From: Bacteroidota bacterium
GTDB taxonomy: Bacteria; Bacteroidota; Bacteroidia; UBA4408
DNA length: 64,000 nt
Assembly (NCBI GenBank): GCA_963169745.1
Contig: CAUJCU010000002.1
Location: forward strand, 62,001 to 126,000
Direction of reading: 5' to 3'
The position numbers were made by a program, and so were the translations under genes. This document shows positions 1 through 64,000 of the stretch, piece by piece; within the stretch, counting starts at the first letter, position 1; every line of letters begins with the position of its first letter. The notes under the pieces were generated by a model. That model was not told where the DNA came from, did not search any database, and saw nothing but the letters and a program-made list of their open reading frames with translations.

Positions 1-3000
1 AAAAACGGTAAGGCTTACAGTATATAAGCCCGAAAACTGATAGGCATGATTGGGACTTAATTCTTGACTAATAGTACCATCTCCAAAGCTCCACAAACTA
101 TTTACAATACCTGAGCTCGTATTAATAAAATTAATGCTCGATGGAAGGCAATCAACTAAAGTTAAGGCATTAAAACTTGCTGTAGGGTTAGGATTGATAG
201 TAATATTTACTGATGCACTTGGTATTATAGGATTACACACATCAGTTACCATAACCGTATAAGTGCCGGCTGCTTTAATAGTGAGTGTTGGGGAAGTGCT
301 GCCTGTGTTCCATAGATATGTTTGCGCTTGTGAGCAGGTTAAAACAACACTATCATTTTGACAAAAGGTAGTAGGGCCACTTGCCGTAATTGTTGGTGTT
401 GGGGCTAGTGGAATAACAGTTACAGAAACAGGATTTGATGGTAAAGATGTACAATTATTAATATCCGTATAGGTTAAAGTGTAGTTCCCTGTTGTGTTTA
501 CTGTTATGCTGTTTGCTGTACTGCCGGTTGACCATAAATTTCCATTAGTTTGGCTCGATTCAAGAACAACACTTGAACCCGAACAGAATGAAACCGGCCC
601 AAGAGCTGTAATTAAAGGTGGCTGTGGCAAAGGATACACTGTAACAACCACATCTTGTGAAGGAGGTGAAGGACATCCATTGGCATCAATAATACTTAAA
701 TTATATGTCCCCGACTGAAGAATTGTAATGTTTTGTGTGATGTATGTGTTGTTCCAATTATAGGCTGCAGCCGGGGTACTTGTCAATACCACATTGTTCC
801 CATTGCAAAAAGTAAGAGTCCCCGAAGCTGTAATAACTGGAGGCGGTGGTACCGGAAACATATTTGTATTAATTACTGCAGAACTTGGTGTAACACAGCC
901 CCCAGCATTGGTATTAGTTACTGTATAGCTTCCTGAGGCATTAACTGTAATACTTTGTGTTGTTGCACCATTACTCCATAAATAGCTTGCCGCAGGTGAA
1001 CTCGTTAGCACAACACTACCTCCGGTACAAAACGACAAAGAACCATTAGCAGTTATAGTAGGAGCAACCGGAGGGGGTAATACTGTAAAAATTGTATTCA
1101 CTGAAGTGGCTGTACAGCCGTTCGCATCTGTAACAGTCACACTATAATTGCCAGAACTTGTTACAGTAATACTCTGACTGGTTTCTCCTGTTGACCAATT
1201 ATAGGCAGTTGCTCCTGTTGATGTTAAAGTAACAGTTCCTCCATCACATACAGTAAGCGGACCCGAAGCTGAAACAATAGGTACTGCCGGAAGGTTATAA
1301 ACCAATACGGATGTTGGAGCCGATACAACTGAGCTACATGAGTTGGCATCTGTGTAATAAACAGTATATGTTCCTGATGTATTTACCGTAATCGCATTTG
1401 TAGTTGCTCCATTACTCCAAACGTTATTTGTTGGATTGGATGAAGAAAGCACTACACTATTTCCCTGACAAAAAGAAATAGGACCATTTGCAGTAATTGT
1501 TGGAGCAGCCGGTTGATTGTGAACCGTAACAGTAATAGGTGCTGATGGCAATGAAGTACAGTTGCCATTTGAAACAGTTAAGGTATACGTTGTTGTAACA
1601 GCCGGAGTACAAGTAGGATTGGCTATATTAGCGTTGTTCAACCCTGTTGCAGGTGACCATACAAAAGAGGTTCCTCCTGCCCCGTTTAGTGTGGTGGTAC
1701 CCCCAGGGCACACTGCAGCATTAACTCCAGGATTAGCAACTGGAAGAGGGGTTACATTTACCGTAATTGTATCTGAATTGGTACACCCATTTATATCGGT
1801 TACATGAAGTGTATATGTTTGTGTATTTGAAAGAGACACTATAGGATTGTTAATATTAGAAGCCGATAGTCCGGTTGTAGGTGTCCAAGAATAAGTTACT
1901 CCACCGCCTGCATTTAATGCCACACTAGCCCCGCTGCAAATAGTTTCATCGGCTCCGGCATTTGCAATGGGTAATTGGTTAACCTGAATACTTGCTGTTT
2001 GTGAACCAACACATCCGTTTAACGCAGTTGCTGAAACGGTATATGTTGTTGCTGCTGCTGGCGACACCCAAATACTGTCATTAGCAGCATTAGCATATAA
2101 GTACCCCGATGTCCAAGTACAATTGCTGGCTCCTGTTACAGTAATTATGGCTGTGTCTCCAAAACAAATTTGTGGAGGACTTACCACGGTATTTAATGTT
2201 GGTGTTGGATAAACATTAATAACTTTACTAACCGTAACCGAACATCCGGTATTGTTAGTTGCTACAAGAGTAAACGTTGTTTGAGCATTCACAATAGCAG
2301 TAACCGGGTTTCCATTTGGGTTATTCACAGAAGAAGCAGGTGTCCAGGAATAAGATAAGTTAGTTCCAGAAGCTGTTAAAGTAACATTGCCTCCGGCACA
2401 TAAAGTGTCAGCCGAGGCACTAATGTTTACGGTAAAGTTTGCCCCCACAACAGCTATTACAGGTGTCCTTGGACTAATGCAACCACCTACTACAGATTGC
2501 ACATAATAAGTAGTAGTATTGTTTAGAGCAGGTGTATTCAAAATCCCTCCTGTTTGCACTACACTCCCTCCTGCCGGAACTGTGAACCATTGTAAAGTCC
2601 CTGCTCCACTAGCAGTAAGTTGTGCATTTTGTCCTGCACAAATAGTGTCATTTACACCTATCGGAGGTACGTTGGCCGATGGGATAATATCAACTTGATA
2701 ATCTTCTACTTCGCCAAAAGTTTGATTGTTGCAAGGATTAGAGGGTGTGGCTGCATAATTTGATCTTACACGCATACGGGTAAGCCCTAATAAAGCAGTA
2801 GCCGGAATATTTACTACTCCACTGAAAACCTGAAATCCAGCAGAACCGGAATTCCAAACAAATTCACCAGGATCGGTAAAAGAATTATTATGATTAAAAT
2901 CTATCCAAATTCCAAAACCTTGTTGGTATATTGCCCCACACTGTATGGATATATTAAAACTACAACCTTGAGCTGCAGTTACAATTTTATTTGGATAATA

Positions 3001-3219
3001 AATGTAATTATTAGGCATATTATTACAGCCCGAATTATTGTTTACAATATTAGTTGATCCGTTAGTGGTTGAAAAATTATTGATAAAGTCATTGGTAGAA
3101 GCTGTTGCACAAGCGGTTCCATAGGAAGGAGTACAATAAGGAGCTTGTGCCAACACTAGGTTGTACCACATAACTGTTATTAAAGTAAAGTAAAATAAAA
3201 TTATTTTTTTTCGAATCAT
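1..3219 (-). CDS. Giant secreted repeat protein (GEVED + Ig-like repeats + PKD), partial
   Basis: An open minus-strand frame runs from an ATG at 3217-3219 to the left edge without a stop: 1073 codons are seen and the C-terminus lies outside. A signal peptide (MIRKKIILF start, cleavage near VLAQA) leads into a GEVED-type domain at about residues 60-165, with the motifs WIDFNHNN and FGEVEDYQVDI. Next come about four repeats built around C-x-G...YSWTP...TYTL...NGC. Then come six closely similar repeats of about 75 residues (roughly nt 170-1515), each built on TITASGP-x-x-FC...VVLTSS...WSNGATT-x-x-ITV...GTYTV-x-x-TD. The visible end is a PKD-like module (FGDGT, HAY). Such architectures are cell-surface adhesins or T9SS cargo in Bacteroidota; a C-terminal sorting domain is expected beyond the edge but is not seen. 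The start lies 1 nt after the stop of the upstream small gene, so the two are probably translationally coupled. Function is inferred from architecture only. Confidence 0.9.
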   Translation of the reverse strand, partial: MIRKKIILFYFTLITVMWYNLVLAQAPYCTPSYGTACATASTNDFINNFSTTNGSTNIVNNNSGCNNMPNNYIYYPNKIVTAAQGCSFNISIQCGAIYQQGFGIWIDFNHNNSFTDPGEFVWNSGSAGFQVFSGVVNIPATALLGLTRMRVRSNYAATPSNPCNNQTFGEVEDYQVDIIPSANVPPIGVNDTICAGQNAQLTASGAGTLQWFTVPAGGSVVQTGGILNTPALNNTTTYYVQSVVGGCISPRTPVIAVVGANFTVNISASADTLCAGGNVTLTASGTNLSYSWTPASSVNNPNGNPVTAIVNAQTTFTLVATNNTGCSVTVSKVINVYPTPTLNTVVSPPQICFGDTAIITVTGASNCTWTSGYLYANAANDSIWVSPAAATTYTVSATALNGCVGSQTASIQVNQLPIANAGADETICSGASVALNAGGGVTYSWTPTTGLSASNINNPIVSLSNTQTYTLHVTDINGCTNSDTITVNVTPLPVANPGVNAAVCPGGTTTLNGAGGTSFVWSPATGLNNANIANPTCTPAVTTTYTLTVSNGNCTSLPSAPITVTVHNQPAAPTITANGPISFCQGNSVVLSSSNPTNNVWSNGATTNAITVNTSGTYTVYYTDANSCSSVVSAPTSVLVYNLPAVPIVSASGPLTVCDGGTVTLTSTGATAYNWSTGETSQSITVTSSGNYSVTVTDANGCTATSVNTIFTVLPPPVAPTITANGSLSFCTGGSVVLTSSPAASYLWSNGATTQSITVNASGSYTVTNTNAGGCVTPSSAVINTNMFPVPPPPVITASGTLTFCNGNNVVLTSTPAAAYNWNNTYITQNITILQSGTYNLSIIDANGCPSPPSQDVVVTVYPLPQPPLITALGPVSFCSGSSVVLESSQTNGNLWSTGSTANSITVNTTGNYTLTYTDINNCTSLPSNPVSVTVIPLAPTPTITASGPTTFCQNDSVVLTCSQAQTYLWNTGSTSPTLTIKAAGTYTVMVTDVCNPIIPSASVNITINPNPTASFNALTLVDCLPSSINFINTSSGIVNSLWSFGDGTISQELSPNHAYQFSGLYTVSLTVF
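170..1515 (-). repeat. Six tandem Ig-like coding repeats of about 220 bp
   Basis: Within the large surface protein, six consecutive modules of about 73-75 codons share the pattern Pro-rich linker, TITASG, FC, VVL, W-S/N-x-G, ITV, GTY and D-x-N-x-C. Boundaries are approximate. Divergence at the DNA level is substantial, so this is an old protein-domain duplication and not a recent tandem expansion. Each module carries two cysteines that could form a disulphide. Confidence 0.75.
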
Positions 3220-3220
3220 A

Positions 3221-3565
3221 TCAATGTTTTATTTCTTCTACAATTTTATAATTTTTATCTTTCTTCAAAGCTTCTTGTCGCTCAGCAGGAATTTTTTGAA
3301 AATCACTTTTTGAAATTTCAATTACTCCATCTTTATTTACGTTGCTTCGAATAACTCCGTTTGCACTTTCAAAATAAATACTGTCTAGTTGCGAATTTGT
3401 ATAGGAATCGGACTTACTTTGAGAATTATTCCAAATTGGTTTTTCAGTTTTAGGCTCAGAGATTTGATTTAATGAGTCTTTTTTATGCTCTGTATCAAAT
3501 GATTGAGCTTTAGTAAAACTAATAGTGAGAAAAAAAGAAACAATTGTGATTTTTATGTATTTCAT
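3221..3565 (-). CDS. Small secreted protein of unknown function
   Basis: 114 residues with a clear signal peptide (MKYIKITIVSFFLTISF, cleavage near TKAQ), followed by a Ser/Lys/Glu-rich, hydrophilic region without cysteines. I do not recognise a family. Its TGA stop is followed after one base by the ATG of the giant repeat protein, so the two are almost certainly co-transcribed and this gene is first in the operon. It could be an accessory or periplasmic partner of the surface protein, but nothing in the sequence shows that directly. Confidence 0.75.
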   Translation of the reverse strand: MKYIKITIVSFFLTISFTKAQSFDTEHKKDSLNQISEPKTEKPIWNNSQSKSDSYTNSQLDSIYFESANGVIRSNVNKDGVIEISKSDFQKIPAERQEALKKDKNYKIVEEIKH

Positions 3566-3685
3566 TTGGCTAACCTAAATTTTGTAAATATAATACTTAA
3601 AAGTTACTCGTACAAGTTCATTCAAATAATCTAAAAAACAAGTCAGATTTTTTTTATTTATAACAAAATTGCAACTAAAAAACAG

Positions 3686-3693
3686 TACTTTTG
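3686..3693 (+). promoter_or_regulatory. Promoter -7 element for the SAM riboswitch/metH transcript
   Basis: TACTTTTG matches the Bacteroidota -7 consensus TAnnTTTG. A TTG at 3669-3671 lies 14 bp upstream, shorter than the usual spacing of about 19. It would start transcription about 15 nt before P1 of the riboswitch. Confidence 0.55.
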
Positions 3694-3714
3694 CACCTGC
3701 GTTCTTTAAAAACT

Positions 3715-3829
3715 ACTTATCTAGAAAGGTGGAGGGACCTGCCCTACGAAGCCTTAGCAACCCTTTACAAAAAAAGTTGTAAAGAAGGTGCCAATTCTTG
3801 TTCCGAAGTAACATCGGGAGCAGATAAGT
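3715..3829 (+). promoter_or_regulatory. SAM-I (S-box) riboswitch aptamer
   Basis: P1 is formed by ACTTATC (3715-3721) and GATAAGT (3823-3829), a perfect 7-bp helix. The conserved core follows: AGGTGGAGGGACC, then CCTACGAAGCC and TTAGCAACC, a helix CTTTACAA/TTGTAAAG, then AAGGTGCCAATTC and the P4 arm around TTCCGA...TCGGGA before the closing P1 strand. This matches the S-box consensus closely. The next gene is methionine synthase, the expected target: SAM, made from methionine, would shut off its own supply route. The switch mechanism is described in the next entry. Confidence 0.93.
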
Positions 3830-3901
3830 CAGAACATAAATTAGACTAATTTTTCATAATTTATCTCCTCTGACATAAAGCAGTTAGAGGAGATTTTTTT
3901 T
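3828..3901 (+). terminator. Riboswitch expression platform: antiterminator and intrinsic terminator
   Basis: The terminator has stem ATCTCCTCT (3863-3871) and AGAGGAGAT (3886-3894) followed by an uninterrupted T run to 3901, ending 12 nt before metH. The alternative helix pairs GTCAGA (3828-3833) with TCTGAC (3869-3874) and ATAAATTA (3836-3843) with TAATTTAT (3857-3864), 14 bp around a small internal loop. It consumes most of the 5' arm of the terminator and the last two bases of P1. The inferred logic is that SAM stabilises P1, the antiterminator cannot form and transcription stops; without SAM the antiterminator forms and metH is read. Confidence 0.85.
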
Positions 3902-3913
3902 ATACAAAATACT

Positions 3914-6900
3914 ATGATAGACATAAATGCAGAGCTTGAAAAAAGGGTTTTAGTCCTTGATGGGGCTATGGGCACCATGATTCAGCAATATAAATTAGAA
4001 GAAAAAGATTTCAGAGGAAAAAGATTTGCAAACTGGCATAAAGATTTAAAAGGGAATAATGATTTACTTTCACTTACACAACCTGAAATAGTTAAAACCA
4101 TACATAAAGAGTACCTCAAAGCCGGAGCAGATATTATCGAAACAAATACTTTTAGTAGTACCTCTATTTCTATGCATGATTACGATATGCAGGAATACGT
4201 ATATGAACTTAACTACGAATCAGCAAAAATTGCCAAACTAGCCGTTCATGAGTTTCTTAACTTAGCCGAATCAAACAAAAAAAAATCAGCTTATGTGGCC
4301 GGTGCAATGGGCCCAACTAACAGAACCCTTTCATTATCTCCCAATGTAAATGATCCGAGTTTCCGAGCCATAACTTTTGACGAACTAGCAATTGCCTACA
4401 CCGAACAAATCAAAGGCCTTGTAGATGGTGGTGTTGATATAATTTTAATAGAAACTATTTTTGATACACTTAATGCCAAAGCAGCTCTATTTGCTGTGCA
4501 AAACTACTGTAAAGAAAACAGTAAAAAAATACCTGTTATGATTTCAGGTACCATTACCGATGCAAGTGGGCGCACACTTTCGGGACAAACAACAGAAGCT
4601 TTTTTAAACTCAGTATCACATGTTGATTTGTTAAGTATAGGGTTAAACTGTGCTTTAGGAGCAAAAGACATGCGCCCATATTTGGAGGAACTATCTGAAA
4701 AAGCACCTTTTTATATTAGTGCTTATCCTAATGCCGGGCTACCCAACCAATTTGGAGAATATGACCAGAATCCCCATGATATGGGACATCAGATTGAAGA
4801 CTTTCTTAAATCTGGTTTTTTAAATATTGTTGGAGGATGTTGTGGGACCACTCCCGATCATATTAAACGCATTGCCGAACTTGCTAAGGTATCATCTCCA
4901 CGTAAAAAACCAGCTTTTGATAAACAATTACATTTAAGCGGCTTAGAACCTTTAACATTAAGGCCCGACAGTAATTTTATGAATGTTGGGGAACGCACTA
5001 ACGTTACCGGTTCAAAAAAATTTTTACGCCTCATAAAAAATGAAAATTATGAAGAAGCCTTAGCAATAGCTAAAGATCAGGTTGAAGGAGGAGCTCAGGC
5101 TTTAGATATTAATATGGATGAAGGAATGCTTGAAAGCGAAGCCTGTATGACTAAGTTTTTAAACCTAATTGCCTCTGAACCTGATATTGCAAAAGTACCC
5201 ATAATGATTGATTCCAGTAGATGGTCAGTAATTGAAGCAGGTTTAAAGTGTGTACAAGGTAAAGCAATTGTAAACTCTATTTCGTTAAAGGAAGGGGAAG
5301 AATTATTTATTGAACAGGCCGAAAAGATAAGACAGTACGGTGCTGCCGTAATAGTAATGGCTTTTGATGAAATTGGCCAGGCCGATACCTTACAAAGAAG
5401 AATAAATATTTGTAAACGTGCCTACGATATTCTCGTACACAAAGTAAACTTTCCAGCTCAGGATATTATTTTTGATCCTAATATTTTTCCGGTTGCGACA
5501 GGAATGGAGGAGCACCGTCTTAATGCCCTTGATTTTTTTAATGCAACCCGTTGGATAAAAGAAAATCTACCCTTTGCTAAAGTGAGTGGTGGTGTTAGTA
5601 ATGTTTCTTTCTCTTTTCGCGGAAATGACCATGTACGCGAGGCAATACACGCTGCTTTTTTATACCATGCTGTAAAAGCGGGTATGGATATGGGTATAGT
5701 AAACCCAGCTCAGTTGATGGTATATGACAATATTGAACAGCCTTTGTTGGATTTAATTGAAGATGTGCTATTAAACAGAACAGAAGATGCTACCGAGAAA
5801 CTAGTTGATTTTGCTGAATCTTTAAAGAATATCAGTAGAGAAAAAATCGAAAAGTCTGAAGAGTGGCGAAAGGGCACGGTAGAGGAACGCTTAAGCTATG
5901 CTTTAGTGAAAGGGATTACTGATTATATTGAATCAGATACAGAAGAAGCAAGGCTAAAATTAGTTCGTCCTTTGTATGTTATTGAAGGGCCGTTAATGGA
6001 TGGCATGAATATCGTTGGAGATTTATTTGGTAGTGGTAAAATGTTTTTACCTCAAGTTGTTAAAAGCGCACGGGTAATGAAAAAAGCAGTAGCTTATTTA
6101 GAACCTTTTCTTTTGGCTGAGAAATTAGCAAACAAAAATAAAGGGCTATCTGAAAGCACTAGTATGAATTCTGCCGGGAAAATAGTGTTAGCAACAGTAA
6201 AAGGCGATGTACATGATATAGGAAAAAATATTGTAGGAGTTGTTATGTCTTGTAATAATTATGAAATTATTGATTTGGGAGTAATGGTACCGGCAGATAA
6301 AATATTGGAAGAGGCTAAAAAGCAAAATGCTGATATTATTGGTGTGAGTGGCTTAATTACTCCCTCGTTAGACGAAATGGTTCATGTGGCAAAAGAAATG
6401 GAGCGTCAAAAGTTCACTATTCCATTATTAATTGGGGGAGCTACAACTTCAAAAATACATACTGCTGTTAAAATTGCAAAAAACTATTCCGGACCGGTAG
6501 TACACGTAAATGATGCTAGTAAATCGGTTCCGGTTGCAGGAAGTTTAATTTCCAATATTTTGCGACCAGCCTTCATGGCTGATGTAAAAAATGAATATGA
6601 GCGCATTCGTAATCAGAATAAAAACTCACATGCTGCAAGTAAGTTTATTTCACTTAAGGAGGCCCAGGCCAACAAATTACAAATAGACTGGGCACAACAA
6701 GATATTTTAAAGCCTACTGAAACAGGTGTACGAATTTTTAACGACTACAATTTAGCTGAAATTGCAACGTTTATTGATTGGTCGCCTTTATTTCACAGTT
6801 GGGAATTAAAAGGTACATATCCTAAAATTTTAAGCCACCCCGAGCGAGGAGTTGAGGCGCAAAAATTATTTGATGATGCACAACGGTTACTTCAAAAAAT

Positions 6901-7606
6901 TATTCAGCAAAAATGGTTAAAAGCAAACGCTATTATTGGAATATTCCCCGCAACTGCTTTGGAAGACGATATTATGGTTAAGTTAACCGAAAATCATACC
7001 ATAATGCTTCATACCTTGAGGCAGCAAACCAAAAAGCCTGCCGGACAACACAATCTAGCTCTTTCTGATTTCGTTGCACCACAAGGCTATCAAGACTATA
7101 TAGGCATGTTTGCGGTAACTGCTGGTATTGGAATTGATGAACATGTAGAACGCTTTAAAGCCGATCATGATGACTATAACGCAATTATGATAAAAGCTCT
7201 TGCCGACAGGCTGGCCGAAGCCTTTGCAGAATTAATGCATAAGAAAGTAAGAACCGAAATATGGGCTTATGCACCTGATGAAAAATTGAGCAACGAGCAA
7301 CTTATTCAAGAAGAATATATGGGTATTAGGCCAGCCCCTGGTTATCCTTCACAGCCCGATCATACCGAAAAAAGAATAATTTGGGAAGCTCTTAATGTGG
7401 AAAAAAGCATTGGCCTGCAATTAACCGAAGGTATGGCTATGGTTCCTACAGCAGCAGTTAGTGGTTTGTATTTTGCACACCCACAAGCGCATTACTTTGC
7501 ACTGGGTAAAATAGAAAAAGATCAGGTTGAAAATTATGCACTACGAAAGCAAACTAGTGTTGAAGAAATGGAACGCTGGTTAGGAACACACTTAGCCTAC
7601 GATTAA
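3914..7606 (+). CDS. metH: Cobalamin-dependent methionine synthase MetH
   Basis: A 1230-residue, full-length, four-module enzyme transferring a methyl group from 5-methyltetrahydrofolate to homocysteine through methylcobalamin in the cytosol. The homocysteine domain (about 1-325) begins [11 protein letters not shown] and keeps the zinc cysteines in LNCALGA (about 245) and GGCCGT (about 308). The pterin domain (about 350-630) opens at [12 protein letters not shown]. The cap and B12 domain (about 650-895) carry the cobalt-ligand motif DVHDIGKN with His near 767. The AdoMet reactivation domain (about 900-1230) keeps [15 protein letters not shown]. All catalytic motifs are intact. It is controlled by the upstream SAM riboswitch. 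It stands alone: no metF lies next to it. Confidence 0.98.
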
Positions 7607-7683
7607 AATCAAAAAGAAAAAATGATTGTTTTAATTAGAGCAGAAAGGGTTTCCTTATGCTAAATAAACTCGTGGGGCTTTAA

Positions 7684-9087
7684 TTATTCTTGAGTTTTGT
7701 CAATGAAGCTTTTAGCAAACTCAATAAAACGGTCTATATCATTTTTTACGGTAGCCCACCCAAAAGATATTCGAACAGCGCCACGCATTTTTCCTAAGAA
7801 AGTAAACATATCGTGATAATCACCATAATCTCTTGTTGTAAAGTAACGCGTTAATTCCTCTTTTGTTACGCAATGAAAAATTTCATCAATTCCGGGATTG
7901 CAAAAGCAGCCTGTTCTAATTGAAATATTTCGTTGATTGGCTAGTTGTTCAACCTCTTCGAAAGGGAAAATTTTACCATTTTTATCTTTAAAATTAAGAA
8001 TAAAAGTTCCTCCTTTTTGTGTCCAATCTGTAGTTCCAAAAATAATGGTTAAAGCTTCATTATTACTATGCTTTAGCATTTTAATTTCAGACAGAAAATA
8101 ACTACTTAGTGACTTTACTCTTTGGGATATACGGTTAACACCTATAGCAAGTATAAATTCTAATCCGTTTTCTACTGCCGGAATACCCAAGTAATCTACA
8201 GTCCCATCTTCAAATCGTTCATGGTTGTTCATTAAAAAATGTTGTTCATATAAAACCGAAACCATGCTTACGGTACCTCCAAAGAAACTAGGCTTTTGAA
8301 GCTTAAGGAACTTATCTTTTTTCACTAGTAAGCACCCTAATCCTGTTGGGTAACCGAATATTTTATAAAAAGAAACAGATACAAAATCGGGTTTTACCTC
8401 TTTTAAATCGAGTACTGATGTAGGAACAAAAGCTGCTGCATCTAATAATACATCCCAACCATTTTGTTTTGCCTCATGTATCCAATCCAAACTGTGTTTT
8501 ACACCACTTACATTGCTTTGTGCGGGGAAGGCAAATAGTTTATTATGATATGAAGTTTGGGTTCTTAGTGATGCTTCTGTGCTTTGCCTGTTCAGTGTTA
8601 AATCCTCATAGTTCAACAATAAATACTTAACTTCTCCCCCCTTACTCTTGCAAAATTCTCGTATTCCGTTTACCGAATTATGGTTGTCAGCTGTTAATAA
8701 AAAGCAGCTTTGGGGGTCGAATGGATAAGATTCTCCAACGATCCGTAAAGCCCCAGAAGCGTTAGGTGTGAAAATACAGAAGTAATCATCACTTGCATTA
8801 AAAAATTGTAATACTTTATGGCGTGCTTCGGCCACTCTGAGTGTTGAAAGTTGTGAAGTAGGATTACCCGAATGCGGATTTCCGTAAACATTTCTTTTTA
8901 AATATTCAAAATGTGTGTTCAGCAGGCTTTCGGGGTAAAGATTACCTCCGGTAAAATCAAGATAACAATGATTTTTTTCATCTATTCTTGAAAATTCTCT
9001 TTTTCGTAAGTCAGAGAAAAAAAGGTCATCAAACAAGGGTTCATTTGAGGGCTCATCAACGGATGAGTTTTTTACACTAAAGTCCAT
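7684..9087 (-). CDS. Aminotransferase class V, Moco-sulfurase-like cysteine desulfurase
   Basis: 467 residues of a fold-type I PLP enzyme. The Schiff-base lysine sits in SFYKIFGYPTGLG, very like the corresponding motif of eukaryotic molybdenum cofactor sulfurase, and the persulfide cysteine lies in RTGCFCNPG near the C-terminal third. A PLP-contact region is seen at TPNASGALRI and FPAQSNVSG. The protein lacks the MOSC domain that follows in eukaryotic Moco sulfurases. It probably removes sulfur from cysteine and passes it to an acceptor that is not visible here; no molybdenum cofactor gene lies nearby, so the acceptor remains open. It is convergent with metH and transcribed alone. Confidence 0.85.
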   Translation of the reverse strand: MDFSVKNSSVDEPSNEPLFDDLFFSDLRKREFSRIDEKNHCYLDFTGGNLYPESLLNTHFEYLKRNVYGNPHSGNPTSQLSTLRVAEARHKVLQFFNASDDYFCIFTPNASGALRIVGESYPFDPQSCFLLTADNHNSVNGIREFCKSKGGEVKYLLLNYEDLTLNRQSTEASLRTQTSYHNKLFAFPAQSNVSGVKHSLDWIHEAKQNGWDVLLDAAAFVPTSVLDLKEVKPDFVSVSFYKIFGYPTGLGCLLVKKDKFLKLQKPSFFGGTVSMVSVLYEQHFLMNNHERFEDGTVDYLGIPAVENGLEFILAIGVNRISQRVKSLSSYFLSEIKMLKHSNNEALTIIFGTTDWTQKGGTFILNFKDKNGKIFPFEEVEQLANQRNISIRTGCFCNPGIDEIFHCVTKEELTRYFTTRDYGDYHDMFTFLGKMRGAVRISFGWATVKNDIDRFIEFAKSFIDKTQE

Positions 9088-9278
9088 AAATATTGGTAAA
9101 AGAGCTATGTGTTTTTTTAGAACAAAAGATACTTCTAAAATGAGATAATTTATTCATAGGTGGTTTATTTTTCTGTTTAGTTTCTGAATAAAAGTATTTA
9201 ACCGTAAAGTTAATTATTTGAAAACACCTTTACAGATTTTCTCAAAAAAACAAGTGAGTTATTTTTAGTGTTAAAATA

Positions 9279-9302
9279 AAAGCCCCCAAAATAGGGGGCT
9301 TT
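9279..9302 (-). terminator. Intrinsic terminator after rplT
   Basis: Read on the minus strand, AAAGCCCCC and GGGGGCTTT form a 9-bp GC-rich stem around a short loop (TATTTT), followed by a T-rich tail. It lies 28 nt after rplT and closes the thrS-infC-rpmI-rplT operon. Confidence 0.9.
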
Positions 9303-9330
9303 CGTACCAATTATTAAACAAGATTAAAAC

Positions 9331-9675
9331 TTATTTTATTGAATCTACAATTGCTTTAAATGCAGCCGGATGGTTCATAGCTAAATCAGCAAGTACTTTT
9401 CTGTTTAACTGAATGTTCTTAGCATGTATTTTACCCATAAACTGGGAGTAACTTAATCCATGAGGTCGAACACCTGCATTTATTCTTTGTACCCATAATG
9501 CACGGAAGTTGCGTTTTTTGGCCTTTCTATCCCGATAAGCATAGGTTAAACCTTTTTCTAAAATATTTTTAGCAATGGTAAACACATTTTTGCGTGCTCC
9601 CCAGTACCCTTTGGTTTGTTTCAGGATTTTTTTCCTGCGGGCTTTTGAAGCCACATGGTTGACTGATCTTGGCAT
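9331..9675 (-). CDS. rplT: 50S ribosomal protein L20
   Basis: 114 residues beginning [16 protein letters not shown], with the L20 signature region KNRNFRALW-like ([16 protein letters not shown]) and the usual length. L20 binds 23S rRNA early in assembly of the large subunit. It is last in the thrS-infC-rpmI-rplT operon, 91 bp after rpmI and directly before a strong terminator. In other bacteria L20 represses its own operon; the 91-bp gap would be the place to look, but I cannot identify an operator by eye. Confidence 0.98.
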
Positions 9676-9766
9676 TTTTCTTAATTTTTTTTGATAATCA
9701 GTGTCCGGTTTTTCGGAACTTAGCTACTGATTTTCGGGTTAATAATTTAATTACCTTTTTTTGTTT

Positions 9767-9967
9767 TTACTTTCCTACACACAACATCCTTTTAACGTTA
9801 CCAGAATCTGGTCCGCTCACAAGAGTAGTATGTGTAAGGGCACGCTTGCGCTTAATTGATTTTTTTGTCAATATATGACTTTTGAAAGCATGCTTTCTTT
9901 TTATTTTTCCCGTTCCAGTGAAAGAGAAGCGCTTCTTAGCACTAGAATTGGTTTTCATCTTTGGCAT
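9767..9967 (-). CDS. rpmI: 50S ribosomal protein L35
   Basis: 66 residues, rich in Lys and Arg, beginning [20 protein letters not shown], which is the L35 signature. It lies 34 bp after infC and 91 bp before rplT, in the conserved order. Length and composition are normal. Confidence 0.97.
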
Positions 9968-10001
9968 TCTCGTAATTTTTTATATAGATTAATAATTGGT
10001 T

Positions 10002-10601
10002 TTATTTTTTGGCTTTCGGGGCAATTGTCATCATCATTTTTTTCCCCTCTAATATGGGTAGCTGTTCTACCTTTCCGTATTCAGCAAGGTCTTGTGCAAA
10101 GCGCAATAATATAAGCTCTCCTTTTTCTTTAAACAAGATAGTTCTTCCTTTAAATAGCACAAATGCTTTTACTTTTGATCCTTCTTCTAAAAACTTTTGT
10201 GCATGATTTTTTTTAAATGCAAAATCATGCTCATCGGTGTTCGGCCCAAATCGTATCTCTTTAATTGTAACTTTTGTTGCTTTAGCCTTTATTTCTTTTT
10301 GCTTTTTACGTTGGTCGTACAAAAATTTCTTATAATCAACAATTTTACAAACCGGAGGGTCAGCATTTGGGGCAATTTCAACTAAATCCAACTCAGCTTC
10401 ACGAGCCATTTGTAACGCTTGTTGAATGGTGTAAACACCAGGTTCAATTTCATCGCCAACTACACGTACCCGAAAAGCTCGAATATACTCGTTAATGTTA
10501 TGCTCGTCTGTTCGTTGAAGTTTCCCTTTAATGAATTTAGGAATCCTATGATCTGTTTTTCTTTCACCTACTGTCTGAGGCTTAGTTACATCTGTTGCTA
10601 T
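10002..10601 (-). CDS. infC: Translation initiation factor IF-3 with a non-AUG start
   Basis: IF-3 binds the 30S subunit and checks the initiator codon. The first ATG in frame (10409) would begin at [14 protein letters not shown] and cut off the conserved N-terminal domain. The frame continues upstream, without ATG, GTG or TTG, through [16 protein letters not shown] and [10 protein letters not shown] up to a TAA at 10620-10622. Two rare starts fit: ATA at 10601 (giving about 199 residues) or ATT at 10544 (giving an N-terminus of about 20 residues before IRA, as in E. coli IF-3, which starts with AUU). The longer form is given here. Rare start codons on infC are known to allow IF-3 autoregulation. 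The C-terminal domain ([23 protein letters not shown]) is intact. It lies 32 bp after thrS. Confidence 0.9.
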
Positions 10602-10633
10602 GGGTAATTCTTTTTTAGTTTATAATTAATTTA

Positions 10634-12565
10634 TTAGCTTTTTATTTCAATTTCTCTATTTATTAGCGAAACAAATTCAGGAATTGTATAAGAGCCAATA
10701 TCTCCTGATCCTTGTTTTCTAACTGATAATTTTTCCTCTTCTGCTTCTTTTTCTCCAACGATAAGCATAAAAGGAACTTTGTTTAACTCCGTATCTCTAA
10801 TTTTTTTACCTATTTTTTCGTTTCTTTCATCAACAAGGGCGCGAATATCGTAATTTTTTAGTAATTCTAAAACTTTTTTTGCATAATCGTTGTACCTTTC
10901 GCTTATTGGCAAAATATAAACTTGCTCTGGCGCCAGCCATAATGGGAATTTCCCAGCACAATGCTCAATAAGAACAGCCACAAAACGTTCTAATGAACCA
11001 AAGGGCGCTCTATGGATCATTACAGGCCTGTGTTTTTGGTTATCACTTCCGGTATATTCCAATTCAAAACGCTCGGGTAGATTATAATCCACCTGTATGG
11101 TTCCAAGCTGCCACTTTCGTCCAATGGCATCACGTACCATAAAATCAAGTTTAGGGCCATAAAAAGCAGCCTCTCCCAATTCTACTACAGTGTTTAACCC
11201 TTTTTCCTGAGCCGATTCTATAATTGCATTTTCAGCTAAGGCCCAATTTTCATCAGAACCAATATATTTAGATTTATTTTCTGGGTCACGTAAGGATATT
11301 TGTGCCGTATAATCTTTAAAGTCTAATGCTTTAAAAACATATAAAACCAAATCTATTACCTTACAAAATTCTTCTTTTACCTGATCAGGTCTGCAAAATA
11401 AATGAGCATCATCTTGTGTAAAGCCTCTAACTCGGGTTAAACCATGTAATTCTCCAGCCTGCTCGTAACGATAAACAGTACCAAACTCAGCAAGCCTAAC
11501 CGGTAAGTCCTTATACGACTTTGGGGTAGCTTTGTAAATTTCACAATGATGTGGACAGTTCATTGGTTTTAAAAAAAACTCTTCCCCTTCATGAGGTGTA
11601 CGAATGGGCTGAAACGAATCGGAACCATATTTTTCATAATGGCCTGAGGTAACATATAAATTTTTATTTCCGATATGCGGTGTTACTACGGGCAAGTACC
11701 CAGATTTTATCTGTGCTTTTTTCAAGAAATTTTCAAGACGATCGCGTAAAGCAGCCCCCTTTGGTAACCAAAGTGGCAAGCCCATGCCCACTTTTTCTGA
11801 AAAAGTAAAAAGTTCCAACTCCTTGCCTAGTTTTCTGTGATCTCGCTTTTTAGCCTCTTCGAGCATGTGCAAATAATCACTCAAATCTTTCGATTTGGTA
11901 AAGGTAATGCCGTAAATACGAGTTAGTTGTTTATTTTTTTCATCACCACGCCAATAAGCACCGGCTATGTTCATGAGTTTAATCGCTTTTATGAATCCCG
12001 TATGCGGAATATGGGGGCCACGACACAAGTCTGTAAAATTTCCTTGAGTATAAAAAGTTATTTTCCCATCTTCCAAATCTTTCAGTAAATCTAACTTGTA
12101 CTCGTCTTTTTTCTCAGTGAAGTGTGCTATAGCATCTGTCTTTGTTATTTCTTTCCGAAAAAAGACATTATTTAATTTAGCCAATTCCATCATTTTATCT
12201 TCTATGGTTTTTAAATCATCAAGTGATATAGTTTTTTCGCCTAAATCAATATCATAATAAAAACCATTCTCAATAGGGGGGCCAATCCCAAACTTTGTAC
12301 CCGGAAAAATAGCTTCGATAGCTTCTGCCATAAGATGCGCTGAGGAGTGCCAAAGAGTAGATTTTCCTTCATTATCTTCTGCTTTCAGCAATACCAAAGA
12401 AGCGTTTTTATGTATAGGTCTTGTTGCATCCCATATTTCACCATTTACCTTGGCAGCTAATACATTGCGGGCTAAGCCCTCACTAATACTTTTCGCTATG
12501 TCTAATGCGGTTATACCCTCTTCGTATTGCTTAACCGAACCATCTGGTAAAGTTATGTCTATCAT
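10634..12565 (-). CDS. thrS: Threonyl-tRNA synthetase
   Basis: 643 residues, full length: N-terminal TGS domain (1-60), editing domain with the metal-site helix [11 protein letters not shown] (about 73), class II catalytic core with motif 2 ([13 protein letters not shown]), zinc ligands in [10 protein letters not shown], and the C-terminal anticodon-binding domain from about residue 540. It charges tRNA-Thr in the cytosol. It is the first gene of the thrS-infC-rpmI-rplT operon, with a promoter 23 nt before its ATG and a short leader. Confidence 0.98.
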
Positions 12566-12587
12566 AATTCGTTTTTTTACAAGGTTG

Positions 12588-12595
12588 CAAATTTA
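12588..12595 (-). promoter_or_regulatory. thrS operon promoter
   Basis: On the minus strand TAAATTTG matches TAnnTTTG, with a TTG (12617-12619) 21 bp upstream. It lies 22 nt before the thrS ATG, which leaves a leader of about 15-20 nt, too short for a T-box or other long attenuator. Confidence 0.7.
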
Positions 12596-12697
12596 CACAA
12601 TTCAATGTATATTGAGCAATACACTTTATTATTTATAAGAAATTGAATTTTATTGCTCCTTATGTTTTGGCTATATATAAGAGATTATTTATTATTT

Positions 12698-12729
12698 TTT
12701 GGTTGTGATAAAAAGTGTTTCTAACTTTG
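12698..12729 (+). promoter_or_regulatory. Consensus promoter almost touching the next start codon
   Basis: TTTG (12698-12701), 20 bp, then TAACTTTG (12722-12729) is a near-ideal Bacteroidota promoter. The following ATG begins only 4 nt later (12734), so the mRNA is probably leaderless or has a leader of a few bases. Confidence 0.75.
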
Positions 12730-12733
12730 TATT

Positions 12734-13129
12734 ATGATGAAAAAGCGAACTCGTTTTGGGCTTTTAAGTTGTGAGGGGCAAATTTTGTTTATCAACTTTA
12801 CTCCTGATATGGAACTAAACAATCAGGATATTAAAGAATTGAATGATATTGCTGTTCATGACTTTAAATTAGAAAAGTATGCTATGGTTGTTGATATAAG
12901 GGGAAACGCCTATACGACTCCTGAATCTCGAAAGTTTAGTGCAGACAACCCTTATGTCAAGAATCATATTGCCTATGGGATAGTTGTTAGTTCTATTGCT
13001 GAAAAACTAAGAGTTAATTTTTTTATAGATTTTAATCGCCCTAAAGTTCCCACCCGTATGTTTACAGATATGGACGAGTGTATTCAATGGGTTAATGAAA
13101 AAATAACAGAAAGTTTATCTAATCCGTAA
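12734..13129 (+). CDS. STAS-like small cytosolic protein
   Basis: 131 residues with no signal peptide or membrane segment. The alternation of beta and alpha elements (YAMVVDIRGN, HIAYGIVVSS, RVNFFIDF, ECIQWVNEKI) resembles the SpoIIAA/STAS-type small domains common as orphans in Bacteroidota. I cannot assign a specific family with certainty and no phospho-acceptor serine is obvious. Two ATGs stand side by side at 12734 and 12737. The last 11 bp overlap the end of the convergent SPOR gene. Confidence 0.7.
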   Translation: MMKKRTRFGLLSCEGQILFINFTPDMELNNQDIKELNDIAVHDFKLEKYAMVVDIRGNAYTTPESRKFSADNPYVKNHIAYGIVVSSIAEKLRVNFFIDFNRPKVPTRMFTDMDECIQWVNEKITESLSNP

Positions 13130-13571
13130 AAAGCTTAGGGAATTTAATATCATCAGTAACTATGAATGAGCTAGGAAAAGCGATACTAATTTGCTTTAAG
13201 TATTTTGTGGCCTCAAGCTTATTTCTATAATCACCAACCCGAACTCTAAAGTTAGGAGATTGGTAGCTGTCGTATGCTTGTATATCAGGAAAAGTTTGTA
13301 AAAACTTAGTTTTTACCTCTTTGGCTTTTTCTCTATCATTTCCAAAATGAATTTGTATGCGATAGCCCGAAATGCTTTGCTTTTTTTTATTTATTTCAAT
13401 ATATTTTTGTTGTAATAAGGAAACTCGAGAATCTACATTCATCATTAAAGAATCTTTCCCTATAGGCATAGTTTGAGCCCAAGCAGTTCCAACAATAAAA
13501 ACAAGTTTAAAACAAATTATCATTTTTATTTCTTTGAACATATTTAATGTGGCAACGATTTTCGTTTTCAT
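13119..13571 (-). CDS. Secreted SPOR-domain protein
   Basis: 150 residues: a positively charged N-terminus, one hydrophobic segment (IICFKLVFIVGTAWA) that reads as a signal peptide, then a SPOR-type domain (about 68-145; GYRIQIHFGNDREKA...FRVRVGDYRN...A-x-x-YL). SPOR domains bind denuded peptidoglycan glycan strands. The first ATG overlaps the purN stop (ATGA, 13568-13571), which suggests coupling; ATGs at residues 11 and 17 are alternatives that give a tidier signal peptide. Confidence 0.8.
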   Translation of the reverse strand: MKTKIVATLNMFKEIKMIICFKLVFIVGTAWAQTMPIGKDSLMMNVDSRVSLLQQKYIEINKKKQSISGYRIQIHFGNDREKAKEVKTKFLQTFPDIQAYDSYQSPNFRVRVGDYRNKLEATKYLKQISIAFPSSFIVTDDIKFPKLFTD

Positions 13572-14143
13572 TTACTTTGCAATAATTGTTCCAATACTAA
13601 AGGGAAATGATGATGTTCTAATTTTAGAATTTTTTCAGCTAATGATGTAGGCGTTTCATTTTCTGCTAACTCACATGTTGCCTTAAAAATTATAGTGCCA
13701 TCATCATAATTTTCATTCACATAATGAATAGTTATTCCACTTTGCTTTTCGGCAGCATTAATTACAGCCTGGTGAACTCTAATACCGTACATTCCAGGGC
13801 CACCGTATTGAGGTAACAATGAGGGATGAATATTGATAATTCGGTTGGGAAAGCGTTCAACGATTAAGGGATGAATTTTTCGCAGAAAACCTGCTAACAC
13901 TATTAAATCAATATTGTTTTGAGTTAATAAACTTAATATCGTATCTGGATGCTCAAAATCAACATTTTTAAGTACAAAAACAGGAACAGCAAGACTTTTA
14001 CACTTATTAATTACTAATGCTTTTGAATTGTTAGTGATAACAAAGGGAACCTGTACGTCAGACTTTTTTGATAAAAAATATCTGATTATATTTTCAGCAT
14101 TTGAACCGCTGCCTGATGCAAAAATAACAAGCCTTTTAAACAC
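13568..14143 (-). CDS. purN: Phosphoribosylglycinamide formyltransferase
   Basis: 191 residues, the usual length. It transfers the formyl group of 10-formyl-tetrahydrofolate to GAR in purine synthesis. ASGSGSNAENI near the N-terminus binds phosphate; the catalytic region keeps IINIHPSLLP, and YDDGTII carries the conserved Asp. The start is GTG (14141-14143), with no ATG available before the phosphate-binding motif. The gene overlaps the SPOR gene by 4 bp. Confidence 0.95.
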   Translation of the reverse strand: MFKRLVIFASGSGSNAENIIRYFLSKKSDVQVPFVITNNSKALVINKCKSLAVPVFVLKNVDFEHPDTILSLLTQNNIDLIVLAGFLRKIHPLIVERFPNRIINIHPSLLPQYGGPGMYGIRVHQAVINAAEKQSGITIHYVNENYDDGTIIFKATCELAENETPTSLAEKILKLEHHHFPLVLEQLLQSK

Positions 14144-14159
14144 TTTGATTTATTTGTCA

Positions 14160-14167
14160 CAAAAATA
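14160..14167 (-). promoter_or_regulatory. purN promoter -7 element
   Basis: TATTTTTG on the minus strand, 16 nt before the GTG start of purN. No convincing TTG box is seen at the normal spacing. Confidence 0.5.
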
Positions 14168-14259
14168 GAAATATTTTGACTATAATATTGCCTACAGTAT
14201 CATCACAAACTTTATTTTTAAAGGTAATTTATGGATTTTTTAATTGTAAAATAAGCTCA

Positions 14260-14267
14260 TACCTTTG
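14260..14267 (+). promoter_or_regulatory. Glycosyltransferase promoter -7 element
   Basis: TACCTTTG, 14 nt before the TTG start codon at 14282; a TTG at 14244-14246 is 13 bp upstream, shorter than usual. It supports the short leader and the TTG start of the next gene. Confidence 0.5.
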
Positions 14268-14281
14268 ACCAAAAAAATACT

Positions 14282-15262
14282 TTGAACCCTTTAGTCTCCA
14301 TCATTGTACCTAATTATAACAAGGCTTTATTTATTGCCGACACATTAAATTCGATAATAGCCCAAAGTTATGCAACATGGGAAGCAATAATAATTGATGA
14401 TGGTTCAACAGATAACTCTTTAAACATTATTAATCAATATTGCATTAAGGAGCCAAAAATGAAATCTATTCTTAATCCTACTAATCAGGGGGGCAATCAC
14501 TGTCGTAATCAAGGGATACAGGCTGCAAAAGGAAGTTACATTGTTTTTCTTGATGCCGATGACATTTTAGATGAATTCTGCCTTTCACAGCGTATAGCAC
14601 AAGCTCAAAATTATCCGGATAAAGATTTATGGGTTTTCTCTATGGCTGTGTTTCTTAAAAAAACAGGAGATTTAAGCAAGTCTTTAAACTGGATACCCCC
14701 TTTTGAAGGATGTAATTTTTTACACTTATTTTATAAACACCATCTCCCTTGGCATACTCTACAACCTTTATGGTCAATTGATTTTTTGAAAAAAATTAAT
14801 GGTTTTGCTCCTGATTTTGTACGACTACAGGATGTTGAACTCTTTACACGAGCTTTGTTATCAGGTGCACGTGTGAGTACTTTTCCTAAACTTCCTAAAG
14901 ATTGTAATTACCGGATTGATGAAGAACGTTATGAAAGCAATGCATTAAAACACCTCAATGGTTTTGTAACCGGTGCTATTCAATATTATCAGAAGTTTTA
15001 TCCTTATACTAACGGTAAAAAGGAACAAGCAATGCTTAGCATTTGTCTTTTAGAAGTATTAAGCAACATTTTTCACCATTATAAAAAAAATAAGATTAGC
15101 CTTGCTGATGCAGACTCTCTCAAAAACAAGTTAATAAAGATTTGCAACAAAAAATCTCATAGATTTCTTTTATCGGTCTTTAGTACCTTACACATAGCAT
15201 CGCCTTTGCATCCAAAAGGGTTAAAAAAGCTCACTACTCTTATTATTACTAAGTGCCTATAG
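14282..15262 (+). CDS. Family 2 glycosyltransferase
   Basis: 326 residues of GT-A fold. The nucleotide-sugar site is seen at VSIIVPNYNKA (residues 5-15) and IIDDGSTDNS (about 37), with the metal-binding DXD equivalent in FLDADDILD (about 89). The frame needs a TTG start (14282-14284), since an upstream in-frame ATG at 14231 is closed by a stop and the next ATG would remove the sugar-nucleotide site. No membrane segment is obvious. It stands alone between purN and cinA, so sugar and acceptor cannot be named. Confidence 0.88.
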   Translation: MNPLVSIIVPNYNKALFIADTLNSIIAQSYATWEAIIIDDGSTDNSLNIINQYCIKEPKMKSILNPTNQGGNHCRNQGIQAAKGSYIVFLDADDILDEFCLSQRIAQAQNYPDKDLWVFSMAVFLKKTGDLSKSLNWIPPFEGCNFLHLFYKHHLPWHTLQPLWSIDFLKKINGFAPDFVRLQDVELFTRALLSGARVSTFPKLPKDCNYRIDEERYESNALKHLNGFVTGAIQYYQKFYPYTNGKKEQAMLSICLLEVLSNIFHHYKKNKISLADADSLKNKLIKICNKKSHRFLLSVFSTLHIASPLHPKGLKKLTTLIITKCL

Positions 15263-15268
15263 TATAGT

Positions 15269-16525
15269 TTATAAATCAGTTACCTTTTTGTTAAGGATAA
15301 ACTTACGAAGTAAATTAAGTGCTGTTAGAGTAGCGGCAGTAATTGTTCTTTCTCTGTCTTTTCCTAGCATAAATTTTTTAGAGATAACTTCATTTTTATT
15401 GGCTACAGCAATCCACACGGTTCCTATAGGTTTTTCATCTGTCCCTCCATCGGGTCCGGCAATACCACTCGTAGCAAGAGCAAAATCAACATTCAGTTTT
15501 TTTAATACACCCAATGCCATACTTTCTACTACTTGTTGACTTACTGCTCCAAAATTTGTCAAGTCATCGTTTGACACTCCAAGTATGTTTATTTTAGCTT
15601 TATTTGCGTAGGCAACTATTGTGCCTTTATAATATTTTGAACTTCCCGGAACTTTTGTGATTGCTGCTGCAATACTTCCACCAGTACAACTTTCGGCCGT
15701 TGCAAGGGTGCATCCCTTTTTGGTCAATAGTTGTCCTATTACCGACTCAAGAGTATCTGTATTTTCACCATAGGTATATCTTTCAACTATTTTCCGTAAA
15801 CTAGTAAGCTGTGTTTCAAATTCGCTTTGGAGTTGTTCTTTATAAACGCTACTGGCTGTTAATCTTAATCGCACCGCACTTATCGAGGGTAAATAAGCCA
15901 ATTTAAAATTTGGGGGAAGTTGTTCTTCCCATAAATTTAATTTCTCAGCCAAGTTGCTTTCTGCAATACCTTGAGTTAACAAGGTGTGGTGTATGATAAA
16001 AGGTGTTTCGAAGTATTTCAATAATTTAGGGATAACCCGATCTTCCATCATTTTCATCATTTCAAAAGGTACTCCGGGCATTGAAATAATGATTAAACCA
16101 TTTTGTTCAAACCACATTCCGGGAGCAGTACCAACAGGGTTTCGTATGGCTTCGCAAACATCCGGAATCTCAGCTTGACTTTTATTTAGAGGAGTAACCT
16201 CATAGCCGCGCTCAGCAAAAAGTTTTTCAATATCTTTATAAACATCATTGTTAAACACTAATCTTGATTTGAAATATTTACATAGTGTTTTTTTGGTGAT
16301 ATCATCTTTTGTAGGCCCCAAGCCACCCGTAATAAATATTACAGAAGCTCTCTTTCTGGCTTCATCTATTGCAGTGATTAGGTGCGTTTCATCATCAGGA
16401 AGTGAAGTTATTTGATTTACAAAAATACCATGTTGATTTAATAATTGAGCCATCCAAGCGGAGTTTGTATCTACAATTTGACCAATTAAAATTTCGTCAC
16501 CAATAGTTATTATCTCCGCTTTCAT
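15269..16525 (-). CDS. cinA: CinA / nicotinamide-nucleotide amidase
   Basis: 418 residues in two parts: an N-terminal MoCF-like domain (about 1-170; ITIGDEILIGQIVDTN, FITGGLGPTKDD) and a C-terminal PncC-type amidase domain (about 255-415; ATAESCTGG, ATSGIAGPDGG). The C-terminal part deamidates nicotinamide mononucleotide in pyridine-nucleotide salvage; the N-terminal part is an ADP-ribose pyrophosphatase in characterised members. It is convergent with the glycosyltransferase and divergent from the SPFH gene. Confidence 0.95.
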   Translation of the reverse strand: MKAEIITIGDEILIGQIVDTNSAWMAQLLNQHGIFVNQITSLPDDETHLITAIDEARKRASVIFITGGLGPTKDDITKKTLCKYFKSRLVFNNDVYKDIEKLFAERGYEVTPLNKSQAEIPDVCEAIRNPVGTAPGMWFEQNGLIIISMPGVPFEMMKMMEDRVIPKLLKYFETPFIIHHTLLTQGIAESNLAEKLNLWEEQLPPNFKLAYLPSISAVRLRLTASSVYKEQLQSEFETQLTSLRKIVERYTYGENTDTLESVIGQLLTKKGCTLATAESCTGGSIAAAITKVPGSSKYYKGTIVAYANKAKINILGVSNDDLTNFGAVSQQVVESMALGVLKKLNVDFALATSGIAGPDGGTDEKPIGTVWIAVANKNEVISKKFMLGKDRERTITAATLTALNLLRKFILNKKVTDL

Positions 16526-16553
16526 ATTGATTTTTTGTAAGGTTAAACGACTA

Positions 16554-16561
16554 CAAATATA
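16554..16561 (-). promoter_or_regulatory. cinA promoter -7 element
   Basis: TATATTTG on the minus strand, 28 nt before the cinA ATG. The upstream box is not clear. Confidence 0.5.
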
Positions 16562-16594
16562 GAACGATGAAAGTATTAAAATTTAATATAATTA

Positions 16595-16624
16595 TTGGTA
16601 TTTCAAATTTTATAAATATCTTTG
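16595..16624 (+). promoter_or_regulatory. Promoter of the SPFH gene
   Basis: TTG (16595-16597), 19 bp, TATCTTTG (16617-16624): spacing and sequence fit the Bacteroidota consensus. The ATG follows 21 nt downstream. Confidence 0.7.
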
Positions 16625-16645
16625 TGATATCAATTTAATATCATT

Positions 16646-17497
16646 ATGAAAAAAGAAATTATTATTAATCCAACAAGCGGGGTCAAAATATTGGCTCTTT
16701 TACTTACTCTTTTTGTTTTTGGAATTCTTTCATTTTTAATAGAGAATCCCATATTAGGTGCTGTGTTTATGTTTGTAGTCTTATTTTCTGCTCCTGGTTT
16801 CTTTATTCTGAACCCTAATGAGTCAGTAGTATTAGTGTTTTTTGGAAAATACAAAGGCAGTGTTAAGGAGAATGGATTTTTTTGGACAAATCCATTAATG
16901 ATTAAAAAGAAAATTTCATTAAGAGCTCAAAATTTTGACAGTGCTGCAATTAAAGTAAATGATAAAATAGGTAACCCCATACTAATTGGGGGTGTTTTAG
17001 TGTGGAAAGTTAACGATACGTATAAGGCATCGTTTGAAGTAAACGATTATAAAAACTTTATTACAGTTCAAAGCGAATCAGCCATACGAAAGCTTGCCGG
17101 TTTGTACCCTTACGACAATTTAGACCATGAGCATGAAATTTCTTTGCGTTCGGGTGGAGAAGAGGTTCATGCACAGTTAGAAAAAGAATTGGCTGAAAGG
17201 CTCGAGATAGCTGGAATTTCTGTTCTTGAAGCACGTATTTCGAGCTTGGCTTATGCTTCTGAGATAGCTGGTGCTATGCTGCAACGTCAACAAGCCATTG
17301 CAATGGTAGCTGCACGTCAAAAAATTGTAGAGGGAGCTGTAGGAATGGTAGAGTCGGCTTTAAGCAGCTTATCAGATAAAAATATTGTTGACTTAGATGC
17401 TGATAAAAAAGCAGCTATGGTTAGTAATTTGATGGTAGTTTTATGTTCAGATAAATCAGCCTCTCCAGTAATCAACACGGGGACATTGCATCAATAA
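16646..17497 (+). CDS. SPFH/Band 7 membrane protein
   Basis: 283 residues. Two hydrophobic segments at the N-terminus (about 13-31 and 36-55) are followed by an SPFH domain (about 55-210), beginning NPNESVVLVFFGKYKGSV and ending in a charged helical stretch with the A-x-x-R-Q-Q-A pattern (AMLQRQQAIAMVAARQKIVEGA). The family forms oligomeric membrane scaffolds of stomatin/prohibitin type. The C-terminus is soluble. A 57-codon ribbon-helix-helix gene follows after 8 bp, a pairing that recurs in diverse bacteria; the two are co-transcribed and end at one terminator. Confidence 0.88.
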   Translation: MKKEIIINPTSGVKILALLLTLFVFGILSFLIENPILGAVFMFVVLFSAPGFFILNPNESVVLVFFGKYKGSVKENGFFWTNPLMIKKKISLRAQNFDSAAIKVNDKIGNPILIGGVLVWKVNDTYKASFEVNDYKNFITVQSESAIRKLAGLYPYDNLDHEHEISLRSGGEEVHAQLEKELAERLEIAGISVLEARISSLAYASEIAGAMLQRQQAIAMVAARQKIVEGAVGMVESALSSLSDKNIVDLDADKKAAMVSNLMVVLCSDKSASPVINTGTLHQ

Positions 17498-17505
17498 CAA
17501 GGTAG

Positions 17506-17679
17506 ATGAGCAAGAAAAAAGCGTATATACTTAGAATTAATGAAGATTTGCTGACAGCATTGGAAAAGTGGGCAGCAGATGAATTCAGAAGTGTTAACGG
17601 CCAAATAGAGTGGCTTTTGTATCAGTCATTAAATAAAGCCGGAAGAGTAAAAAAGAAAGCACAAAAAAAGGAGGAATAA
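17506..17679 (+). CDS. Arc-like ribbon-helix-helix protein
   Basis: 57 residues from ATG at 17506 to TAA at 17677-17679. The start [16 protein letters not shown] fits a ribbon strand (AYILRI) and helix 1 ([14 protein letters not shown]), then helix 2 ([13 protein letters not shown]) and a basic tail (RVKKKAQKK). This is the size and pattern of MetJ/Arc DNA-binding dimers. It lies 8 bp after the SPFH gene. The TAA lies inside the loop of the terminator hairpin. Direct target DNA is unknown; no toxin gene is next to it, so an antitoxin role is not supported. Confidence 0.85.
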
Positions 17680-17694
17680 ATTCCTCCTTTTTTT
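17667..17694 (+). terminator. Intrinsic terminator of the SPFH operon
   Basis: AAAGGAGGAA (17667-17676) and TTCCTCCTTT (17681-17690) form a perfect 10-bp stem around a 4-nt loop, followed by T residues. The hairpin overlaps the last codons of the ribbon-helix-helix gene, and its tail borders the end of gldN, so it may also serve the converging gldN transcript. Confidence 0.9.
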
Positions 17695-17699
17695 GTAAT

Positions 17700-18551
17700 C
17701 TAATATTCCCACAAATCGTGTTCCATATTAAAAATATCTTCTTTTATCTTTTCAGCTTCAAGTAAGGCATCTAAACCTGATAGGTAGGTATTAATTCTTC
17801 GATTATACACATTACTTTCTTTATAGATATAACTGCTAAAGCGTCTCTTCCAGAAAATATCATCGTATGTTCTTCGTTCTGCATCATTAGATTTATTATA
17901 TACCTCGGCATTAGCAAATAAAAATCTTGCCTCTGGAAAATAAATCCAAAACATAGTTTCGATTCGTTGCTCGCCATTTTTTTGAAAAAAGCGTATAGGA
18001 GCTATGCCTATAATTCGCACATCCATAACAGAACGTTGCTTGTCAAAAAACCAATCTTCCTTAACCCTAAATTGCTTTACTTCAGATGGGATAAACTGTC
18101 TTTGAGTAATTTTCTCAACTAAATCACCTGTTGCTGGATCATCAATTTGAGTGGTATCCCAAGTATTGTATTTGTTATCTAAATCTGTTTTTGATAATTG
18201 CGTTGTAAAATCTCCATCATTTTCATCGCTGTATGCAATCAGATTACCGTCTTTAGTAACTCCATCCCATATAAGTTGCATTAGACTCTTTCTGCCCGCA
18301 ATAACATCTATAGGGAAATACATATCGTGATTGATTTTTTCACGTAAATCAATAATACGCCATATTCTTTTTGTCCACATCACATCGGCCTCACGTAGAA
18401 ACGCATACGGCACCATTCTTCGTTCAACGGAATTTTCTTTTACATATACCCCATCTAATATATTAGATTGTGCCTTTACAGTTTTTAAAAAACCTGTTAA
18501 AATAAAAACACACATTATAGGTACAAGCGATTTTCTGAATATGATTTTCAT
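17700..18551 (-). CDS. gldN: Gliding motility / T9SS protein GldN
   Basis: 283 residues with a signal peptide (cleavage near VKAQ). The conserved GldN region is recognisable: EREMVPYAFLREADVMW-like N-terminal part, INHDMYFPID, and the long RFFQKNGEQR...FWIYFPEAR stretch. GldN (PorN) forms, with GldK, a periplasmic ring attached to the outer membrane and needed for type IX secretion. It is the last gene of the gldKLMN cluster, 22 bp after gldM. Confidence 0.95.
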   Translation of the reverse strand: MKIIFRKSLVPIMCVFILTGFLKTVKAQSNILDGVYVKENSVERRMVPYAFLREADVMWTKRIWRIIDLREKINHDMYFPIDVIAGRKSLMQLIWDGVTKDGNLIAYSDENDGDFTTQLSKTDLDNKYNTWDTTQIDDPATGDLVEKITQRQFIPSEVKQFRVKEDWFFDKQRSVMDVRIIGIAPIRFFQKNGEQRIETMFWIYFPEARFLFANAEVYNKSNDAERRTYDDIFWKRRFSSYIYKESNVYNRRINTYLSGLDALLEAEKIKEDIFNMEHDLWEY

Positions 18552-18573
18552 TGGTTAGAATTTAAATAGTGTA

Positions 18574-20244
18574 TTAACCATTAACCTTTAAAGTTACAGG
18601 AGGCAAGGTGCGAACCGTACCATCCGGCATTCTCACTTTTATATCTTCAAATATAACCCTACCGTTATTTTTCACTTTAGAAAGCAGTGCTGAAACCTCT
18701 CCTGAATACGCATATCCTTGAGCTGATGCCGACTTAAATTCACCTCCAACATTTAAAGCAACGGAGTAAGAAGAAACAGTAACTTTCAAATCAAAATCAA
18801 AATTTTTCATTACTGCTGCCACACCACCAGATGCCATCAGAAGGCTTTTAGAAACAACCCCACCAGATTCTTGACCACCAACTTTAGCTATAGGATCAGG
18901 AAGAGGCTTTACTCGAAATTTAAAACCTCCGGGTATTGTTTTGTTTGTACCCCCTTGTTTTACAGCAACAGAGATACTTGCATCTTTTGTTCCCTTAGCA
19001 CATTTGATAATATAAGATCCCTTTTTGGCAGGGTCAGGAGAAATCGTTCCTCCAGTAATGCTTGGCGTTATCAAATCAGGAGCATAACCTGGAACTGAAA
19101 TATCAACAGGATTATCTACTCCAACATAAAGAACATTCATCTTTGTTGGCGATACCACTAAAGCAGGAGGTGTTACAATATAACTTGAAGCAAAGGGATA
19201 GTAATTAAATCCACCTCCAGGTTTTTCAACTTGAATTACACCACTCCACTTTTGTTCACCGGTTGCTCCAGTACCCGTTTTATATTTACCTACACCGCCT
19301 GAAACAGGAATTTCTTTTCCGGGGTCACTTTTATTTAATCTTGGGTCCGTTTCGCCATCATTTTTTGACGTATCAACTGCACAAAGTAAAATTTTAGGAT
19401 TACTTGAGCTATTTGAGGCCACAAGTAATACGTCAGCTTTATATTCGTCACCTTGAATTACAACGCTTGAAGGTGCAATAACTTTAGCTTGTAGTTTATC
19501 AAATTTAAAATCACCTGCTGACACAGAAGATAATAACTTTGTAACAACATCTACTTCTGCATTTAATACTTGACTTTGAAGCGCTGTAAGATTGGTAATT
19601 ACAGCAGCTAAAGGCATATGATAAAAGTTAATAATTTCCCATCCTGCTTTTACGCCATTCTCTACTCCGTCAGGCAAATCGAGTCCACTTTTTAACTTCG
19701 TCTCCATATCCTTTTTATCAGCAGGCAAAAACAATTTCTGATCATCAAATAATTTAGTCATGTCTTCTCTGTACTTAGCTACTCGCTTTTTTAAGTCAAG
19801 AGCTGTCAATTCACCGTCTTTAGGCCTTGCTGGTTCACTTCCTATTAATACTTCAGTTGGTATATCATAATTATCCTTAGCTTCTACGTACTTTAAACTA
19901 AGTGTATCTGCAATTGCCTTTTCCTTTTTGTCGGTTTTTTCGATAACATGCTTCTTAACCTTTTCAATATATTCATCTAGTTCGGCCGAGTATTTTTTTG
20001 CTTTTTGAGCTCGGTCATAATAAGGTTGTGTTTTAATTTGGTCTTTTTCAAGTGCTGCTTTAAAATCGGTATAAAGTTTTTGATTCTTATTTTCAAAGTT
20101 TTTGTTTGTTCTTTCTAATCCTTCATTTACAATAACAAAGGCATCCAAAATACTTTTAGCTACGTTCAATGCAAGCATTGCCGTAAGAACCAAGTACATC
20201 ATACCGATCATCTTCTGTCTTGGGGTTTCTTTTCCTCCAGCCAT
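18574..20244 (-). CDS. gldM: Gliding motility / T9SS motor protein GldM
   Basis: 556 residues. The N-terminus (MAGGKETPRQKMIGMMYLVL) leads into a single membrane helix (about 13-35) and a long helical periplasmic domain, followed by beta-rich domains to the C-terminus (VRPLPDP-like segment KFRVKPLPDPIAKVGG). GldM crosses the periplasm as a dimer driven by GldL and contacts the GldKN ring. The start and length are typical. It lies 46 bp after gldL. Confidence 0.96.
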   Translation of the reverse strand: MAGGKETPRQKMIGMMYLVLTAMLALNVAKSILDAFVIVNEGLERTNKNFENKNQKLYTDFKAALEKDQIKTQPYYDRAQKAKKYSAELDEYIEKVKKHVIEKTDKKEKAIADTLSLKYVEAKDNYDIPTEVLIGSEPARPKDGELTALDLKKRVAKYREDMTKLFDDQKLFLPADKKDMETKLKSGLDLPDGVENGVKAGWEIINFYHMPLAAVITNLTALQSQVLNAEVDVVTKLLSSVSAGDFKFDKLQAKVIAPSSVVIQGDEYKADVLLVASNSSSNPKILLCAVDTSKNDGETDPRLNKSDPGKEIPVSGGVGKYKTGTGATGEQKWSGVIQVEKPGGGFNYYPFASSYIVTPPALVVSPTKMNVLYVGVDNPVDISVPGYAPDLITPSITGGTISPDPAKKGSYIIKCAKGTKDASISVAVKQGGTNKTIPGGFKFRVKPLPDPIAKVGGQESGGVVSKSLLMASGGVAAVMKNFDFDLKVTVSSYSVALNVGGEFKSASAQGYAYSGEVSALLSKVKNNGRVIFEDIKVRMPDGTVRTLPPVTLKVNG

Positions 20245-20290
20245 TTTTTATAAGCTTATATAGATTTCTAATTTATTTAATTGGGTATTG

Positions 20291-21118
20291 TTATCCATTG
20301 CTTCTCATGGCTCCAAGCATATTGCCATAAACTGTGTTCAATGCACTAAGGTTGGTTGCCAATTTGCCAATTTCTTCTTTATATTTATTGGTATCTTGAA
20401 CAGAGTCTTGCAGGTTTCTCCAAAGAGACTCAATTCCTTCATACATTTTAGTTGTTGATTTCAAATGCTCACTTGAACCTTGTAATTGAAGTTCGTAAAC
20501 AGCATTAAGTGCGCTAAGATTTTTAGATACTTGTTGTAATTGTTCTCCGTAGGCTTGTCCATCAATATTGGTGTTAGACAAATCAGCTAATGAAGCTGTA
20601 GCTTTAACATAGCTTTTACTTAACTCGCTCATATTTTGGGTAGCTCCTTCAACTTCTTTAACAAAGGTGGCAGTAGCAACAGAGGCATCAGCAATGTTTG
20701 ACATTTTACCAGCTTGTTCGCTTAAGCTTTTCATACCAGCTCCTAAACTTTCTATTAACTCAGGGCCTATTTTTGCTTCTTCAAGCATTTTATCAAGCTC
20801 TTGTGAAATTGGATCTTTACTACCTTTACCTACGGCTTTATGTCCGGCCCCATGACCTTTTTCATCTTCCTCATCGTGCATTCCGCGAAGTTCAGGATAG
20901 ACTAAACTCCAATCTACTTCCTGATGTACCGGCTCAAAAGCAGAGAAAAAGAAAATAATTGCCTCAATTGACAATCCACCTACAAGCATTGGACCTGCTC
21001 CGGGCCAGTGTTGTATTTTAAACATTGCTCCTACAATTACGATGGATGCTCCCCATCCATAAAGAAAAGCCATGAATTTCTTCCCTTTTTTTGACTGAAG
21101 TGTTTGAATGATTCCCAT
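20291..21118 (-). CDS. gldL: Gliding motility / T9SS motor protein GldL
   Basis: 275 residues: a short N-terminus, two membrane helices (about 17-33 and 43-62) and a long cytoplasmic helical part. Membrane residues corresponding to those known to matter in Flavobacterium GldL are present: Tyr20, Lys34, His37, Glu52 within the second helix and Glu62 in AFEPV. These form the proton path of the motor. The cytoplasmic part is rich in Ser/Asn/Leu repeats (LSALN appears twice) and reads as a coiled coil. The loop between the helices is about four residues shorter than in F. johnsoniae. Confidence 0.96.
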   Translation of the reverse strand: MGIIQTLQSKKGKKFMAFLYGWGASIVIVGAMFKIQHWPGAGPMLVGGLSIEAIIFFFSAFEPVHQEVDWSLVYPELRGMHDEEDEKGHGAGHKAVGKGSKDPISQELDKMLEEAKIGPELIESLGAGMKSLSEQAGKMSNIADASVATATFVKEVEGATQNMSELSKSYVKATASLADLSNTNIDGQAYGEQLQQVSKNLSALNAVYELQLQGSSEHLKSTTKMYEGIESLWRNLQDSVQDTNKYKEEIGKLATNLSALNTVYGNMLGAMRSNG

Positions 21119-21193
21119 AGTTTGTTTTTAGTTAAAGATTGATAATTTAGTTTAGGTCAGTTAATTGTTTGATGTTGTTTTAGTTGTATTTTT

Positions 21194-22504
21194 TTATTCG
21201 GTTGAAACGTCCATACCTTTACCTCTTCCAAGATATGACATTACGCATCGAAAACCGATATAACATTTAGCAGTATCTTGATATTCGTAAGTACGGGTTC
21301 CCACTTGTGTATAGTAAGATATGTCTTTCCATGAACCTCCACGAATAACTTTTCTTTTTAAAGCTGGTAAGTCATTATCATTGGCTTCGTACTGATAATC
21401 CATATTTAAGTCGTGTGCAAAGTTATAAGCTGATTCATCATAAGCATTATTAGTCCATTCGGCAACGTTACCAGCCATTTCATATAAACCAAAATTGTTC
21501 GGGTTATAGGTGCCTACGCGTACGGTATGAAAACCTCCATCATCCGTATAATTACCACGCATAGGTTTAAAGTTAGCTAAGAAGCACCCGCGTTGATTTC
21601 TGATATATGGCCCTCCCCAAGGATATGGTGAATTACTCAGACCTCCGCGAGCTGCATATTCCCATTCACTTTCTGTAGGTAGTCTAAAATCTTGTACCAT
21701 TGGAACATCTTCATTTACAAGAAAGCTGTTCATAAGCTGTGTACGCCAAATACAAAAGGCTCTAGCTTGCTTCCATGTAACACCAACCACCGGGTATTCA
21801 TCGTAGGCCGGATGCCAAAAATACATATTGGTCATAGGCTCATTAAAAGAATAGGTAAAATCATGAATCCAAGCTAAAGTATCTGGATATACGTTTATTA
21901 CATCTTTCTTAATAAATACCGATCTGTCAATTAAACCCTGTTCTCTGCTTTCTTCTCTGCGTGCTGCTTCACGTAAATCAATCCAATAATACTCAAACAT
22001 TAATTTCCGAGTATCTATTTCTTTTCTTCGATAAAAGCGTTCATTTTCAGGCAAATACATTTCATTTAATCCTTCACGAGCTTCAGGAGAATCATATTTT
22101 AACTTTTCTTCCCAATTTACCTGAGGCCCTGGTGTAATATCTTCCCCATATATATCCTGGCTTACCAGGAAGTTATCGTTCCCTGCTTCACCTAAGGTTC
22201 TTCTGGCAATGGAGTCACGTACCCAGTAAACAAACTGTCGGTACTCATTATTTGTAATTTCTGTTTCATCCATATAAAAGGCCTGAACAGAAACTGTTTT
22301 TGATTGCGTGGTTTGAGCAAAAGGTACATCTTGATCGCCCGGTCCCATAGTATAGCTCCCCATTTTAACATAGAGCATCCCATAAGGATCCAAATCATAC
22401 CAAGCCTGTCGGTTTTGAACTCCAATCAATTGACCATTGCCATCATTACTACATGATGAAAACAGCACTACGATTACAGCCAGCAAAGAAAGAATTTTCT
22501 TCAT
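21194..22504 (-). CDS. gldK: Gliding motility / T9SS lipoprotein GldK
   Basis: 436 residues: a lipoprotein signal (LLAVIVVLFSSC, lipid Cys about 18) and a formylglycine-generating-enzyme-like domain (about 40-425), seen in MYVKMGSYTMG, FYMDETEITNNEYRQFV, VGVTWKQARAFC, RLPTESEWEYAARGG, GNVAEWTNNAY and VIRGGSWKD. In GldK this fold is structural. It forms the outer-membrane ring with GldN. First gene of gldKLMN; the 168-bp gap before it shows no TAnnTTTG element, so it may be read through from porP. Confidence 0.96.
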   Translation of the reverse strand: MKKILSLLAVIVVLFSSCSNDGNGQLIGVQNRQAWYDLDPYGMLYVKMGSYTMGPGDQDVPFAQTTQSKTVSVQAFYMDETEITNNEYRQFVYWVRDSIARRTLGEAGNDNFLVSQDIYGEDITPGPQVNWEEKLKYDSPEAREGLNEMYLPENERFYRRKEIDTRKLMFEYYWIDLREAARREESREQGLIDRSVFIKKDVINVYPDTLAWIHDFTYSFNEPMTNMYFWHPAYDEYPVVGVTWKQARAFCIWRTQLMNSFLVNEDVPMVQDFRLPTESEWEYAARGGLSNSPYPWGGPYIRNQRGCFLANFKPMRGNYTDDGGFHTVRVGTYNPNNFGLYEMAGNVAEWTNNAYDESAYNFAHDLNMDYQYEANDNDLPALKRKVIRGGSWKDISYYTQVGTRTYEYQDTAKCYIGFRCVMSYLGRGKGMDVSTE

Positions 22505-22672
22505 TTTTATATATTTAAATTAAACTCAAGATGAAACAGTACGTGATATTATTTTATATGATAATAATTTGTATAAAAATGTTTCATTTGTAAAATTCAG
22601 AATTATCAATTTACGAATTTATGTGATGTTCCTTTACGTGAGGATTAAAAATAAGGTTTCAAAAAAAATTAT

Positions 22673-23608
22673 TTATAAGAAGCGTGGGTTCTTGTATCGA
22701 GTAATCTTCTTAGGAGGTGTTATATTATAGCAGAAGCCAAGCATAATTTCGTGTGATCCGCTGCTGTGATTTTTAATATTAGATGTAGTTAAATCGTAAG
22801 AGTAGCCTATTCTGTAGTTTCCTTTACCATTGGCTAAGGTTCCCTGATAGCCTAACATTGGAACAATAGCATCTTGTAAACGATAAGATAGTCCTGCCCA
22901 AAGCATATTATTATAAAGTACATTTGCATTTACATCTAACTGGGTAGATGCTGCATCTGTTTTTAAAAGAAAGTTAGGGCGTACTGTTAACATTTCGTTG
23001 ATAGCATATTCGTATCCGGCTGTAACGTACCAATGGCGTGCCATTAAATATTGTAGGTTAGTTCCTTTTAATTGAGGAGCCAATAAGTGCAAACCAGATA
23101 TACCAGCATATAATTTTCCAGGAATATGGTAATGAGCCCCAAATCCTAAATCCATTGCTTTATCACTAACAGAAGATTGTGGGATTAAATTATCATTTTG
23201 TTGAATGGCAATATAATTTCCACTAAACGATTTATTCAAAATTCCGAAATCTAAGCCTACCCCTAAATTTCCAGGTCCTATATTAAGGCGATAGGCACCG
23301 GCTAATTTAGCCATAAATGTATTTTCAAAGCCCAACTTATCAGCTATAATGGTGGCGCCAACTCCAATGGTTTGCTCTCCAATTTTAATAGGAGCATCAA
23401 GGGTTACTAAGGTAGTTTTAGGGGCACCGTCAAAACCAACCCACTGCTGACGGTTGATAACAGTAGCACACAAATACTCACTTGCACCAGCATAACCCGG
23501 ATTAGTTGACATTCGTGTAAACATTTGCTGACTGAACTGTGGATCTTGTTGTGCGAATGTTTGAAATGCGCTAGCAGCAATGATTACTGAAGTAAGGATT
23601 TTCTTCAT
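22673..23608 (-). CDS. PorP/SprF family outer-membrane protein
   Basis: 311 residues with a signal peptide (cleavage near TFAQQ) followed by the family hallmark DPQFSQQMF...NPGYAGASE and RQQWVGFDGAPKT. The remainder alternates short beta strands and ends in LGFCYNITPP and a basic tail. Family members form outer-membrane barrels that anchor T9SS-secreted adhesins or couple to the motor. Position directly upstream of gldK on the same strand is the common arrangement. Several paralogues usually exist per genome, so sprF is not claimed. Confidence 0.93.
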   Translation of the reverse strand: MKKILTSVIIAASAFQTFAQQDPQFSQQMFTRMSTNPGYAGASEYLCATVINRQQWVGFDGAPKTTLVTLDAPIKIGEQTIGVGATIIADKLGFENTFMAKLAGAYRLNIGPGNLGVGLDFGILNKSFSGNYIAIQQNDNLIPQSSVSDKAMDLGFGAHYHIPGKLYAGISGLHLLAPQLKGTNLQYLMARHWYVTAGYEYAINEMLTVRPNFLLKTDAASTQLDVNANVLYNNMLWAGLSYRLQDAIVPMLGYQGTLANGKGNYRIGYSYDLTTSNIKNHSSGSHEIMLGFCYNITPPKKITRYKNPRFL

Positions 23609-23768
23609 AGGTTGTATTTTGATTCCTAAATTAATTTATTAAAATTACTATTTTTATAAATTCAGTCGGTAAAGAAAAGAATGAATTTTTAAAATTGCAA
23701 ATCTTTTTAACATTATTATGTTCAAGAGAATGTATTAATGTTAACACTTGTCAATAACTTATCCGTTA

Positions 23769-24941
23769 TTAAATCAATTTTTGATAGGTTTGCCACCATC
23801 TTTCCGGGATTCCTTCATTACATGCTGTTTGATAATCGGCATAAGTGCATGGTATAAGGTGATGCCTTTCGTATTTTGACTTATTGTTAGGATAAGGAAC
23901 CTCCATCCACCAGCGGTCGCTTTTTATACTTTTATAAAATACAATATCTTGTTTGCTTTCGCTGATAAACGCCCGATACTTTAAAAATTGTGAATTACCG
24001 CTTGATGGGAAGTCATTTTTTCTTTGTGTTACCCCTTCAATAAAGCACCATATTGCTTGAGCGATAAGATGTGCAGTTGTTCCGTTAATATCAAATTTGG
24101 GATTATATTCATAGAAACCAACAGAAGAAAGTTTATCACTTAATCCGGCATATCGTGCAATTTGACAGAACTCTTCTCCAGAAAACCCGTTGGGTAAAGC
24201 ATTATAATTTCCCGGTGCATCACTTCGTTTCACAGCTGAAACATCAAATGAAACTATATCAGCATTTCTAACAATAGGTTCTGTTTCTTCAATATTAGAT
24301 CTGAAAAAACCCAAGCGGTAACTATCAAAAAATAATTTTTGCATCAGTTCAATAACAGCCGGATCAACCAAATAAGTTTGATATCCTATGATACTGAAAT
24401 TGAACAGGTAATTTGGAGTATAAAGAATAATTTTATTCAAATAGGTTTGGGCATCTAATTCGTCATCAACAAAACCCAAATTATAATATGCATCAACCGA
24501 TACAATGTTTACTAATTGTTCTAAGTTTTGATAGCCTCTGTAATTAGCAAAAGTTAAGTCTTGGCTTCCGCCAATGATAATCGGAATAATATTTACTTTC
24601 ACTAAAAATTCAACCGTAGATGTTAAGGCGTAGTAGGTATCTTCAATTTTATGTCCCGGTTCAATATTACCTAGGTCAACGATTTGAAATTGGTTACCCA
24701 AGCCCCATAATTTATATAAATATTTTCTGATTTCATCGGGTCCTTCGGCACAGTCTTCATTGAGAACAGCACCTCTTCCTTCTTTTACCCCAATAATAAC
24801 CAAGCGGGATTCTTCTATTGACGGAAAATCTCTATCCATAGTATATTTTACTATAGAATATCCAAGTTGGTTTTCCAGATACTCGTATCCTTCACTCAAT
24901 TTTTGTAAATCAATTGGCTTAAAGAAAACCGATAAATCCAA
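23769..24941 (-). CDS. Ureohydrolase-fold protein with degenerate metal site
   Basis: 390 residues resembling arginase, agmatinase and formimidoylglutamase over about 50-320. The landmarks stand in order but are eroded: GGSQDL (about 124) in place of GGDHS, VDAYYNLG (about 146) in place of DAHxDxN, and SFDVSAVKRSDAPG (about 228) in place of SxDxDxxDPxxAPG. Four of the six manganese ligands are thereby replaced (His to Gln, His to Tyr, Asp to Asn, Asp to Ser). A Trp/Tyr-rich C-terminal extension of about 60 residues (RWWMEVPYP, RWWQTYQKL) is added. Catalysis by the classical mechanism is unlikely. It starts 2 nt after topA ends and sits upstream of the T9SS genes. Databases may label it formimidoylglutamase; the residues argue against that activity. 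Confidence 0.8.
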   Translation of the reverse strand: MDLSVFFKPIDLQKLSEGYEYLENQLGYSIVKYTMDRDFPSIEESRLVIIGVKEGRGAVLNEDCAEGPDEIRKYLYKLWGLGNQFQIVDLGNIEPGHKIEDTYYALTSTVEFLVKVNIIPIIIGGSQDLTFANYRGYQNLEQLVNIVSVDAYYNLGFVDDELDAQTYLNKIILYTPNYLFNFSIIGYQTYLVDPAVIELMQKLFFDSYRLGFFRSNIEETEPIVRNADIVSFDVSAVKRSDAPGNYNALPNGFSGEEFCQIARYAGLSDKLSSVGFYEYNPKFDINGTTAHLIAQAIWCFIEGVTQRKNDFPSSGNSQFLKYRAFISESKQDIVFYKSIKSDRWWMEVPYPNNKSKYERHHLIPCTYADYQTACNEGIPERWWQTYQKLI

Positions 24942-24943
24942 GT

Positions 24944-27349
24944 TTATTTCTTTTTAGTAGTTGATTTTTTTGGAGCAGCCTTTTTAGCTGGTGATTTTTT
25001 GGTCTTTGCTTTTGTCTTTTCCGATGGGTTAATTGCCTTAGTCTTAGTTTTAGTTTTTATTTGTTCTGTTCCTTCAGACGAACTTATTATTTCGAGGCAA
25101 TCAGCCAAAGTTAAGTTTTGAGCTTCCTTTGTTCCTTTAGGTATTTTATAATTCTTCTTATTTGCAGCAATATATGGCCCCCAGCGTCCGTTCAAAACTT
25201 GAATATCATGTTCTGGGAATTGGGCTATAACTCTTTCGCTATCTTTTTTTCGTTTTATTTCGATCAGTTCAATTGCTCTAGGCAGTGTAATAGATATAGG
25301 ATCATCTGTCTTTGTAAGAGAATAAAATTGGCCGTTGTGGCGTAGGTAAGGACCAAAACGTCCTGCTGAAACGATGATATCATTATTTTCATAAACTCCA
25401 ACCTCACGGGGCAATTTAAAAAGTGCCAAAGCCTCATTAAGAGTAATACTTTCAATACGTTGGTTACTGTTTAGGCTTGAGAATTTGGGCTTCTCGTTTT
25501 CATCTGCTTCACCTATTTGAATAATAGGGCCGAAACGACCAATACGCGCATACACATTTTTTCCTGTAACAGGTTCAACGCCTAAAAGTCTTTCTCCGGA
25601 GGCTCGGTCAGAATTCTCAATCGTATTTTGAACGTGTTTATGGAAAGGGTTATAGAACGCTTCGAGCATTTTTTGCCATTTCAAATTACCTTCTGCAATT
25701 TCATCAAACTCTTTTTCTACCGAAGCCGTAAAATTGTAATCCATAATTTCATCAAAATTGTCTATAAGGAAATCGGTAACTACAATACCGATATCGGTAG
25801 GAAACAATTTGGCACGTTCGGCACCGGTATTCATTGATTCAGTTTGTTGTATGATTTTCCCACTTTTTAGGAGCAAGGTTTCAAAAGTTCTTTTAATTGC
25901 TTCACGATCTTCTTTAACCACATAGCCTCTTTTTTGTACCGTTGAGATGGTTGGTGCATAAGTTGATGGGCGTCCTATTCCCAACTCTTCGAGTTTTTTA
26001 ACTAAGGCTGCTTCACTATAGCGCGGAGGATGATAAGTGAATTTCTGAGTAGCTTTTATTTCATCGTAGTTTAAGCTGTCGTTAATTTTCATAAGAGGCA
26101 ACATTCCTTCTTGCTCTTCTGTGTCTTCATCATCGGTAGATTCGATATAGAGTTTAAGAAAACCATCAAATTTTATGACTTCACCATTGGCAACAAAAGT
26201 ATCACTACCATTATTATTCTTTATTTGAACATTTGTTTTTTCGAGCAATGCATCACTCATCTGAGAAGCTACTGTTCTTTTCCAAATGAGGTCATACAGT
26301 TTTTTCTCTTGATTATCGCCATCTAATTTATGTACATTAAAATAAGTTGGCCGAATGGCCTCATGAGCTTCTTGTGCACTTTTCGATTTTGTTTTGAACT
26401 GGCGTTTATAGTGATAGGCCTTCCCGTATTGTTTAAGAATTTCTTCTTGAGCTGCTTCTAAAGCTGTTTCAGACAAATTTACGGAGTCGGTTCTCATATA
26501 TGTAATTTTTCCACTTTCGTATAAACGTTGTGCAACGCTCATAGTTTGTGCTACAGAAAACCCCAGCTTGCGGCTTGCCTCTTGTTGTAAAGTAGACGTG
26601 GTAAAGGGTGCTGTTGGGCTCTTTTTAGCCGGTGAGGTTTGTAAATCACTTACTCTAAACTGTGCATCCTGACAATCTTTGAGTATTTTTTGCGCATCGG
26701 CCAAAGAAGCAATTTTTCGAACTATCTCTGCTTTAAAGCGCTCTCCTTTTTGGGTTGAAAAAACGGCAGTTATTTTATAATAACTCTCTGATTTAAAATT
26801 ATTTATTTCACGTTCACGTTCCACAATAAGCCTAACAGCTACAGATTGTACCCTTCCTGCCGATAAAGAAGGCTTTATTTTTTTCCACAAAACAGGGGAC
26901 AATTCAAAGCCCACTAAACGATCTAATATTCTGCGAGCTTGTTGTGCATCTACAAGGTTAGAATCAATTTTTCGTGGATTGTTAATGGCATTTTTAATTG
27001 CATTTTGAGTTATTTCATGAAATACAATGCGCTTCGTGCTTTCCTCTTTAAGATTAAGCGTTTCGAATAAATGCCAAGAAATTGCTTCTCCCTCCCGATC
27101 TTCATCGGTTGCTAGCCAAACGGTTTGTGCATTTTCAGATAATTTCTTTAAATCATTGACAACTTTTAGTTTATCTTCTGATACTTCATAATGAGGTAGA
27201 AATTTCTTTTCTACGTTTACTCCTAATCCTTTTTTTACTAAGTCGCGGACATGTCCAAAACTGGACTTTACAGTATAATCTTTCCCTAAAAAACCCTCTA
27301 TAGTTTTAGCCTTTGCAGGCGACTCAACAATCACTAAATTCTTTGTCAT
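24944..27349 (-). CDS. topA: DNA topoisomerase I (type IA)
   Basis: 801 residues from the ATG at 27349 (MTKNLVIVESPAKAKTI); a longer frame reaches 27367 but adds six residues not found in the family. The Toprim domain holds VIVESPAKAK and ATDEDREGEAISW. The active tyrosine lies in KITYMRTDS (about 283). The C-terminal third has cysteine-poor topoisomerase repeats (GRFGPIIQIGE, GRFGPYLRHNGQFY, GRWGPYIAANKKNY) and a Lys/Ala/Thr-rich tail of histone-H1 type, common in Bacteroidota. It relaxes negative supercoils. The ureohydrolase-like gene follows after 2 nt. Confidence 0.97.
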   Translation of the reverse strand: MTKNLVIVESPAKAKTIEGFLGKDYTVKSSFGHVRDLVKKGLGVNVEKKFLPHYEVSEDKLKVVNDLKKLSENAQTVWLATDEDREGEAISWHLFETLNLKEESTKRIVFHEITQNAIKNAINNPRKIDSNLVDAQQARRILDRLVGFELSPVLWKKIKPSLSAGRVQSVAVRLIVEREREINNFKSESYYKITAVFSTQKGERFKAEIVRKIASLADAQKILKDCQDAQFRVSDLQTSPAKKSPTAPFTTSTLQQEASRKLGFSVAQTMSVAQRLYESGKITYMRTDSVNLSETALEAAQEEILKQYGKAYHYKRQFKTKSKSAQEAHEAIRPTYFNVHKLDGDNQEKKLYDLIWKRTVASQMSDALLEKTNVQIKNNNGSDTFVANGEVIKFDGFLKLYIESTDDEDTEEQEGMLPLMKINDSLNYDEIKATQKFTYHPPRYSEAALVKKLEELGIGRPSTYAPTISTVQKRGYVVKEDREAIKRTFETLLLKSGKIIQQTESMNTGAERAKLFPTDIGIVVTDFLIDNFDEIMDYNFTASVEKEFDEIAEGNLKWQKMLEAFYNPFHKHVQNTIENSDRASGERLLGVEPVTGKNVYARIGRFGPIIQIGEADENEKPKFSSLNSNQRIESITLNEALALFKLPREVGVYENNDIIVSAGRFGPYLRHNGQFYSLTKTDDPISITLPRAIELIEIKRKKDSERVIAQFPEHDIQVLNGRWGPYIAANKKNYKIPKGTKEAQNLTLADCLEIISSSEGTEQIKTKTKTKAINPSEKTKAKTKKSPAKKAAPKKSTTKKK

Positions 27350-27477
27350 AGGCAATATTTTTCGCACTAAAAAAGGACAAAGTAAAGCAATTTATTTTAT
27401 TTACAAGTTAGATTTATATACCAGGCGGGAAAACAAAACGTTTGTACTATGAATGTGTATATGACTTTGCTAAATAA

Positions 27478-28707
27478 TTAATCAATAGCAATAATTTTTA
27501 TTTCTACTCTACGATTAAGTTCACTTTCTTCTTCTGTTTGAGGATCAGGAAAAAGCATCATAGAGTTCCCAAATCCTTCAATATGAAGTCTTTTTTTGCG
27601 AACACCATTAAATGTCAAATATTTTTTAATGGCCTCTGCTCGTTCTTCGCTTAGCTTTCTAAACTCTTTAAGATTTTTTCTTTTGGGGCCATTAGCATGA
27701 CCTTGAATTTCTATTTTTACTTCGGGGTTTTTTTGTAAAAAAAGCAATAAAGAGAGCAAAGCAGGGTTAGACTTAGGAAGTAGTTTGTTTGTGTTGCCTT
27801 CAAAATAGAATGGTATAATTTCGAGATAAGCATTGTTAACTATTTTATGCAAATAAATTGTATCTTGAATAGCAATAGAGTCAACCGGAACAAAGTAATT
27901 TCGTTTTTCTATCATATACCCTGTTGCAATAGCCATAATGTCGGTGTTTGATTTAAGAGGAACCGTGTAATTAGCATTTCCTGAAATAACAAAGCCTGTA
28001 TCAATCTGAGGTGTTCTAATAACTACATCACTTTCAATTACTGTTTTTGTATCGGAATCGGCAAAAACAAATTCTAATTTATTTCTATTTTTCTTTAGTT
28101 CTTGTTCTAAGCGTGCCAACAATGAGTCATTTTCGGGGTTATTGCTTTTTACAGGAGTGTAATTTAATTTAAGCGTATAACCCGACAAGGCATACTTGTC
28201 GTTACAAATAACGAGCATATATGATTTATTTGCTTCCATTTCCAATGACTTGCTGAAAGAGCTACCTACCCCAGCTCCTATAAATAAGGAATCACTTTTA
28301 TTATCAAGACCTGTTTTGCTCTCTAAGTTTTTATCATTCCTTGAGATATTTGAACGCAACGGTTTTACTTTATTTAGGAACAAAGAGGAGTCGCAAAAGT
28401 TATTTGTAGCTGCATCAAAAATCATGAAATCATAATCATCATTAATGTTATGCGGAATGATGGAAAAAGTGAGATTTACTTTTTTGGACTGCTTTAGCAT
28501 AAACCACGAACTATTGTTTTCTGTTCTAAAAGCTTTCTTATTTTTTGGGTTTGTTTGAACCAGTTCTTTAATTTTTCCGAAGCCTTTAGTTGGCTCTTTA
28601 ACGGTGTAAATAGTATCTGAAAGTTCAATTGCATTAGTGCAATCATTATTCTGTGCATAAAGTACCACAGGAAAAATACATAATAAAAAAAATTTAATGA
28701 AACGCAT
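27478..28707 (-). CDS. OmpA-family envelope protein
   Basis: About 409 residues from the second ATG (28707; MRFIKFFLLCIFPVVLYAQ), a good signal peptide; an ATG at 28719 is also possible but stands only 8 nt after the promoter element. The middle part (about 25-200) is a beta-rich domain with two cysteines, similar to pre-peptidase-like domains. The C-terminal 120 residues are an OmpA-type peptidoglycan-binding domain: IPFYFEGNTNKLLP, VKIEIQGHANG, LSEERAEAIKKYL and ELNRRVEIKI. It probably links outer membrane and cell wall. Monocistronic. Confidence 0.88.
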   Translation of the reverse strand: MRFIKFFLLCIFPVVLYAQNNDCTNAIELSDTIYTVKEPTKGFGKIKELVQTNPKNKKAFRTENNSSWFMLKQSKKVNLTFSIIPHNINDDYDFMIFDAATNNFCDSSLFLNKVKPLRSNISRNDKNLESKTGLDNKSDSLFIGAGVGSSFSKSLEMEANKSYMLVICNDKYALSGYTLKLNYTPVKSNNPENDSLLARLEQELKKNRNKLEFVFADSDTKTVIESDVVIRTPQIDTGFVISGNANYTVPLKSNTDIMAIATGYMIEKRNYFVPVDSIAIQDTIYLHKIVNNAYLEIIPFYFEGNTNKLLPKSNPALLSLLLFLQKNPEVKIEIQGHANGPKRKNLKEFRKLSEERAEAIKKYLTFNGVRKKRLHIEGFGNSMMLFPDPQTEEESELNRRVEIKIIAID

Positions 28708-28727
28708 ATCCCAAATCATAATTGAGG

Positions 28728-28735
28728 CAAATATA
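28728..28735 (-). promoter_or_regulatory. Promoter -7 element of the OmpA-family gene
   Basis: TATATTTG on the minus strand. It is 8 nt before the ATG at 28719 and 20 nt before the ATG at 28707, which favours the latter as the start. Confidence 0.55.
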
Positions 28736-28887
28736 AGGGAGTTAAAAAGCTTTTAAATTAACAATTTTATTGTGATTTAGTGATTTTATTAACATTATAC
28801 CTACTTTTCGATTAGAAGCAGAAAATGATCTCCAAAAAATTGAAATATTTATGATAAAAGCACTGAATATTTTGCACTTTTGTAGCT

Positions 28888-28895
28888 TAAATTTG
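28888..28895 (+). promoter_or_regulatory. Promoter -7 element before the DUF1456 gene
   Basis: TAAATTTG, 6 nt before the ATG at 28902; TTTG at 28871-28874 is 13 bp upstream. A transcript starting here would be leaderless or nearly so. Confidence 0.5.
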
Positions 28896-28901
28896 TATGT
28901 T

Positions 28902-29174
28902 ATGTCAAACAACGATATATTGAAAAAATTACGTGTAGCACTAAAGCTAACTACAGAGGATATTCAAAAGATTTTACTCTTAGCCGATTTCAGAATCAGC
29001 AGCAGCGAATTAAATGCCTTGTTTAGAAATGACGATCATCCCAAATTTAAAGCTTGTGGAGATCAAATATTAAGGAATTTTTTAAATGGTTTAATTATAG
29101 AAAAACGGGGAAGCAAAGAAGATCGGATGAAAGAAAATAATTTAAAACAAGATACCCATATAAATCGAGCTTAA
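28902..29174 (+). CDS. DUF1456 family protein (YehS-like)
   Basis: 90 residues starting MSNNDILKKLRVAL, the normal family start; an upstream ATG at 28851 lies before the promoter element and would add an unrelated leader. The two short helical repeats read DILKKLRVALKLT and DQILRNFLNGLII, each with the family motif of hydrophobic residues and an L-x-x-LF-R-x-x-DHPKFKACGDQ linker. Function is unknown in all bacteria that carry it. The tail is charged. Confidence 0.85.
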   Translation: MSNNDILKKLRVALKLTTEDIQKILLLADFRISSSELNALFRNDDHPKFKACGDQILRNFLNGLIIEKRGSKEDRMKENNLKQDTHINRA

Positions 29175-29225
29175 TTGGGTGTTTTTATTTTCAATAGTTT
29201 TTCTGCATAAATTATCTCTGCGATT

Positions 29226-30089
29226 ATGTCACATAATATAGTAATTAAATACTTCACTTTAGTAAAATTCAGCCATACTCTTTTTGCCTTACCTTTTGCT
29301 ATAATTGGATATTTTACGGCACTAAAAGTATCGGAATCGCAATTTGACTCCTGGTTGCTTTTAAAAGTATTTTTATGTATGGTTCTGGCACGTACCGCTG
29401 CTATGGCTTTTAACCGATATACTGACCGTAATATTGATAAAATGAATCCACGAACACAAAGCAGAGAAATACCGGCAGGAGAAATAGGTGCTTCCTCAGT
29501 TTTAATTTTTGTTCTGCTAAACTCTGCTGGATTTATTATTACGACCTGGTTTATTAATAATTTATGTTTTTATCTATCTCCTGTAGCGTTAATAGTTATA
29601 CTTGGATATAGTTACACGAAGCGATTTACAGCATTATGTCATCTTATTTTAGGGTTAGGTTTGAGTCTTGCTCCAATTGGAGCATACATAGCTGTTACCG
29701 GAGAGTTTTCATTGATTCCAATACTTTTTTCGGCAAGTGTACTATTATGGGTTGGAGCATTTGATATTATATATGCATTGCAGGATGATGGTTTTGACAG
29801 ATCTCAAAAACTCTATTCTATTCCTGTTCTTTTAGGTCGAAAAAGGGCTATTTATTTGTCTCGATTTTTACATTTTATTTCAGCCTTGATACTGTTTATT
29901 CCAGGTATCTTATTGCATTGTAGTATTATCTATTTTGTAGGGTGGGGTGTTTTTTCTGCTTTGCTTGTTTATCAGCATGTTATAATAAGTGAACACAACC
30001 TTTTACGTGTAAATGTTGCTTTCTTTACCACTAATGGCATTGCAAGTGTGGCTTTTCTATGTTTCTTTCTTTTTGATTATTTCTATTGA
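29226..30089 (+). CDS. mqnP: UbiA-type prenyltransferase, likely MqnP of the futalosine pathway
   Basis: 287 residues with about eight membrane helices. The first Asp-rich motif reads NRYTDRNIDKMNPRT and is followed by REIPAG, the pattern typical of MqnP and UbiA; the second is DIIYALQDDGFD. It would attach a polyprenyl chain to an aromatic acid in the inner membrane during menaquinone synthesis. The N-R-x-x-D-R-x-I-D-x-x-NPRT-x-x-R-E-I-P-A-G signature favours the futalosine-pathway enzyme over MenA. The choice over UbiA proper is inference, since no other mqn gene is in the window. Confidence 0.82.
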   Translation: MSHNIVIKYFTLVKFSHTLFALPFAIIGYFTALKVSESQFDSWLLLKVFLCMVLARTAAMAFNRYTDRNIDKMNPRTQSREIPAGEIGASSVLIFVLLNSAGFIITTWFINNLCFYLSPVALIVILGYSYTKRFTALCHLILGLGLSLAPIGAYIAVTGEFSLIPILFSASVLLWVGAFDIIYALQDDGFDRSQKLYSIPVLLGRKRAIYLSRFLHFISALILFIPGILLHCSIIYFVGWGVFSALLVYQHVIISEHNLLRVNVAFFTTNGIASVAFLCFFLFDYFY

Positions 30090-30127
30090 TTGGGACGCTA
30101 TTCCCTATATCATATCTAGAAATGTTT

Positions 30128-31018
30128 CTATTTAATTATCTCAATATCTTTGTTATTGAGAGCCGATTGATAAACATCTCTTTTCATGTTTTCAATAAGT
30201 GTGAGTTTTCGTTTATTAATAATTATATTTCGAATATTTTCGCTTTCAAAGCTTAGAGGAGAAACAGAATCCTTTATTTTAAATCCTTTTATATTTACAA
30301 AATATTGATACTCTCCATCAAACAGTTCAATAAAACGGTTGTTTTTTAGGTACTGCTCTTTATCGTATGTTTCTATTGGAATTTCTTTCAACAAGTCATC
30401 AAATAGCAGCCAGGTATCTTGTTCTAATAAATAGTTCTCTGCAAATTGGTGGCAATAATCTTCAAGTTGCTTAAAATCGTTTGGGTTTTCAGACTTGTAC
30501 CACTCCTTTAGTTTATTCATTTTAGGTGCATTTCTTTTTACCTTGATATAAATAACTTTAATTATATTATCTTTTAGTTCAAAATCTTTGGGATTTTGGT
30601 TGTAGTAACTTTCTATTTCTTGCGGGGTTACTGTTGTGTCTAATTTCTGACTAACAAGCTCTTTCTCAAAAATATAGGATATTAAAGATTTTCTATAATT
30701 TTCCAATTCGTGTTCAACATCTTTCTGCGCATCTGTTAAATTTTTTTCGGCATGTAAGAATACAGATTGTTGTTTAGCCCATGTTTCGGCATAATCTTGA
30801 ACAAAATCAGCACTATCTTTTCCATGAAGTTTTTCGGGCATTTGTTCCAAAACATCTTCTAAATACAAGTAGTTGCTTTGTACTCGAGCAAGGACTATAT
30901 CTCCTTGTTTTTTGTTCATTTTAAAGTATTTACATCCGTACCCCAAACTGGAAATAAGCAACAAAATGAGTAAATACCTCAAAGCAAAAATATTATATTT
31001 ATAACGTTTGATAATCAC
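30128..31018 (-). CDS. Periplasmic lipoprotein, peptidyl-prolyl isomerase-related
   Basis: 296 residues. The N-terminus ends in a lipobox (SLGYGC, Cys about 29). The rest is Lys/Glu-rich and helical with a SurA-like N-terminal region (DVLEQMPEKL, DYAETWAKQQSVF) and a PPIase-like segment beginning EIESYYNQNPKDFEL. The parvulin core motif is not clear, so isomerase activity is uncertain. The start appears to be GTG (31016-31018). It follows a two-domain parvulin gene after a hairpin, on the same strand, and probably helps outer-membrane protein folding. Confidence 0.75.
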   Translation of the reverse strand: MIIKRYKYNIFALRYLLILLLISSLGYGCKYFKMNKKQGDIVLARVQSNYLYLEDVLEQMPEKLHGKDSADFVQDYAETWAKQQSVFLHAEKNLTDAQKDVEHELENYRKSLISYIFEKELVSQKLDTTVTPQEIESYYNQNPKDFELKDNIIKVIYIKVKRNAPKMNKLKEWYKSENPNDFKQLEDYCHQFAENYLLEQDTWLLFDDLLKEIPIETYDKEQYLKNNRFIELFDGEYQYFVNIKGFKIKDSVSPLSFESENIRNIIINKRKLTLIENMKRDVYQSALNNKDIEIIK

Positions 31019-31031
31019 TGTACTTATAAAT

Positions 31032-31073
31032 AAGAAAGTTTACACAAAAGCCCAATTTCGTGTAAACTTTCTT
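31032..31073 (-). terminator. Long hairpin between two isomerase genes
   Basis: AAGAAAGTTTACAC (31032-31045) and GTGTAAACTTTCTT (31060-31073) pair perfectly over 14 bp with a 14-nt loop. On the minus strand, the tail after it (ATTTATAAG) is only weakly T-rich, so termination may be partial and allow read-through to the downstream lipoprotein gene. Confidence 0.6.
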
Positions 31074-31087
31074 TTTAGTTTAACTTC

Positions 31088-33064
31088 TTATTTTACTGTT
31101 GAAAGTACCTCTTGGTTTACAGTGAATTTGTATTTTTCACGTAGGGAGGTTATCCACTTCTTTTCTAAATAACTCTGATAGTCGGCTGTTATTAAGCCCT
31201 TAGCTTCGGCAATAGTTTTAGATTGTGGAAGCAAGATATTTTCATAGTCAATAATAAAAATTTGCTGTCCAACGTTTAGATTCGGAGAAATACCTTTTTT
31301 CCATTCTGATTTATCTACTTCCTCATTGTCGCCTTTACTGAACTTGCCGGATTCAATACTTAAATTCAGTTGAGAGTCCTTATTTATTGCTTTTAAAATA
31401 TCATCAGTTGTATAATTTTTCTTTGTCTTATTTTTAAGCATTTTACGAACCGAGTCTGCTACTTTTTCATTAGCGCATTTGTATATTGTAGCCTCTGTTC
31501 GGGTCCCCCACATATATTTATCTTTGTTTGCTTCATAAAATTCTTTTAATCCAGTAGTGTCTTTAACGGCTTTTGCCCAAACATTTTTATCTGTGAGTTC
31601 AAACAACAAAATACCATCACGATATTCTTGCAAGAGCGCTTTAAAATCAGGGTATTTTTCAGGCAACTTACTTTCTTCGTAATCCAAACATGCCTCATTT
31701 ACAAAAGCTTTATACATATCTTTTATCAAAGCAGGATAATCTGTTTTAGGTCGTTTGCTTTGATGATTTTCTAAATAAATGGCAAAATCAGATTGACCAT
31801 AAGTTTTATTACCTATACTAAACAGATCGGCTTTATTTAACTTGGCAGCCGCACTTTTGTTCCATTTTGCTTCAAAATAGGTTGTATCGATTGTTTTAAT
31901 AAACTCGTCACGTAATTTTATATTTTCCTTAAAATTATATTCTTTCTTAATTTTTGCAATCATACTTTCTTTGCCATTTTGCGAACGACTATCTTTGCTT
32001 ATTTTAGCTTTCAGCTCCGCTTTTAGTTCATCAAAAGAGCCCAATTCTTTTTTATTCAACCTTTTAATAATATGCCAGCCATATTGGGTTTGTATTGGGG
32101 CTGAAATATCTCCGTCTTTTTGCAAAGCGAAAGCTGCAGTTTCAAACTCCGGCACCATTCGTCCTGTTCCAAAAGGAGGCAACTCACCACCCTTTTTGGC
32201 TGAGCCCTTGTCGTCACTGTGTTGTTTAGCTAATTCAGCAAAATCACCACCTCCTTTTACTTTGGCATACAGTTCATCAATTTTAGCTTTAGGGTCAACT
32301 TTTGAAGTATCTTTTAAGGCAGCATCTTTATTCGGTGTTTTTACCATAATGTGGGCTACAGTAATTTGTCCCTGATTAGGTCTTTGATCTGTTTTCAAAA
32401 TAATATGATAGCCAAATCGGGTGCGTATTGGCATGGTAACTTTATTTAAAGGAGCATCGAATGTAGCACTTTCAAAAGGATACACCATTTGCATGGAAGT
32501 AAAATATCCCAAATTGCCTCCATTTTCTTTTGCTGATGGGTCTTCGGAAACTTCACGAGCCACCTTTGCAAAGTCTTCACCCTTTAAAATTCTGTTTCGT
32601 GCTGCTATAATTTTATTATAGGCAACCAATGTGTCTTTAGGCAAAGCATTATGTTCGCATTTTATTAATATATGGCTTGCCTTTACATCTGTTTTCATCC
32701 TATCATAGGCTTCGTGAAGCAGTTTGTCATTTACTTCATTATCTGTTAAATAAGGAGCAGCTAATTGTTTACGATAGCCTTCAAGTTCACTTTTGAATGC
32801 CGTAGAGGTATCCATTCCAAGGGTTTCAGCCTCTTTTACCTTTAGTTTAAAATTGATGAACAATTGAAGATAATCTTCAAGTGCTTTGGGATCATTAGAA
32901 GTATTTTTGTTATTATTTTTGTGGTAAATTGCTTCAAATTCGGACTTTGTAACATTTTTACCTGCTACGTTCATCAGTATAGGATCACCTGAATTTTGTG
33001 CTTGTGCAGATACTGACCATACCGATATGGTTAAAAGCAAAAATAAGTTTATTCCTCTGTTCAT
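31088..33064 (-). CDS. Periplasmic peptidyl-prolyl isomerase with two parvulin domains (SurA-like)
   Basis: About 658 residues from the ATG at 33064 (MNRGINLFLLL, signal peptide ending SAQAQ). A longer frame to 33088 would begin inside the promoter, so it is rejected. A SurA-type N-terminal domain is followed by two rotamase domains: the first with ASHILIK, GGNLGYFTS and RFGYHIILK (about 135-230), the second with AHIMVK, KGGELPPFGTGRMV and QYGWHIIKR (about 240-345). The long C-terminal third is helical. It acts on unfolded outer-membrane proteins in the periplasm. Confidence 0.92.
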   Translation of the reverse strand: MNRGINLFLLLTISVWSVSAQAQNSGDPILMNVAGKNVTKSEFEAIYHKNNNKNTSNDPKALEDYLQLFINFKLKVKEAETLGMDTSTAFKSELEGYRKQLAAPYLTDNEVNDKLLHEAYDRMKTDVKASHILIKCEHNALPKDTLVAYNKIIAARNRILKGEDFAKVAREVSEDPSAKENGGNLGYFTSMQMVYPFESATFDAPLNKVTMPIRTRFGYHIILKTDQRPNQGQITVAHIMVKTPNKDAALKDTSKVDPKAKIDELYAKVKGGGDFAELAKQHSDDKGSAKKGGELPPFGTGRMVPEFETAAFALQKDGDISAPIQTQYGWHIIKRLNKKELGSFDELKAELKAKISKDSRSQNGKESMIAKIKKEYNFKENIKLRDEFIKTIDTTYFEAKWNKSAAAKLNKADLFSIGNKTYGQSDFAIYLENHQSKRPKTDYPALIKDMYKAFVNEACLDYEESKLPEKYPDFKALLQEYRDGILLFELTDKNVWAKAVKDTTGLKEFYEANKDKYMWGTRTEATIYKCANEKVADSVRKMLKNKTKKNYTTDDILKAINKDSQLNLSIESGKFSKGDNEEVDKSEWKKGISPNLNVGQQIFIIDYENILLPQSKTIAEAKGLITADYQSYLEKKWITSLREKYKFTVNQEVLSTVK

Positions 33065-33087
33065 AAAATCTATAGTTTTAAAGGCCA

Positions 33088-33095
33088 CAAACCTA
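33088..33095 (-). promoter_or_regulatory. Promoter -7 element of the two-domain isomerase
   Basis: TAGGTTTG on the minus strand, 23 nt before the ATG at 33064. It overlaps the alternative GTG start at 33088, which decides for the shorter protein. Confidence 0.6.
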
Positions 33096-33296
33096 CAAAT
33101 TTTAGCTTATGTATTTGCTGAAACAGAAAAAGCTTATTTTTTATTAGTTTAAAAAAAGTTAAAACTTATCTGTTTATTAAAGCAAAATTGTAATAAAAAA
33201 CAACCCTTATCGTGTTAATAGTTTTAATTTAATATGACTGCAATCATTCCTGAAATTAATAATTCCCTTTAATTTAGCGCGAAATTTGATCATTTT

Positions 33297-35348
33297 ATGA
33301 TTGTTTCACAATTAATCACTCCTAAGAGTATAGCTGTTATTGGATCCTCTGAAAATAAAAGCAAACCTGGTGGTATGGTTTTATTCAATCTTATTGCTGG
33401 AAACTTTAAAGGAGAAATATATGCTGTAAACCCCAAAAGTGTAAATATTGAAGGTGTTATTTCGTGTGTTTCTCCATCAGAAATTAAAGCCGTTGATTTA
33501 GCCATTTTAGCCATACCTGCAGCTCAATGTATTGAAGCTGTAAAAACATTACTTTTAAAAGGGACAAAGGCTTTTATCATATACTCTGCTGGTTTTTCAG
33601 AGGCAGGAGAAGTAGGCAACTTATTAAACCATGAGCTCGTTTCTTTAATAAACAAGTACAATGCAACTTTAATAGGCCCCAATTGTATAGGTTTAATTAC
33701 AGAGACCTATAAAGGGGTATTTACCACTCCCATACCGCAGTACCATCAGGAAGGTTGTGAATTGATATCCAGCTCTGGGGCTACTGCTGTTTTTATCATG
33801 GAGTCGGCTTTATTAACAGGTTTGCAGTTCTCTAACATATACTCCATAGGCAATGCTGCACAAACTGGAGTTGAAGAAATATTGGAGTATTTAGACGAAA
33901 ATTTTGACATTCATAAGAGTTCAAAGGTGAAATTACTCTATTTGGAACAAGTTAAAAAGCCGTTTAAATTTCTAAAACATGCCACTTCATTAATTCAAAA
34001 AGGGTGTAAAATTGCAGCAATTAAATCGGGTTATTCTGAAGCCGGTGGAAGAGCTGCATCTTCGCACACAGGAGCATTAGCTACTTCTGATCAAGTTATT
34101 AGAGCCTTGTTTCGCAAGTGCGGTATAGTTTATTGTAGCAGTCGCGATGAATTGATTGCTGTTGCTAGTGTTTTTCAGTCGCAAGAAATAAAAGGCAAAA
34201 ATATAGCCATTATTACACATGCAGGTGGTTCAGCAGTAATGCTAACTGATGCTCTTACATCAAATGGACTTCAAGTACCGCCATTTGACAGCACAAAAAC
34301 GACATCATTATTAAAAAAGTTAAATGCGGGCTCTTCGGTACATAATCCTATTGACTTTTTAGCCACAGGTACGGCAGTGCAGTTAGGCGAAATCATTGAC
34401 TTTTGCGAAGGTTACGATTTAGTAGATGCCATGGTAGTGGTATTTGGAAGTTCAGGGTTATTTAACATTAAAGATGTTTATGATTTACTGGATAGTAAGA
34501 TGAAAGAGTGCTCAAAGCCTATTTACCCGGTTCTTCCTTCCCTCATAAATGCTAAAAAAGAGATTAAACAGTTCTTGTCTAAAGGTCATGTTAATTTTCC
34601 GGACGAGGTAAGTTTTGGGAAAGCCCTTGCACATGTTTACGCTTCAACCAAGTACCGTTTTGAGAAAGGAAAGATTCCAGAAATGGATATCGTTACAATT
34701 CGAGCTCTAATAAATATGGCCGGCAATGGTTATCTTGATGCAGGAGGTACAAAAGAACTTTTAGATGCTGCAGGAATTTCTCAAGTAAACCAAATGGTTG
34801 TTAGAGAACTTTCGCAAATAAAAAAATTAGAGACCCAATTACAATTTCCAATAGTGATGAAGGTAGTAGGGCCAGTGCACAAAACAGAAGTAAACGGGGT
34901 AAGGTTAAATATATATAGTATTGAGCAAGCTCAAAAAGTTTATGAAGAATTGATGCAGATTTCTGATGCAACGGGCGTTTTATTACAAGAAATGGTTCCA
35001 GGTGAAGAGTTGTATTGTGGGGCTGTAAAACAAGGTGATTTTGGGCATGTGGTTTTGTGTGGGCTTGGTGGTATCTTCTTAGAATTGTTGAATGATACTG
35101 CATCGGGGCTTGCTCCTTTATCAGATGGTGAAGTAAAATCAATGATGGAATCGCTTAAAGGATACCCACTTTTAAAGGGCTATAGAAACAAAAAAGGGTT
35201 AAATGAAGAAAAATTTAAGGATATTATCATGCGCATAGCCGCATTAGTTCATTTGGCACCAGAGATAAGTGAGCTTGATTTAAATCCAATAAAGGCACAA
35301 TATGATGATATGATAGTGGTTGATGCCCGAATTTGTATTGAAAAATAG
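33297..35348 (+). CDS. Acyl-CoA synthetase (ADP/NDP-forming), fused alpha and beta parts
   Basis: 683 residues. A CoA-binding Rossmann domain (1-130; SIAVIGSSENKSKPGG, IIYSAGFSEAG) is followed by a ligase/flavodoxin-like domain with the phospho-histidine region SSHTGALATSD (about 262) and AIITHAGGSAVML. The last third is an ATP-grasp domain (PIVMKVVGPVHKTEVNGV, EELYCGAVKQGDFGHVVLCGLGG, ISELDLNPI). It makes or consumes acetyl-CoA or another acyl-CoA with ADP/ATP conversion. No metabolic partner lies next to it; substrate is not deducible from sequence alone. Confidence 0.92.
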   Translation: MIVSQLITPKSIAVIGSSENKSKPGGMVLFNLIAGNFKGEIYAVNPKSVNIEGVISCVSPSEIKAVDLAILAIPAAQCIEAVKTLLLKGTKAFIIYSAGFSEAGEVGNLLNHELVSLINKYNATLIGPNCIGLITETYKGVFTTPIPQYHQEGCELISSSGATAVFIMESALLTGLQFSNIYSIGNAAQTGVEEILEYLDENFDIHKSSKVKLLYLEQVKKPFKFLKHATSLIQKGCKIAAIKSGYSEAGGRAASSHTGALATSDQVIRALFRKCGIVYCSSRDELIAVASVFQSQEIKGKNIAIITHAGGSAVMLTDALTSNGLQVPPFDSTKTTSLLKKLNAGSSVHNPIDFLATGTAVQLGEIIDFCEGYDLVDAMVVVFGSSGLFNIKDVYDLLDSKMKECSKPIYPVLPSLINAKKEIKQFLSKGHVNFPDEVSFGKALAHVYASTKYRFEKGKIPEMDIVTIRALINMAGNGYLDAGGTKELLDAAGISQVNQMVVRELSQIKKLETQLQFPIVMKVVGPVHKTEVNGVRLNIYSIEQAQKVYEELMQISDATGVLLQEMVPGEELYCGAVKQGDFGHVVLCGLGGIFLELLNDTASGLAPLSDGEVKSMMESLKGYPLLKGYRNKKGLNEEKFKDIIMRIAALVHLAPEISELDLNPIKAQYDDMIVVDARICIEK

Positions 35349-35376
35349 GACATTCACTATACTTTCTTTACATCAT

Positions 35377-36099
35377 TTATTCAACTCCAAATGAGATAAC
35401 CTTATAGGTTAAGTCAAAGCCACTATTAGCTCGTTCTTCAAATGGAATAGTATAATTTATTAGGGTGTCTTTGTCGGTTAAGTTAAGTTGTTTCTTAAAT
35501 ATCATTCCAATATTTTTAGCATAAATTTCATATCCAATTTTCTTTTCAATTAGATTGCTGTCGGCTATTTGCTGAATGTAAACAATACTATCAAATTTGA
35601 GATCATCAACTTGCCAGGCTTCGTTTACTTTAGTTAAAGTATAGTTTTGCTCCTTTAAGTTATTAAATAAATTTCCGTTCCAGGTATTATTCTTTTTAAT
35701 GGGGAAAACCAATTTCACATACCGTAAGTTTTCTTCAACTTTTTCGGCTGTAGTAGCTGTACGGTTTGTGTACCAAACACGAATAAACATCCAGTTTTCG
35801 TTATTATTTTTTCGGTAATAGCGTTCTATGCGTTGTGTTGGACGTTGACTAAGGTCTTCAAAAATTGCAGCCACTTTTTCTTTTATCTGAAATTGAAAAG
35901 TATCAATAGTTGAGGTAAAATCATTATAATACAAAGAGTCAACTTGATATATGATATAGTTTCCTGTTTTAATTGGAAAATATTCATAACCAATATCAAC
36001 AGTTGTTACATTTTTATCTTTTTTACAAGCAAAAAATAATAACAACCCAAATAAAAAAATTGGGATAGAAATTGAATTTTTCTTTAAAAACTGCAACAT
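35377..36099 (-). CDS. Lipoprotein of unknown function
   Basis: 240 residues with a lipobox at LLLFFAC (Cys about 25), followed by KKDKN and a beta-rich region (YFPIKTGNYIIYQVDSLYYND, WMFIRVWYTNR, NTWNGNLFNN). The N-terminal pattern of a lipoprotein with repeated short strands is common among Bacteroidota envelope proteins of unknown role. It lies 3 bp after mnmA and is part of the MORN-mnmA-lipoprotein operon. Confidence 0.78.
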   Translation of the reverse strand: MLQFLKKNSISIPIFLFGLLLFFACKKDKNVTTVDIGYEYFPIKTGNYIIYQVDSLYYNDFTSTIDTFQFQIKEKVAAIFEDLSQRPTQRIERYYRKNNNENWMFIRVWYTNRTATTAEKVEENLRYVKLVFPIKKNNTWNGNLFNNLKEQNYTLTKVNEAWQVDDLKFDSIVYIQQIADSNLIEKKIGYEIYAKNIGMIFKKQLNLTDKDTLINYTIPFEERANSGFDLTYKVISFGVE

Positions 36100-36102
36100 T
36101 GC

Positions 36103-37200
36103 TTATGTTTTAGCTTTCTCAATAAAACCTCCACCAACTACATCGTCACCTTCATAAAAAACGGCTGATTGCCCGGGAGCTACACCTTTTACTTTTTTAG
36201 AAAAAAGAATTTTCAAACTATCATTTTCTTGCCTTACAGCAGCCATAGTGCCTGGGTCTTTATAGCGAATTTTGGTTATAAAGTTCTGTACATCAACAAT
36301 AGAGTTGTATTTTATTAAGTTAAAATTCCTAACAGTCATTTCTTGCTTCTCCAAATCTTCTTTACTCCCTAAAATCACCGTATTTGATTCGGCATTAATC
36401 TCTACTACATAAAGTGGCTCTCCAACTGCTATTTCCAAACCTTTACGTTGCCCTACAGTATAAAAAGGGTAGCCTTTGTGTTTCCCTAAAATAGCACCGT
36501 TAGTATGTACAAAATCGCCTCCGTTTACACGTTCTTCAAGGCCTTCTACTTTGTGTTTAAGAAACTTTCGATAATCATTATCGGGAACGAAGCAAATATC
36601 ATAGCTCTCACTTTTTTTTGCCAAATCAATATAACCATAATCTTGAGCCATTTTTTTTATCTCGTTTTTACGAAAATTTCCCAAAGGGAATAAAGTTCTT
36701 TTAAGGCTATCTTGCGTTAAACCCCAAAGCACATAACTCTGGTCTTTTGTTTCATCTAATCCACGAGACACTACAAATCTCCCATTTTCTAGTCTTATTT
36801 TAGCATAATGCCCGGTAGCAATAAACTCACAATCCAATTGATTTGCTCTTTTTAATAAAGCTTCCCATTTTATGTGTGTGTTACATAATACACAGGGATT
36901 GGGTGTTCGACCTGACAAGTATTCTCCAACAAAATTGTCAATGATACGAGTTCCGAACTCTCCACGTATATCTAAAATGTAGTGTGGAAATCCGGCATTT
37001 ACTGCTAAATTTCGGGCGTCATTAATAGAGTCGAGGCTGCAACAGCCCGTTTCTCTTTTAGAAGAACCGCTGCTTTCATAGTCCCATGTTTTCATGGTAA
37101 TACCAATTACCTCATAGCCTTGTTCCTGAAGCATCAGGGCAGCGACAGAACTATCTATTCCTCCGCTCATAGCTACTAATACTTTCCCTTTTCTAGTCAC
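36103..37200 (-). CDS. mnmA: tRNA 2-thiouridylase MnmA
   Basis: 365 residues, the usual length. It thiolates U34 of tRNA-Glu, -Gln and -Lys. The ATP PP-loop is AMSGGIDSSVAAL (about 9-21). The catalytic cysteines are in NPCVLCNTHIKW (about 103) and YDICFVPD (about 205). ATGHYAKI, KDQSYVLWG and GQRKGL are also present. It overlaps the MORN gene by 4 bp, so translation is coupled, and is followed after 3 bp by a lipoprotein gene. Confidence 0.97.
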   Translation of the reverse strand: MTRKGKVLVAMSGGIDSSVAALMLQEQGYEVIGITMKTWDYESSGSSKRETGCCSLDSINDARNLAVNAGFPHYILDIRGEFGTRIIDNFVGEYLSGRTPNPCVLCNTHIKWEALLKRANQLDCEFIATGHYAKIRLENGRFVVSRGLDETKDQSYVLWGLTQDSLKRTLFPLGNFRKNEIKKMAQDYGYIDLAKKSESYDICFVPDNDYRKFLKHKVEGLEERVNGGDFVHTNGAILGKHKGYPFYTVGQRKGLEIAVGEPLYVVEINAESNTVILGSKEDLEKQEMTVRNFNLIKYNSIVDVQNFITKIRYKDPGTMAAVRQENDSLKILFSKKVKGVAPGQSAVFYEGDDVVGGGFIEKAKT

Positions 37201-38204
37201 TTCTTAGTTTTATTAATTAAAACACCTTTGTCATACCGCTCTACTTTATCAATTTTACCATCTAGGGTATAAAAAATAATTTCTCCATCATAAACATCAT
37301 CAACGTAATTTCCCTGAATATTTACCTGAGTGCCGACAAGCTCTCTAACTATTTCAGGTTCGGTTGTATTTTCTGTTTTTTTGGTATAAAATTTATATTC
37401 TCCCTTGTCGTAATATATTTTAAATGGTCCATTTTTCTTGCCGTTCTTAAAACTCATTGAAAATTTAGGCATTCCGCTTGGATATTGCTCATCAAAAACG
37501 CCATTATAGTATTTAAAGTTGCCGGGCTCTCCTTTTTTAATGGTTTCTTTAAAAGTGGGTATTCCATTTTCATCATAGTAAAACCAATCGCCAGCTTGCA
37601 CTTTATTGATATACGATCCATAGGCACTTTTCTCTCCAGTGTCGTGATACCTTGTTACCCTACCGTCATAGTACCCCTCCTTCATCAATCCCTCTGCTTT
37701 GGTTTTTCCGTTCTCATAATATTGAATATTTTTTCCATTTTTCACATCATCAACCCATTCGCTTTCTTCATAAATTTTTCCACTTGGGTAATAAATTTTC
37801 ATTAATCCGTTGCGTTGGTTATTTTTATAAGCTGTTTCAGAAATTAGTCGTCCTTTTTCATCATAAAATATCCAAACACTGTCTTTTTTTTCATTTATAT
37901 AATTTCCTTTTGCTTTTACTTCTCCGGTTTCATAGAACAATATTGTTCTCACTTTGGTTCCGTTTTCAAAGTAGAATGATTCGGCCTTTTTTTGCCCGCC
38001 TAAATAATAATACTTAAAATTACCATTAGGTTTTCCATTAACAAATGCGCCTTCATATAGGACCTGACCTATTTCGTTGGTTTTCTTCCATGGCCCTTGC
38101 TTTAAACCTTTAGCATCTGTAAAATTTATGTTCGCTGGTTGGGCTTGGGTAAACTTTACCAGAAACAACAGAATAACGTAAAAAAAGGTGTGCTTTAACT
38201 GCAT
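37197..38204 (-). CDS. Secreted MORN-repeat protein
   Basis: 335 residues from the ATG at 38204 (MQLKHTFFYVILLFLVKFTQAQ, signal peptide); a longer frame to 38228 begins upstream of the promoter element and is rejected. About ten MORN-like units are seen, each of the type G-x-x-x-x-Y-Y-x-x-G (KYYYLGGQKKAESFY, IYYPSGKIYEES, QYYENGKTKAEG, RYHDTGEKSAYG). Such proteins are often labelled YwqK-type antitoxins, but nothing here suggests a toxin-antitoxin pair. The last 4 bp overlap the mnmA start. The role is unknown. Confidence 0.85.
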   Translation of the reverse strand: MQLKHTFFYVILLFLVKFTQAQPANINFTDAKGLKQGPWKKTNEIGQVLYEGAFVNGKPNGNFKYYYLGGQKKAESFYFENGTKVRTILFYETGEVKAKGNYINEKKDSVWIFYDEKGRLISETAYKNNQRNGLMKIYYPSGKIYEESEWVDDVKNGKNIQYYENGKTKAEGLMKEGYYDGRVTRYHDTGEKSAYGSYINKVQAGDWFYYDENGIPTFKETIKKGEPGNFKYYNGVFDEQYPSGMPKFSMSFKNGKKNGPFKIYYDKGEYKFYTKKTENTTEPEIVRELVGTQVNIQGNYVDDVYDGEIIFYTLDGKIDKVERYDKGVLINKTKK

Positions 38205-38213
38205 AATGATGTG

Positions 38214-38221
38214 CAAAGGTA
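38214..38221 (-). promoter_or_regulatory. Promoter -7 element of the MORN-mnmA operon
   Basis: TACCTTTG on the minus strand, 9 nt before the ATG at 38204. The upstream box is not clear. It implies a very short leader. Confidence 0.55.
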
Positions 38222-38413
38222 TTAACAAAAAAGATTGGAACGGTGTTTAAATATTATAAAATACATTTATAAGTGCCTATAAAGTTTTCAATTTTGAGTT
38301 ATAACTCATTTAAAGCAAATAATAATATTCTTATTGTCTTGGATTAAAAATAAAGATAAATGCCATTTATTCTCAAAAAAATTGCATATTTGCAACAGTA
38401 CAAAAACCGTATA

Positions 38414-39394
38414 ATGAAAGTAAAAGCTCTAGCTTTGGGAGTTATCATTCAATTGTTATGTTTAACTCAAATATATGCACAAGTTCTATTGAATGAAATT
38501 AAGGTAAATCCACCGGGGAATGATAACCCATTTGAGTTTATTGAACTGAAAGGAACTCCGGGCAGTACCATTAACAATGTATATTTGGTTATACTTGAAG
38601 GAGATAGCGGAAACACAGGAGTAGCTGACTTAGCTATAAAGTTGAATCAGATTACCTTTGGCAGTAATGGCCTTTACTTTATAGGGACTTCATTAGGCTA
38701 TACCATAAGTTTACCAACCCTGATGCTCGACACCTTGATTTTTGGTGTTCCGGGTGGTGTACTTGAAAACGGCAGCAGTACATTTATGCTTGTAAACAGC
38801 CCTTCCCCGATTATTTATGGTATTGATTATGATACAGATAATAATGGAGTTTTGGAACTTCCAGCAGGAGCCATTGTTTTAGACTCCTTTGGGTGGGTCT
38901 CAGGGAGTGCTTCCAACGCAATTCTATATTCACCTGCCGTATTAACTCAAAGCAATGGTACACCTGATGCTGCAGTACGTTTTTATGGAAATAATACTCC
39001 TATTTCAACCGCAGCATGGTATTGTGGTGATTTAACCGGAACAGGTTCCACCGGCACTTTTGACCCTTTGAGAGTAAGTTTTAACTTTCCTACTGGAGGT
39101 GCTCTTAGTCCCGGAGATCACAATCTGCCCAACACTTTAGCTATACCTGTAATTTCTTCAAATTTAAATATAACCGTATTCCCCAATCCTGCTTCAAATT
39201 CTATTCAATTAAGTGGTATTATCAAGCCCGGCACTTATCAAATATTTGACATAACAGGAAAGCATATTCAAAGTGGAACTTTTTCGACTCAACAGCTAGA
39301 AATAAATATTCAAGAATTAAACAATGGATTGTATGTTATCAAAATTATTCAGGATGCAAGCTTAGATTGTTTAAAGTTTGAAATTAGCAAATAG
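38414..39394 (+). CDS. T9SS cargo protein with lamin-tail-like domain and C-terminal sorting domain
   Basis: 326 residues from the ATG at 38414 (MKVKALALGVIIQLL, signal peptide ending IYAQ); a longer frame from 38360 adds an unlikely leader. The N-terminal part (about 22-200) starts VLLNEIKVNPPGNDNPFEFIELKGT, typical of lamin-tail-like domains of extracellular proteins. The last 75 residues form a type A sorting domain: VFPNPASNSIQLSG, YQIFDITGKHIQSG and LNNGLYVIKI. It should be exported across the outer membrane by the machinery including the gldKLMN products of this window, and anchored or released. A near-consensus element (CATATTTG, 38385-38392) lies 21 nt upstream. Confidence 0.92.
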   Translation: MKVKALALGVIIQLLCLTQIYAQVLLNEIKVNPPGNDNPFEFIELKGTPGSTINNVYLVILEGDSGNTGVADLAIKLNQITFGSNGLYFIGTSLGYTISLPTLMLDTLIFGVPGGVLENGSSTFMLVNSPSPIIYGIDYDTDNNGVLELPAGAIVLDSFGWVSGSASNAILYSPAVLTQSNGTPDAAVRFYGNNTPISTAAWYCGDLTGTGSTGTFDPLRVSFNFPTGGALSPGDHNLPNTLAIPVISSNLNITVFPNPASNSIQLSGIIKPGTYQIFDITGKHIQSGTFSTQQLEINIQELNNGLYVIKIIQDASLDCLKFEISK

Positions 39395-39419
39395 AGAAGA
39401 TAAAAGTTATTTAGATATT

Positions 39420-40064
39420 ATGACTCATAAAATAGGAAAGAGTAATTCTGTTTTTAATCAGTTTGTTTTAGAGATTAGAGACTCCAGCATACAAAAAGAT
39501 TCCATGCGTTTTCGTAGAAATATGGAGCGCATGGGTGAAATTATGGCTTATGAATTAAGCAAAACACTTGATTATACTACTCAATCAGTTATAACTCCCT
39601 TAGGTGAAACAGAAATTGGTGTGGTAAGTGATAAGCTTGTTTTGGCTACAATTCTTAGAGCAGGTTTACCTCTGCACCAAGGTGTGTTAAACTATTTTGA
39701 TCAAGCACAAAATGCTTTTGTTTCTGCCTACCGAAGACATCATAAAGATAACTCTTTTGAGATTGCTATAGAATACTTATCGTGTCCTGAATTAGATGAC
39801 AAAATACTTATACTTACCGACCCTATGTTAGCTACCGGCTCATCAATGGTTTTGGCTTATAAAAGTTTGCTTACTAAAGGTACTCCAAAGCACACCCATA
39901 TTGTAGCTGCTATAGCCAGTAAAGAAGGGCTTGATTATGTTGAAAAAAATATGCCAGAAAATACAACTATCTGGGTAGGAGCAGTTGATTCCGAATTAAC
40001 AGTACAATCGTATATCGTTCCCGGACTTGGCGATGCAGGTGATTTAGCATACGGAACAAAGTAG
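39420..40064 (+). CDS. upp: Uracil phosphoribosyltransferase
   Basis: 214 residues from the ATG at 39420 (MTHKIGKSN). A longer frame overlaps the end of the cargo gene. Family motifs: ATILRAGLPLHQG (about 75) and the PRPP loop DPMLATGSSM (about 133), with the uracil-binding end VPGLGDAGDLAYGT. It converts uracil and PRPP to UMP. It is followed after 5 bp by a membrane-protein gene and may form an operon with it and the TerB/DnaJ gene. Confidence 0.96.
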   Translation: MTHKIGKSNSVFNQFVLEIRDSSIQKDSMRFRRNMERMGEIMAYELSKTLDYTTQSVITPLGETEIGVVSDKLVLATILRAGLPLHQGVLNYFDQAQNAFVSAYRRHHKDNSFEIAIEYLSCPELDDKILILTDPMLATGSSMVLAYKSLLTKGTPKHTHIVAAIASKEGLDYVEKNMPENTTIWVGAVDSELTVQSYIVPGLGDAGDLAYGTK

Positions 40065-40069
40065 AGCAT

Positions 40070-40543
40070 ATGTGGGCAGTATTATTAAAAATTTTTGGTA
40101 TTTCTGTAGGGTGTTTTTTTAAGCCCGTTATAGCAATTCCTGCTGCCGCTGCAGCAGGAGCTGAATTTTATCAAACCTTTATAGGTGGTGTATTAGGCGG
40201 GTGTTCGGGAATTATTACTTTTTTTTATGGTTTGGATTTTTTAATAGAAACCTACCGAAAGTATTTTCAAATAAAAAATAAAAAGAATGCTTTGATTCAT
40301 TCGGAAAGCAAAAAGAAGCCTATTTTCACAAGAAGAAACAGAATGATTGTAAATATGATGCAAAGGTATGGACTTAACGGCATTACCTTAATTATACCAC
40401 TACTATCTATTCCTCTAGGTGCTTTTGTTGCCGAACGAATTAATGACAAGTTTATTCAAAATCGAAAAAAAGTACTTATATATTTGTGCTCTTCAATGGT
40501 AATCTGGAGTTTTATTTTATCCTTTGTTTCACAGTGGCTTTAA
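40070..40543 (+). CDS. Membrane protein of unknown function
   Basis: 157 residues with about four hydrophobic segments: about 2-28 (with AAAAAGA), 37-55, 100-118 and 137-155. A basic stretch (KIKNKKN...KKKPIFTRRNRM) in the middle is presumably cytoplasmic. I do not recognise a family. It stands 5 bp after upp and 58 bp before the TerB/DnaJ gene. Confidence 0.7.
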   Translation: MWAVLLKIFGISVGCFFKPVIAIPAAAAAGAEFYQTFIGGVLGGCSGIITFFYGLDFLIETYRKYFQIKNKKNALIHSESKKKPIFTRRNRMIVNMMQRYGLNGITLIIPLLSIPLGAFVAERINDKFIQNRKKVLIYLCSSMVIWSFILSFVSQWL

Positions 40544-40601
40544 TACTAATGATTTTTGAAAAGAATTAGTTCATTTGCTAGCACACCTAAAATATCATAT
40601 T

Positions 40602-41327
40602 ATGTCTAAATTTGGAAAATGGCTTGGTGGCGGGTTAGGCTGGGCCTTGGGTGGACCTATCGGAGCTTTAATTGGTTTTGCTTTAGGCGCAGTACTAGAT
40701 GACACCGGAACCGCAGTAAAAATCACGAATACTAAACAACCTACGCGACATGGTGATTTTAGTGCCAGTTTAATAATTCTAATAGCTGCCGTAATGAAAG
40801 CCGATGGCCGTATTATGAAAGCTGAGTTGGATTATGTAAAACAGTTTTTTGTACGGCAATTTGGTGTTGAAGCAACCAAAGAACAATTACTCATTTTAAA
40901 GGAAATTTTAGGTCGCGAAATTCCGGTTCATGATGTATGTATGCAGATAAGGCAAAATATGGAGTATGCTTCCAGGGTACAACTTATTCACTTTTTATTT
41001 GGAGTAAGTACAGCCGATGGGAAAATAAACCCCTCAGAGTTTTTGGTAATTGAACAAATAGCCCATTTGCTAAACTTATCATCAGCCGATTTTTCTAGTG
41101 TAAAGGCCATGTTTTATAACGATACAGACAGTGATTATAAAATTCTTGAAATTGACGCAAAGGCAAGCGATGAAGAGGTCAAGAAAGCTTATAAAAAAAT
41201 GGCTGTTAAATTTCATCCGGACAAGGTTAGCCATTTAGGAGAAACCTATCAACAAAATGCCAAAGAGAAGTTTCAGAAAATACAACAAGCCTACGAAAAT
41301 ATACGAAAACAACGAAACCTAAAATAA
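40602..41327 (+). CDS. TerB/DnaJ-domain protein (DjlA-like)
   Basis: 241 residues from the ATG at 40602 (MSKFGKWLGGGLGWALGG). A glycine-rich N-terminal segment is a probable membrane anchor (about 5-33). A TerB-like helical domain (about 50-170; LIILIAAVMKADGRIMKAEL, FGVSTADGKINPSE) precedes a J-domain (about 180-241), DYKILEIDAKASDEEVKKAYKKMA, with HPD in KFHPDKV. It probably stimulates DnaK at the membrane. The name djlA is avoided because residue similarity beyond architecture is not assessed. Confidence 0.88.
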   Translation: MSKFGKWLGGGLGWALGGPIGALIGFALGAVLDDTGTAVKITNTKQPTRHGDFSASLIILIAAVMKADGRIMKAELDYVKQFFVRQFGVEATKEQLLILKEILGREIPVHDVCMQIRQNMEYASRVQLIHFLFGVSTADGKINPSEFLVIEQIAHLLNLSSADFSSVKAMFYNDTDSDYKILEIDAKASDEEVKKAYKKMAVKFHPDKVSHLGETYQQNAKEKFQKIQQAYENIRKQRNLK

Positions 41328-41353
41328 GGAGAACATGTTGTGAAAAAATCTTT

Positions 41354-41384
41354 TTTGTTTAATTCAGTTAATAATTTATTTTTG
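41354..41384 (+). promoter_or_regulatory. Consensus promoter of the 55-codon gene
   Basis: TTTG (41354-41357), 19 bp, TATTTTTG (41377-41384): both boxes and the spacing are ideal. The ATG follows 32 nt downstream. Confidence 0.75.
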
Positions 41385-41416
41385 TCATCAATTAATATCG
41401 AATATTACAAGAAGTT

Positions 41417-41584
41417 ATGACAAAGTTTTGGTACGCTACAGGTGATTTTTTTGAAGGAATATTTCCGGCTTTAACCGCTATGGGAAGAACTGTAAACGGC
41501 ATTTTTATGGCAGCCATTTTTATAGGTGCTATGATATGGATATTTGGAGGCACAAAATACAAAGAGCCTTCAAAGAAATCTTAA
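41417..41584 (+). CDS. Small single-span membrane protein
   Basis: 55 residues from ATG 41417 to TAA 41582-41584. MTKFWYATGDFFEGIF is followed by a hydrophobic segment (about 28-44; GIFMAAIFIGAMIWIFG) and the polar tail GTKYKEPSKKS. A near-perfect promoter lies upstream, so it is probably real despite the size. The stop overlaps the purD stop codon on the other strand (41581-41583). I do not recognise a family. A subunit-like or quality-control peptide is one guess; nothing proves it. Confidence 0.65.
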   Translation: MTKFWYATGDFFEGIFPALTAMGRTVNGIFMAAIFIGAMIWIFGGTKYKEPSKKS

Positions 41585-42867
41585 TTCAGATATTTCAAAA
41601 GGTCTTTACCTAGGTCAGTTCTTTGATATTTATCAGAGAATATTATTTTTTCTGTAGTTTTATAGCTTTCCTGAAATGCTTGGATTAGGTTTTCTTCTAA
41701 CGAAGTAACCGCTATTACCCGCCCTCCGTTTGTAACGACTTTACCTTTTTCTGTTTGGGTGCCTGCGTGAAATACTAAACTGTTGTGCGGTTCCTCCAGT
41801 CCGGTAATTTCATACCCTTTTTTGTAAGCCTCAGGATAGCCTCCTGAAACCATAACTACAGTAGCTGCTGTTCTGCTATCTGTTTCAATTTGCACCTCGT
41901 TTAATTTCCCTTGAGCCGTTTTTATTAGTATTTCCAACAAATCTGTTTTAATTCTAGGAAGTACAGCTTCTGTTTCCGGATCACCCATACGGCAATTGTA
42001 TTCAATTACGAAAGGGTTTCCGTTTACATTCATTAACCCAATAAAAATAAAACCCACGTAAGGTATTTGCTCTTTCTTTAAACCTTCAATGGTAGGCATA
42101 GCAATTTGGGTTTCAAATTTTTGCATAAACTCAGGAGTTGCAAATGGAACAGGAGACACAGCTCCCATACCCCCGGTGTTTAAACCGGTATCGCCATTAC
42201 CAATACGTTTGTAATCTTTCGCTTCGGGCAGTGTAATATAATGCTTACCATCGGTTAGTATAAAAGTAGATAACTCAATACCATTTAAATATTCTTCGAT
42301 AACCACCTTAGCTGAAGCATTGCCAAACTTTAAGTTTTGAAGCATTTCGGTAAGTTCTTGAATTGCCTGATCAATTTCATTGCAAATTATTACTCCTTTT
42401 CCGGCTGCTAAGCCATCAGCTTTAAGCACATACGGAGGATGAAGAGAATTCAAAAATGCTATTCCTTGTTGCAATTGCTCGGCATTAAAAGTTCTATATT
42501 TTGCTGTTGGAATTTGATGACGCATCATAAACTGTTTTGAGAAATCTTTACTTCCCTCCAATTGAGCTCCCCATTTTCCGGGACCAATGATAGCAACTTC
42601 TGCAAGAGCATGGTCTTCTTTTAAGAAATCAACTATTCCATTTACCAAAGGATCTTCTGGCCCAACAATTAACAACTTTATTTGGTATTCAAGTATGGCT
42701 TTTTTAATTGCATTAAAATCATTTACAGCAATATTAAGATTTGTGCCACATTGTGCTGTACCAGGATTACCCGGAGCAATGTAAAGTTTACTTAAAAGTT
42801 TGCTTTTAGAAATTTGGGAGGCAAAAGCATGTTCTCTTCCTCCAGCGCCAATAATGAGTATATTCAT
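41581..42867 (-). CDS. purD: Phosphoribosylamine-glycine ligase
   Basis: 428 residues, full length, of ATP-grasp type. MNILIIGAGGREHAFA begins the N-terminal domain, PPYVLKADGLAAGKGVII holds the ATP-binding Lys, GDTGLNTGGMGAVSP the substrate loop, and NCRMGDPETEAVL the metal-binding Asp/Glu. It makes GAR in purine synthesis, the substrate of purN found elsewhere in this window. It is convergent with the 55-codon gene and divergent from pdhA. Confidence 0.97.
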   Translation of the reverse strand: MNILIIGAGGREHAFASQISKSKLLSKLYIAPGNPGTAQCGTNLNIAVNDFNAIKKAILEYQIKLLIVGPEDPLVNGIVDFLKEDHALAEVAIIGPGKWGAQLEGSKDFSKQFMMRHQIPTAKYRTFNAEQLQQGIAFLNSLHPPYVLKADGLAAGKGVIICNEIDQAIQELTEMLQNLKFGNASAKVVIEEYLNGIELSTFILTDGKHYITLPEAKDYKRIGNGDTGLNTGGMGAVSPVPFATPEFMQKFETQIAMPTIEGLKKEQIPYVGFIFIGLMNVNGNPFVIEYNCRMGDPETEAVLPRIKTDLLEILIKTAQGKLNEVQIETDSRTAATVVMVSGGYPEAYKKGYEITGLEEPHNSLVFHAGTQTEKGKVVTNGGRVIAVTSLEENLIQAFQESYKTTEKIIFSDKYQRTDLGKDLLKYLN

Positions 42868-42886
42868 AAATTATGTACAAGGTCCA

Positions 42887-42894
42887 CAAATTTA
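42887..42894 (-). promoter_or_regulatory. purD promoter -7 element
   Basis: TAAATTTG on the minus strand, 19 nt before the purD ATG. No clear upstream box. Confidence 0.55.
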
Positions 42895-42919
42895 ATAAGT
42901 AAGTTCCATAAAATTATTA

Positions 42920-42948
42920 TTGTTTAACCAATGTTTATGTTATTTTTG
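42920..42948 (+). promoter_or_regulatory. pdhA promoter
   Basis: TTG (42920-42922), 18 bp, TATTTTTG (42941-42948), 44 nt before the pdhA ATG. Confidence 0.7.
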
Positions 42949-42992
42949 CCCACTATAATTTTAGCTGCTTTGACAGTGAATAGATTGAAACA

Positions 42993-43994
42993 ATGAAAAA
43001 AATGAAATTTACTAAAGAAACTTATCTGAAATGGTATAATGACATGTTGCTTATGCGTAGATTTGAGGAGAAAGCCGGTCAACTTTATATACAACAGAAA
43101 ATAAGAGGTTTTTGCCATTTGTATAATGGACAAGAGGCATTAGTGGCAGGAGCTGTGAGTGCTATTTCACCAGATGATAATATGGTTACAGCATATCGCG
43201 ATCATGCTCATCCTTTAGGGCGAGGCATGCACCCTAAATTTATTATGGCTGAACTTTATGGTAAAGTTACTGGCTGCTCTAAAGGTAAAGGAGGATCTAT
43301 GCACTTATTCGGTAAAGAATATAATTTTTTTGGAGGGCATGGTATTGTGGGAGGACAAATACCTTTAGGAGCCGGTATAGCCTTTGCCGAAAAGTATAAG
43401 GGAACGAGTCATGTTACCCTTTGTTATATGGGCGATGGTGCTGTACGGCAAGGAGCTTTGCACGAAGCTTTTAATATGAGTATGCTATGGAAACTACCCG
43501 TAATTTTTATTATTGAAAATAATAATTATGCCATGGGAACTTCTGTAGAGCGAACCACTAATGTTCACGATTTATATAAAATTGGCTGCTCTTATGAAAT
43601 GCCTTCAAAACAAGTAGATGGTATGAACTGCGAAACAGTTCATGAGGCAATATTCGAAGCTGCTACACACTGTCGTGAAGGGAAGGGGCCTGTATTGCTC
43701 GAAATGAAAACCTATCGCTATCGTGGTCATTCTATGAGTGATCCGGCAAAATACCGTACTAAAGAAGAGCTTGAAGAGTACAAAGCCAAGGATCCCATTG
43801 AAACTGTTTTGTCAGTATTGAGAAAAAACAAATGGATAAGCGAAAAGGACATAGATGCCTCAGAGGAAAGAGTAAAAGCCTTGGTAGATGAGTCTGTTGA
43901 GTTTGCAGAAAACTCACCATTTCCAGATGTTCATGAGTTGTATGAAGATGTTTATGTGCAGGAAGATTATCCATTCATTATGGATGGTTTTTAA
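42993..43994 (+). CDS. pdhA: Pyruvate dehydrogenase E1 component, alpha subunit
   Basis: 333 residues. TPP-dependent E1 alpha: MLLMRRFEEKAGQLY at the N-terminus, FGGHGIVGGQIPLGAG, and the TPP/Mg motif GDGAVRQG (about 148) ending in ENNNYAMG (about 178). The phosphorylation-type loop YRYRGHSMSDPAKYRT is present. It should pair with an E1 beta chain that is not in this window. The E2 gene follows after 36 bp. Confidence 0.95.
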   Translation: MKKMKFTKETYLKWYNDMLLMRRFEEKAGQLYIQQKIRGFCHLYNGQEALVAGAVSAISPDDNMVTAYRDHAHPLGRGMHPKFIMAELYGKVTGCSKGKGGSMHLFGKEYNFFGGHGIVGGQIPLGAGIAFAEKYKGTSHVTLCYMGDGAVRQGALHEAFNMSMLWKLPVIFIIENNNYAMGTSVERTTNVHDLYKIGCSYEMPSKQVDGMNCETVHEAIFEAATHCREGKGPVLLEMKTYRYRGHSMSDPAKYRTKEELEEYKAKDPIETVLSVLRKNKWISEKDIDASEERVKALVDESVEFAENSPFPDVHELYEDVYVQEDYPFIMDGF

Positions 43995-44030
43995 AGTTAG
44001 TTACTATAAAGACAATAATATAAAGAAGCT

Positions 44031-45248
44031 ATGGCAGAAGTTGTAAAAATGCCTAAATTAAGCGATACCATGACAGAAGGTGTGGTATCTAAGTGGCATA
44101 AGAAAGTTGGAGATAAAGTAAAATCTGGTGAAATATTAGCCGAGATTGATACAGATAAAGCCACTATGGACTTTGAATCATTTTATGATGGTACATTGTT
44201 ATATATTGGTGTTGAACAAGGTAAAGGAGCGCCCATCAATGCTATTCTTGCAATAATCGGAACAAGCGGAGAAGACATTTCTGCATTGATGCAAAATGAA
44301 GAAAGCGCTTCCAGCTCTCCAATACACGACCGTGCAGGTGATATAAGTGTTGTTGCTGCAAACAATCCAAATACCGTTAATTCTAGTGCTGAAACAAGTG
44401 ATCGTATAAAAGTATCTCCACTGGCAAAAAAAATAGCACAAGAAAAGGGAATTAACTTATCTGCTATAAAAGGAAGTGGTGATGACGGAAGAATAATAAA
44501 AAGAGATGTAGAGAACTACTCATTGGCCACTTTACCAATTAAAACCACCTCTTTGGTTTCAGCTTATGAAAGTTTTACTGAAGAACCGGTATCTCAAATG
44601 CGCAAAACAATAGCACGAAGATTAGCAGAAAGTAAATTTTCTGCACCCCACTTCTATTTAAAAATGGAGGTTGAAATGAGTAAAGCCATTGAAGCCAGGA
44701 AAGCGATAAATGAAGTTTCATCTATTAAAGTTTCCTTCAACGATATGGTAATAAAGGCTGTATCTGTTGCTCTTCGCAGTAATCCTAAAGTAAACTCCTC
44801 ATGGTTGGGAGATAAAATACGATACAATCAACATATTAATATTGGAGTTGCCATGGCTGTTGATGATGGGCTTTTAGTTCCAGTAGTTCGTTTTGCCGAT
44901 AACAAATCGTTGAGCCAAATTGCCACCGAAGTTAAAGCCTACAGCCAAAAGGCTAAAGACAAAAAGTTACAACCTACAGACTGGGAAGGAAATACCTTTA
45001 CTATTAGCAACTTGGGTATGTTTGGCATTGATGAGTTTACCGCAATAATAAACCCTCCGGATTCCTGTATTTTAGCAGTTGGAGGGATAAAAGAAACTGC
45101 ATTGATTAGAAACGGTCAAGTGGTGCCGGGTAATATAATGAAACTTACCCTTTCGTGCGATCACCGAGTAGTTGATGGCGCTACGGGTGCAGCATTTTTG
45201 CAAACATTGAAAAATTTGCTTGAGGCTCCGGTTACCATGCTGGTATAA
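44031..45248 (+). CDS. pdhC: Pyruvate dehydrogenase E2 component (dihydrolipoyl acetyltransferase)
   Basis: 405 residues in three parts. A single lipoyl domain (1-80) has the lipoylated Lys43 in DTDKATMDFES. A peripheral subunit-binding domain (about 122-158) reads KVSPLAKKIAQEKGI and GSGDDGRIIKRDVE. The acetyltransferase core (about 185-405) has the active His378 in DHRVVDGATGA. It forms the core of the complex and passes acetyl groups to CoA. A gap of 36 bp after pdhA indicates co-transcription. The E3 gene is not here. Confidence 0.95.
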   Translation: MAEVVKMPKLSDTMTEGVVSKWHKKVGDKVKSGEILAEIDTDKATMDFESFYDGTLLYIGVEQGKGAPINAILAIIGTSGEDISALMQNEESASSSPIHDRAGDISVVAANNPNTVNSSAETSDRIKVSPLAKKIAQEKGINLSAIKGSGDDGRIIKRDVENYSLATLPIKTTSLVSAYESFTEEPVSQMRKTIARRLAESKFSAPHFYLKMEVEMSKAIEARKAINEVSSIKVSFNDMVIKAVSVALRSNPKVNSSWLGDKIRYNQHINIGVAMAVDDGLLVPVVRFADNKSLSQIATEVKAYSQKAKDKKLQPTDWEGNTFTISNLGMFGIDEFTAIINPPDSCILAVGGIKETALIRNGQVVPGNIMKLTLSCDHRVVDGATGAAFLQTLKNLLEAPVTMLV

Positions 45249-45290
45249 TATTTGAGTTAACTATCATCAGAATCTAAAAAACAGAAAATT

Positions 45291-45953
45291 ATGTATGCCA
45301 GAGAGTTGATAACTGATGAAATTCCGCCATTAAAAACAAGTGACACCGGCAAACGTGCATTGGAATGGATGGAAGAGTTTAGAGTATCTCATTTACCCAT
45401 TGTCAATAATGTTGATTTTTTAGGTCTTATAAGTGAAAACGATATCCTTGATTTTAATTCAGCCGATGAGCCTATAGGGGGTCACCAACTTAATCTAAAT
45501 AAAGCTTTTGTTTATGATTACCAACACACATATGATGTGTTGAAAGTGATGGCCTCATTAAAACTTACCCTTATCCCTGTTTTAAATAATAAAGAGCAAT
45601 ACCAAGGGCTCATTCATTTAAGCTCCTTATTGCAACATTTTGCCGAAATGGCAAGTATTAAAGAAAGTGGTGGTTTGCTTGTACTGGAATTAAATCAGCA
45701 TGATTACAGTTTATCTGAAATGGCACGAATTGTTGAATCTAACGATGCACGCATCTTAAGCTTATACATCTCTTCTCAAACAGATTCAATCAAACTTGAA
45801 GTTACTTTAAAAATAAATCGTACGGACCTTTCGGCAATTATACAAACTTTTACCCGATACAATTACACAATCAAGGCCTCATTCCATCAAAGTGAATATG
45901 TTGACGATTTAAAAGACCGCTTTGATTCGTTCATCAATTATTTGAACATATAG
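45291..45953 (+). CDS. CBS-domain protein
   Basis: 220 residues. Two CBS modules occupy about 1-60 (REL-x-x-DEIPPLKTSDTG...HLPIVNNVDFLGLISENDIL) and 75-130 (HTYDVLKVMASLKLTLIPVLN...YQGLIHLSSLL). The C-terminal 80 residues look ACT-like (GGLLVLELNQHDYSLSEMARIVESND). CBS pairs sense adenine nucleotides. It lies 42 bp after the E2 gene and 48 bp before an Omp85-like gene, so it may be co-transcribed, but no functional link is evident. Confidence 0.85.
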   Translation: MYARELITDEIPPLKTSDTGKRALEWMEEFRVSHLPIVNNVDFLGLISENDILDFNSADEPIGGHQLNLNKAFVYDYQHTYDVLKVMASLKLTLIPVLNNKEQYQGLIHLSSLLQHFAEMASIKESGGLLVLELNQHDYSLSEMARIVESNDARILSLYISSQTDSIKLEVTLKINRTDLSAIIQTFTRYNYTIKASFHQSEYVDDLKDRFDSFINYLNI

Positions 45954-46001
45954 TTTGAGAAACATCGTTGATTTGTTTATTTTTAGGTTACTTTGCCTTT
46001 A

Positions 46002-47420
46002 ATGAGCTTATTTCAAAAATATTTCTTGCTTCTTTTTGCTTTACTAGGAATATGTTTTGCACTAAAAGCAAACAATAAAACAAATGACACCTTAGCCACA
46101 AAGTACAGTGTCGAGCAAATTATTATTATTGGTAATAAAGTTACAAAACGATCGGTAATTTTACGTGAATTAACCTTTAAAGAATGTGAACTTACCGACA
46201 CCCTATCTTTAAAAAGTAGGATTAAACAATCGGAACTTAATTTAATGAATACCGGTTTATTTAATTTTTCTTCAATATATTATGTAATGGATCAGGAACA
46301 AATTCTTGTTTACATTATGCTTACAGAAAGATGGTATATATGGCCTGTTCCCATATTGGAAATACCTGATCGTAACCCCAATATTTGGCTGCAAAAAAAA
46401 GATATTGGTCGTTTAAACTATGGTGTTTTTGTTGACTGGAAGAACTTTAGAGGTCGAAAAGAAACGGTACAATTGCTCCTTCGTTTTGGGTATGCAGAGC
46501 GCTATGGACTAGCATATAATATTCCTAATATCGGGAAAAAACAACGAAGCGGAATTGCTCTTAGCTATATATACTCCCGTAATCATGAAATAGGATACAA
46601 AAGTATAAATAACGTATTGCTTTTTTATAAAGACGAAAATCAATATTCTAGACAAGAACAATCGGCTCGTTTGCGTTATACCTACCGTAAAGGTATTTTT
46701 AACTCGCACTCGATTGAGCTTCGTTATAATCAGGTATGGGTTAGTGATACCATTGTGCGTTTGGCTCCCCAATACACCTTTAACGGGAAAAATAATTTAG
46801 AGTATTTTTCACTGAATTATTTTTTTGCAAAAGACCACCGAGATTATAAGCCTTACCCATTAAAGGGTTGGATTTATACTATAGATATTACCCAAAGTGG
46901 GTTTTCGTTACTTAAAGATGAAGATTTGAATTTATTTAAAGTAGAAAGTGGTTTCAGGCTCTTTAATCATTTAGGCAAACGCTGGTATAGTGGCTATGGG
47001 CTTAACGGAAAATGGAGTAGCACTTCGGCTCAACCTTACTACCTTCAACGCGGTTTAGGATATAGCCTGGATTACATTAGAGGGTATGAATATTACGTTA
47101 TGGATGGTTCTGATTTTTTGCTCTTTAAGAGCAATATTAAATACCAGCTTTTAAAACCAAATGCTATTGATTTTAATTATTTTAAAAACGATCGTTTTGA
47201 TAAAATTCATTATGCACTTTATACGACTGCTTTTTTTGATGCAGGTTATGTAAAAGATAAATTATATTTTACTGAAAACGCAATGAATAATCAATGGCAA
47301 TACAGCTATGGTTTAGGCTTGGACATTGTAACTTATTATGATATGATTTTTAGGGTAGAAGTAGCTCGAAATAAATTAAAGCAATTAGGATTGTTTTTCC
47401 ATTTTTATGCCCCAATTTAA
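46002..47420 (+). CDS. Omp85/BamA-like outer-membrane protein
   Basis: 472 residues from the ATG at 46002 (MSLFQKYFLLLFALLG); a TTG at 45993 is less likely. A signal peptide is followed by one POTRA-like domain (about 30-110; YSVEQIIIIGNKVTKRSVILREL) and a C-terminal beta-barrel rich in aromatic residues (RSGIALSYIYS, SIELRYNQVW, YSYGLGLDIVTYYDMIFRVEV), ending in Y/F-rich strands. Shorter than BamA (about 800), so probably a TamA-like or accessory member. A near-consensus element (TTACTTTG, 45988-45995) lies 6 nt upstream, so it may have its own promoter. Confidence 0.85.
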   Translation: MSLFQKYFLLLFALLGICFALKANNKTNDTLATKYSVEQIIIIGNKVTKRSVILRELTFKECELTDTLSLKSRIKQSELNLMNTGLFNFSSIYYVMDQEQILVYIMLTERWYIWPVPILEIPDRNPNIWLQKKDIGRLNYGVFVDWKNFRGRKETVQLLLRFGYAERYGLAYNIPNIGKKQRSGIALSYIYSRNHEIGYKSINNVLLFYKDENQYSRQEQSARLRYTYRKGIFNSHSIELRYNQVWVSDTIVRLAPQYTFNGKNNLEYFSLNYFFAKDHRDYKPYPLKGWIYTIDITQSGFSLLKDEDLNLFKVESGFRLFNHLGKRWYSGYGLNGKWSSTSAQPYYLQRGLGYSLDYIRGYEYYVMDGSDFLLFKSNIKYQLLKPNAIDFNYFKNDRFDKIHYALYTTAFFDAGYVKDKLYFTENAMNNQWQYSYGLGLDIVTYYDMIFRVEVARNKLKQLGLFFHFYAPI

Positions 47421-47431
47421 GTATATTATGC

Positions 47432-48142
47432 TCACTGCTTATACATAGCAAACACAACCATTTTTTTGTGTAAATTGATTTCTTCATGCTTCCACTGATC
47501 TATAGTTTTAGTAGCTATATACTCATTGGGTAAGGTAAGTTCAGAAGCAATACATAATTGCGTTTGGGGCCTACATTGTTGTATAATTAACTGCAGCAAT
47601 TGATTGTTTCTATAAGGTGTTTCAATAAATAACTGAGTTTGATTTTTAGTGTAAATGAGATTTTCGAGAGCTTGTATTTTTTGGGAACAAGCTTGTTTAT
47701 CAATAGGCAGATACCCGTTAAATGCAAAATTCTGCCCGTTAAATCCAGATGACATTAGGGTAAGCAGAATTGAAGATGGCCCAACCAATGGTATAACTCT
47801 AATTCCCAGACGATGGGCTACAGCCGCTACTTCAGAACCAGGATCAGCAACACCCGGACAACCTGCCTCTGAAACTACACCAATGGTATGTTGCTCAACA
47901 TGTTGTTTAATAAAATTATACAAGCCGGAGCTGTCATATTCCTTATTAAGTTCAAAGAAAGGTATCGTATTAAAATTTCCAGTAAATCCGATAGCCCGAA
48001 GGAATCTTCGAGCACTTCGTAAATTTTCAACAATAAAACAAGTGCAACTTTCAGCAGCATTCACAACAGCCTGAGGTATTACATCCAAATTAGTATTATT
48101 ACTAAGTGTGCAAGGAATAAAATACATACAATTGCCTTTCAT
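47432..48142 (-). CDS. RsmI-like SAM-dependent methyltransferase
   Basis: 236 residues from the ATG at 48142 (MKGNCMYFIPCTLSNNTNL); a start at 48169 would overlap dapD. The tetrapyrrole-methylase fold is recognisable: YFIPCTLSN in place of the glycine-rich PIGNLED loop of RsmI, SEAGCPGVADPGSE (about 92) as the SAM site, PLVGPSSILLTLMSSG and GYLP. It lacks the C-terminal extension of true RsmI (about 280 residues). It is a paralogue common in Bacteroidota; the substrate could be 16S rRNA C1402 or something else. Confidence 0.8.
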   Translation of the reverse strand: MKGNCMYFIPCTLSNNTNLDVIPQAVVNAAESCTCFIVENLRSARRFLRAIGFTGNFNTIPFFELNKEYDSSGLYNFIKQHVEQHTIGVVSEAGCPGVADPGSEVAAVAHRLGIRVIPLVGPSSILLTLMSSGFNGQNFAFNGYLPIDKQACSQKIQALENLIYTKNQTQLFIETPYRNNQLLQLIIQQCRPQTQLCIASELTLPNEYIATKTIDQWKHEEINLHKKMVVFAMYKQ

Positions 48143-48152
48143 AACACCATCA

Positions 48153-48971
48153 TTAAACAGCCATTTCAAATTCGCGCAGAACGTTATTTAAAGAGGTTTT
48201 TAAATCAGTGCTGGCTTTTCTTTTACCAATAATTAAGGCACAATTAACTTGAAAACTGCCGGCTGGAAACGCTTTGTTGTATGTTCCCGGAATAACAACA
48301 GAACGTTCAGGAACATAAGCTTTTATTTCAACAGGGGCAGAACCGGTAACATCAATTATTTTAGTACTTTTTGTAAGCACCACATTAGCTCCCAAAACAG
48401 CCTCCTTCCCTACTCTAACTCCTTCCACTACAATACATCGTGAGCCTATAAAAGCTCCATCTTCAATAATTACGGGAGCGGCTTGTACAGGTTCAAGTAC
48501 TCCACCAATACCAACCCCTCCACTTAGGTGAACATTCTTTCCTATTTGGGCACAAGAGCCAACAGTTGCCCAAGTGTCAACCATAGTTCCTGAGTCAACA
48601 TAAGCACCAATATTTACATAACTTGGCATTAAAATAACTCCCGGAGCCAAATATGCGCCATAGCGGGCAACAGCGTTGGGGACAATACGTACACCAAGGT
48701 CTTTGTAATGTCTTTTAAGAGGCATTTTATCATGATACTCAAAAATACCCACTTCATGAACCTCCATTGACTGTATTGGAAAATACATAATTACAGCCTT
48801 TTTAATCCAGTCATTAACTTGCCACAAACCATTTTCTAAGGGCTCAGCTACCCTCAATTTCCCTTTGTCAATATGTTCTATGACCTCTCTAATTATAATT
48901 TGAATTTCAGGCTCTTTTAGTAAATCTCGGTTGTTCCAGGCTTGTTCAATATATTGGTTATAATTTTCCAT
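48153..48971 (-). CDS. dapD: 2,3,4,5-tetrahydropyridine-2,6-dicarboxylate N-succinyltransferase
   Basis: 272 residues. Left-handed beta-helix acyltransferase of the succinylase branch of lysine and diaminopimelate synthesis. Hexapeptide repeats from about residue 105 to 215 (GAYLAPGVILMPSYVNIGAYVDSG, IGKNVHLSGGVGIGG, IEDGAFIGSRCIVVEGVRVG). The N-terminal helical domain is complete. It supplies diaminopimelate for peptidoglycan. Confidence 0.95.
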   Translation of the reverse strand: MENYNQYIEQAWNNRDLLKEPEIQIIIREVIEHIDKGKLRVAEPLENGLWQVNDWIKKAVIMYFPIQSMEVHEVGIFEYHDKMPLKRHYKDLGVRIVPNAVARYGAYLAPGVILMPSYVNIGAYVDSGTMVDTWATVGSCAQIGKNVHLSGGVGIGGVLEPVQAAPVIIEDGAFIGSRCIVVEGVRVGKEAVLGANVVLTKSTKIIDVTGSAPVEIKAYVPERSVVIPGTYNKAFPAGSFQVNCALIIGKRKASTDLKTSLNNVLREFEMAV

Positions 48972-48989
48972 ATTAATAGTTATTCATGA

Positions 48990-49607
48990 TTATTGTGTAT
49001 CTGCATTAATTCTACCTTGGTAGGCACTACTCAAAAAAATATCAATTCTTACTCCAAAAAGTGACATATAGGGGTTGTAATGCCCAAATACCGATAGTCC
49101 AGCACCTACATCGTAAAATAACTTTCTTACAAACTGCGCTTCGGCATAAACCCCTATTGAACCAAAACCTAATGTATCTTTAATAACTCCCCAAGGGCGT
49201 GAGATACCTCCATAATAAGCTATGTTTAAGGCCTTTGTTTCTCTTCTAAAACCGTAGCAAAAATGCAAATCATTCATACGGTTTTTTTGAGGACGATTAA
49301 TAAATCCAGAAATGTCTGTTCTTTGGTAGCCAATCATAAAATAGGCTCTTTTAATATGAAAATTATACTCAATTGCAGTAGGATTCCAAATTTTGTTATA
49401 CTCTATTGGCCGCCCCAAACCACTACCTATATTTATATAATTATTAAAAATCTTAAACCTGTTGCCACTAATATTCCGCTCCATTTTAAGTTCATCTTTT
49501 TTTTGCTTTTCTTGAGCAAAAACATGGGGTATAATTAGAATATTACACCCCAACAAAGCAAGAATGACTTTAGTCCAAAATTTAGTTCTATGAGAATGAG
49601 GCAGCAA
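48990..49607 (-). CDS. Outer-membrane protein of unknown function
   Basis: 205 residues with a signal peptide (ILALLGCNILIIPHVFAQ). The rest has short aromatic strands (YINIGSGLGRPIEYN, YFMIGYQRTDISG, IAYYGGISRPWGV, YMSLFGVRIDIFL) and looks like a small barrel. No family is recognised. It lies between fumC and dapD on the same strand, 27 and 18 bp away. Confidence 0.7.
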   Translation of the reverse strand: MLPHSHRTKFWTKVILALLGCNILIIPHVFAQEKQKKDELKMERNISGNRFKIFNNYINIGSGLGRPIEYNKIWNPTAIEYNFHIKRAYFMIGYQRTDISGFINRPQKNRMNDLHFCYGFRRETKALNIAYYGGISRPWGVIKDTLGFGSIGVYAEAQFVRKLFYDVGAGLSVFGHYNPYMSLFGVRIDIFLSSAYQGRINADTQ

Positions 49608-49634
49608 AATAATTTTAATATCTGAATCAGTATA

Positions 49635-51020
49635 TTAGACCATATCTTCAGGTTTTACCCAAGCATTAAACTGTTCATCAGTTAGTAGGTTTAGCTCAAT
49701 GGCAGCTTGTCTTAAGGTTTTGTTTTCTTTATGAGCCTTCTTAGCAATTTTTGCAGCATTCTCATATCCTATATGAGTGTTTAGAGCTGTAACCAGCATT
49801 AACGAGTTTTCTAAGTGTTTCTTAATATGGTTAACATTCGGTTCAATTCCTATTGCACAATTGTTGTTAAATGAAATACATGCATCGCCTATTAAACGGC
49901 CGCTTTGCAAAACATTTGCAGCAATTAAAGGTTTAAACACATTGAGCTCAAAATGACCTGTTGCTCCACCAACTCCAACTGCTACATCATTTCCCATAAC
50001 CTGAGCGCAAACCATTGTTAATGCCTCAGGTTGAGTAGGATTTACTTTTCCGGGCATAATAGATGAACCCGGTTCATTATCCGGAATAATGATTTCGCCA
50101 ATACCGCTTCTAGGTCCAGAAGATAACATACGGATATCATTAGCAATTTTCATTAAAGCAACTGCAGTTCGCTTATAAGCAGCGCTCAATTCTACCATAG
50201 CATCATGAGCTGCTAAGGCTTCAAATTTATTAGGAGCTGTAACAAAAGGCAAAGCGGTAAATTCAGCAATCTTTTGGGCAACCAAAACATCGTATCCCTT
50301 GGGTGTATTTAAGCCTGTTCCAACGGCTGTTCCGCCTAAGGCCAATTCTTTAATCATTTCCAGTGCGTTATTAATAGCTCTTATACTATTGGTAATTTGC
50401 TGCACATAACCGCTAAACTCTTGCCCAAGGGTAAGCGGTGTAGCATCCATAAAATGCGTACGACCAACTTTTACAATATTGTTAAACTCTTTGGCTTTGG
50501 CTGCTAAAGTATTGCGTAGTGTTTCGAGCCCCGGAATAGTAATTTCAACAGCTTGTTTGTAGGCAGCAATATGCATAGCTGTAGGATAGGTATCGTTGCT
50601 ACTTTGCGATTTATTTACATCATCATTAGGATGTAAAATTTTCTTTTCGTCATTTAGTTTCCCACCCTGTAACACATGAGCACGGTTTGCTATAACTTCG
50701 TTTACATTCATATTGCTTTGAGTACCACTGCCTGTTTGCCATATTACAAGAGGGAATTCATCTTCAAGTTTTTGCTGTAGTATTTCAGCACAAACAGCCG
50801 AAATTAAGTCGCGCTTTTCGATAGACAATACCCCCAAATCATGGTTAGCATGGGCTGCTGCTTTCTTTAAGTATGCAAATGCATGAATGATTTCTTTGGG
50901 CATACTTGCTTCAGGGCCAATTTTAAAGTTATTTCTACTTCGTTCTGTTTGAGCTCCCCAATACTTATGGGCCGGTACTTTTACCTCTCCCATGGTGTCC
51001 TTTTCTATTCTATAGTCCAT
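49635..51020 (-). CDS. fumC: Class II fumarate hydratase
   Basis: 461 residues, the typical length. It converts fumarate to malate in the TCA cycle, without an iron-sulphur cluster. Motifs: GSGTQSNMN (about 98), [14 protein letters not shown] (about 138), [13 protein letters not shown]-like [11 protein letters not shown] (about 188) and the fumarase/lyase signature [11 protein letters not shown] (about 318). Full length and intact. Confidence 0.97.
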
Positions 51021-51101
51021 GATATATTAATTTTTAATTAGTGTTTGATGGTACAAATTTGCAGTTAAATATTCTCAATACAAAACAGAAACCAGACTAA
51101 T

Positions 51102-53051
51102 TTACTTCAATAACTCCTGTTCTTCAACTTCAATAAAAACAACAGTTCCTTTTTGTGGTTTTGTATCTATTTCAACAGTTCCCTTTATCATTTCCAATCG
51201 GGAATAAATATTTAACCAACCGTTGCCTTTTCCCTTGGTAATACTTTCTTTACTCATTCCAACCCCATTATCTTCTACCATCAAGCTAATCATATTTTCA
51301 TCGCTACTTAGTTGGATATGAATTTCTGTAGCCCGGGCATGTTTTATGATGTTATTTAAGAGCTCTTGAATTATTCGAAACAAATTAATTTCTATAAGTT
51401 CTGAATAACGCCTTTCGAAGTTGGTGATATTTGTAAATATTTTCAGGTTGTTGGTTTGAGTGAAATATGTGGTTAACTCCTGAACAGCATCACTTAAGCC
51501 TCCCTTTATTAATATGCCGGGCATAAGTTGATGTGAAATTTGTCGTAATTCATTACAAGAGCTATCAATTAAATGCAGTGTGCTTTTATAACTTTCTCTC
51601 TGATTGGCTTGTGGTTCCATATCTGAAACACGCATCTTAACCAATGCCATCATTTGCCCCACTCCATCATGCAATTCCTGCGAAATACGCTTCCGTTCTT
51701 CCTCTTGTACTTTTAATATTTCTCGTAATCTTATTTTTTCTTGTTGTAATAAGGCCTGATTTAATTGAGCCTTATTCCGAATTCTGATAATAAGAAAAGC
51801 AGAGAATGCAATTATAAGGGTAAAAAGTAAGAGAATGATTAAAATATTTTGAGTATGTGTATGTGTACTCAATTGAAGTTCCTTTTGTGTAATATCATTT
51901 TTTAAAATTTCATTTTCTTTTTCCTTTTTTTCCGTTTCAAACTTTGTTTGCATTTCTGCCACTTGCTGATTTAGGTTCATATTCAGTAAAGAATCTTCAA
52001 GTGTGTTATGTGTTTTGTAATAAAGCAAAGCTTTTGGATAATTCCCTTTTTTTTCAAATTCTTCCGCAAGATTCTTATATAATGCAATTTGCTCGGCCAA
52101 TGCATTTACCTGTTTTGAAAGTGCTAAAGCCTCTTCTAAAGCAACTTGTACTTTGTTGTTTTGGTTTAAGTTGCGATAAGCATTTGCCAAATTAATGTAA
52201 GTAGAAAGTAACCCTTTCTTGTCCGCCTCTTGCTTGCGTAAATTTAGAGCTTCCAATAAAAGTGGCAAAGCCTCTGAAGCATTATTATTCTTTATTAAAA
52301 CAGAGCCTAAATTATTAAGTGTAGCACTTAAATACTCTTTATCTCCTATTTTTCTGACTAGAGCCAGTGCTTTTCTAAAGTTTTCAATAGCTTTTTCATA
52401 TTTTTTTTGATCCGAATAGATATTTCCTATATTAACCAACGAACCAGCTTCACCGTACTCATCGCCCATTTGAGATTTTAAATTTAGGCTCATGCTATGG
52501 TACTCTAAAGATTTGTTTAAATTGCCCATGTAATAATGAATTACAGCAATATTATTTTGGCAGTAGGCTATTCCTTTGTTATAGTTTAATTTCTCATATA
52601 AATCAAGTGATGCTAATTGATTTTCCAAAGCTCTTTTTAAATTCCCCATTTTTTGGTACACAATCCCCATTTTCAGGTATAATGAAGCCATGCCCATACT
52701 GTCTTTTAATAATTTCCGAATGGTAAAACTTTCAACGTATAAAGGAATTGCAATTTCAAATGAAGCCATATCGTTGTATATAATACCTAAATCATTTAGT
52801 GCTTGTGCCAATTGGGGTTGAAGTTTTTCTTTACGGCTAAATAGAACAGCTTTTTGACCATAAACAATAGCCGAATCAACCGATTCATTACGGTATTCCC
52901 AGCATAAGTTACTAAGAGTTTGAGCCTTTTGAGTAGCAGAAGCCGTTTTGAGTACTTGCTTGAGGCTGTCAATACGGTTCGATTCAGCCTTAGCATTTAT
53001 TGCAACAAGCATTGCCCATGCAACAAAAAAGTGTATTCCGTGTAATTTCAT
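51102..53051 (-). CDS. TPR sensor histidine kinase (HisKA_3/NarL type)
   Basis: 649 residues. A signal peptide (ending AIN/KAES), six or seven TPR units (about 70-345; YNDMASFEIAIPLY, AYCQNNIAVIHYYMG, ALPLLLEALNLRK), a coiled region and one membrane helix (about 402-424; LIILLLFTLIIAFSAFLII). The kinase has the phospho-acceptor His near 460 in ISQELHDGVGQ, then an HATPase domain with N-box LLNNIIKHA and VEDNGVGM. The periplasmic TPR part probably binds a partner. No response regulator is adjacent. Confidence 0.92.
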   Translation of the reverse strand: MKLHGIHFFVAWAMLVAINAKAESNRIDSLKQVLKTASATQKAQTLSNLCWEYRNESVDSAIVYGQKAVLFSRKEKLQPQLAQALNDLGIIYNDMASFEIAIPLYVESFTIRKLLKDSMGMASLYLKMGIVYQKMGNLKRALENQLASLDLYEKLNYNKGIAYCQNNIAVIHYYMGNLNKSLEYHSMSLNLKSQMGDEYGEAGSLVNIGNIYSDQKKYEKAIENFRKALALVRKIGDKEYLSATLNNLGSVLIKNNNASEALPLLLEALNLRKQEADKKGLLSTYINLANAYRNLNQNNKVQVALEEALALSKQVNALAEQIALYKNLAEEFEKKGNYPKALLYYKTHNTLEDSLLNMNLNQQVAEMQTKFETEKKEKENEILKNDITQKELQLSTHTHTQNILIILLLFTLIIAFSAFLIIRIRNKAQLNQALLQQEKIRLREILKVQEEERKRISQELHDGVGQMMALVKMRVSDMEPQANQRESYKSTLHLIDSSCNELRQISHQLMPGILIKGGLSDAVQELTTYFTQTNNLKIFTNITNFERRYSELIEINLFRIIQELLNNIIKHARATEIHIQLSSDENMISLMVEDNGVGMSKESITKGKGNGWLNIYSRLEMIKGTVEIDTKPQKGTVVFIEVEEQELLK

Positions 53052-53181
53052 GCTTGTAAACGAACCGCTTAAATAATCTGCTGCATTTAGGCACTAAGAA
53101 CGTGATTTGCACAAATAATTCAAAAAGAAAAGGGAATATTTGTTTAATTTGTTCAGCTATTTTTTAAAGAAGAAATGCGTC

Positions 53182-54288
53182 ATGAGTGATTTAACAGATA
53201 ATAATACACGCATTAAAGAATTAGACGGGTTGCGTGGTATTGCCATTTTTGCTGCTGTTGTTTATCATTATGCCAATAATCTTATTGATGCAGATGCCTC
53301 TCAATTTAATTTGACTTTGAAGTCAATTACACATTTTTTTTATACCAGTATTGATATGTTTTTTATCCTGTCGGGCTTTTTATTGGGTGGCATTCTTTTA
53401 AAAAATAAAAATTCACCAAATTATTTTAAAGCCTTTTATATGAGGCGTATTTTTAGGATAGTTCCATTATACCTTCTTTTGCTGTTATTGGTATTTGTTA
53501 TATGCAGCTTAAACATTGGCAAAGGAACTACATGGTGGTATCATCCTGAGATTCCATTTTGGGTTTATTTTACTTTCACACAAAACTTGTTTATGGGAGC
53601 TAAAGATCTAATAGGGAATGCCTGGTTAATTCCTACATGGTCACTTGGTGTAGAAGAACAATTTTATTTACTGGTTTCTTTTCTTATTTATTTCAGCACA
53701 AAAAAAACGCTCATTCCCTTGCTTCTTCTGGGCATGATTGCATCTCCCGTTTTTCGTTATTATGCCCCAAGCACATACGCGCTTTCCACTTTCCCATTTT
53801 GCCGATTTGATGCTTTATTCGGTGGTATATTAATGGCTGTTATTTATCTAAATACCGTTTATTTTAATTTCTTTAAAACCTATAAGAACTGGTTTTATTC
53901 GCTTAGCTTACTTATGTTTGCTGTATCCTTCCTTTTCACAATAGGGAAATGGCAAATTGAACTCTATTGGGTTAATTCATGGTTTAGCGTTATTTATATG
54001 ATTGTGCTTTTGCTGGTTTTAACTCAAAGTAATACTATTTTTCTTCGTTTGGCTCAAATTCGTTTTTTTATAAAACTGGGTCTTTACTCTTTTAGTATTT
54101 ACCTTTTTCATGAAATCATATTAGGACTGTTATTTTTCAGTATTTTTAAAAAAACACCCCAAATTCATAGCCTAAACGATATCTTTTTAGTTGCAATTTG
54201 TGCCTTGTTAACTTATTTTACCGCACAATGGTTATACCATAATTTTGAAACAAAATTTATAGCAAAAGGCCATCGTTTCAAGTATTAG
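53182..54288 (+). CDS. Acyltransferase family 3 membrane protein
   Basis: 368 residues from the ATG at 53182 (MSDLTDNN); an upstream TTG frame to 53140 is less likely. Ten or so membrane helices. The family motifs are present: ELDGLRGIAIFAAVVYHYAN (catalytic His about 29), YMRRIFRIVPLYLL (about 95) and TWSLGVEEQFYL (about 155). It would transfer an acyl group, often acetyl, to an exported sugar. No glycan genes are adjacent, so the acceptor is unknown. Divergent from the histidine kinase. Confidence 0.9.
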   Translation: MSDLTDNNTRIKELDGLRGIAIFAAVVYHYANNLIDADASQFNLTLKSITHFFYTSIDMFFILSGFLLGGILLKNKNSPNYFKAFYMRRIFRIVPLYLLLLLLVFVICSLNIGKGTTWWYHPEIPFWVYFTFTQNLFMGAKDLIGNAWLIPTWSLGVEEQFYLLVSFLIYFSTKKTLIPLLLLGMIASPVFRYYAPSTYALSTFPFCRFDALFGGILMAVIYLNTVYFNFFKTYKNWFYSLSLLMFAVSFLFTIGKWQIELYWVNSWFSVIYMIVLLLVLTQSNTIFLRLAQIRFFIKLGLYSFSIYLFHEIILGLLFFSIFKKTPQIHSLNDIFLVAICALLTYFTAQWLYHNFETKFIAKGHRFKY

Positions 54289-54365
54289 CAAAGCTTTTAG
54301 TTAATAAAACAAGCACTTTATGAACACGCATAAAAAAATTGTTAACAAAATGTTTTTAGAAATTA

Positions 54366-54396
54366 TTTGGAAAATAAAAAACATTAGCTACATTTG
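54366..54396 (+). promoter_or_regulatory. Ideal promoter before the 59-codon gene
   Basis: TTTG (54366-54369), 19 bp, TACATTTG (54389-54396): perfect match to the Bacteroidota consensus. The ATG follows 42 nt downstream. Confidence 0.8.
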
Positions 54397-54438
54397 TCCA
54401 TAATAAATCCATACGAAATAATTTAAATCAAAATAATT

Positions 54439-54618
54439 ATGAATAAAAGCAATCTATTATCAGCTGCTCTTTTAACAGGTATCATGATTTTATCTGCAAG
54501 TGCCTTGTTTGCTATGCCTCCAAGCTCAACCCCTATTGATGGTGGTTTATCATTGGTGCTTGGCTCTTGCGCTATTTATGGTGCCAAAAAAATTAGAGAT
54601 TCTCGTAAGAAGAACTAA
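54439..54618 (+). CDS. Short secreted peptide with PID-CTERM-like sorting tail
   Basis: 59 residues from ATG 54439 to TAA 54616-54618. The N-terminal half is a signal peptide (MNKSNLLSAALLTGIMILSA, ending LFA). It is followed directly by PPSSTPIDGG, a hydrophobic stretch (LSLVLGSCAIYGA) and a basic end (KKIRDSRKKN). Motif, helix and basic tail are the tripartite pattern of exosortase-type sorting signals, and the Pro-Ile-Asp motif matches the tail known as PID-CTERM in Bacteroidota. Mature sequence between signal and tail is almost absent. It stands alone, with its own promoter and terminator. Its role is unknown. Confidence 0.82.
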   Translation: MNKSNLLSAALLTGIMILSASALFAMPPSSTPIDGGLSLVLGSCAIYGAKKIRDSRKKN

Positions 54619-54641
54619 TTTATTCTTTTCATTAAAAGATT

Positions 54642-54671
54642 AACCTCCTTTCCTAAAGAAAGGAGGTTTTT
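54642..54671 (+). terminator. Intrinsic terminator of the PID-CTERM-like gene
   Basis: AACCTCCTTTC (54642-54652) and GAAAGGAGGTT (54658-54668) form an 11-bp perfect stem around a 5-nt loop, followed by a T run to 54671. Confidence 0.92.
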
Positions 54672-54729
54672 GTGTTTGAATTTATACGCTTTAAAAATTA
54701 ATAAAAGATAAATATATCGCAAATATGTT

Positions 54730-54737
54730 TATCTTTG
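54730..54737 (+). promoter_or_regulatory. ftcD promoter -7 element
   Basis: TATCTTTG, 27 nt before the ATG at 54765. No clear upstream box. It overlaps the alternative TTG at 54735, excluding that start. Confidence 0.55.
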
Positions 54738-54764
54738 TCGTACATTATTTACATCTCAAAATTT

Positions 54765-56459
54765 ATGCAACAACTTATTGAATGCGTTCCTAATTTTAGT
54801 GAAGGGAACGATATGCACATTATTCAACAAATTACCACTGAAATAGAAAAAACAGATGGGGTAAAGCTCTTAAATGTTGACCCTGGAAAAGCTACCAACC
54901 GTACTGTAGTAACCTTTGTTGGAACACCAGATGCCGTAATAGAGGCGGCATTTAAAGCCATAAAGAAAGCTGGAGAACTTATTGATATGAGTAAACAAAA
55001 AGGAGAGCATCCACGTATGGGAGCTACCGATGTATGTCCATTTATCCCGGTAAGCAATATTAGTATGGAAGAAACAGCAAAGTATGCCACAATACTTGCA
55101 AAGCGTGTAGGACAAGAATTAAATATTCCTGTTTATTTATACGAAGCAGCCCAACCCAAAAAAGAGCGCGCCAATTTAAGTATTATAAGAGCTGGAGAGT
55201 ATGAAGGATTTTTCAAAAAAATAAAACAAGCAGCATGGAAGCCTGATTTTGGTCCGGCTGAATTTGATGCCAAAAGAGGTGGAACTGTTATTGGTGCGCG
55301 TGATTTTTTGGTAGCTTATAATATTAATTTGAATACAACTTCAACCCGAAGAGCCAATGCTATTGCTTTTGATGTACGTGAAGCCGGTCGGGTAAAAAGA
55401 GAAGGCCATCCTTTAACAGGGAAAATAGTTACTGACGAAGCCGGAAATCCGATACACATTCCAGGCTCTTTAAAAGCAGTAAAAGCAATTGGTTGGTACA
55501 TTGAAGAGTATGGGATAGCTCAAATATCTATGAACTTGACCAATATAAATGTAACCCCGGTTCATATTGCCTTTGACGAAGTTTGTAACAAGGCCAATGA
55601 GCGCGGAATTCGTGTTACCGGATCTGAAATTGTAGGACTCATTCCATTGAAGGCCATGCTTGAGGCCGGAAAATATTTTTTGGAAAAGCAACAACGTAGT
55701 GTTGGTATTTCTGAAAAAGAATTAATAAAAATAGCCGTAAAATCAATGGGTTTAGATGAGCTTACTCCATTTAACCCTGACGAAAAAATTATAGAGTACA
55801 TACTTCGCAATAAAAAAGATACTCGTTTGGTAAATATGACCTTAACTGAATTTGCTGATGAAACAGCAGGAGAAAGTCCTGCTCCCGGTGGAGGCTCAAT
55901 ATCGGCTTATATGGGAACATTAGGTGTATCATTAGGCATTATGGTAGCTAACCTCTCATCGCATAAAAAAGGTTGGGACGAGCAATGGAAATTTTTTAGT
56001 GACTGGGCTGCCAAAGGGCAGGCCATTAAGAAAGAAATATTGGCTTTGGTTGATGAGGATACAAAATCATTCAATAATATAATGGAAGCCTTTGCGCTAC
56101 CTAAAGATAGCGATGACGAGAAAAGACATCGTAAGGAAGCTATTCAGGTAGCTACCCGTTACGCAACACTAACTCCATTTCAAATTATGAAAACCTGTTA
56201 CAGCAGTATGGAATTAATTAAAGAAATGGTAGAAAAAGGAAACCCTAACTCTGTAACTGATGCTGCTGTAGGTGCTTTATGTGCTCGTTCTGCAGTTATT
56301 GGGGCTTTTATGAATGTTCGTATTAATGCCGTTGGATTGCATGATAAAGAATGGGCTGAAAAATTAATACGTGAAGGGAATGAAATTCAAACACAAGCAA
56401 TTGCTAAAGAGCTTGAAATAATTCGCCTAACCAATCAAAAAATTGATGCAGCAAAATAG
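54765..56459 (+). CDS. ftcD: Fused glutamate formimidoyltransferase / formimidoyltetrahydrofolate cyclodeaminase
   Basis: 564 residues from the ATG at 54765 (MQQLIECVPNFSEGND, the typical start). The N-terminal part (1-320) is the formimidoyltransferase: GEHPRMGATDVCPFIP (about 78), RAGEYEGFF, KRGGTVIGARDFLVAYN. The C-terminal part (about 360-560) is the cyclodeaminase: LTEFADETAGESPAPGGGSISAYMG and SVTDAAVGALCARSA. The enzyme channels formimino groups from histidine breakdown into the folate pool. It is monocistronic; no hut gene lies beside it. Confidence 0.96.
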   Translation: MQQLIECVPNFSEGNDMHIIQQITTEIEKTDGVKLLNVDPGKATNRTVVTFVGTPDAVIEAAFKAIKKAGELIDMSKQKGEHPRMGATDVCPFIPVSNISMEETAKYATILAKRVGQELNIPVYLYEAAQPKKERANLSIIRAGEYEGFFKKIKQAAWKPDFGPAEFDAKRGGTVIGARDFLVAYNINLNTTSTRRANAIAFDVREAGRVKREGHPLTGKIVTDEAGNPIHIPGSLKAVKAIGWYIEEYGIAQISMNLTNINVTPVHIAFDEVCNKANERGIRVTGSEIVGLIPLKAMLEAGKYFLEKQQRSVGISEKELIKIAVKSMGLDELTPFNPDEKIIEYILRNKKDTRLVNMTLTEFADETAGESPAPGGGSISAYMGTLGVSLGIMVANLSSHKKGWDEQWKFFSDWAAKGQAIKKEILALVDEDTKSFNNIMEAFALPKDSDDEKRHRKEAIQVATRYATLTPFQIMKTCYSSMELIKEMVEKGNPNSVTDAAVGALCARSAVIGAFMNVRINAVGLHDKEWAEKLIREGNEIQTQAIAKELEIIRLTNQKIDAAK

Positions 56460-56540
56460 TGCTAAGGGGTTTTTCAACAAGTTTTATCTAACGCTTTGGG
56501 TGAATAATCGTAAATGCATTAGCATGTTTTGAAATTGTAG

Positions 56541-56548
56541 TACTTTTG
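56541..56548 (+). promoter_or_regulatory. Promoter -7 element of the small lipoprotein
   Basis: TACTTTTG, 16 nt before the ATG at 56565; it lies 1 nt before an alternative GTG start at 56550, which is therefore unlikely. Confidence 0.55.
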
Positions 56549-56564
56549 TGTGAGAAAAATAGGA

Positions 56565-56960
56565 ATGAAAACACTTTATACTCTTTTTTTTATTTTGTTT
56601 GTTGCCCTCCTCAGTTCATGCGAAAAAGAAAAGAGATGGGACGATAGACTTAATGGAGTTTGGGTTGAATCTTACACGAATAATGTTAAGTCACTACCCT
56701 CATCATGCACTGTTGCATTTAAAGAAGGAGAAATGATGATTTGTAACTCTTCATTAACAAAAGATTTGGGCAAGAAATCAGAAATATATGCCGAAAATGG
56801 TAAAATTTGGATAAGGTATCAACTTCCCTTAAGAACCCATACTGAGTTTCGCTATAATTATGCTTTTGATGGTACCTATTTGTGGTTAAAGGAAGAAACA
56901 AGTTCTAAAAATTTCAATATAATTAATACTCCGGGAGCTAAAAAATATCGTAAACAATAA
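56565..56960 (+). CDS. Small lipoprotein, lipocalin-like fold
   Basis: 131 residues from the ATG at 56565. Lipobox FVALLSSC (Cys about 18), followed by KEKRWDDRLNGVWVESYTN. The rest is beta-rich (SCTVAFKEGEMMICNS, GKIWIRYQLPL, FDGTYLWLKEET), compatible with the lipocalin-like domains of many Bacteroidota lipoproteins. Family not certain. Located between ftcD and cdaA. Confidence 0.72.
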   Translation: MKTLYTLFFILFVALLSSCEKEKRWDDRLNGVWVESYTNNVKSLPSSCTVAFKEGEMMICNSSLTKDLGKKSEIYAENGKIWIRYQLPLRTHTEFRYNYAFDGTYLWLKEETSSKNFNIINTPGAKKYRKQ

Positions 56961-57040
56961 GTATTCTTTACTATTCTGTTTCTATATCCCTCAAAAAGAG
57001 TTTACCTATACTGATATAGTTCATAATTAGTGCAAATAGT

Positions 57041-57048
57041 TATATTTG
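57041..57048 (+). promoter_or_regulatory. cdaA promoter -7 element
   Basis: TATATTTG, 35 nt before the ATG at 57084. No TTG box is seen at normal spacing. Confidence 0.5.
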
Positions 57049-57083
57049 CGTGACACGAATTTTTTAACCCCAAGTATCCATTT

Positions 57084-57872
57084 ATGTGGCCTAGTTTTAT
57101 TAGTTTCAGATGGCTAGATTTAGTTGATGTTTTATTGGTGTCTATCCTATTGTTTCAGATTTACAAATTGGTAAAGGGTACTGTTGCAATAAGTATTTTT
57201 ACCGGAATGTTGATTATTTACATTTTGTGGTTGTTGGTAAAAGCCTTGCAAATGCAGTTATTGGGAGCCATTCTTGGTCAGTTTATTGGGTTAGGTGTAA
57301 TTGCCTTAATTATTGTTTTTCAACAAGAGTTGCGGAAATTTTTATTACTAGTGGGTACAAAGGGGTTTTTCCCTCGTGTTCTTTCATCTGAAGGATTATT
57401 TAAATTATCTGGAGTGGGCAAACAAAGTGATTTGGATATTAATGCTTTGATTCGTTCTTGTCGCTCCATGTCGTTAAACAATACGGGAGCTATTATTGTG
57501 CTAACTCGTGAAAACGATTTAGGTTTTTATCACAATACCGGAGACAAAATAAATGCTACTGTTTCGCAGCGGCTCATAGAAAGTATTTTTTATAAAAACA
57601 GTCCACTGCATGATGGAGCTATCATTATTGAAAATAATGAAATCGTTGCAGCACGTTGTGTGCTTCCAATTTCTGAAAGCAACAATTTTCCTGCTAATTT
57701 AGGTATGCGGCACCGTGCCGCATTAGGTATAACTGAAAATACTGATGCTATAGCTATTGTTGTATCAGAACAAACCGGAGAAATTGCAATAGCCTGGGAA
57801 AATAACCTGCAATTGCATCTCACTCATGAAACCTTACACCAAAAGCTGAAAGAAATATTAAAGTCATCATAA
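57084..57872 (+). CDS. cdaA: Diadenylate cyclase CdaA
   Basis: 262 residues. Three membrane helices (about 13-28, 33-52, 57-80) precede a DAC domain (about 95-255) with the two signature motifs LHDGAIII (about 177) and GMRHRAALGITE (about 210). It makes the second messenger cyclic di-AMP from ATP at the inner membrane. The tail end overlaps the recF end by 6 bp. Confidence 0.95.
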   Translation: MWPSFISFRWLDLVDVLLVSILLFQIYKLVKGTVAISIFTGMLIIYILWLLVKALQMQLLGAILGQFIGLGVIALIIVFQQELRKFLLLVGTKGFFPRVLSSEGLFKLSGVGKQSDLDINALIRSCRSMSLNNTGAIIVLTRENDLGFYHNTGDKINATVSQRLIESIFYKNSPLHDGAIIIENNEIVAARCVLPISESNNFPANLGMRHRAALGITENTDAIAIVVSEQTGEIAIAWENNLQLHLTHETLHQKLKEILKSS

Positions 57873-58979
57873 ACCTGTTGAAGTTTCAACTAACCCATTT
57901 CTAATATTAAAGAAAGAAACTTCCCTTTGGGTGGCTTTAATAGCCGTATTCATACGATTGGGGTGAGTATCTGTAATAAATATTTGACCGAATTCATCGG
58001 TGCTGATGTGCTGCATTAAAGCATGAAGCCTTGTTTCGTCCAGCTTATCGTAAACATCATCTAAAAGTAATATTGGTTTTGATTTTTTTAATTGAGATAT
58101 AAGTTGATACTGAGCCAGTTTTAAGGCTAACAAAAAAGTTTTCTGTTGTCCTTGTGAGGCAAACTTTTTAACCGGAACCTTATTAATTTCAAAAATTAAA
58201 TCGTCTTTATGAATCCCGGTATTCGTATAAAGTGCAGCTCTGTCACGGTCTAAGGAATGGGTTAGCAAACGTTCAAAGGTGTTTTCAAGCAAATCACTCT
58301 TGTAATTCAAACTTACCTTTTCGTTATTTTGAGTAAGTTGCAAATAGGTTTGGTTAAAGACTTCATTAAATTTTCTAAAAAACTCTTGGCGTTCCTTAAA
58401 AATTAAATTGCCCAAATTAATTATCTGCTCATCATATATTTCCAAGGCTGAAATATCAAAATAGTGTTTTTCATAAAATGACTTTAGTAAGGCATTTCGT
58501 TGCATCAGAGTACGATTGTATTTCAATAAATTTTCAAGATAATTCTTGTTGTACTGCGAAATAACTCCATCCATAAATTTTCTTCGTACATCGCTGCCTC
58601 CATGAATAAGTTCGGTATCTTCGGGAGCAATCATAACTAAAGGAAATAAGCCAATATGATCACTCAATCGTTGATACTCCTTTTTATTAACTTTAAATTG
58701 TTTCTTCTCACTTCGCTTTAACCCACAAAACACTTCCCATCTGTTATTGTCGGCTGAATAGAAGCCTTGAATAACAAAAAAGGGAGCTTCGGTATTTATA
58801 TTTTGGCTATCTATTGCATTGTAATAGCTTTTGCAAAAAGACAAATAATAAATAGCATCCAAAATATTTGTTTTTCCCATTCCATTATTACCCGTGAAAC
58901 AATTAAACTTTTGTGAGAATAGCGCTTCTGCTTGCGTGTAATTTTTGAATCCGGTAACTGAAATTTTTTCTAAATACAT
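57867..58979 (-). CDS. recF: DNA replication and repair protein RecF
   Basis: 370 residues from the ATG at 58979 (MYLEKISVTGFKNYTQ); a TTG at 58985 adds two residues and is less likely. Walker A GNNGMGKTNILDAI (about 33), ABC signature region KFASQGQQKTFLLALKLAQ (about 275) and Walker B KPILLLDDVYDKLD (about 300). It loads RecA at gaps and acts with RecO/RecR. The gene stands apart from dnaA and gyrB. Confidence 0.96.
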   Translation of the reverse strand: MYLEKISVTGFKNYTQAEALFSQKFNCFTGNNGMGKTNILDAIYYLSFCKSYYNAIDSQNINTEAPFFVIQGFYSADNNRWEVFCGLKRSEKKQFKVNKKEYQRLSDHIGLFPLVMIAPEDTELIHGGSDVRRKFMDGVISQYNKNYLENLLKYNRTLMQRNALLKSFYEKHYFDISALEIYDEQIINLGNLIFKERQEFFRKFNEVFNQTYLQLTQNNEKVSLNYKSDLLENTFERLLTHSLDRDRAALYTNTGIHKDDLIFEINKVPVKKFASQGQQKTFLLALKLAQYQLISQLKKSKPILLLDDVYDKLDETRLHALMQHISTDEFGQIFITDTHPNRMNTAIKATQREVSFFNIRNGLVETSTGL

Positions 58980-59030
58980 ATTCAAGCAGGGCCTGCGGTA
59001 AGTTCTATGAAGTTATTCGGCAAGTTTTAG

Positions 59031-59038
59031 CAAAGATA
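59031..59038 (-). promoter_or_regulatory. recF promoter
   Basis: TATCTTTG on the minus strand, with TTTG (59055-59058) 16 bp upstream. The ATG is 51 nt downstream. Confidence 0.6.
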
Positions 59039-59169
59039 CAAACTTATCATTTATCAAAAAACTTATACGATACAGCTACTCCTATTACTCAATGCAAGAA
59101 AAATAAGGTCAATTAAAAGAAGCCTACATCCGACCTCAACTTTAATATCAAAAAGTCTAATTTATAAGT

Positions 59170-60441
59170 TTAATGAAATTTATATTGGAGTCGTAAAGTG
59201 AAAACATCATCATCTTGATCCCGTTCATAGCCTATTAGGTTCATGGATGTTTCGTTTCTAACTAGCTCGTGGTAAGCAAGCAATTTTAAAGAATCGCTTA
59301 TTTTCCATTGAACTCCAAAACCCAATGCAGTATAAGCAATATCACCAATATGTGTATAATTATTTCCAATATCATTCCCTTTTACTTTAATGTTGGGGTT
59401 ATACCAATCGTACTTTACAATAAAACTAAATGGTATTTGCTCAATATCATGAACTAACATAACATAACCCCCATTAAAATTTCTAATATATAAATCATTA
59501 ATTGAGAGTACAGAGGAATTGGGGCTATTACTATTAGACTTGCTTCCAGGCTGTGTCCCAAACAAATACTCAGATGTAATTTTTGTGAAGCCCCATTGAG
59601 TTAAAAAATAGATTCGTGCATCCAATCCTATGTACTCTCTTTGGGCATACTTCCCTAAGTTGGTTTTATTTGAATCCAATATAAATTCGTTATTGTAGCT
59701 TTGGTAAATATTTTTTGAACCTTTATAAACACTCCCATTATAATATGAAACACCGGTAACAAATTGTATTTGTTTTCTTTTTAAATAGGCAAACTCCAAA
59801 TGACTTATAAAATCTTGACGGTTGTCCGTTTCCAATTTAATGCCGTTACCTGCAAAAAGACCAGCATCAATTTTAAACATGCTCCATAGTGATGTTTTGG
59901 GTGCTTGAATGGTAAGTTTTGCCCCTATGTCTCTTTCGCCTGGAAATAATGTTTGAAAAACCCGGGAACGTTCAGGAGATTCTCTATATGCTGATGAATA
60001 TGATATTTCGTGCCCAAATGGTCTGTTAAAAGCACCGAAAGTTGCAGAAATTGTACTAATCCAAGGAGCAGTAATTTTAATATATGCATCTTTTAATGCT
60101 ATTCCTTTTTCTGTTATATCTAATTGAAACACACCTGAACCAATACCTTTAGTATAGTTAAATTTTAAGCGACCTCTTCTAATACCTATTCGATTGTAAG
60201 CTTTTGATTGCGTAGCATTGGGGGCACCCACGTGTAAATATGCATTTTCTTCTCCAAACTGTAACTGGGTTTGAGTATAACCACTAATGTTCAAGTTTTT
60301 TAGTTTTTCAATTTTGTTTTCGAGTTCAAGTACTCTTTGAACTAACTGCGTGTCAGTTTGAGCATGCGTAAAAGAATCCGATTGTGCAAAAAGAGGTATT
60401 TGGCTTAATATAGCGAAAGTAATAAGTATGTTTTTTTTCAT
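59170..60441 (-). CDS. Porin (OprP/OprO-like)
   Basis: 423 residues from the ATG at 60441 (MKKNILITFAILSQIPLFAQ, signal peptide); an upstream frame to 60468 runs into the promoter. A short coiled segment (RVLELENKIEKLKN) is followed by a barrel of phosphate-selective porin type (NISGYTQTQLQFGEENAY, RIGIRRGRLKFNYTKGIGSG, AFNRPFGHEISYSSAYRESPE, ending in DDVFTLRLQYKFH with terminal aromatic His/Phe). Solute is unknown. Confidence 0.87.
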   Translation of the reverse strand: MKKNILITFAILSQIPLFAQSDSFTHAQTDTQLVQRVLELENKIEKLKNLNISGYTQTQLQFGEENAYLHVGAPNATQSKAYNRIGIRRGRLKFNYTKGIGSGVFQLDITEKGIALKDAYIKITAPWISTISATFGAFNRPFGHEISYSSAYRESPERSRVFQTLFPGERDIGAKLTIQAPKTSLWSMFKIDAGLFAGNGIKLETDNRQDFISHLEFAYLKRKQIQFVTGVSYYNGSVYKGSKNIYQSYNNEFILDSNKTNLGKYAQREYIGLDARIYFLTQWGFTKITSEYLFGTQPGSKSNSNSPNSSVLSINDLYIRNFNGGYVMLVHDIEQIPFSFIVKYDWYNPNIKVKGNDIGNNYTHIGDIAYTALGFGVQWKISDSLKLLAYHELVRNETSMNLIGYERDQDDDVFTLRLQYKFH

Positions 60442-60465
60442 ACTACAGCTTAAAATGTAATTTAA

Positions 60466-60473
60466 CAAAAATA
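60466..60473 (-). promoter_or_regulatory. Porin promoter -7 element
   Basis: TATTTTTG on the minus strand, 24 nt before the ATG at 60441; overlaps the alternative start region at 60468. Confidence 0.55.
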
Positions 60474-60679
60474 TCTTTATTTTAGAAAAGTAATGTTACG
60501 AATAGGTTAATAATTAAAATATAGCCATTTATAGTTACATATATTTAAACTTTTACTCATTATAGTTCACAATTATATTTTTCAAAGCATAAAAGATTTT
60601 AACTATTGTAAAGTTAAAAAGAAGAAGCTTGCTTCGCATTTATTAAGTATTAGGCCTTTAGGTTAAGATATATATTTAA
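60474..60679. other. AT-rich intergenic stretch
   Basis: Apart from the porin promoter and the 7-mer repeat that follows, this part of the 378-bp porin-pirin gap shows no open frame of note, no RNA gene and no hairpin that I can identify. Confidence 0.5.
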
Positions 60680-60728
60680 ATGTGAAATGTGAAATGTTAA
60701 ATGTGATATGTTAAATGTGATATGTGAA
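60680..60728 (+). repeat. Seven tandem copies of a 7-bp unit, ATGT(G/T)A(A/T)
   Basis: Reading from 60680: ATGTGAA, ATGTGAA, ATGTTAA, ATGTGAT, ATGTTAA, ATGTGAT, ATGTGAA, exactly contiguous over 49 bp. The middle copies also form a 14-bp higher-order unit (ATGTTAAATGTGAT twice). It lies 65 bp before the -7 element of the first pirin gene. Copy number may vary between strains. Confidence 0.9.
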
Positions 60729-60793
60729 AGGTAAAAAGGTGTTTTAGAAAAAACATCTTATCTTACATCAACGGAAAGAGGGAATATAAGAGC

Positions 60794-60801
60794 TACCTTT
60801 G
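60794..60801 (+). promoter_or_regulatory. First pirin promoter -7 element
   Basis: TACCTTTG, 18 nt before the ATG at 60820. No TTG box at normal spacing. Confidence 0.55.
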
Positions 60802-60819
60802 TGTTAAAAGAAAACAATC

Positions 60820-61698
60820 ATGAATATAAAAAACGTAGAGTTGGTAGCAAGCCCTAGAGAACCTCATTTTGTTGGAGATGGTTTTAGAGTACATAATTTT
60901 ATTCCGTATGGATACAGAATGGATATGTCAAGAATGGATCCATTTATTATGTTAGACTATAATTCAAAATTCCATTTCTCTCCTTCTGAGCAACCAAGAG
61001 GTGTTGGTGTACATCCACATAAAGGGTTTGAAACCGTAACTATTGCCTATAAAGGTAAAGTAGAACATCATGACAGTAGCGGTGCAGGTGGTGTAATTGG
61101 CGAAGGCGATGTTCAATGGATGACAGCTGCCAATGGTGTTTTGCACAAAGAATTTCACGAAAAAGAATGGAGCAAAAAAGGAGGTGATTTCCAAATGGTG
61201 CAACTTTGGGTAAACCTCCCTGCAAAAGACAAAAAAAGCAATCCCAAATACCAGAGTATTCAATCAGCCAGCATTTCTCGTTATATGTTTGAAGACCTTA
61301 AAGGAACTATTGAGGTTATAGCGGGAGATTACAAAGGAGTTAAAGGTTCTGCTTCTACATTTACCCCTATCCATTTGTTTAATGGGAAATTAAATAAAGG
61401 TTCAAAAGCACAATTTGAATTTCCGGCACATTATAATACAGCTTTGTTGGTTATAGAAGGGAGTATAAATGTAAATGAAAAAGAAGAAGTTCCTTTAGAC
61501 CACATGGCATTAATGGCAAATGATGGAGAAGTTTTTGAAATACATGCAAATGAAGATGCTGTTGTGTTAATATTAAGTGGTGCACCAATTAATGAACCTA
61601 TTGCAGCACATGGCCCTTTTGTAATGAATACTAAAGAAGAACTAGTAGAAGCTTTTAACGACTATAATAAAGGAAAATTTGGTTATTTAGAGGATTAA
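60820..61698 (+). CDS. Pirin family protein
   Basis: 292 residues, two cupin-type halves. The metal site of the N-terminal cupin is seen in GVHPHKGFETVTIAYKG (His about 66 and 68) and NGVLHKEFHE (about 110), the typical pirin order. The C-terminal half (about 160-290) has FNGKLNKGSKAQFEFP and VVLILSGAPINEPIAAHGPFVMN. Some pirins act as quercetinases, others as transcription cofactors; the substrate here is unknown. It starts a pirin-DoxX-lipoprotein-pirin cluster. Confidence 0.93.
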   Translation: MNIKNVELVASPREPHFVGDGFRVHNFIPYGYRMDMSRMDPFIMLDYNSKFHFSPSEQPRGVGVHPHKGFETVTIAYKGKVEHHDSSGAGGVIGEGDVQWMTAANGVLHKEFHEKEWSKKGGDFQMVQLWVNLPAKDKKSNPKYQSIQSASISRYMFEDLKGTIEVIAGDYKGVKGSASTFTPIHLFNGKLNKGSKAQFEFPAHYNTALLVIEGSINVNEKEEVPLDHMALMANDGEVFEIHANEDAVVLILSGAPINEPIAAHGPFVMNTKEELVEAFNDYNKGKFGYLED

Positions 61699-61730
61699 TT
61701 GAGATGTATTAACACCTTATATTATTTTTG
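61699..61730 (+). promoter_or_regulatory. Possible DoxX promoter with a long leader
   Basis: TTG (61699-61701), 21 bp, TATTTTTG (61723-61730). The next gene starts at 61905, so the leader would be about 165 nt. It contains only a 7-codon ATG frame and no clear hairpin. The TTG overlaps the end of the pirin gene region. Confidence 0.4.
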
Positions 61731-61904
61731 AAATTTAAAAGCAAACGATAAAATTGATATGAAAGAAATAGACAATTTTTGAGTAAAATTGAAACCTGAA
61801 ATAGGAGCCCCATTGGAGTGATCAAAACATGAAATGAGGATTGTTCTACTTCTTTCTCACAAATCACTTTTATAAAAATATAATGCATTATTAATTAAAA
61901 AGAT

Positions 61905-62330
61905 ATGAAGCAAATAAAAAGTTTATTATTTAAAGACTGTAAAATCACTACCGATATTGGGTTATTGATTTTTAGAATGACCTTAGGACTTGTTTTACTA
62001 TATGGACATGGCGCCCGAAAACTATCGGTAATTTTCAGTGGTCAAGAAATTCAGTTTATGGATCCAATAGGTATTGGAGCAAATTTATCATTTTACATGG
62101 CTGCTTTTGCAGAAGGAATTTGTGCTATTTTACTTGTTTTAGGATTGTTTTCACGAATTTCTTCTTTGGTTCTTACAGTAAACTTCATTGTAATATTCTT
62201 TTTTCATCTTAAGGATGGGTTTGATGCATTGGAGCTTATTTTTTTGTACCTGCTGCCATTTCTTGCATTAACTTTTAGTGGTGCCGGTAAATATGCTTTA
62301 GACCAGTTTTTATTTAACAGTAAGAAATAG
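61905..62330 (+). CDS. DoxX family membrane protein
   Basis: 141 residues with four membrane helices. It starts MKQIKSLLFKDCKIT and shows the family pattern LLIFRMTLGLVLLYGHGARKL (about 20-40), FMAAFAEGICAILLVLGLFSR (about 62-85) and ALTFSGAGKYALDQ near the end. DoxX proteins occur in oxidative-stress and quinone-linked operons. It lies between two pirin genes. Confidence 0.88.
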   Translation: MKQIKSLLFKDCKITTDIGLLIFRMTLGLVLLYGHGARKLSVIFSGQEIQFMDPIGIGANLSFYMAAFAEGICAILLVLGLFSRISSLVLTVNFIVIFFFHLKDGFDALELIFLYLLPFLALTFSGAGKYALDQFLFNSKK

Positions 62331-62471
62331 TGCTTTAATATACTCCTGAAAGCTTTTTATAATTGTGAAATTACCATCTAAATTAAAGATCAATACAATG
62401 CCATGTTTAATGATTGAAAAAACCTGCCCCAATTAATTAAAAAAATAACTAGTAATAAACACATACTACAC

Positions 62472-62882
62472 GTGAAAAAAAACATCATTAAAATTACCTC
62501 ATTAGCATTTACTGTAATGCTATTTGCTTCTTGCACCCCGCGTATTATTGGATCTTGGGATATACAAAAATTTGAAACTTTGAAAGCTGGTGAGCAAAGT
62601 ATTTCATTGAATAATATTGGGACAATTGAATTTCATAAAAATGGAACGGGAACCAAGAATATTAATTATTCAATACTGGGTATTTCACATAGTGATCCAA
62701 ATTCATTTACATGGAAATGGTCAGAGAATAAATTTGTAACCTTAGAAGGTGAAGGCTCAGACATTACAAAAACCTGGATTATTATAGCCAACAAGAAAAA
62801 ATTTCAAAAATGGAAATCTACTGATGGTGCTAACCAAGTTCAAACATTAGAATTGAAGAAGCAACAGGTTAAAGTAAAATAA
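62472..62882 (+). CDS. Lipocalin-like lipoprotein
   Basis: 136 residues. The start is GTG (62472-62474), giving MKKNIIKITSLAFTVMLFASC with a lipobox (Cys about 21). The mature part begins TPRIIGSWDIQKFETLKAG and is beta-rich (IGTIEFHKNGTGTKNINYS, NKFVTLEGEGSDITKTWII), the usual pattern of lipocalin-like lipoproteins in Bacteroidota. Resembles the small lipoprotein at 56565 in layout. Third gene of the pirin cluster. Confidence 0.8.
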   Translation: MKKNIIKITSLAFTVMLFASCTPRIIGSWDIQKFETLKAGEQSISLNNIGTIEFHKNGTGTKNINYSILGISHSDPNSFTWKWSENKFVTLEGEGSDITKTWIIIANKKKFQKWKSTDGANQVQTLELKKQQVKVK

Positions 62883-63107
62883 AGAGTGTAAATACGATAC
62901 GAATTTCAAAAAATTAATGCTCATTTGTATATCCTAATTTAAGACATATTTCTTTTGTAATGGCAGATGACTTTGTTTTTTAATGATTTGTTTTAGTGGA
63001 TTGTATTGAGATATTTTTTATAAAAGAAGTTTAATTAATTAGTGTGAGAATAAAACATAAGTGAGCTAATTATAGTAACCCATTTTGATACATATTAAAA
63101 TAAACAA

Positions 63108-64000
63108 ATGCCCCAATTTGTTATTGATGCCCGGACAGCTGCTCTAAATACGGGTTTATTTGTAAAACGAATTTTGCCATTTCGAAGAAAGCGAATGGTA
63201 GGTCCATTTATTTTTCTAGACCATGCTGGTCCTCTAGAAGTACCCGTATCCAATTTATCAGATTTGGATGTGTTGCCGCACCCACATATTGGTTTGTCAA
63301 CCATTACTTATTTATTGAATGGGCAAGTAACTCATAGAGATAGCTTAGGTGTTGAGCAAATTATTCGTCCGGGCGAAGTAAACTGGATGACAGCCGGCAG
63401 CGGCATATCCCATTCTGAGCGATTTGAAAACCCTGATTTACTGGCAAAGGCTCAATTGGAGATGCTGCAAACATGGGTGGCTTTGCCCGAAAAATATGAA
63501 GAAGTTGATCCGACATTTACAAATTTGTCCCCAGAGGAGCTGCCGGTTATTACTGATAAGGGAATTTGGATGCGATTGATAGCCGGTAATGCTTATGGAC
63601 TTAAAAACAATGTAAAAACACACTCACCTCTATTTTATATCCATAATGAGTTGGAGCAAAATGCCCTAACAACACTTCCTACCGGTTATACTGAAAGGGC
63701 AGTTTATATTATAAATGGGAGTATTGAAATAAATCATCAAACATATAAAGCCGGGCAAATGCTGATTTTTAACACTACTGAAGAGCCTGTAATATTGGCC
63801 AAAGAAAAGACAACCCTAATTCTATTAGGCGGAGAACCTTTAGGTGAGAGATACATCTGGTGGAATTTTGTTTCGTCTAGAAAAGAACGGATTGAGCAGG
63901 CAAAAAACGATTGGATAACAGGTAAAATCATACTGCCTCCCAACGATAACTTAGAGTTTGTACCTTTGCCCAATGATAAATCAAGATCTTCTGAACCTCC
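63108..64000 (+). CDS. Second pirin family protein, partial
   Basis: A frame open to the right edge, 297 codons seen; pirins are about this length, so only a few residues are missing. It starts MPQFVIDARTAALNTG. The metal-site motif is LPHPHIGLSTITYLLNGQVTH (His about 61 and 63), with EVNWMTAGSGISHSERF (about 90-105). Within the C-terminal half: AVYIINGSIEIN, LILLGGEPLGERYIWWNFVSS. It differs clearly from the first pirin (different Arg-rich N-terminus, LPFRRKRMVGPFIFLDH), so it is not a recent duplicate. Likely to be the Pseudomonas-type YhhW/quercetinase branch or an uncharacterised one. Confidence 0.92.
   Translation, partial: MPQFVIDARTAALNTGLFVKRILPFRRKRMVGPFIFLDHAGPLEVPVSNLSDLDVLPHPHIGLSTITYLLNGQVTHRDSLGVEQIIRPGEVNWMTAGSGISHSERFENPDLLAKAQLEMLQTWVALPEKYEEVDPTFTNLSPEELPVITDKGIWMRLIAGNAYGLKNNVKTHSPLFYIHNELEQNALTTLPTGYTERAVYIINGSIEINHQTYKAGQMLIFNTTEEPVILAKEKTTLILLGGEPLGERYIWWNFVSSRKERIEQAKNDWITGKIILPPNDNLEFVPLPNDKSRSSEP

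Follow-up and report, generated by a model that had tools for sequence, protein, structure and literature searches.

In arginases, the ligands of Mn-A are H101, D124, D128 and D232, and those of Mn-B are D124, H126, D232 and D234. Histone deacetylases are arginase-fold proteins in which one metal site has been kept, the Mn-B equivalent. Pseudo-ureohydrolases are already a known kind: MetCb, the inactive arginase-family subunit of metformin hydrolase, is a binding partner (PMC11271267; PDB 8x3g and 8ryi), and, according to the same source, Trypanosoma brucei has an arginase-like protein with the ureohydrolase fold whose evolution dispensed with the binuclear manganese cluster (Hai et al. 2015, cited in PMC11271267). 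For the T9SS, two reports connect PorX with GldL: in F. johnsoniae it binds the part of GldL that lies in the cytoplasm (PMC10951265), and PMC5005315 also supports the link. By sequence and by fold, the nearest relatives of the protein that we analyze here are HutG and the T. cruzi formiminoglutamase (TIGR01227; 1xfk, 3m1r, 4mxr), with which it shares the arginase fold over residues 43-305.

The gene is located in a stretch of 64,000 nucleotides from a Bacteroidota bacterium (contig CAUJCU010000002.1, positions 62,001 to 126,000), which we refer to as the window. On one strand, the order is topA, the pseudo-ureohydrolase gene, porP, gldK, gldL, gldM and gldN (Table 1). The TTG start of the gene is 2 bases past the topA stop codon, and it is supported by the conservation across orthologues of F7 and P9, both close to the N terminus. 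By inspection, no signal peptide or transmembrane segment was apparent in the 390-aa protein. Compared with its three nearest relatives, nonsynonymous differences were 0.14-0.16 per site and synonymous differences were near saturation (pN 0.14 vs a saturated pS of 0.80), so the gene is under purifying selection.

Table 1. Features of the window, with positions counted from its first nucleotide.
Feature	Position	Strand	Remarks
gldN/porN	17700..18551	-	
gldM/porM	18574..20244	-	motor protein
gldL/porL	20291..21118	-	motor protein
gldK/porK	21194..22504	-	
porP/sprF family	22673..23608	-	T9SS membrane protein
Pseudo-ureohydrolase gene	23769..24941	-	390 aa, TTG start
C-terminal extension, residues 306-390	23772..24026	-	strands and helices in the model; absent from active homologues
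Motif SFDVS	24237..24251	-	Asp232 kept (D233); Asp234 replaced by S235
Motif DAYYN	24480..24494	-	Asp124 kept (D150); His126 replaced by Y152; Asp128 replaced by N154
Motif GGSQD	24558..24572	-	Q127 in the His101 column
topA	24944..27367	-	directly upstream of the pseudo-ureohydrolase gene, 2 bp gap
FtcD-type glutamate formimidoyltransferase	54735..56459	+	574-aa frame, probably bifunctional with cyclodeaminase

Arginase (PF00491) is the sole Pfam domain in the 390-aa protein. It covers residues 47-300 with an E-value of 3.4e-18 and scores 66.5 bits over a gathering cut-off of 22, which places the protein in the superfamily. An AlphaFold2 model computed from 74 orthologues reached a pLDDT of 90.8 and a pTM of 0.91, and according to this model the protein has an arginase fold, with the T. 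cruzi formiminoglutamase, the metformin hydrolase subunits and B. subtilis HutG as its best PDB matches. Among NCBIfam models the nearest is HutG (TIGR01227, E 3.5e-22), for which the protein gave 79 bits, well below the equivalog cut-off of 229.15. The first-pass annotation had warned that automatic naming as a formimidoylglutamase would be wrong, and the low score bears this out. HutH and HutU are encoded elsewhere in the source genome, and the FtcD-type enzyme in the window can perform the formimidoylglutamate step, which makes HutG dispensable for histidine degradation. Labels that assign the family to this pathway are almost certainly wrong.

We aligned the ligand columns against HutG 1xfk and the T. 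cruzi formiminoglutamase. Of the six ligands of the binuclear Mn cluster (H, D, H, D, D, D), two are present in the window protein. The replacement of the other four, read at first pass from the motifs, was confirmed, with Q127, Y152, N154 and S235 in the His101, His126, Asp128 and Asp234 columns. Close homologues showed no shifted ligands, and the three nearest orthologues read DANFN, DADFN or DCDFN in the second motif and SFDIS in the third. The accompanying premise, that active members need all six ligands, turned out to be too strict, since the T. cruzi formiminoglutamase with Mn2+2 (4mxr) has Asn at the His101 position, as seen by comparison with its N114H variant (4myn). The same Asn, with all the other ligands present, occurs in two homologues from other classes (L086 and L091).

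Ligand and synteny counts were made on 127 extracted Bacteroidia orthologues. The complete set of six ligands occurs in none of them, and none combines the two ligands exclusive to Mn-B (His126 and Asp234). All six are intact in 26 of 29 active-like homologues, most of which come from other classes of the phylum. An Mn-A-like set (H/Q/N, D, D, D) is kept in 109 of the 127 orthologues: position 101 is Q in 69%, H in 18% and N in 11%, and the carboxylates Asp124, Asp128 and Asp232 are found in 96, 86 and 94%, with column entropies of 0.24, 0.71 and 0.31 bits. This compares with 3.71 bits, near random, at position 126 and 2.31 bits at position 234, which is S, T, G or N in most orthologues. From these counts, the Mn-B-only ligands have been consistently lost in the family and the Mn-A-like set has mostly been kept. 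Hence, the loss at all four columns holds for the window protein, but that which extends to the whole family is the loss at 126 and 234, Q127 and N154 being partly lineage-specific. The window protein is indeed more decayed at the ligands than most family members. At the extremes, many members of the f9 and f3 families retain the canonical H-D-D-D set, and in f4 and f6 members nearly every ligand is gone. Histone deacetylases keep the Mn-B equivalent, whereas this family keeps Mn-A-type residues. A single orthologue (L183) has five of the six ligands (H, D, H, D, D, S), with 234 still lost. In the f4 members L076-L080, the ligand positions read N, S, V/I, S, N, D, and the gene adjoins a cluster of exopolysaccharide type (glycosyltransferase, WecA-like protein, Wzc-like kinase) and not gld genes.

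The Trp-rich C-terminal extension noticed at first pass is a trait of the whole family. Beyond position 305, the median tail length is 85 residues in orthologues and 3 in active-like homologues, and the tail ranges from 68 to 89 residues in all clade members and from 0 to 7 in active homologues. Outside the decayed f4 group, W344, W345, C365, Y370 and P379 are present in 100% of the orthologues; F335, S338 and A373 are also conserved, and the pattern can be written as FYKS..RWW..P..C..DY..A..P..W. Its mean entropy (1.87 bits, vs 1.76 for the arginase domain) indicates that both parts are about equally conserved, and AlphaFold2 modelled it confidently except for two weaker stretches. The extension matched no recurrent named Pfam domain, and no second copy of it was found elsewhere in the source genome. 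In the f6 orthologues L081, L083 and L109, the N-terminal half is shortened or eroded and BLAST recognizes only the C-terminal half, extension included, which hints that it is this half that carries the function.

Full-length or nearly full-length copies of the protein occur in around 77 genomes of the same class from a phylum sample of 396. A profile built from 58 family members (A1) matched 369 of 395 class genomes, a few of them weakly. In a tree of 73 rows computed with IQ-TREE, from which the decayed families were excluded, the 56 pseudo-ureohydrolase rows fell on one side of a branch with an SH-aLRT of 100, and the long stem of the clade measured 1.71 changes per site; when the decayed families were included, FastTree gave the clade a support of just 0.64. 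These data fit a single origin and largely vertical inheritance of the family.

Conserved synteny together with conserved ligand loss had been proposed as the check on the first reading, and both were found across the family. Besides the absence of the full ligand set, 71 of 127 loci have topA as the immediate upstream neighbour on the same strand, often less than 10 bp away, and in 55 of 121 gldK follows downstream on that strand within three genes, so that adjacency to topA is commoner than adjacency to gldK. The order topA, gene, (porP), gldKLMN is present in all sampled loci of f5, which we infer to be Flavobacteriaceae, and in many MAGs of other families, and it persists among orthologues down to around 40% identity. 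A second T9SS neighbourhood was identified in f6, where the gene lies tail to tail with murF-gldJ: in L109, profile annotation placed murF-gldJ-porP and porU-porV beside it, and in L081 and L083 gene clustering gave the same murF-gldJ and porU-porV surroundings. In L190 (Parachryseolinea), the order is porU-porV-peptidase-gene. That the gene recurs at a second T9SS locus speaks against the mere inheritance of one gene order, although this is suggestive only, because several T9SS loci and lineages were examined. The sampled f2, f3, f9 and f10 genomes retain the gene with no T9SS gene beside it. Tandem gldN-like copies downstream of gldM were seen in many uncultured Bacteroidia (L118-L121, L139, L159, L166 and L174).

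Regarding co-occurrence, GldL was matched in 375 of the 395 class genomes, and profile A1 in 358 of those 375. The 17 GldL-positive genomes with no detectable copy belong to f11, f12, f13 (whose GldL-positive members are without the gene or show only a trace) and a few other families, and they imply that the T9SS can work without the pseudo-ureohydrolase. Among the 20 GldL-negative genomes, nine lack the gene (G230, G238, G352, G507 and G629 with at least 95% completeness), two gave very weak matches and nine have it. These nine carriers are mostly incomplete MAGs, and in one of them, G447, the absence of GldL is probably a gap, since PorU is present. A 99% complete genome (G360, locus L019) carries the gene with no GldL or GldM match. 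Its congener G002 has both motor proteins, so that G360 represents either a recent loss of the motor or an assembly gap. We had also considered PorU as a marker of T9SS presence, but it proved uninformative, as G002 has no PorU match. The few T9SS losses sampled fall in small genomes or in families already without the gene, and the correlation between gene and GldL, which is largely phylogenetic, was not counted as an independent test.

After removing topA distances, the distance correlation of the pseudo-ureohydrolase with GldK, GldL, GldM and GldN over 45 loci was 0.47-0.57, compared with 0.72-0.84 among the Gld proteins themselves. With miaB as an added control, the pseudo-ureohydrolase gave 0.35-0.48 against gldK, gldL and gldM, and miaB itself gave -0.08 against the pseudo-ureohydrolase. 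A second control gene, the neighbour c36, gave 0.36-0.45 against gldK and gldL, almost as high, and the covariation is for this reason weak evidence.

Several alternative readings have to be weighed against these data. One could argue that the protein is a working formimidoylglutamase, given that HutG is its nearest NCBIfam model, that HutG and formiminoglutamase are its nearest PDB matches and that the genome encodes HutH and HutU. We give this reading practically no credence: the score, the ligands (both Mn-B-only residues are lost) and the presence of FtcD rule it out, and the protein further departs from HutG in its C-terminal domain of around 85 aa and in its T9SS, not hut, context. It is also very improbable that the protein is paired, as an inactive subunit, with an active paralogue of arginase or agmatinase type, in the manner of MetCb with MetCa. 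The superfamily offers that precedent (PMC11271267), and the source genome does hold an intact arginase (C13:63625) and an agmatinase-like protein; however, no paralogue is adjacent to the gene, and in the 100% complete genome G099, and probably in G435, the pseudo-ureohydrolase is apparently the sole arginase-family protein (a single weak Pfam match), which contradicts an obligatory pairing. MetCb thus resembles the family in having several of the six ligands replaced and in being kept as a protein binder, and differs from it in its active partner and in lacking both the T9SS context and the distinct C-terminal domain. The T. brucei protein is eukaryotic and is not known to have a link to secretion.

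Two further readings carry more weight, though we regard both as unlikely. The protein could still be an enzyme, with a mononuclear Mn-A-type site (H/Q/N101, D124, D128, D232) devoted to another reaction or to metal-dependent ligand sensing. The frequency of this set among orthologues, the low entropy of its three aspartates compared with the Mn-B-only positions and the canonical residues of many f9 and f3 members speak for it, and the retained Asp residues may leave room for such a site. Against this, two of the four positions are occupied by Q and N in the window protein, the f4 and f6 members are without nearly all ligands (with f6 retaining the C-terminal region), and the conserved aspartates may be structural. 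Alternatively, the family could have a general cytoplasmic role with no link to secretion, its synteny being inherited from an ancestral topA-gld order. The retention of the gene in lineages without synteny and in G360, as well as the commoner adjacency to topA, would agree with this, but the order persists at around 40% protein identity, the gene recurs beside porU-porV or gldJ in other lineages and its presence tracks GldL in nearly all genomes. A bolder version of the secretion link, in which the protein is a missing, nearly class-wide cytoplasmic component of the T9SS and gliding machinery, a repurposed ureohydrolase whose residual single-metal site senses a metal or metabolite and gates GldLM through the C-terminal domain, seems to us rather doubtful.

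The reading that we favour, and consider fairly probable, is that of a vertically inherited Bacteroidia family of cytoplasmic pseudo-ureohydrolases that act by binding and serve the T9SS as accessory adaptors or regulators. In an ancestral guanidino or formimidoyl hydrolase, the Mn-B half of the binuclear site would have disappeared and the C-terminal domain would have been added, and the resulting protein would bind instead of hydrolyzing. We infer that it is cytoplasmic and devoid of ureohydrolase activity. The probable loss of ureohydrolase catalysis is well supported, and the coupling of the family to the T9SS is moderately supported. The binding or scaffold function proposed at first pass agrees with the conserved ligand loss, and a single-metal (Mn-A) activity may still be retained. 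The secretion role proposed with it gains from the neighbourhood, the second T9SS locus, the co-occurrence and the modest covariation, and is weakened by the 17 GldL-positive genomes without the gene and by G360. As for the contact with the machine, GldL is the natural candidate partner because its cytoplasmic tail already binds a cytoplasmic regulator, PorX; by this analogy, a contact with that tail is most plausible, albeit speculative. Both proteins would be cytoplasmic, with an enzyme-type domain and tied to the T9SS motor, but PorX has other folds (CheY, PglZ) and keeps its phosphodiesterase activity.

Among the open-access papers searched, none described a class-wide family that has a C-terminal domain of its own and is linked to the T9SS, and our results correct a misannotation that is likely to recur in many genomes. 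Work on the T9SS has relied largely on mutant screens and on the P. gingivalis system. If the protein is a T9SS accessory factor, its gene is conserved and would be easy to test in most other Bacteroidia, gliding flavobacteria included. If our reading is true, the family would be an ancient, class-wide case of a ureohydrolase turned binding protein.
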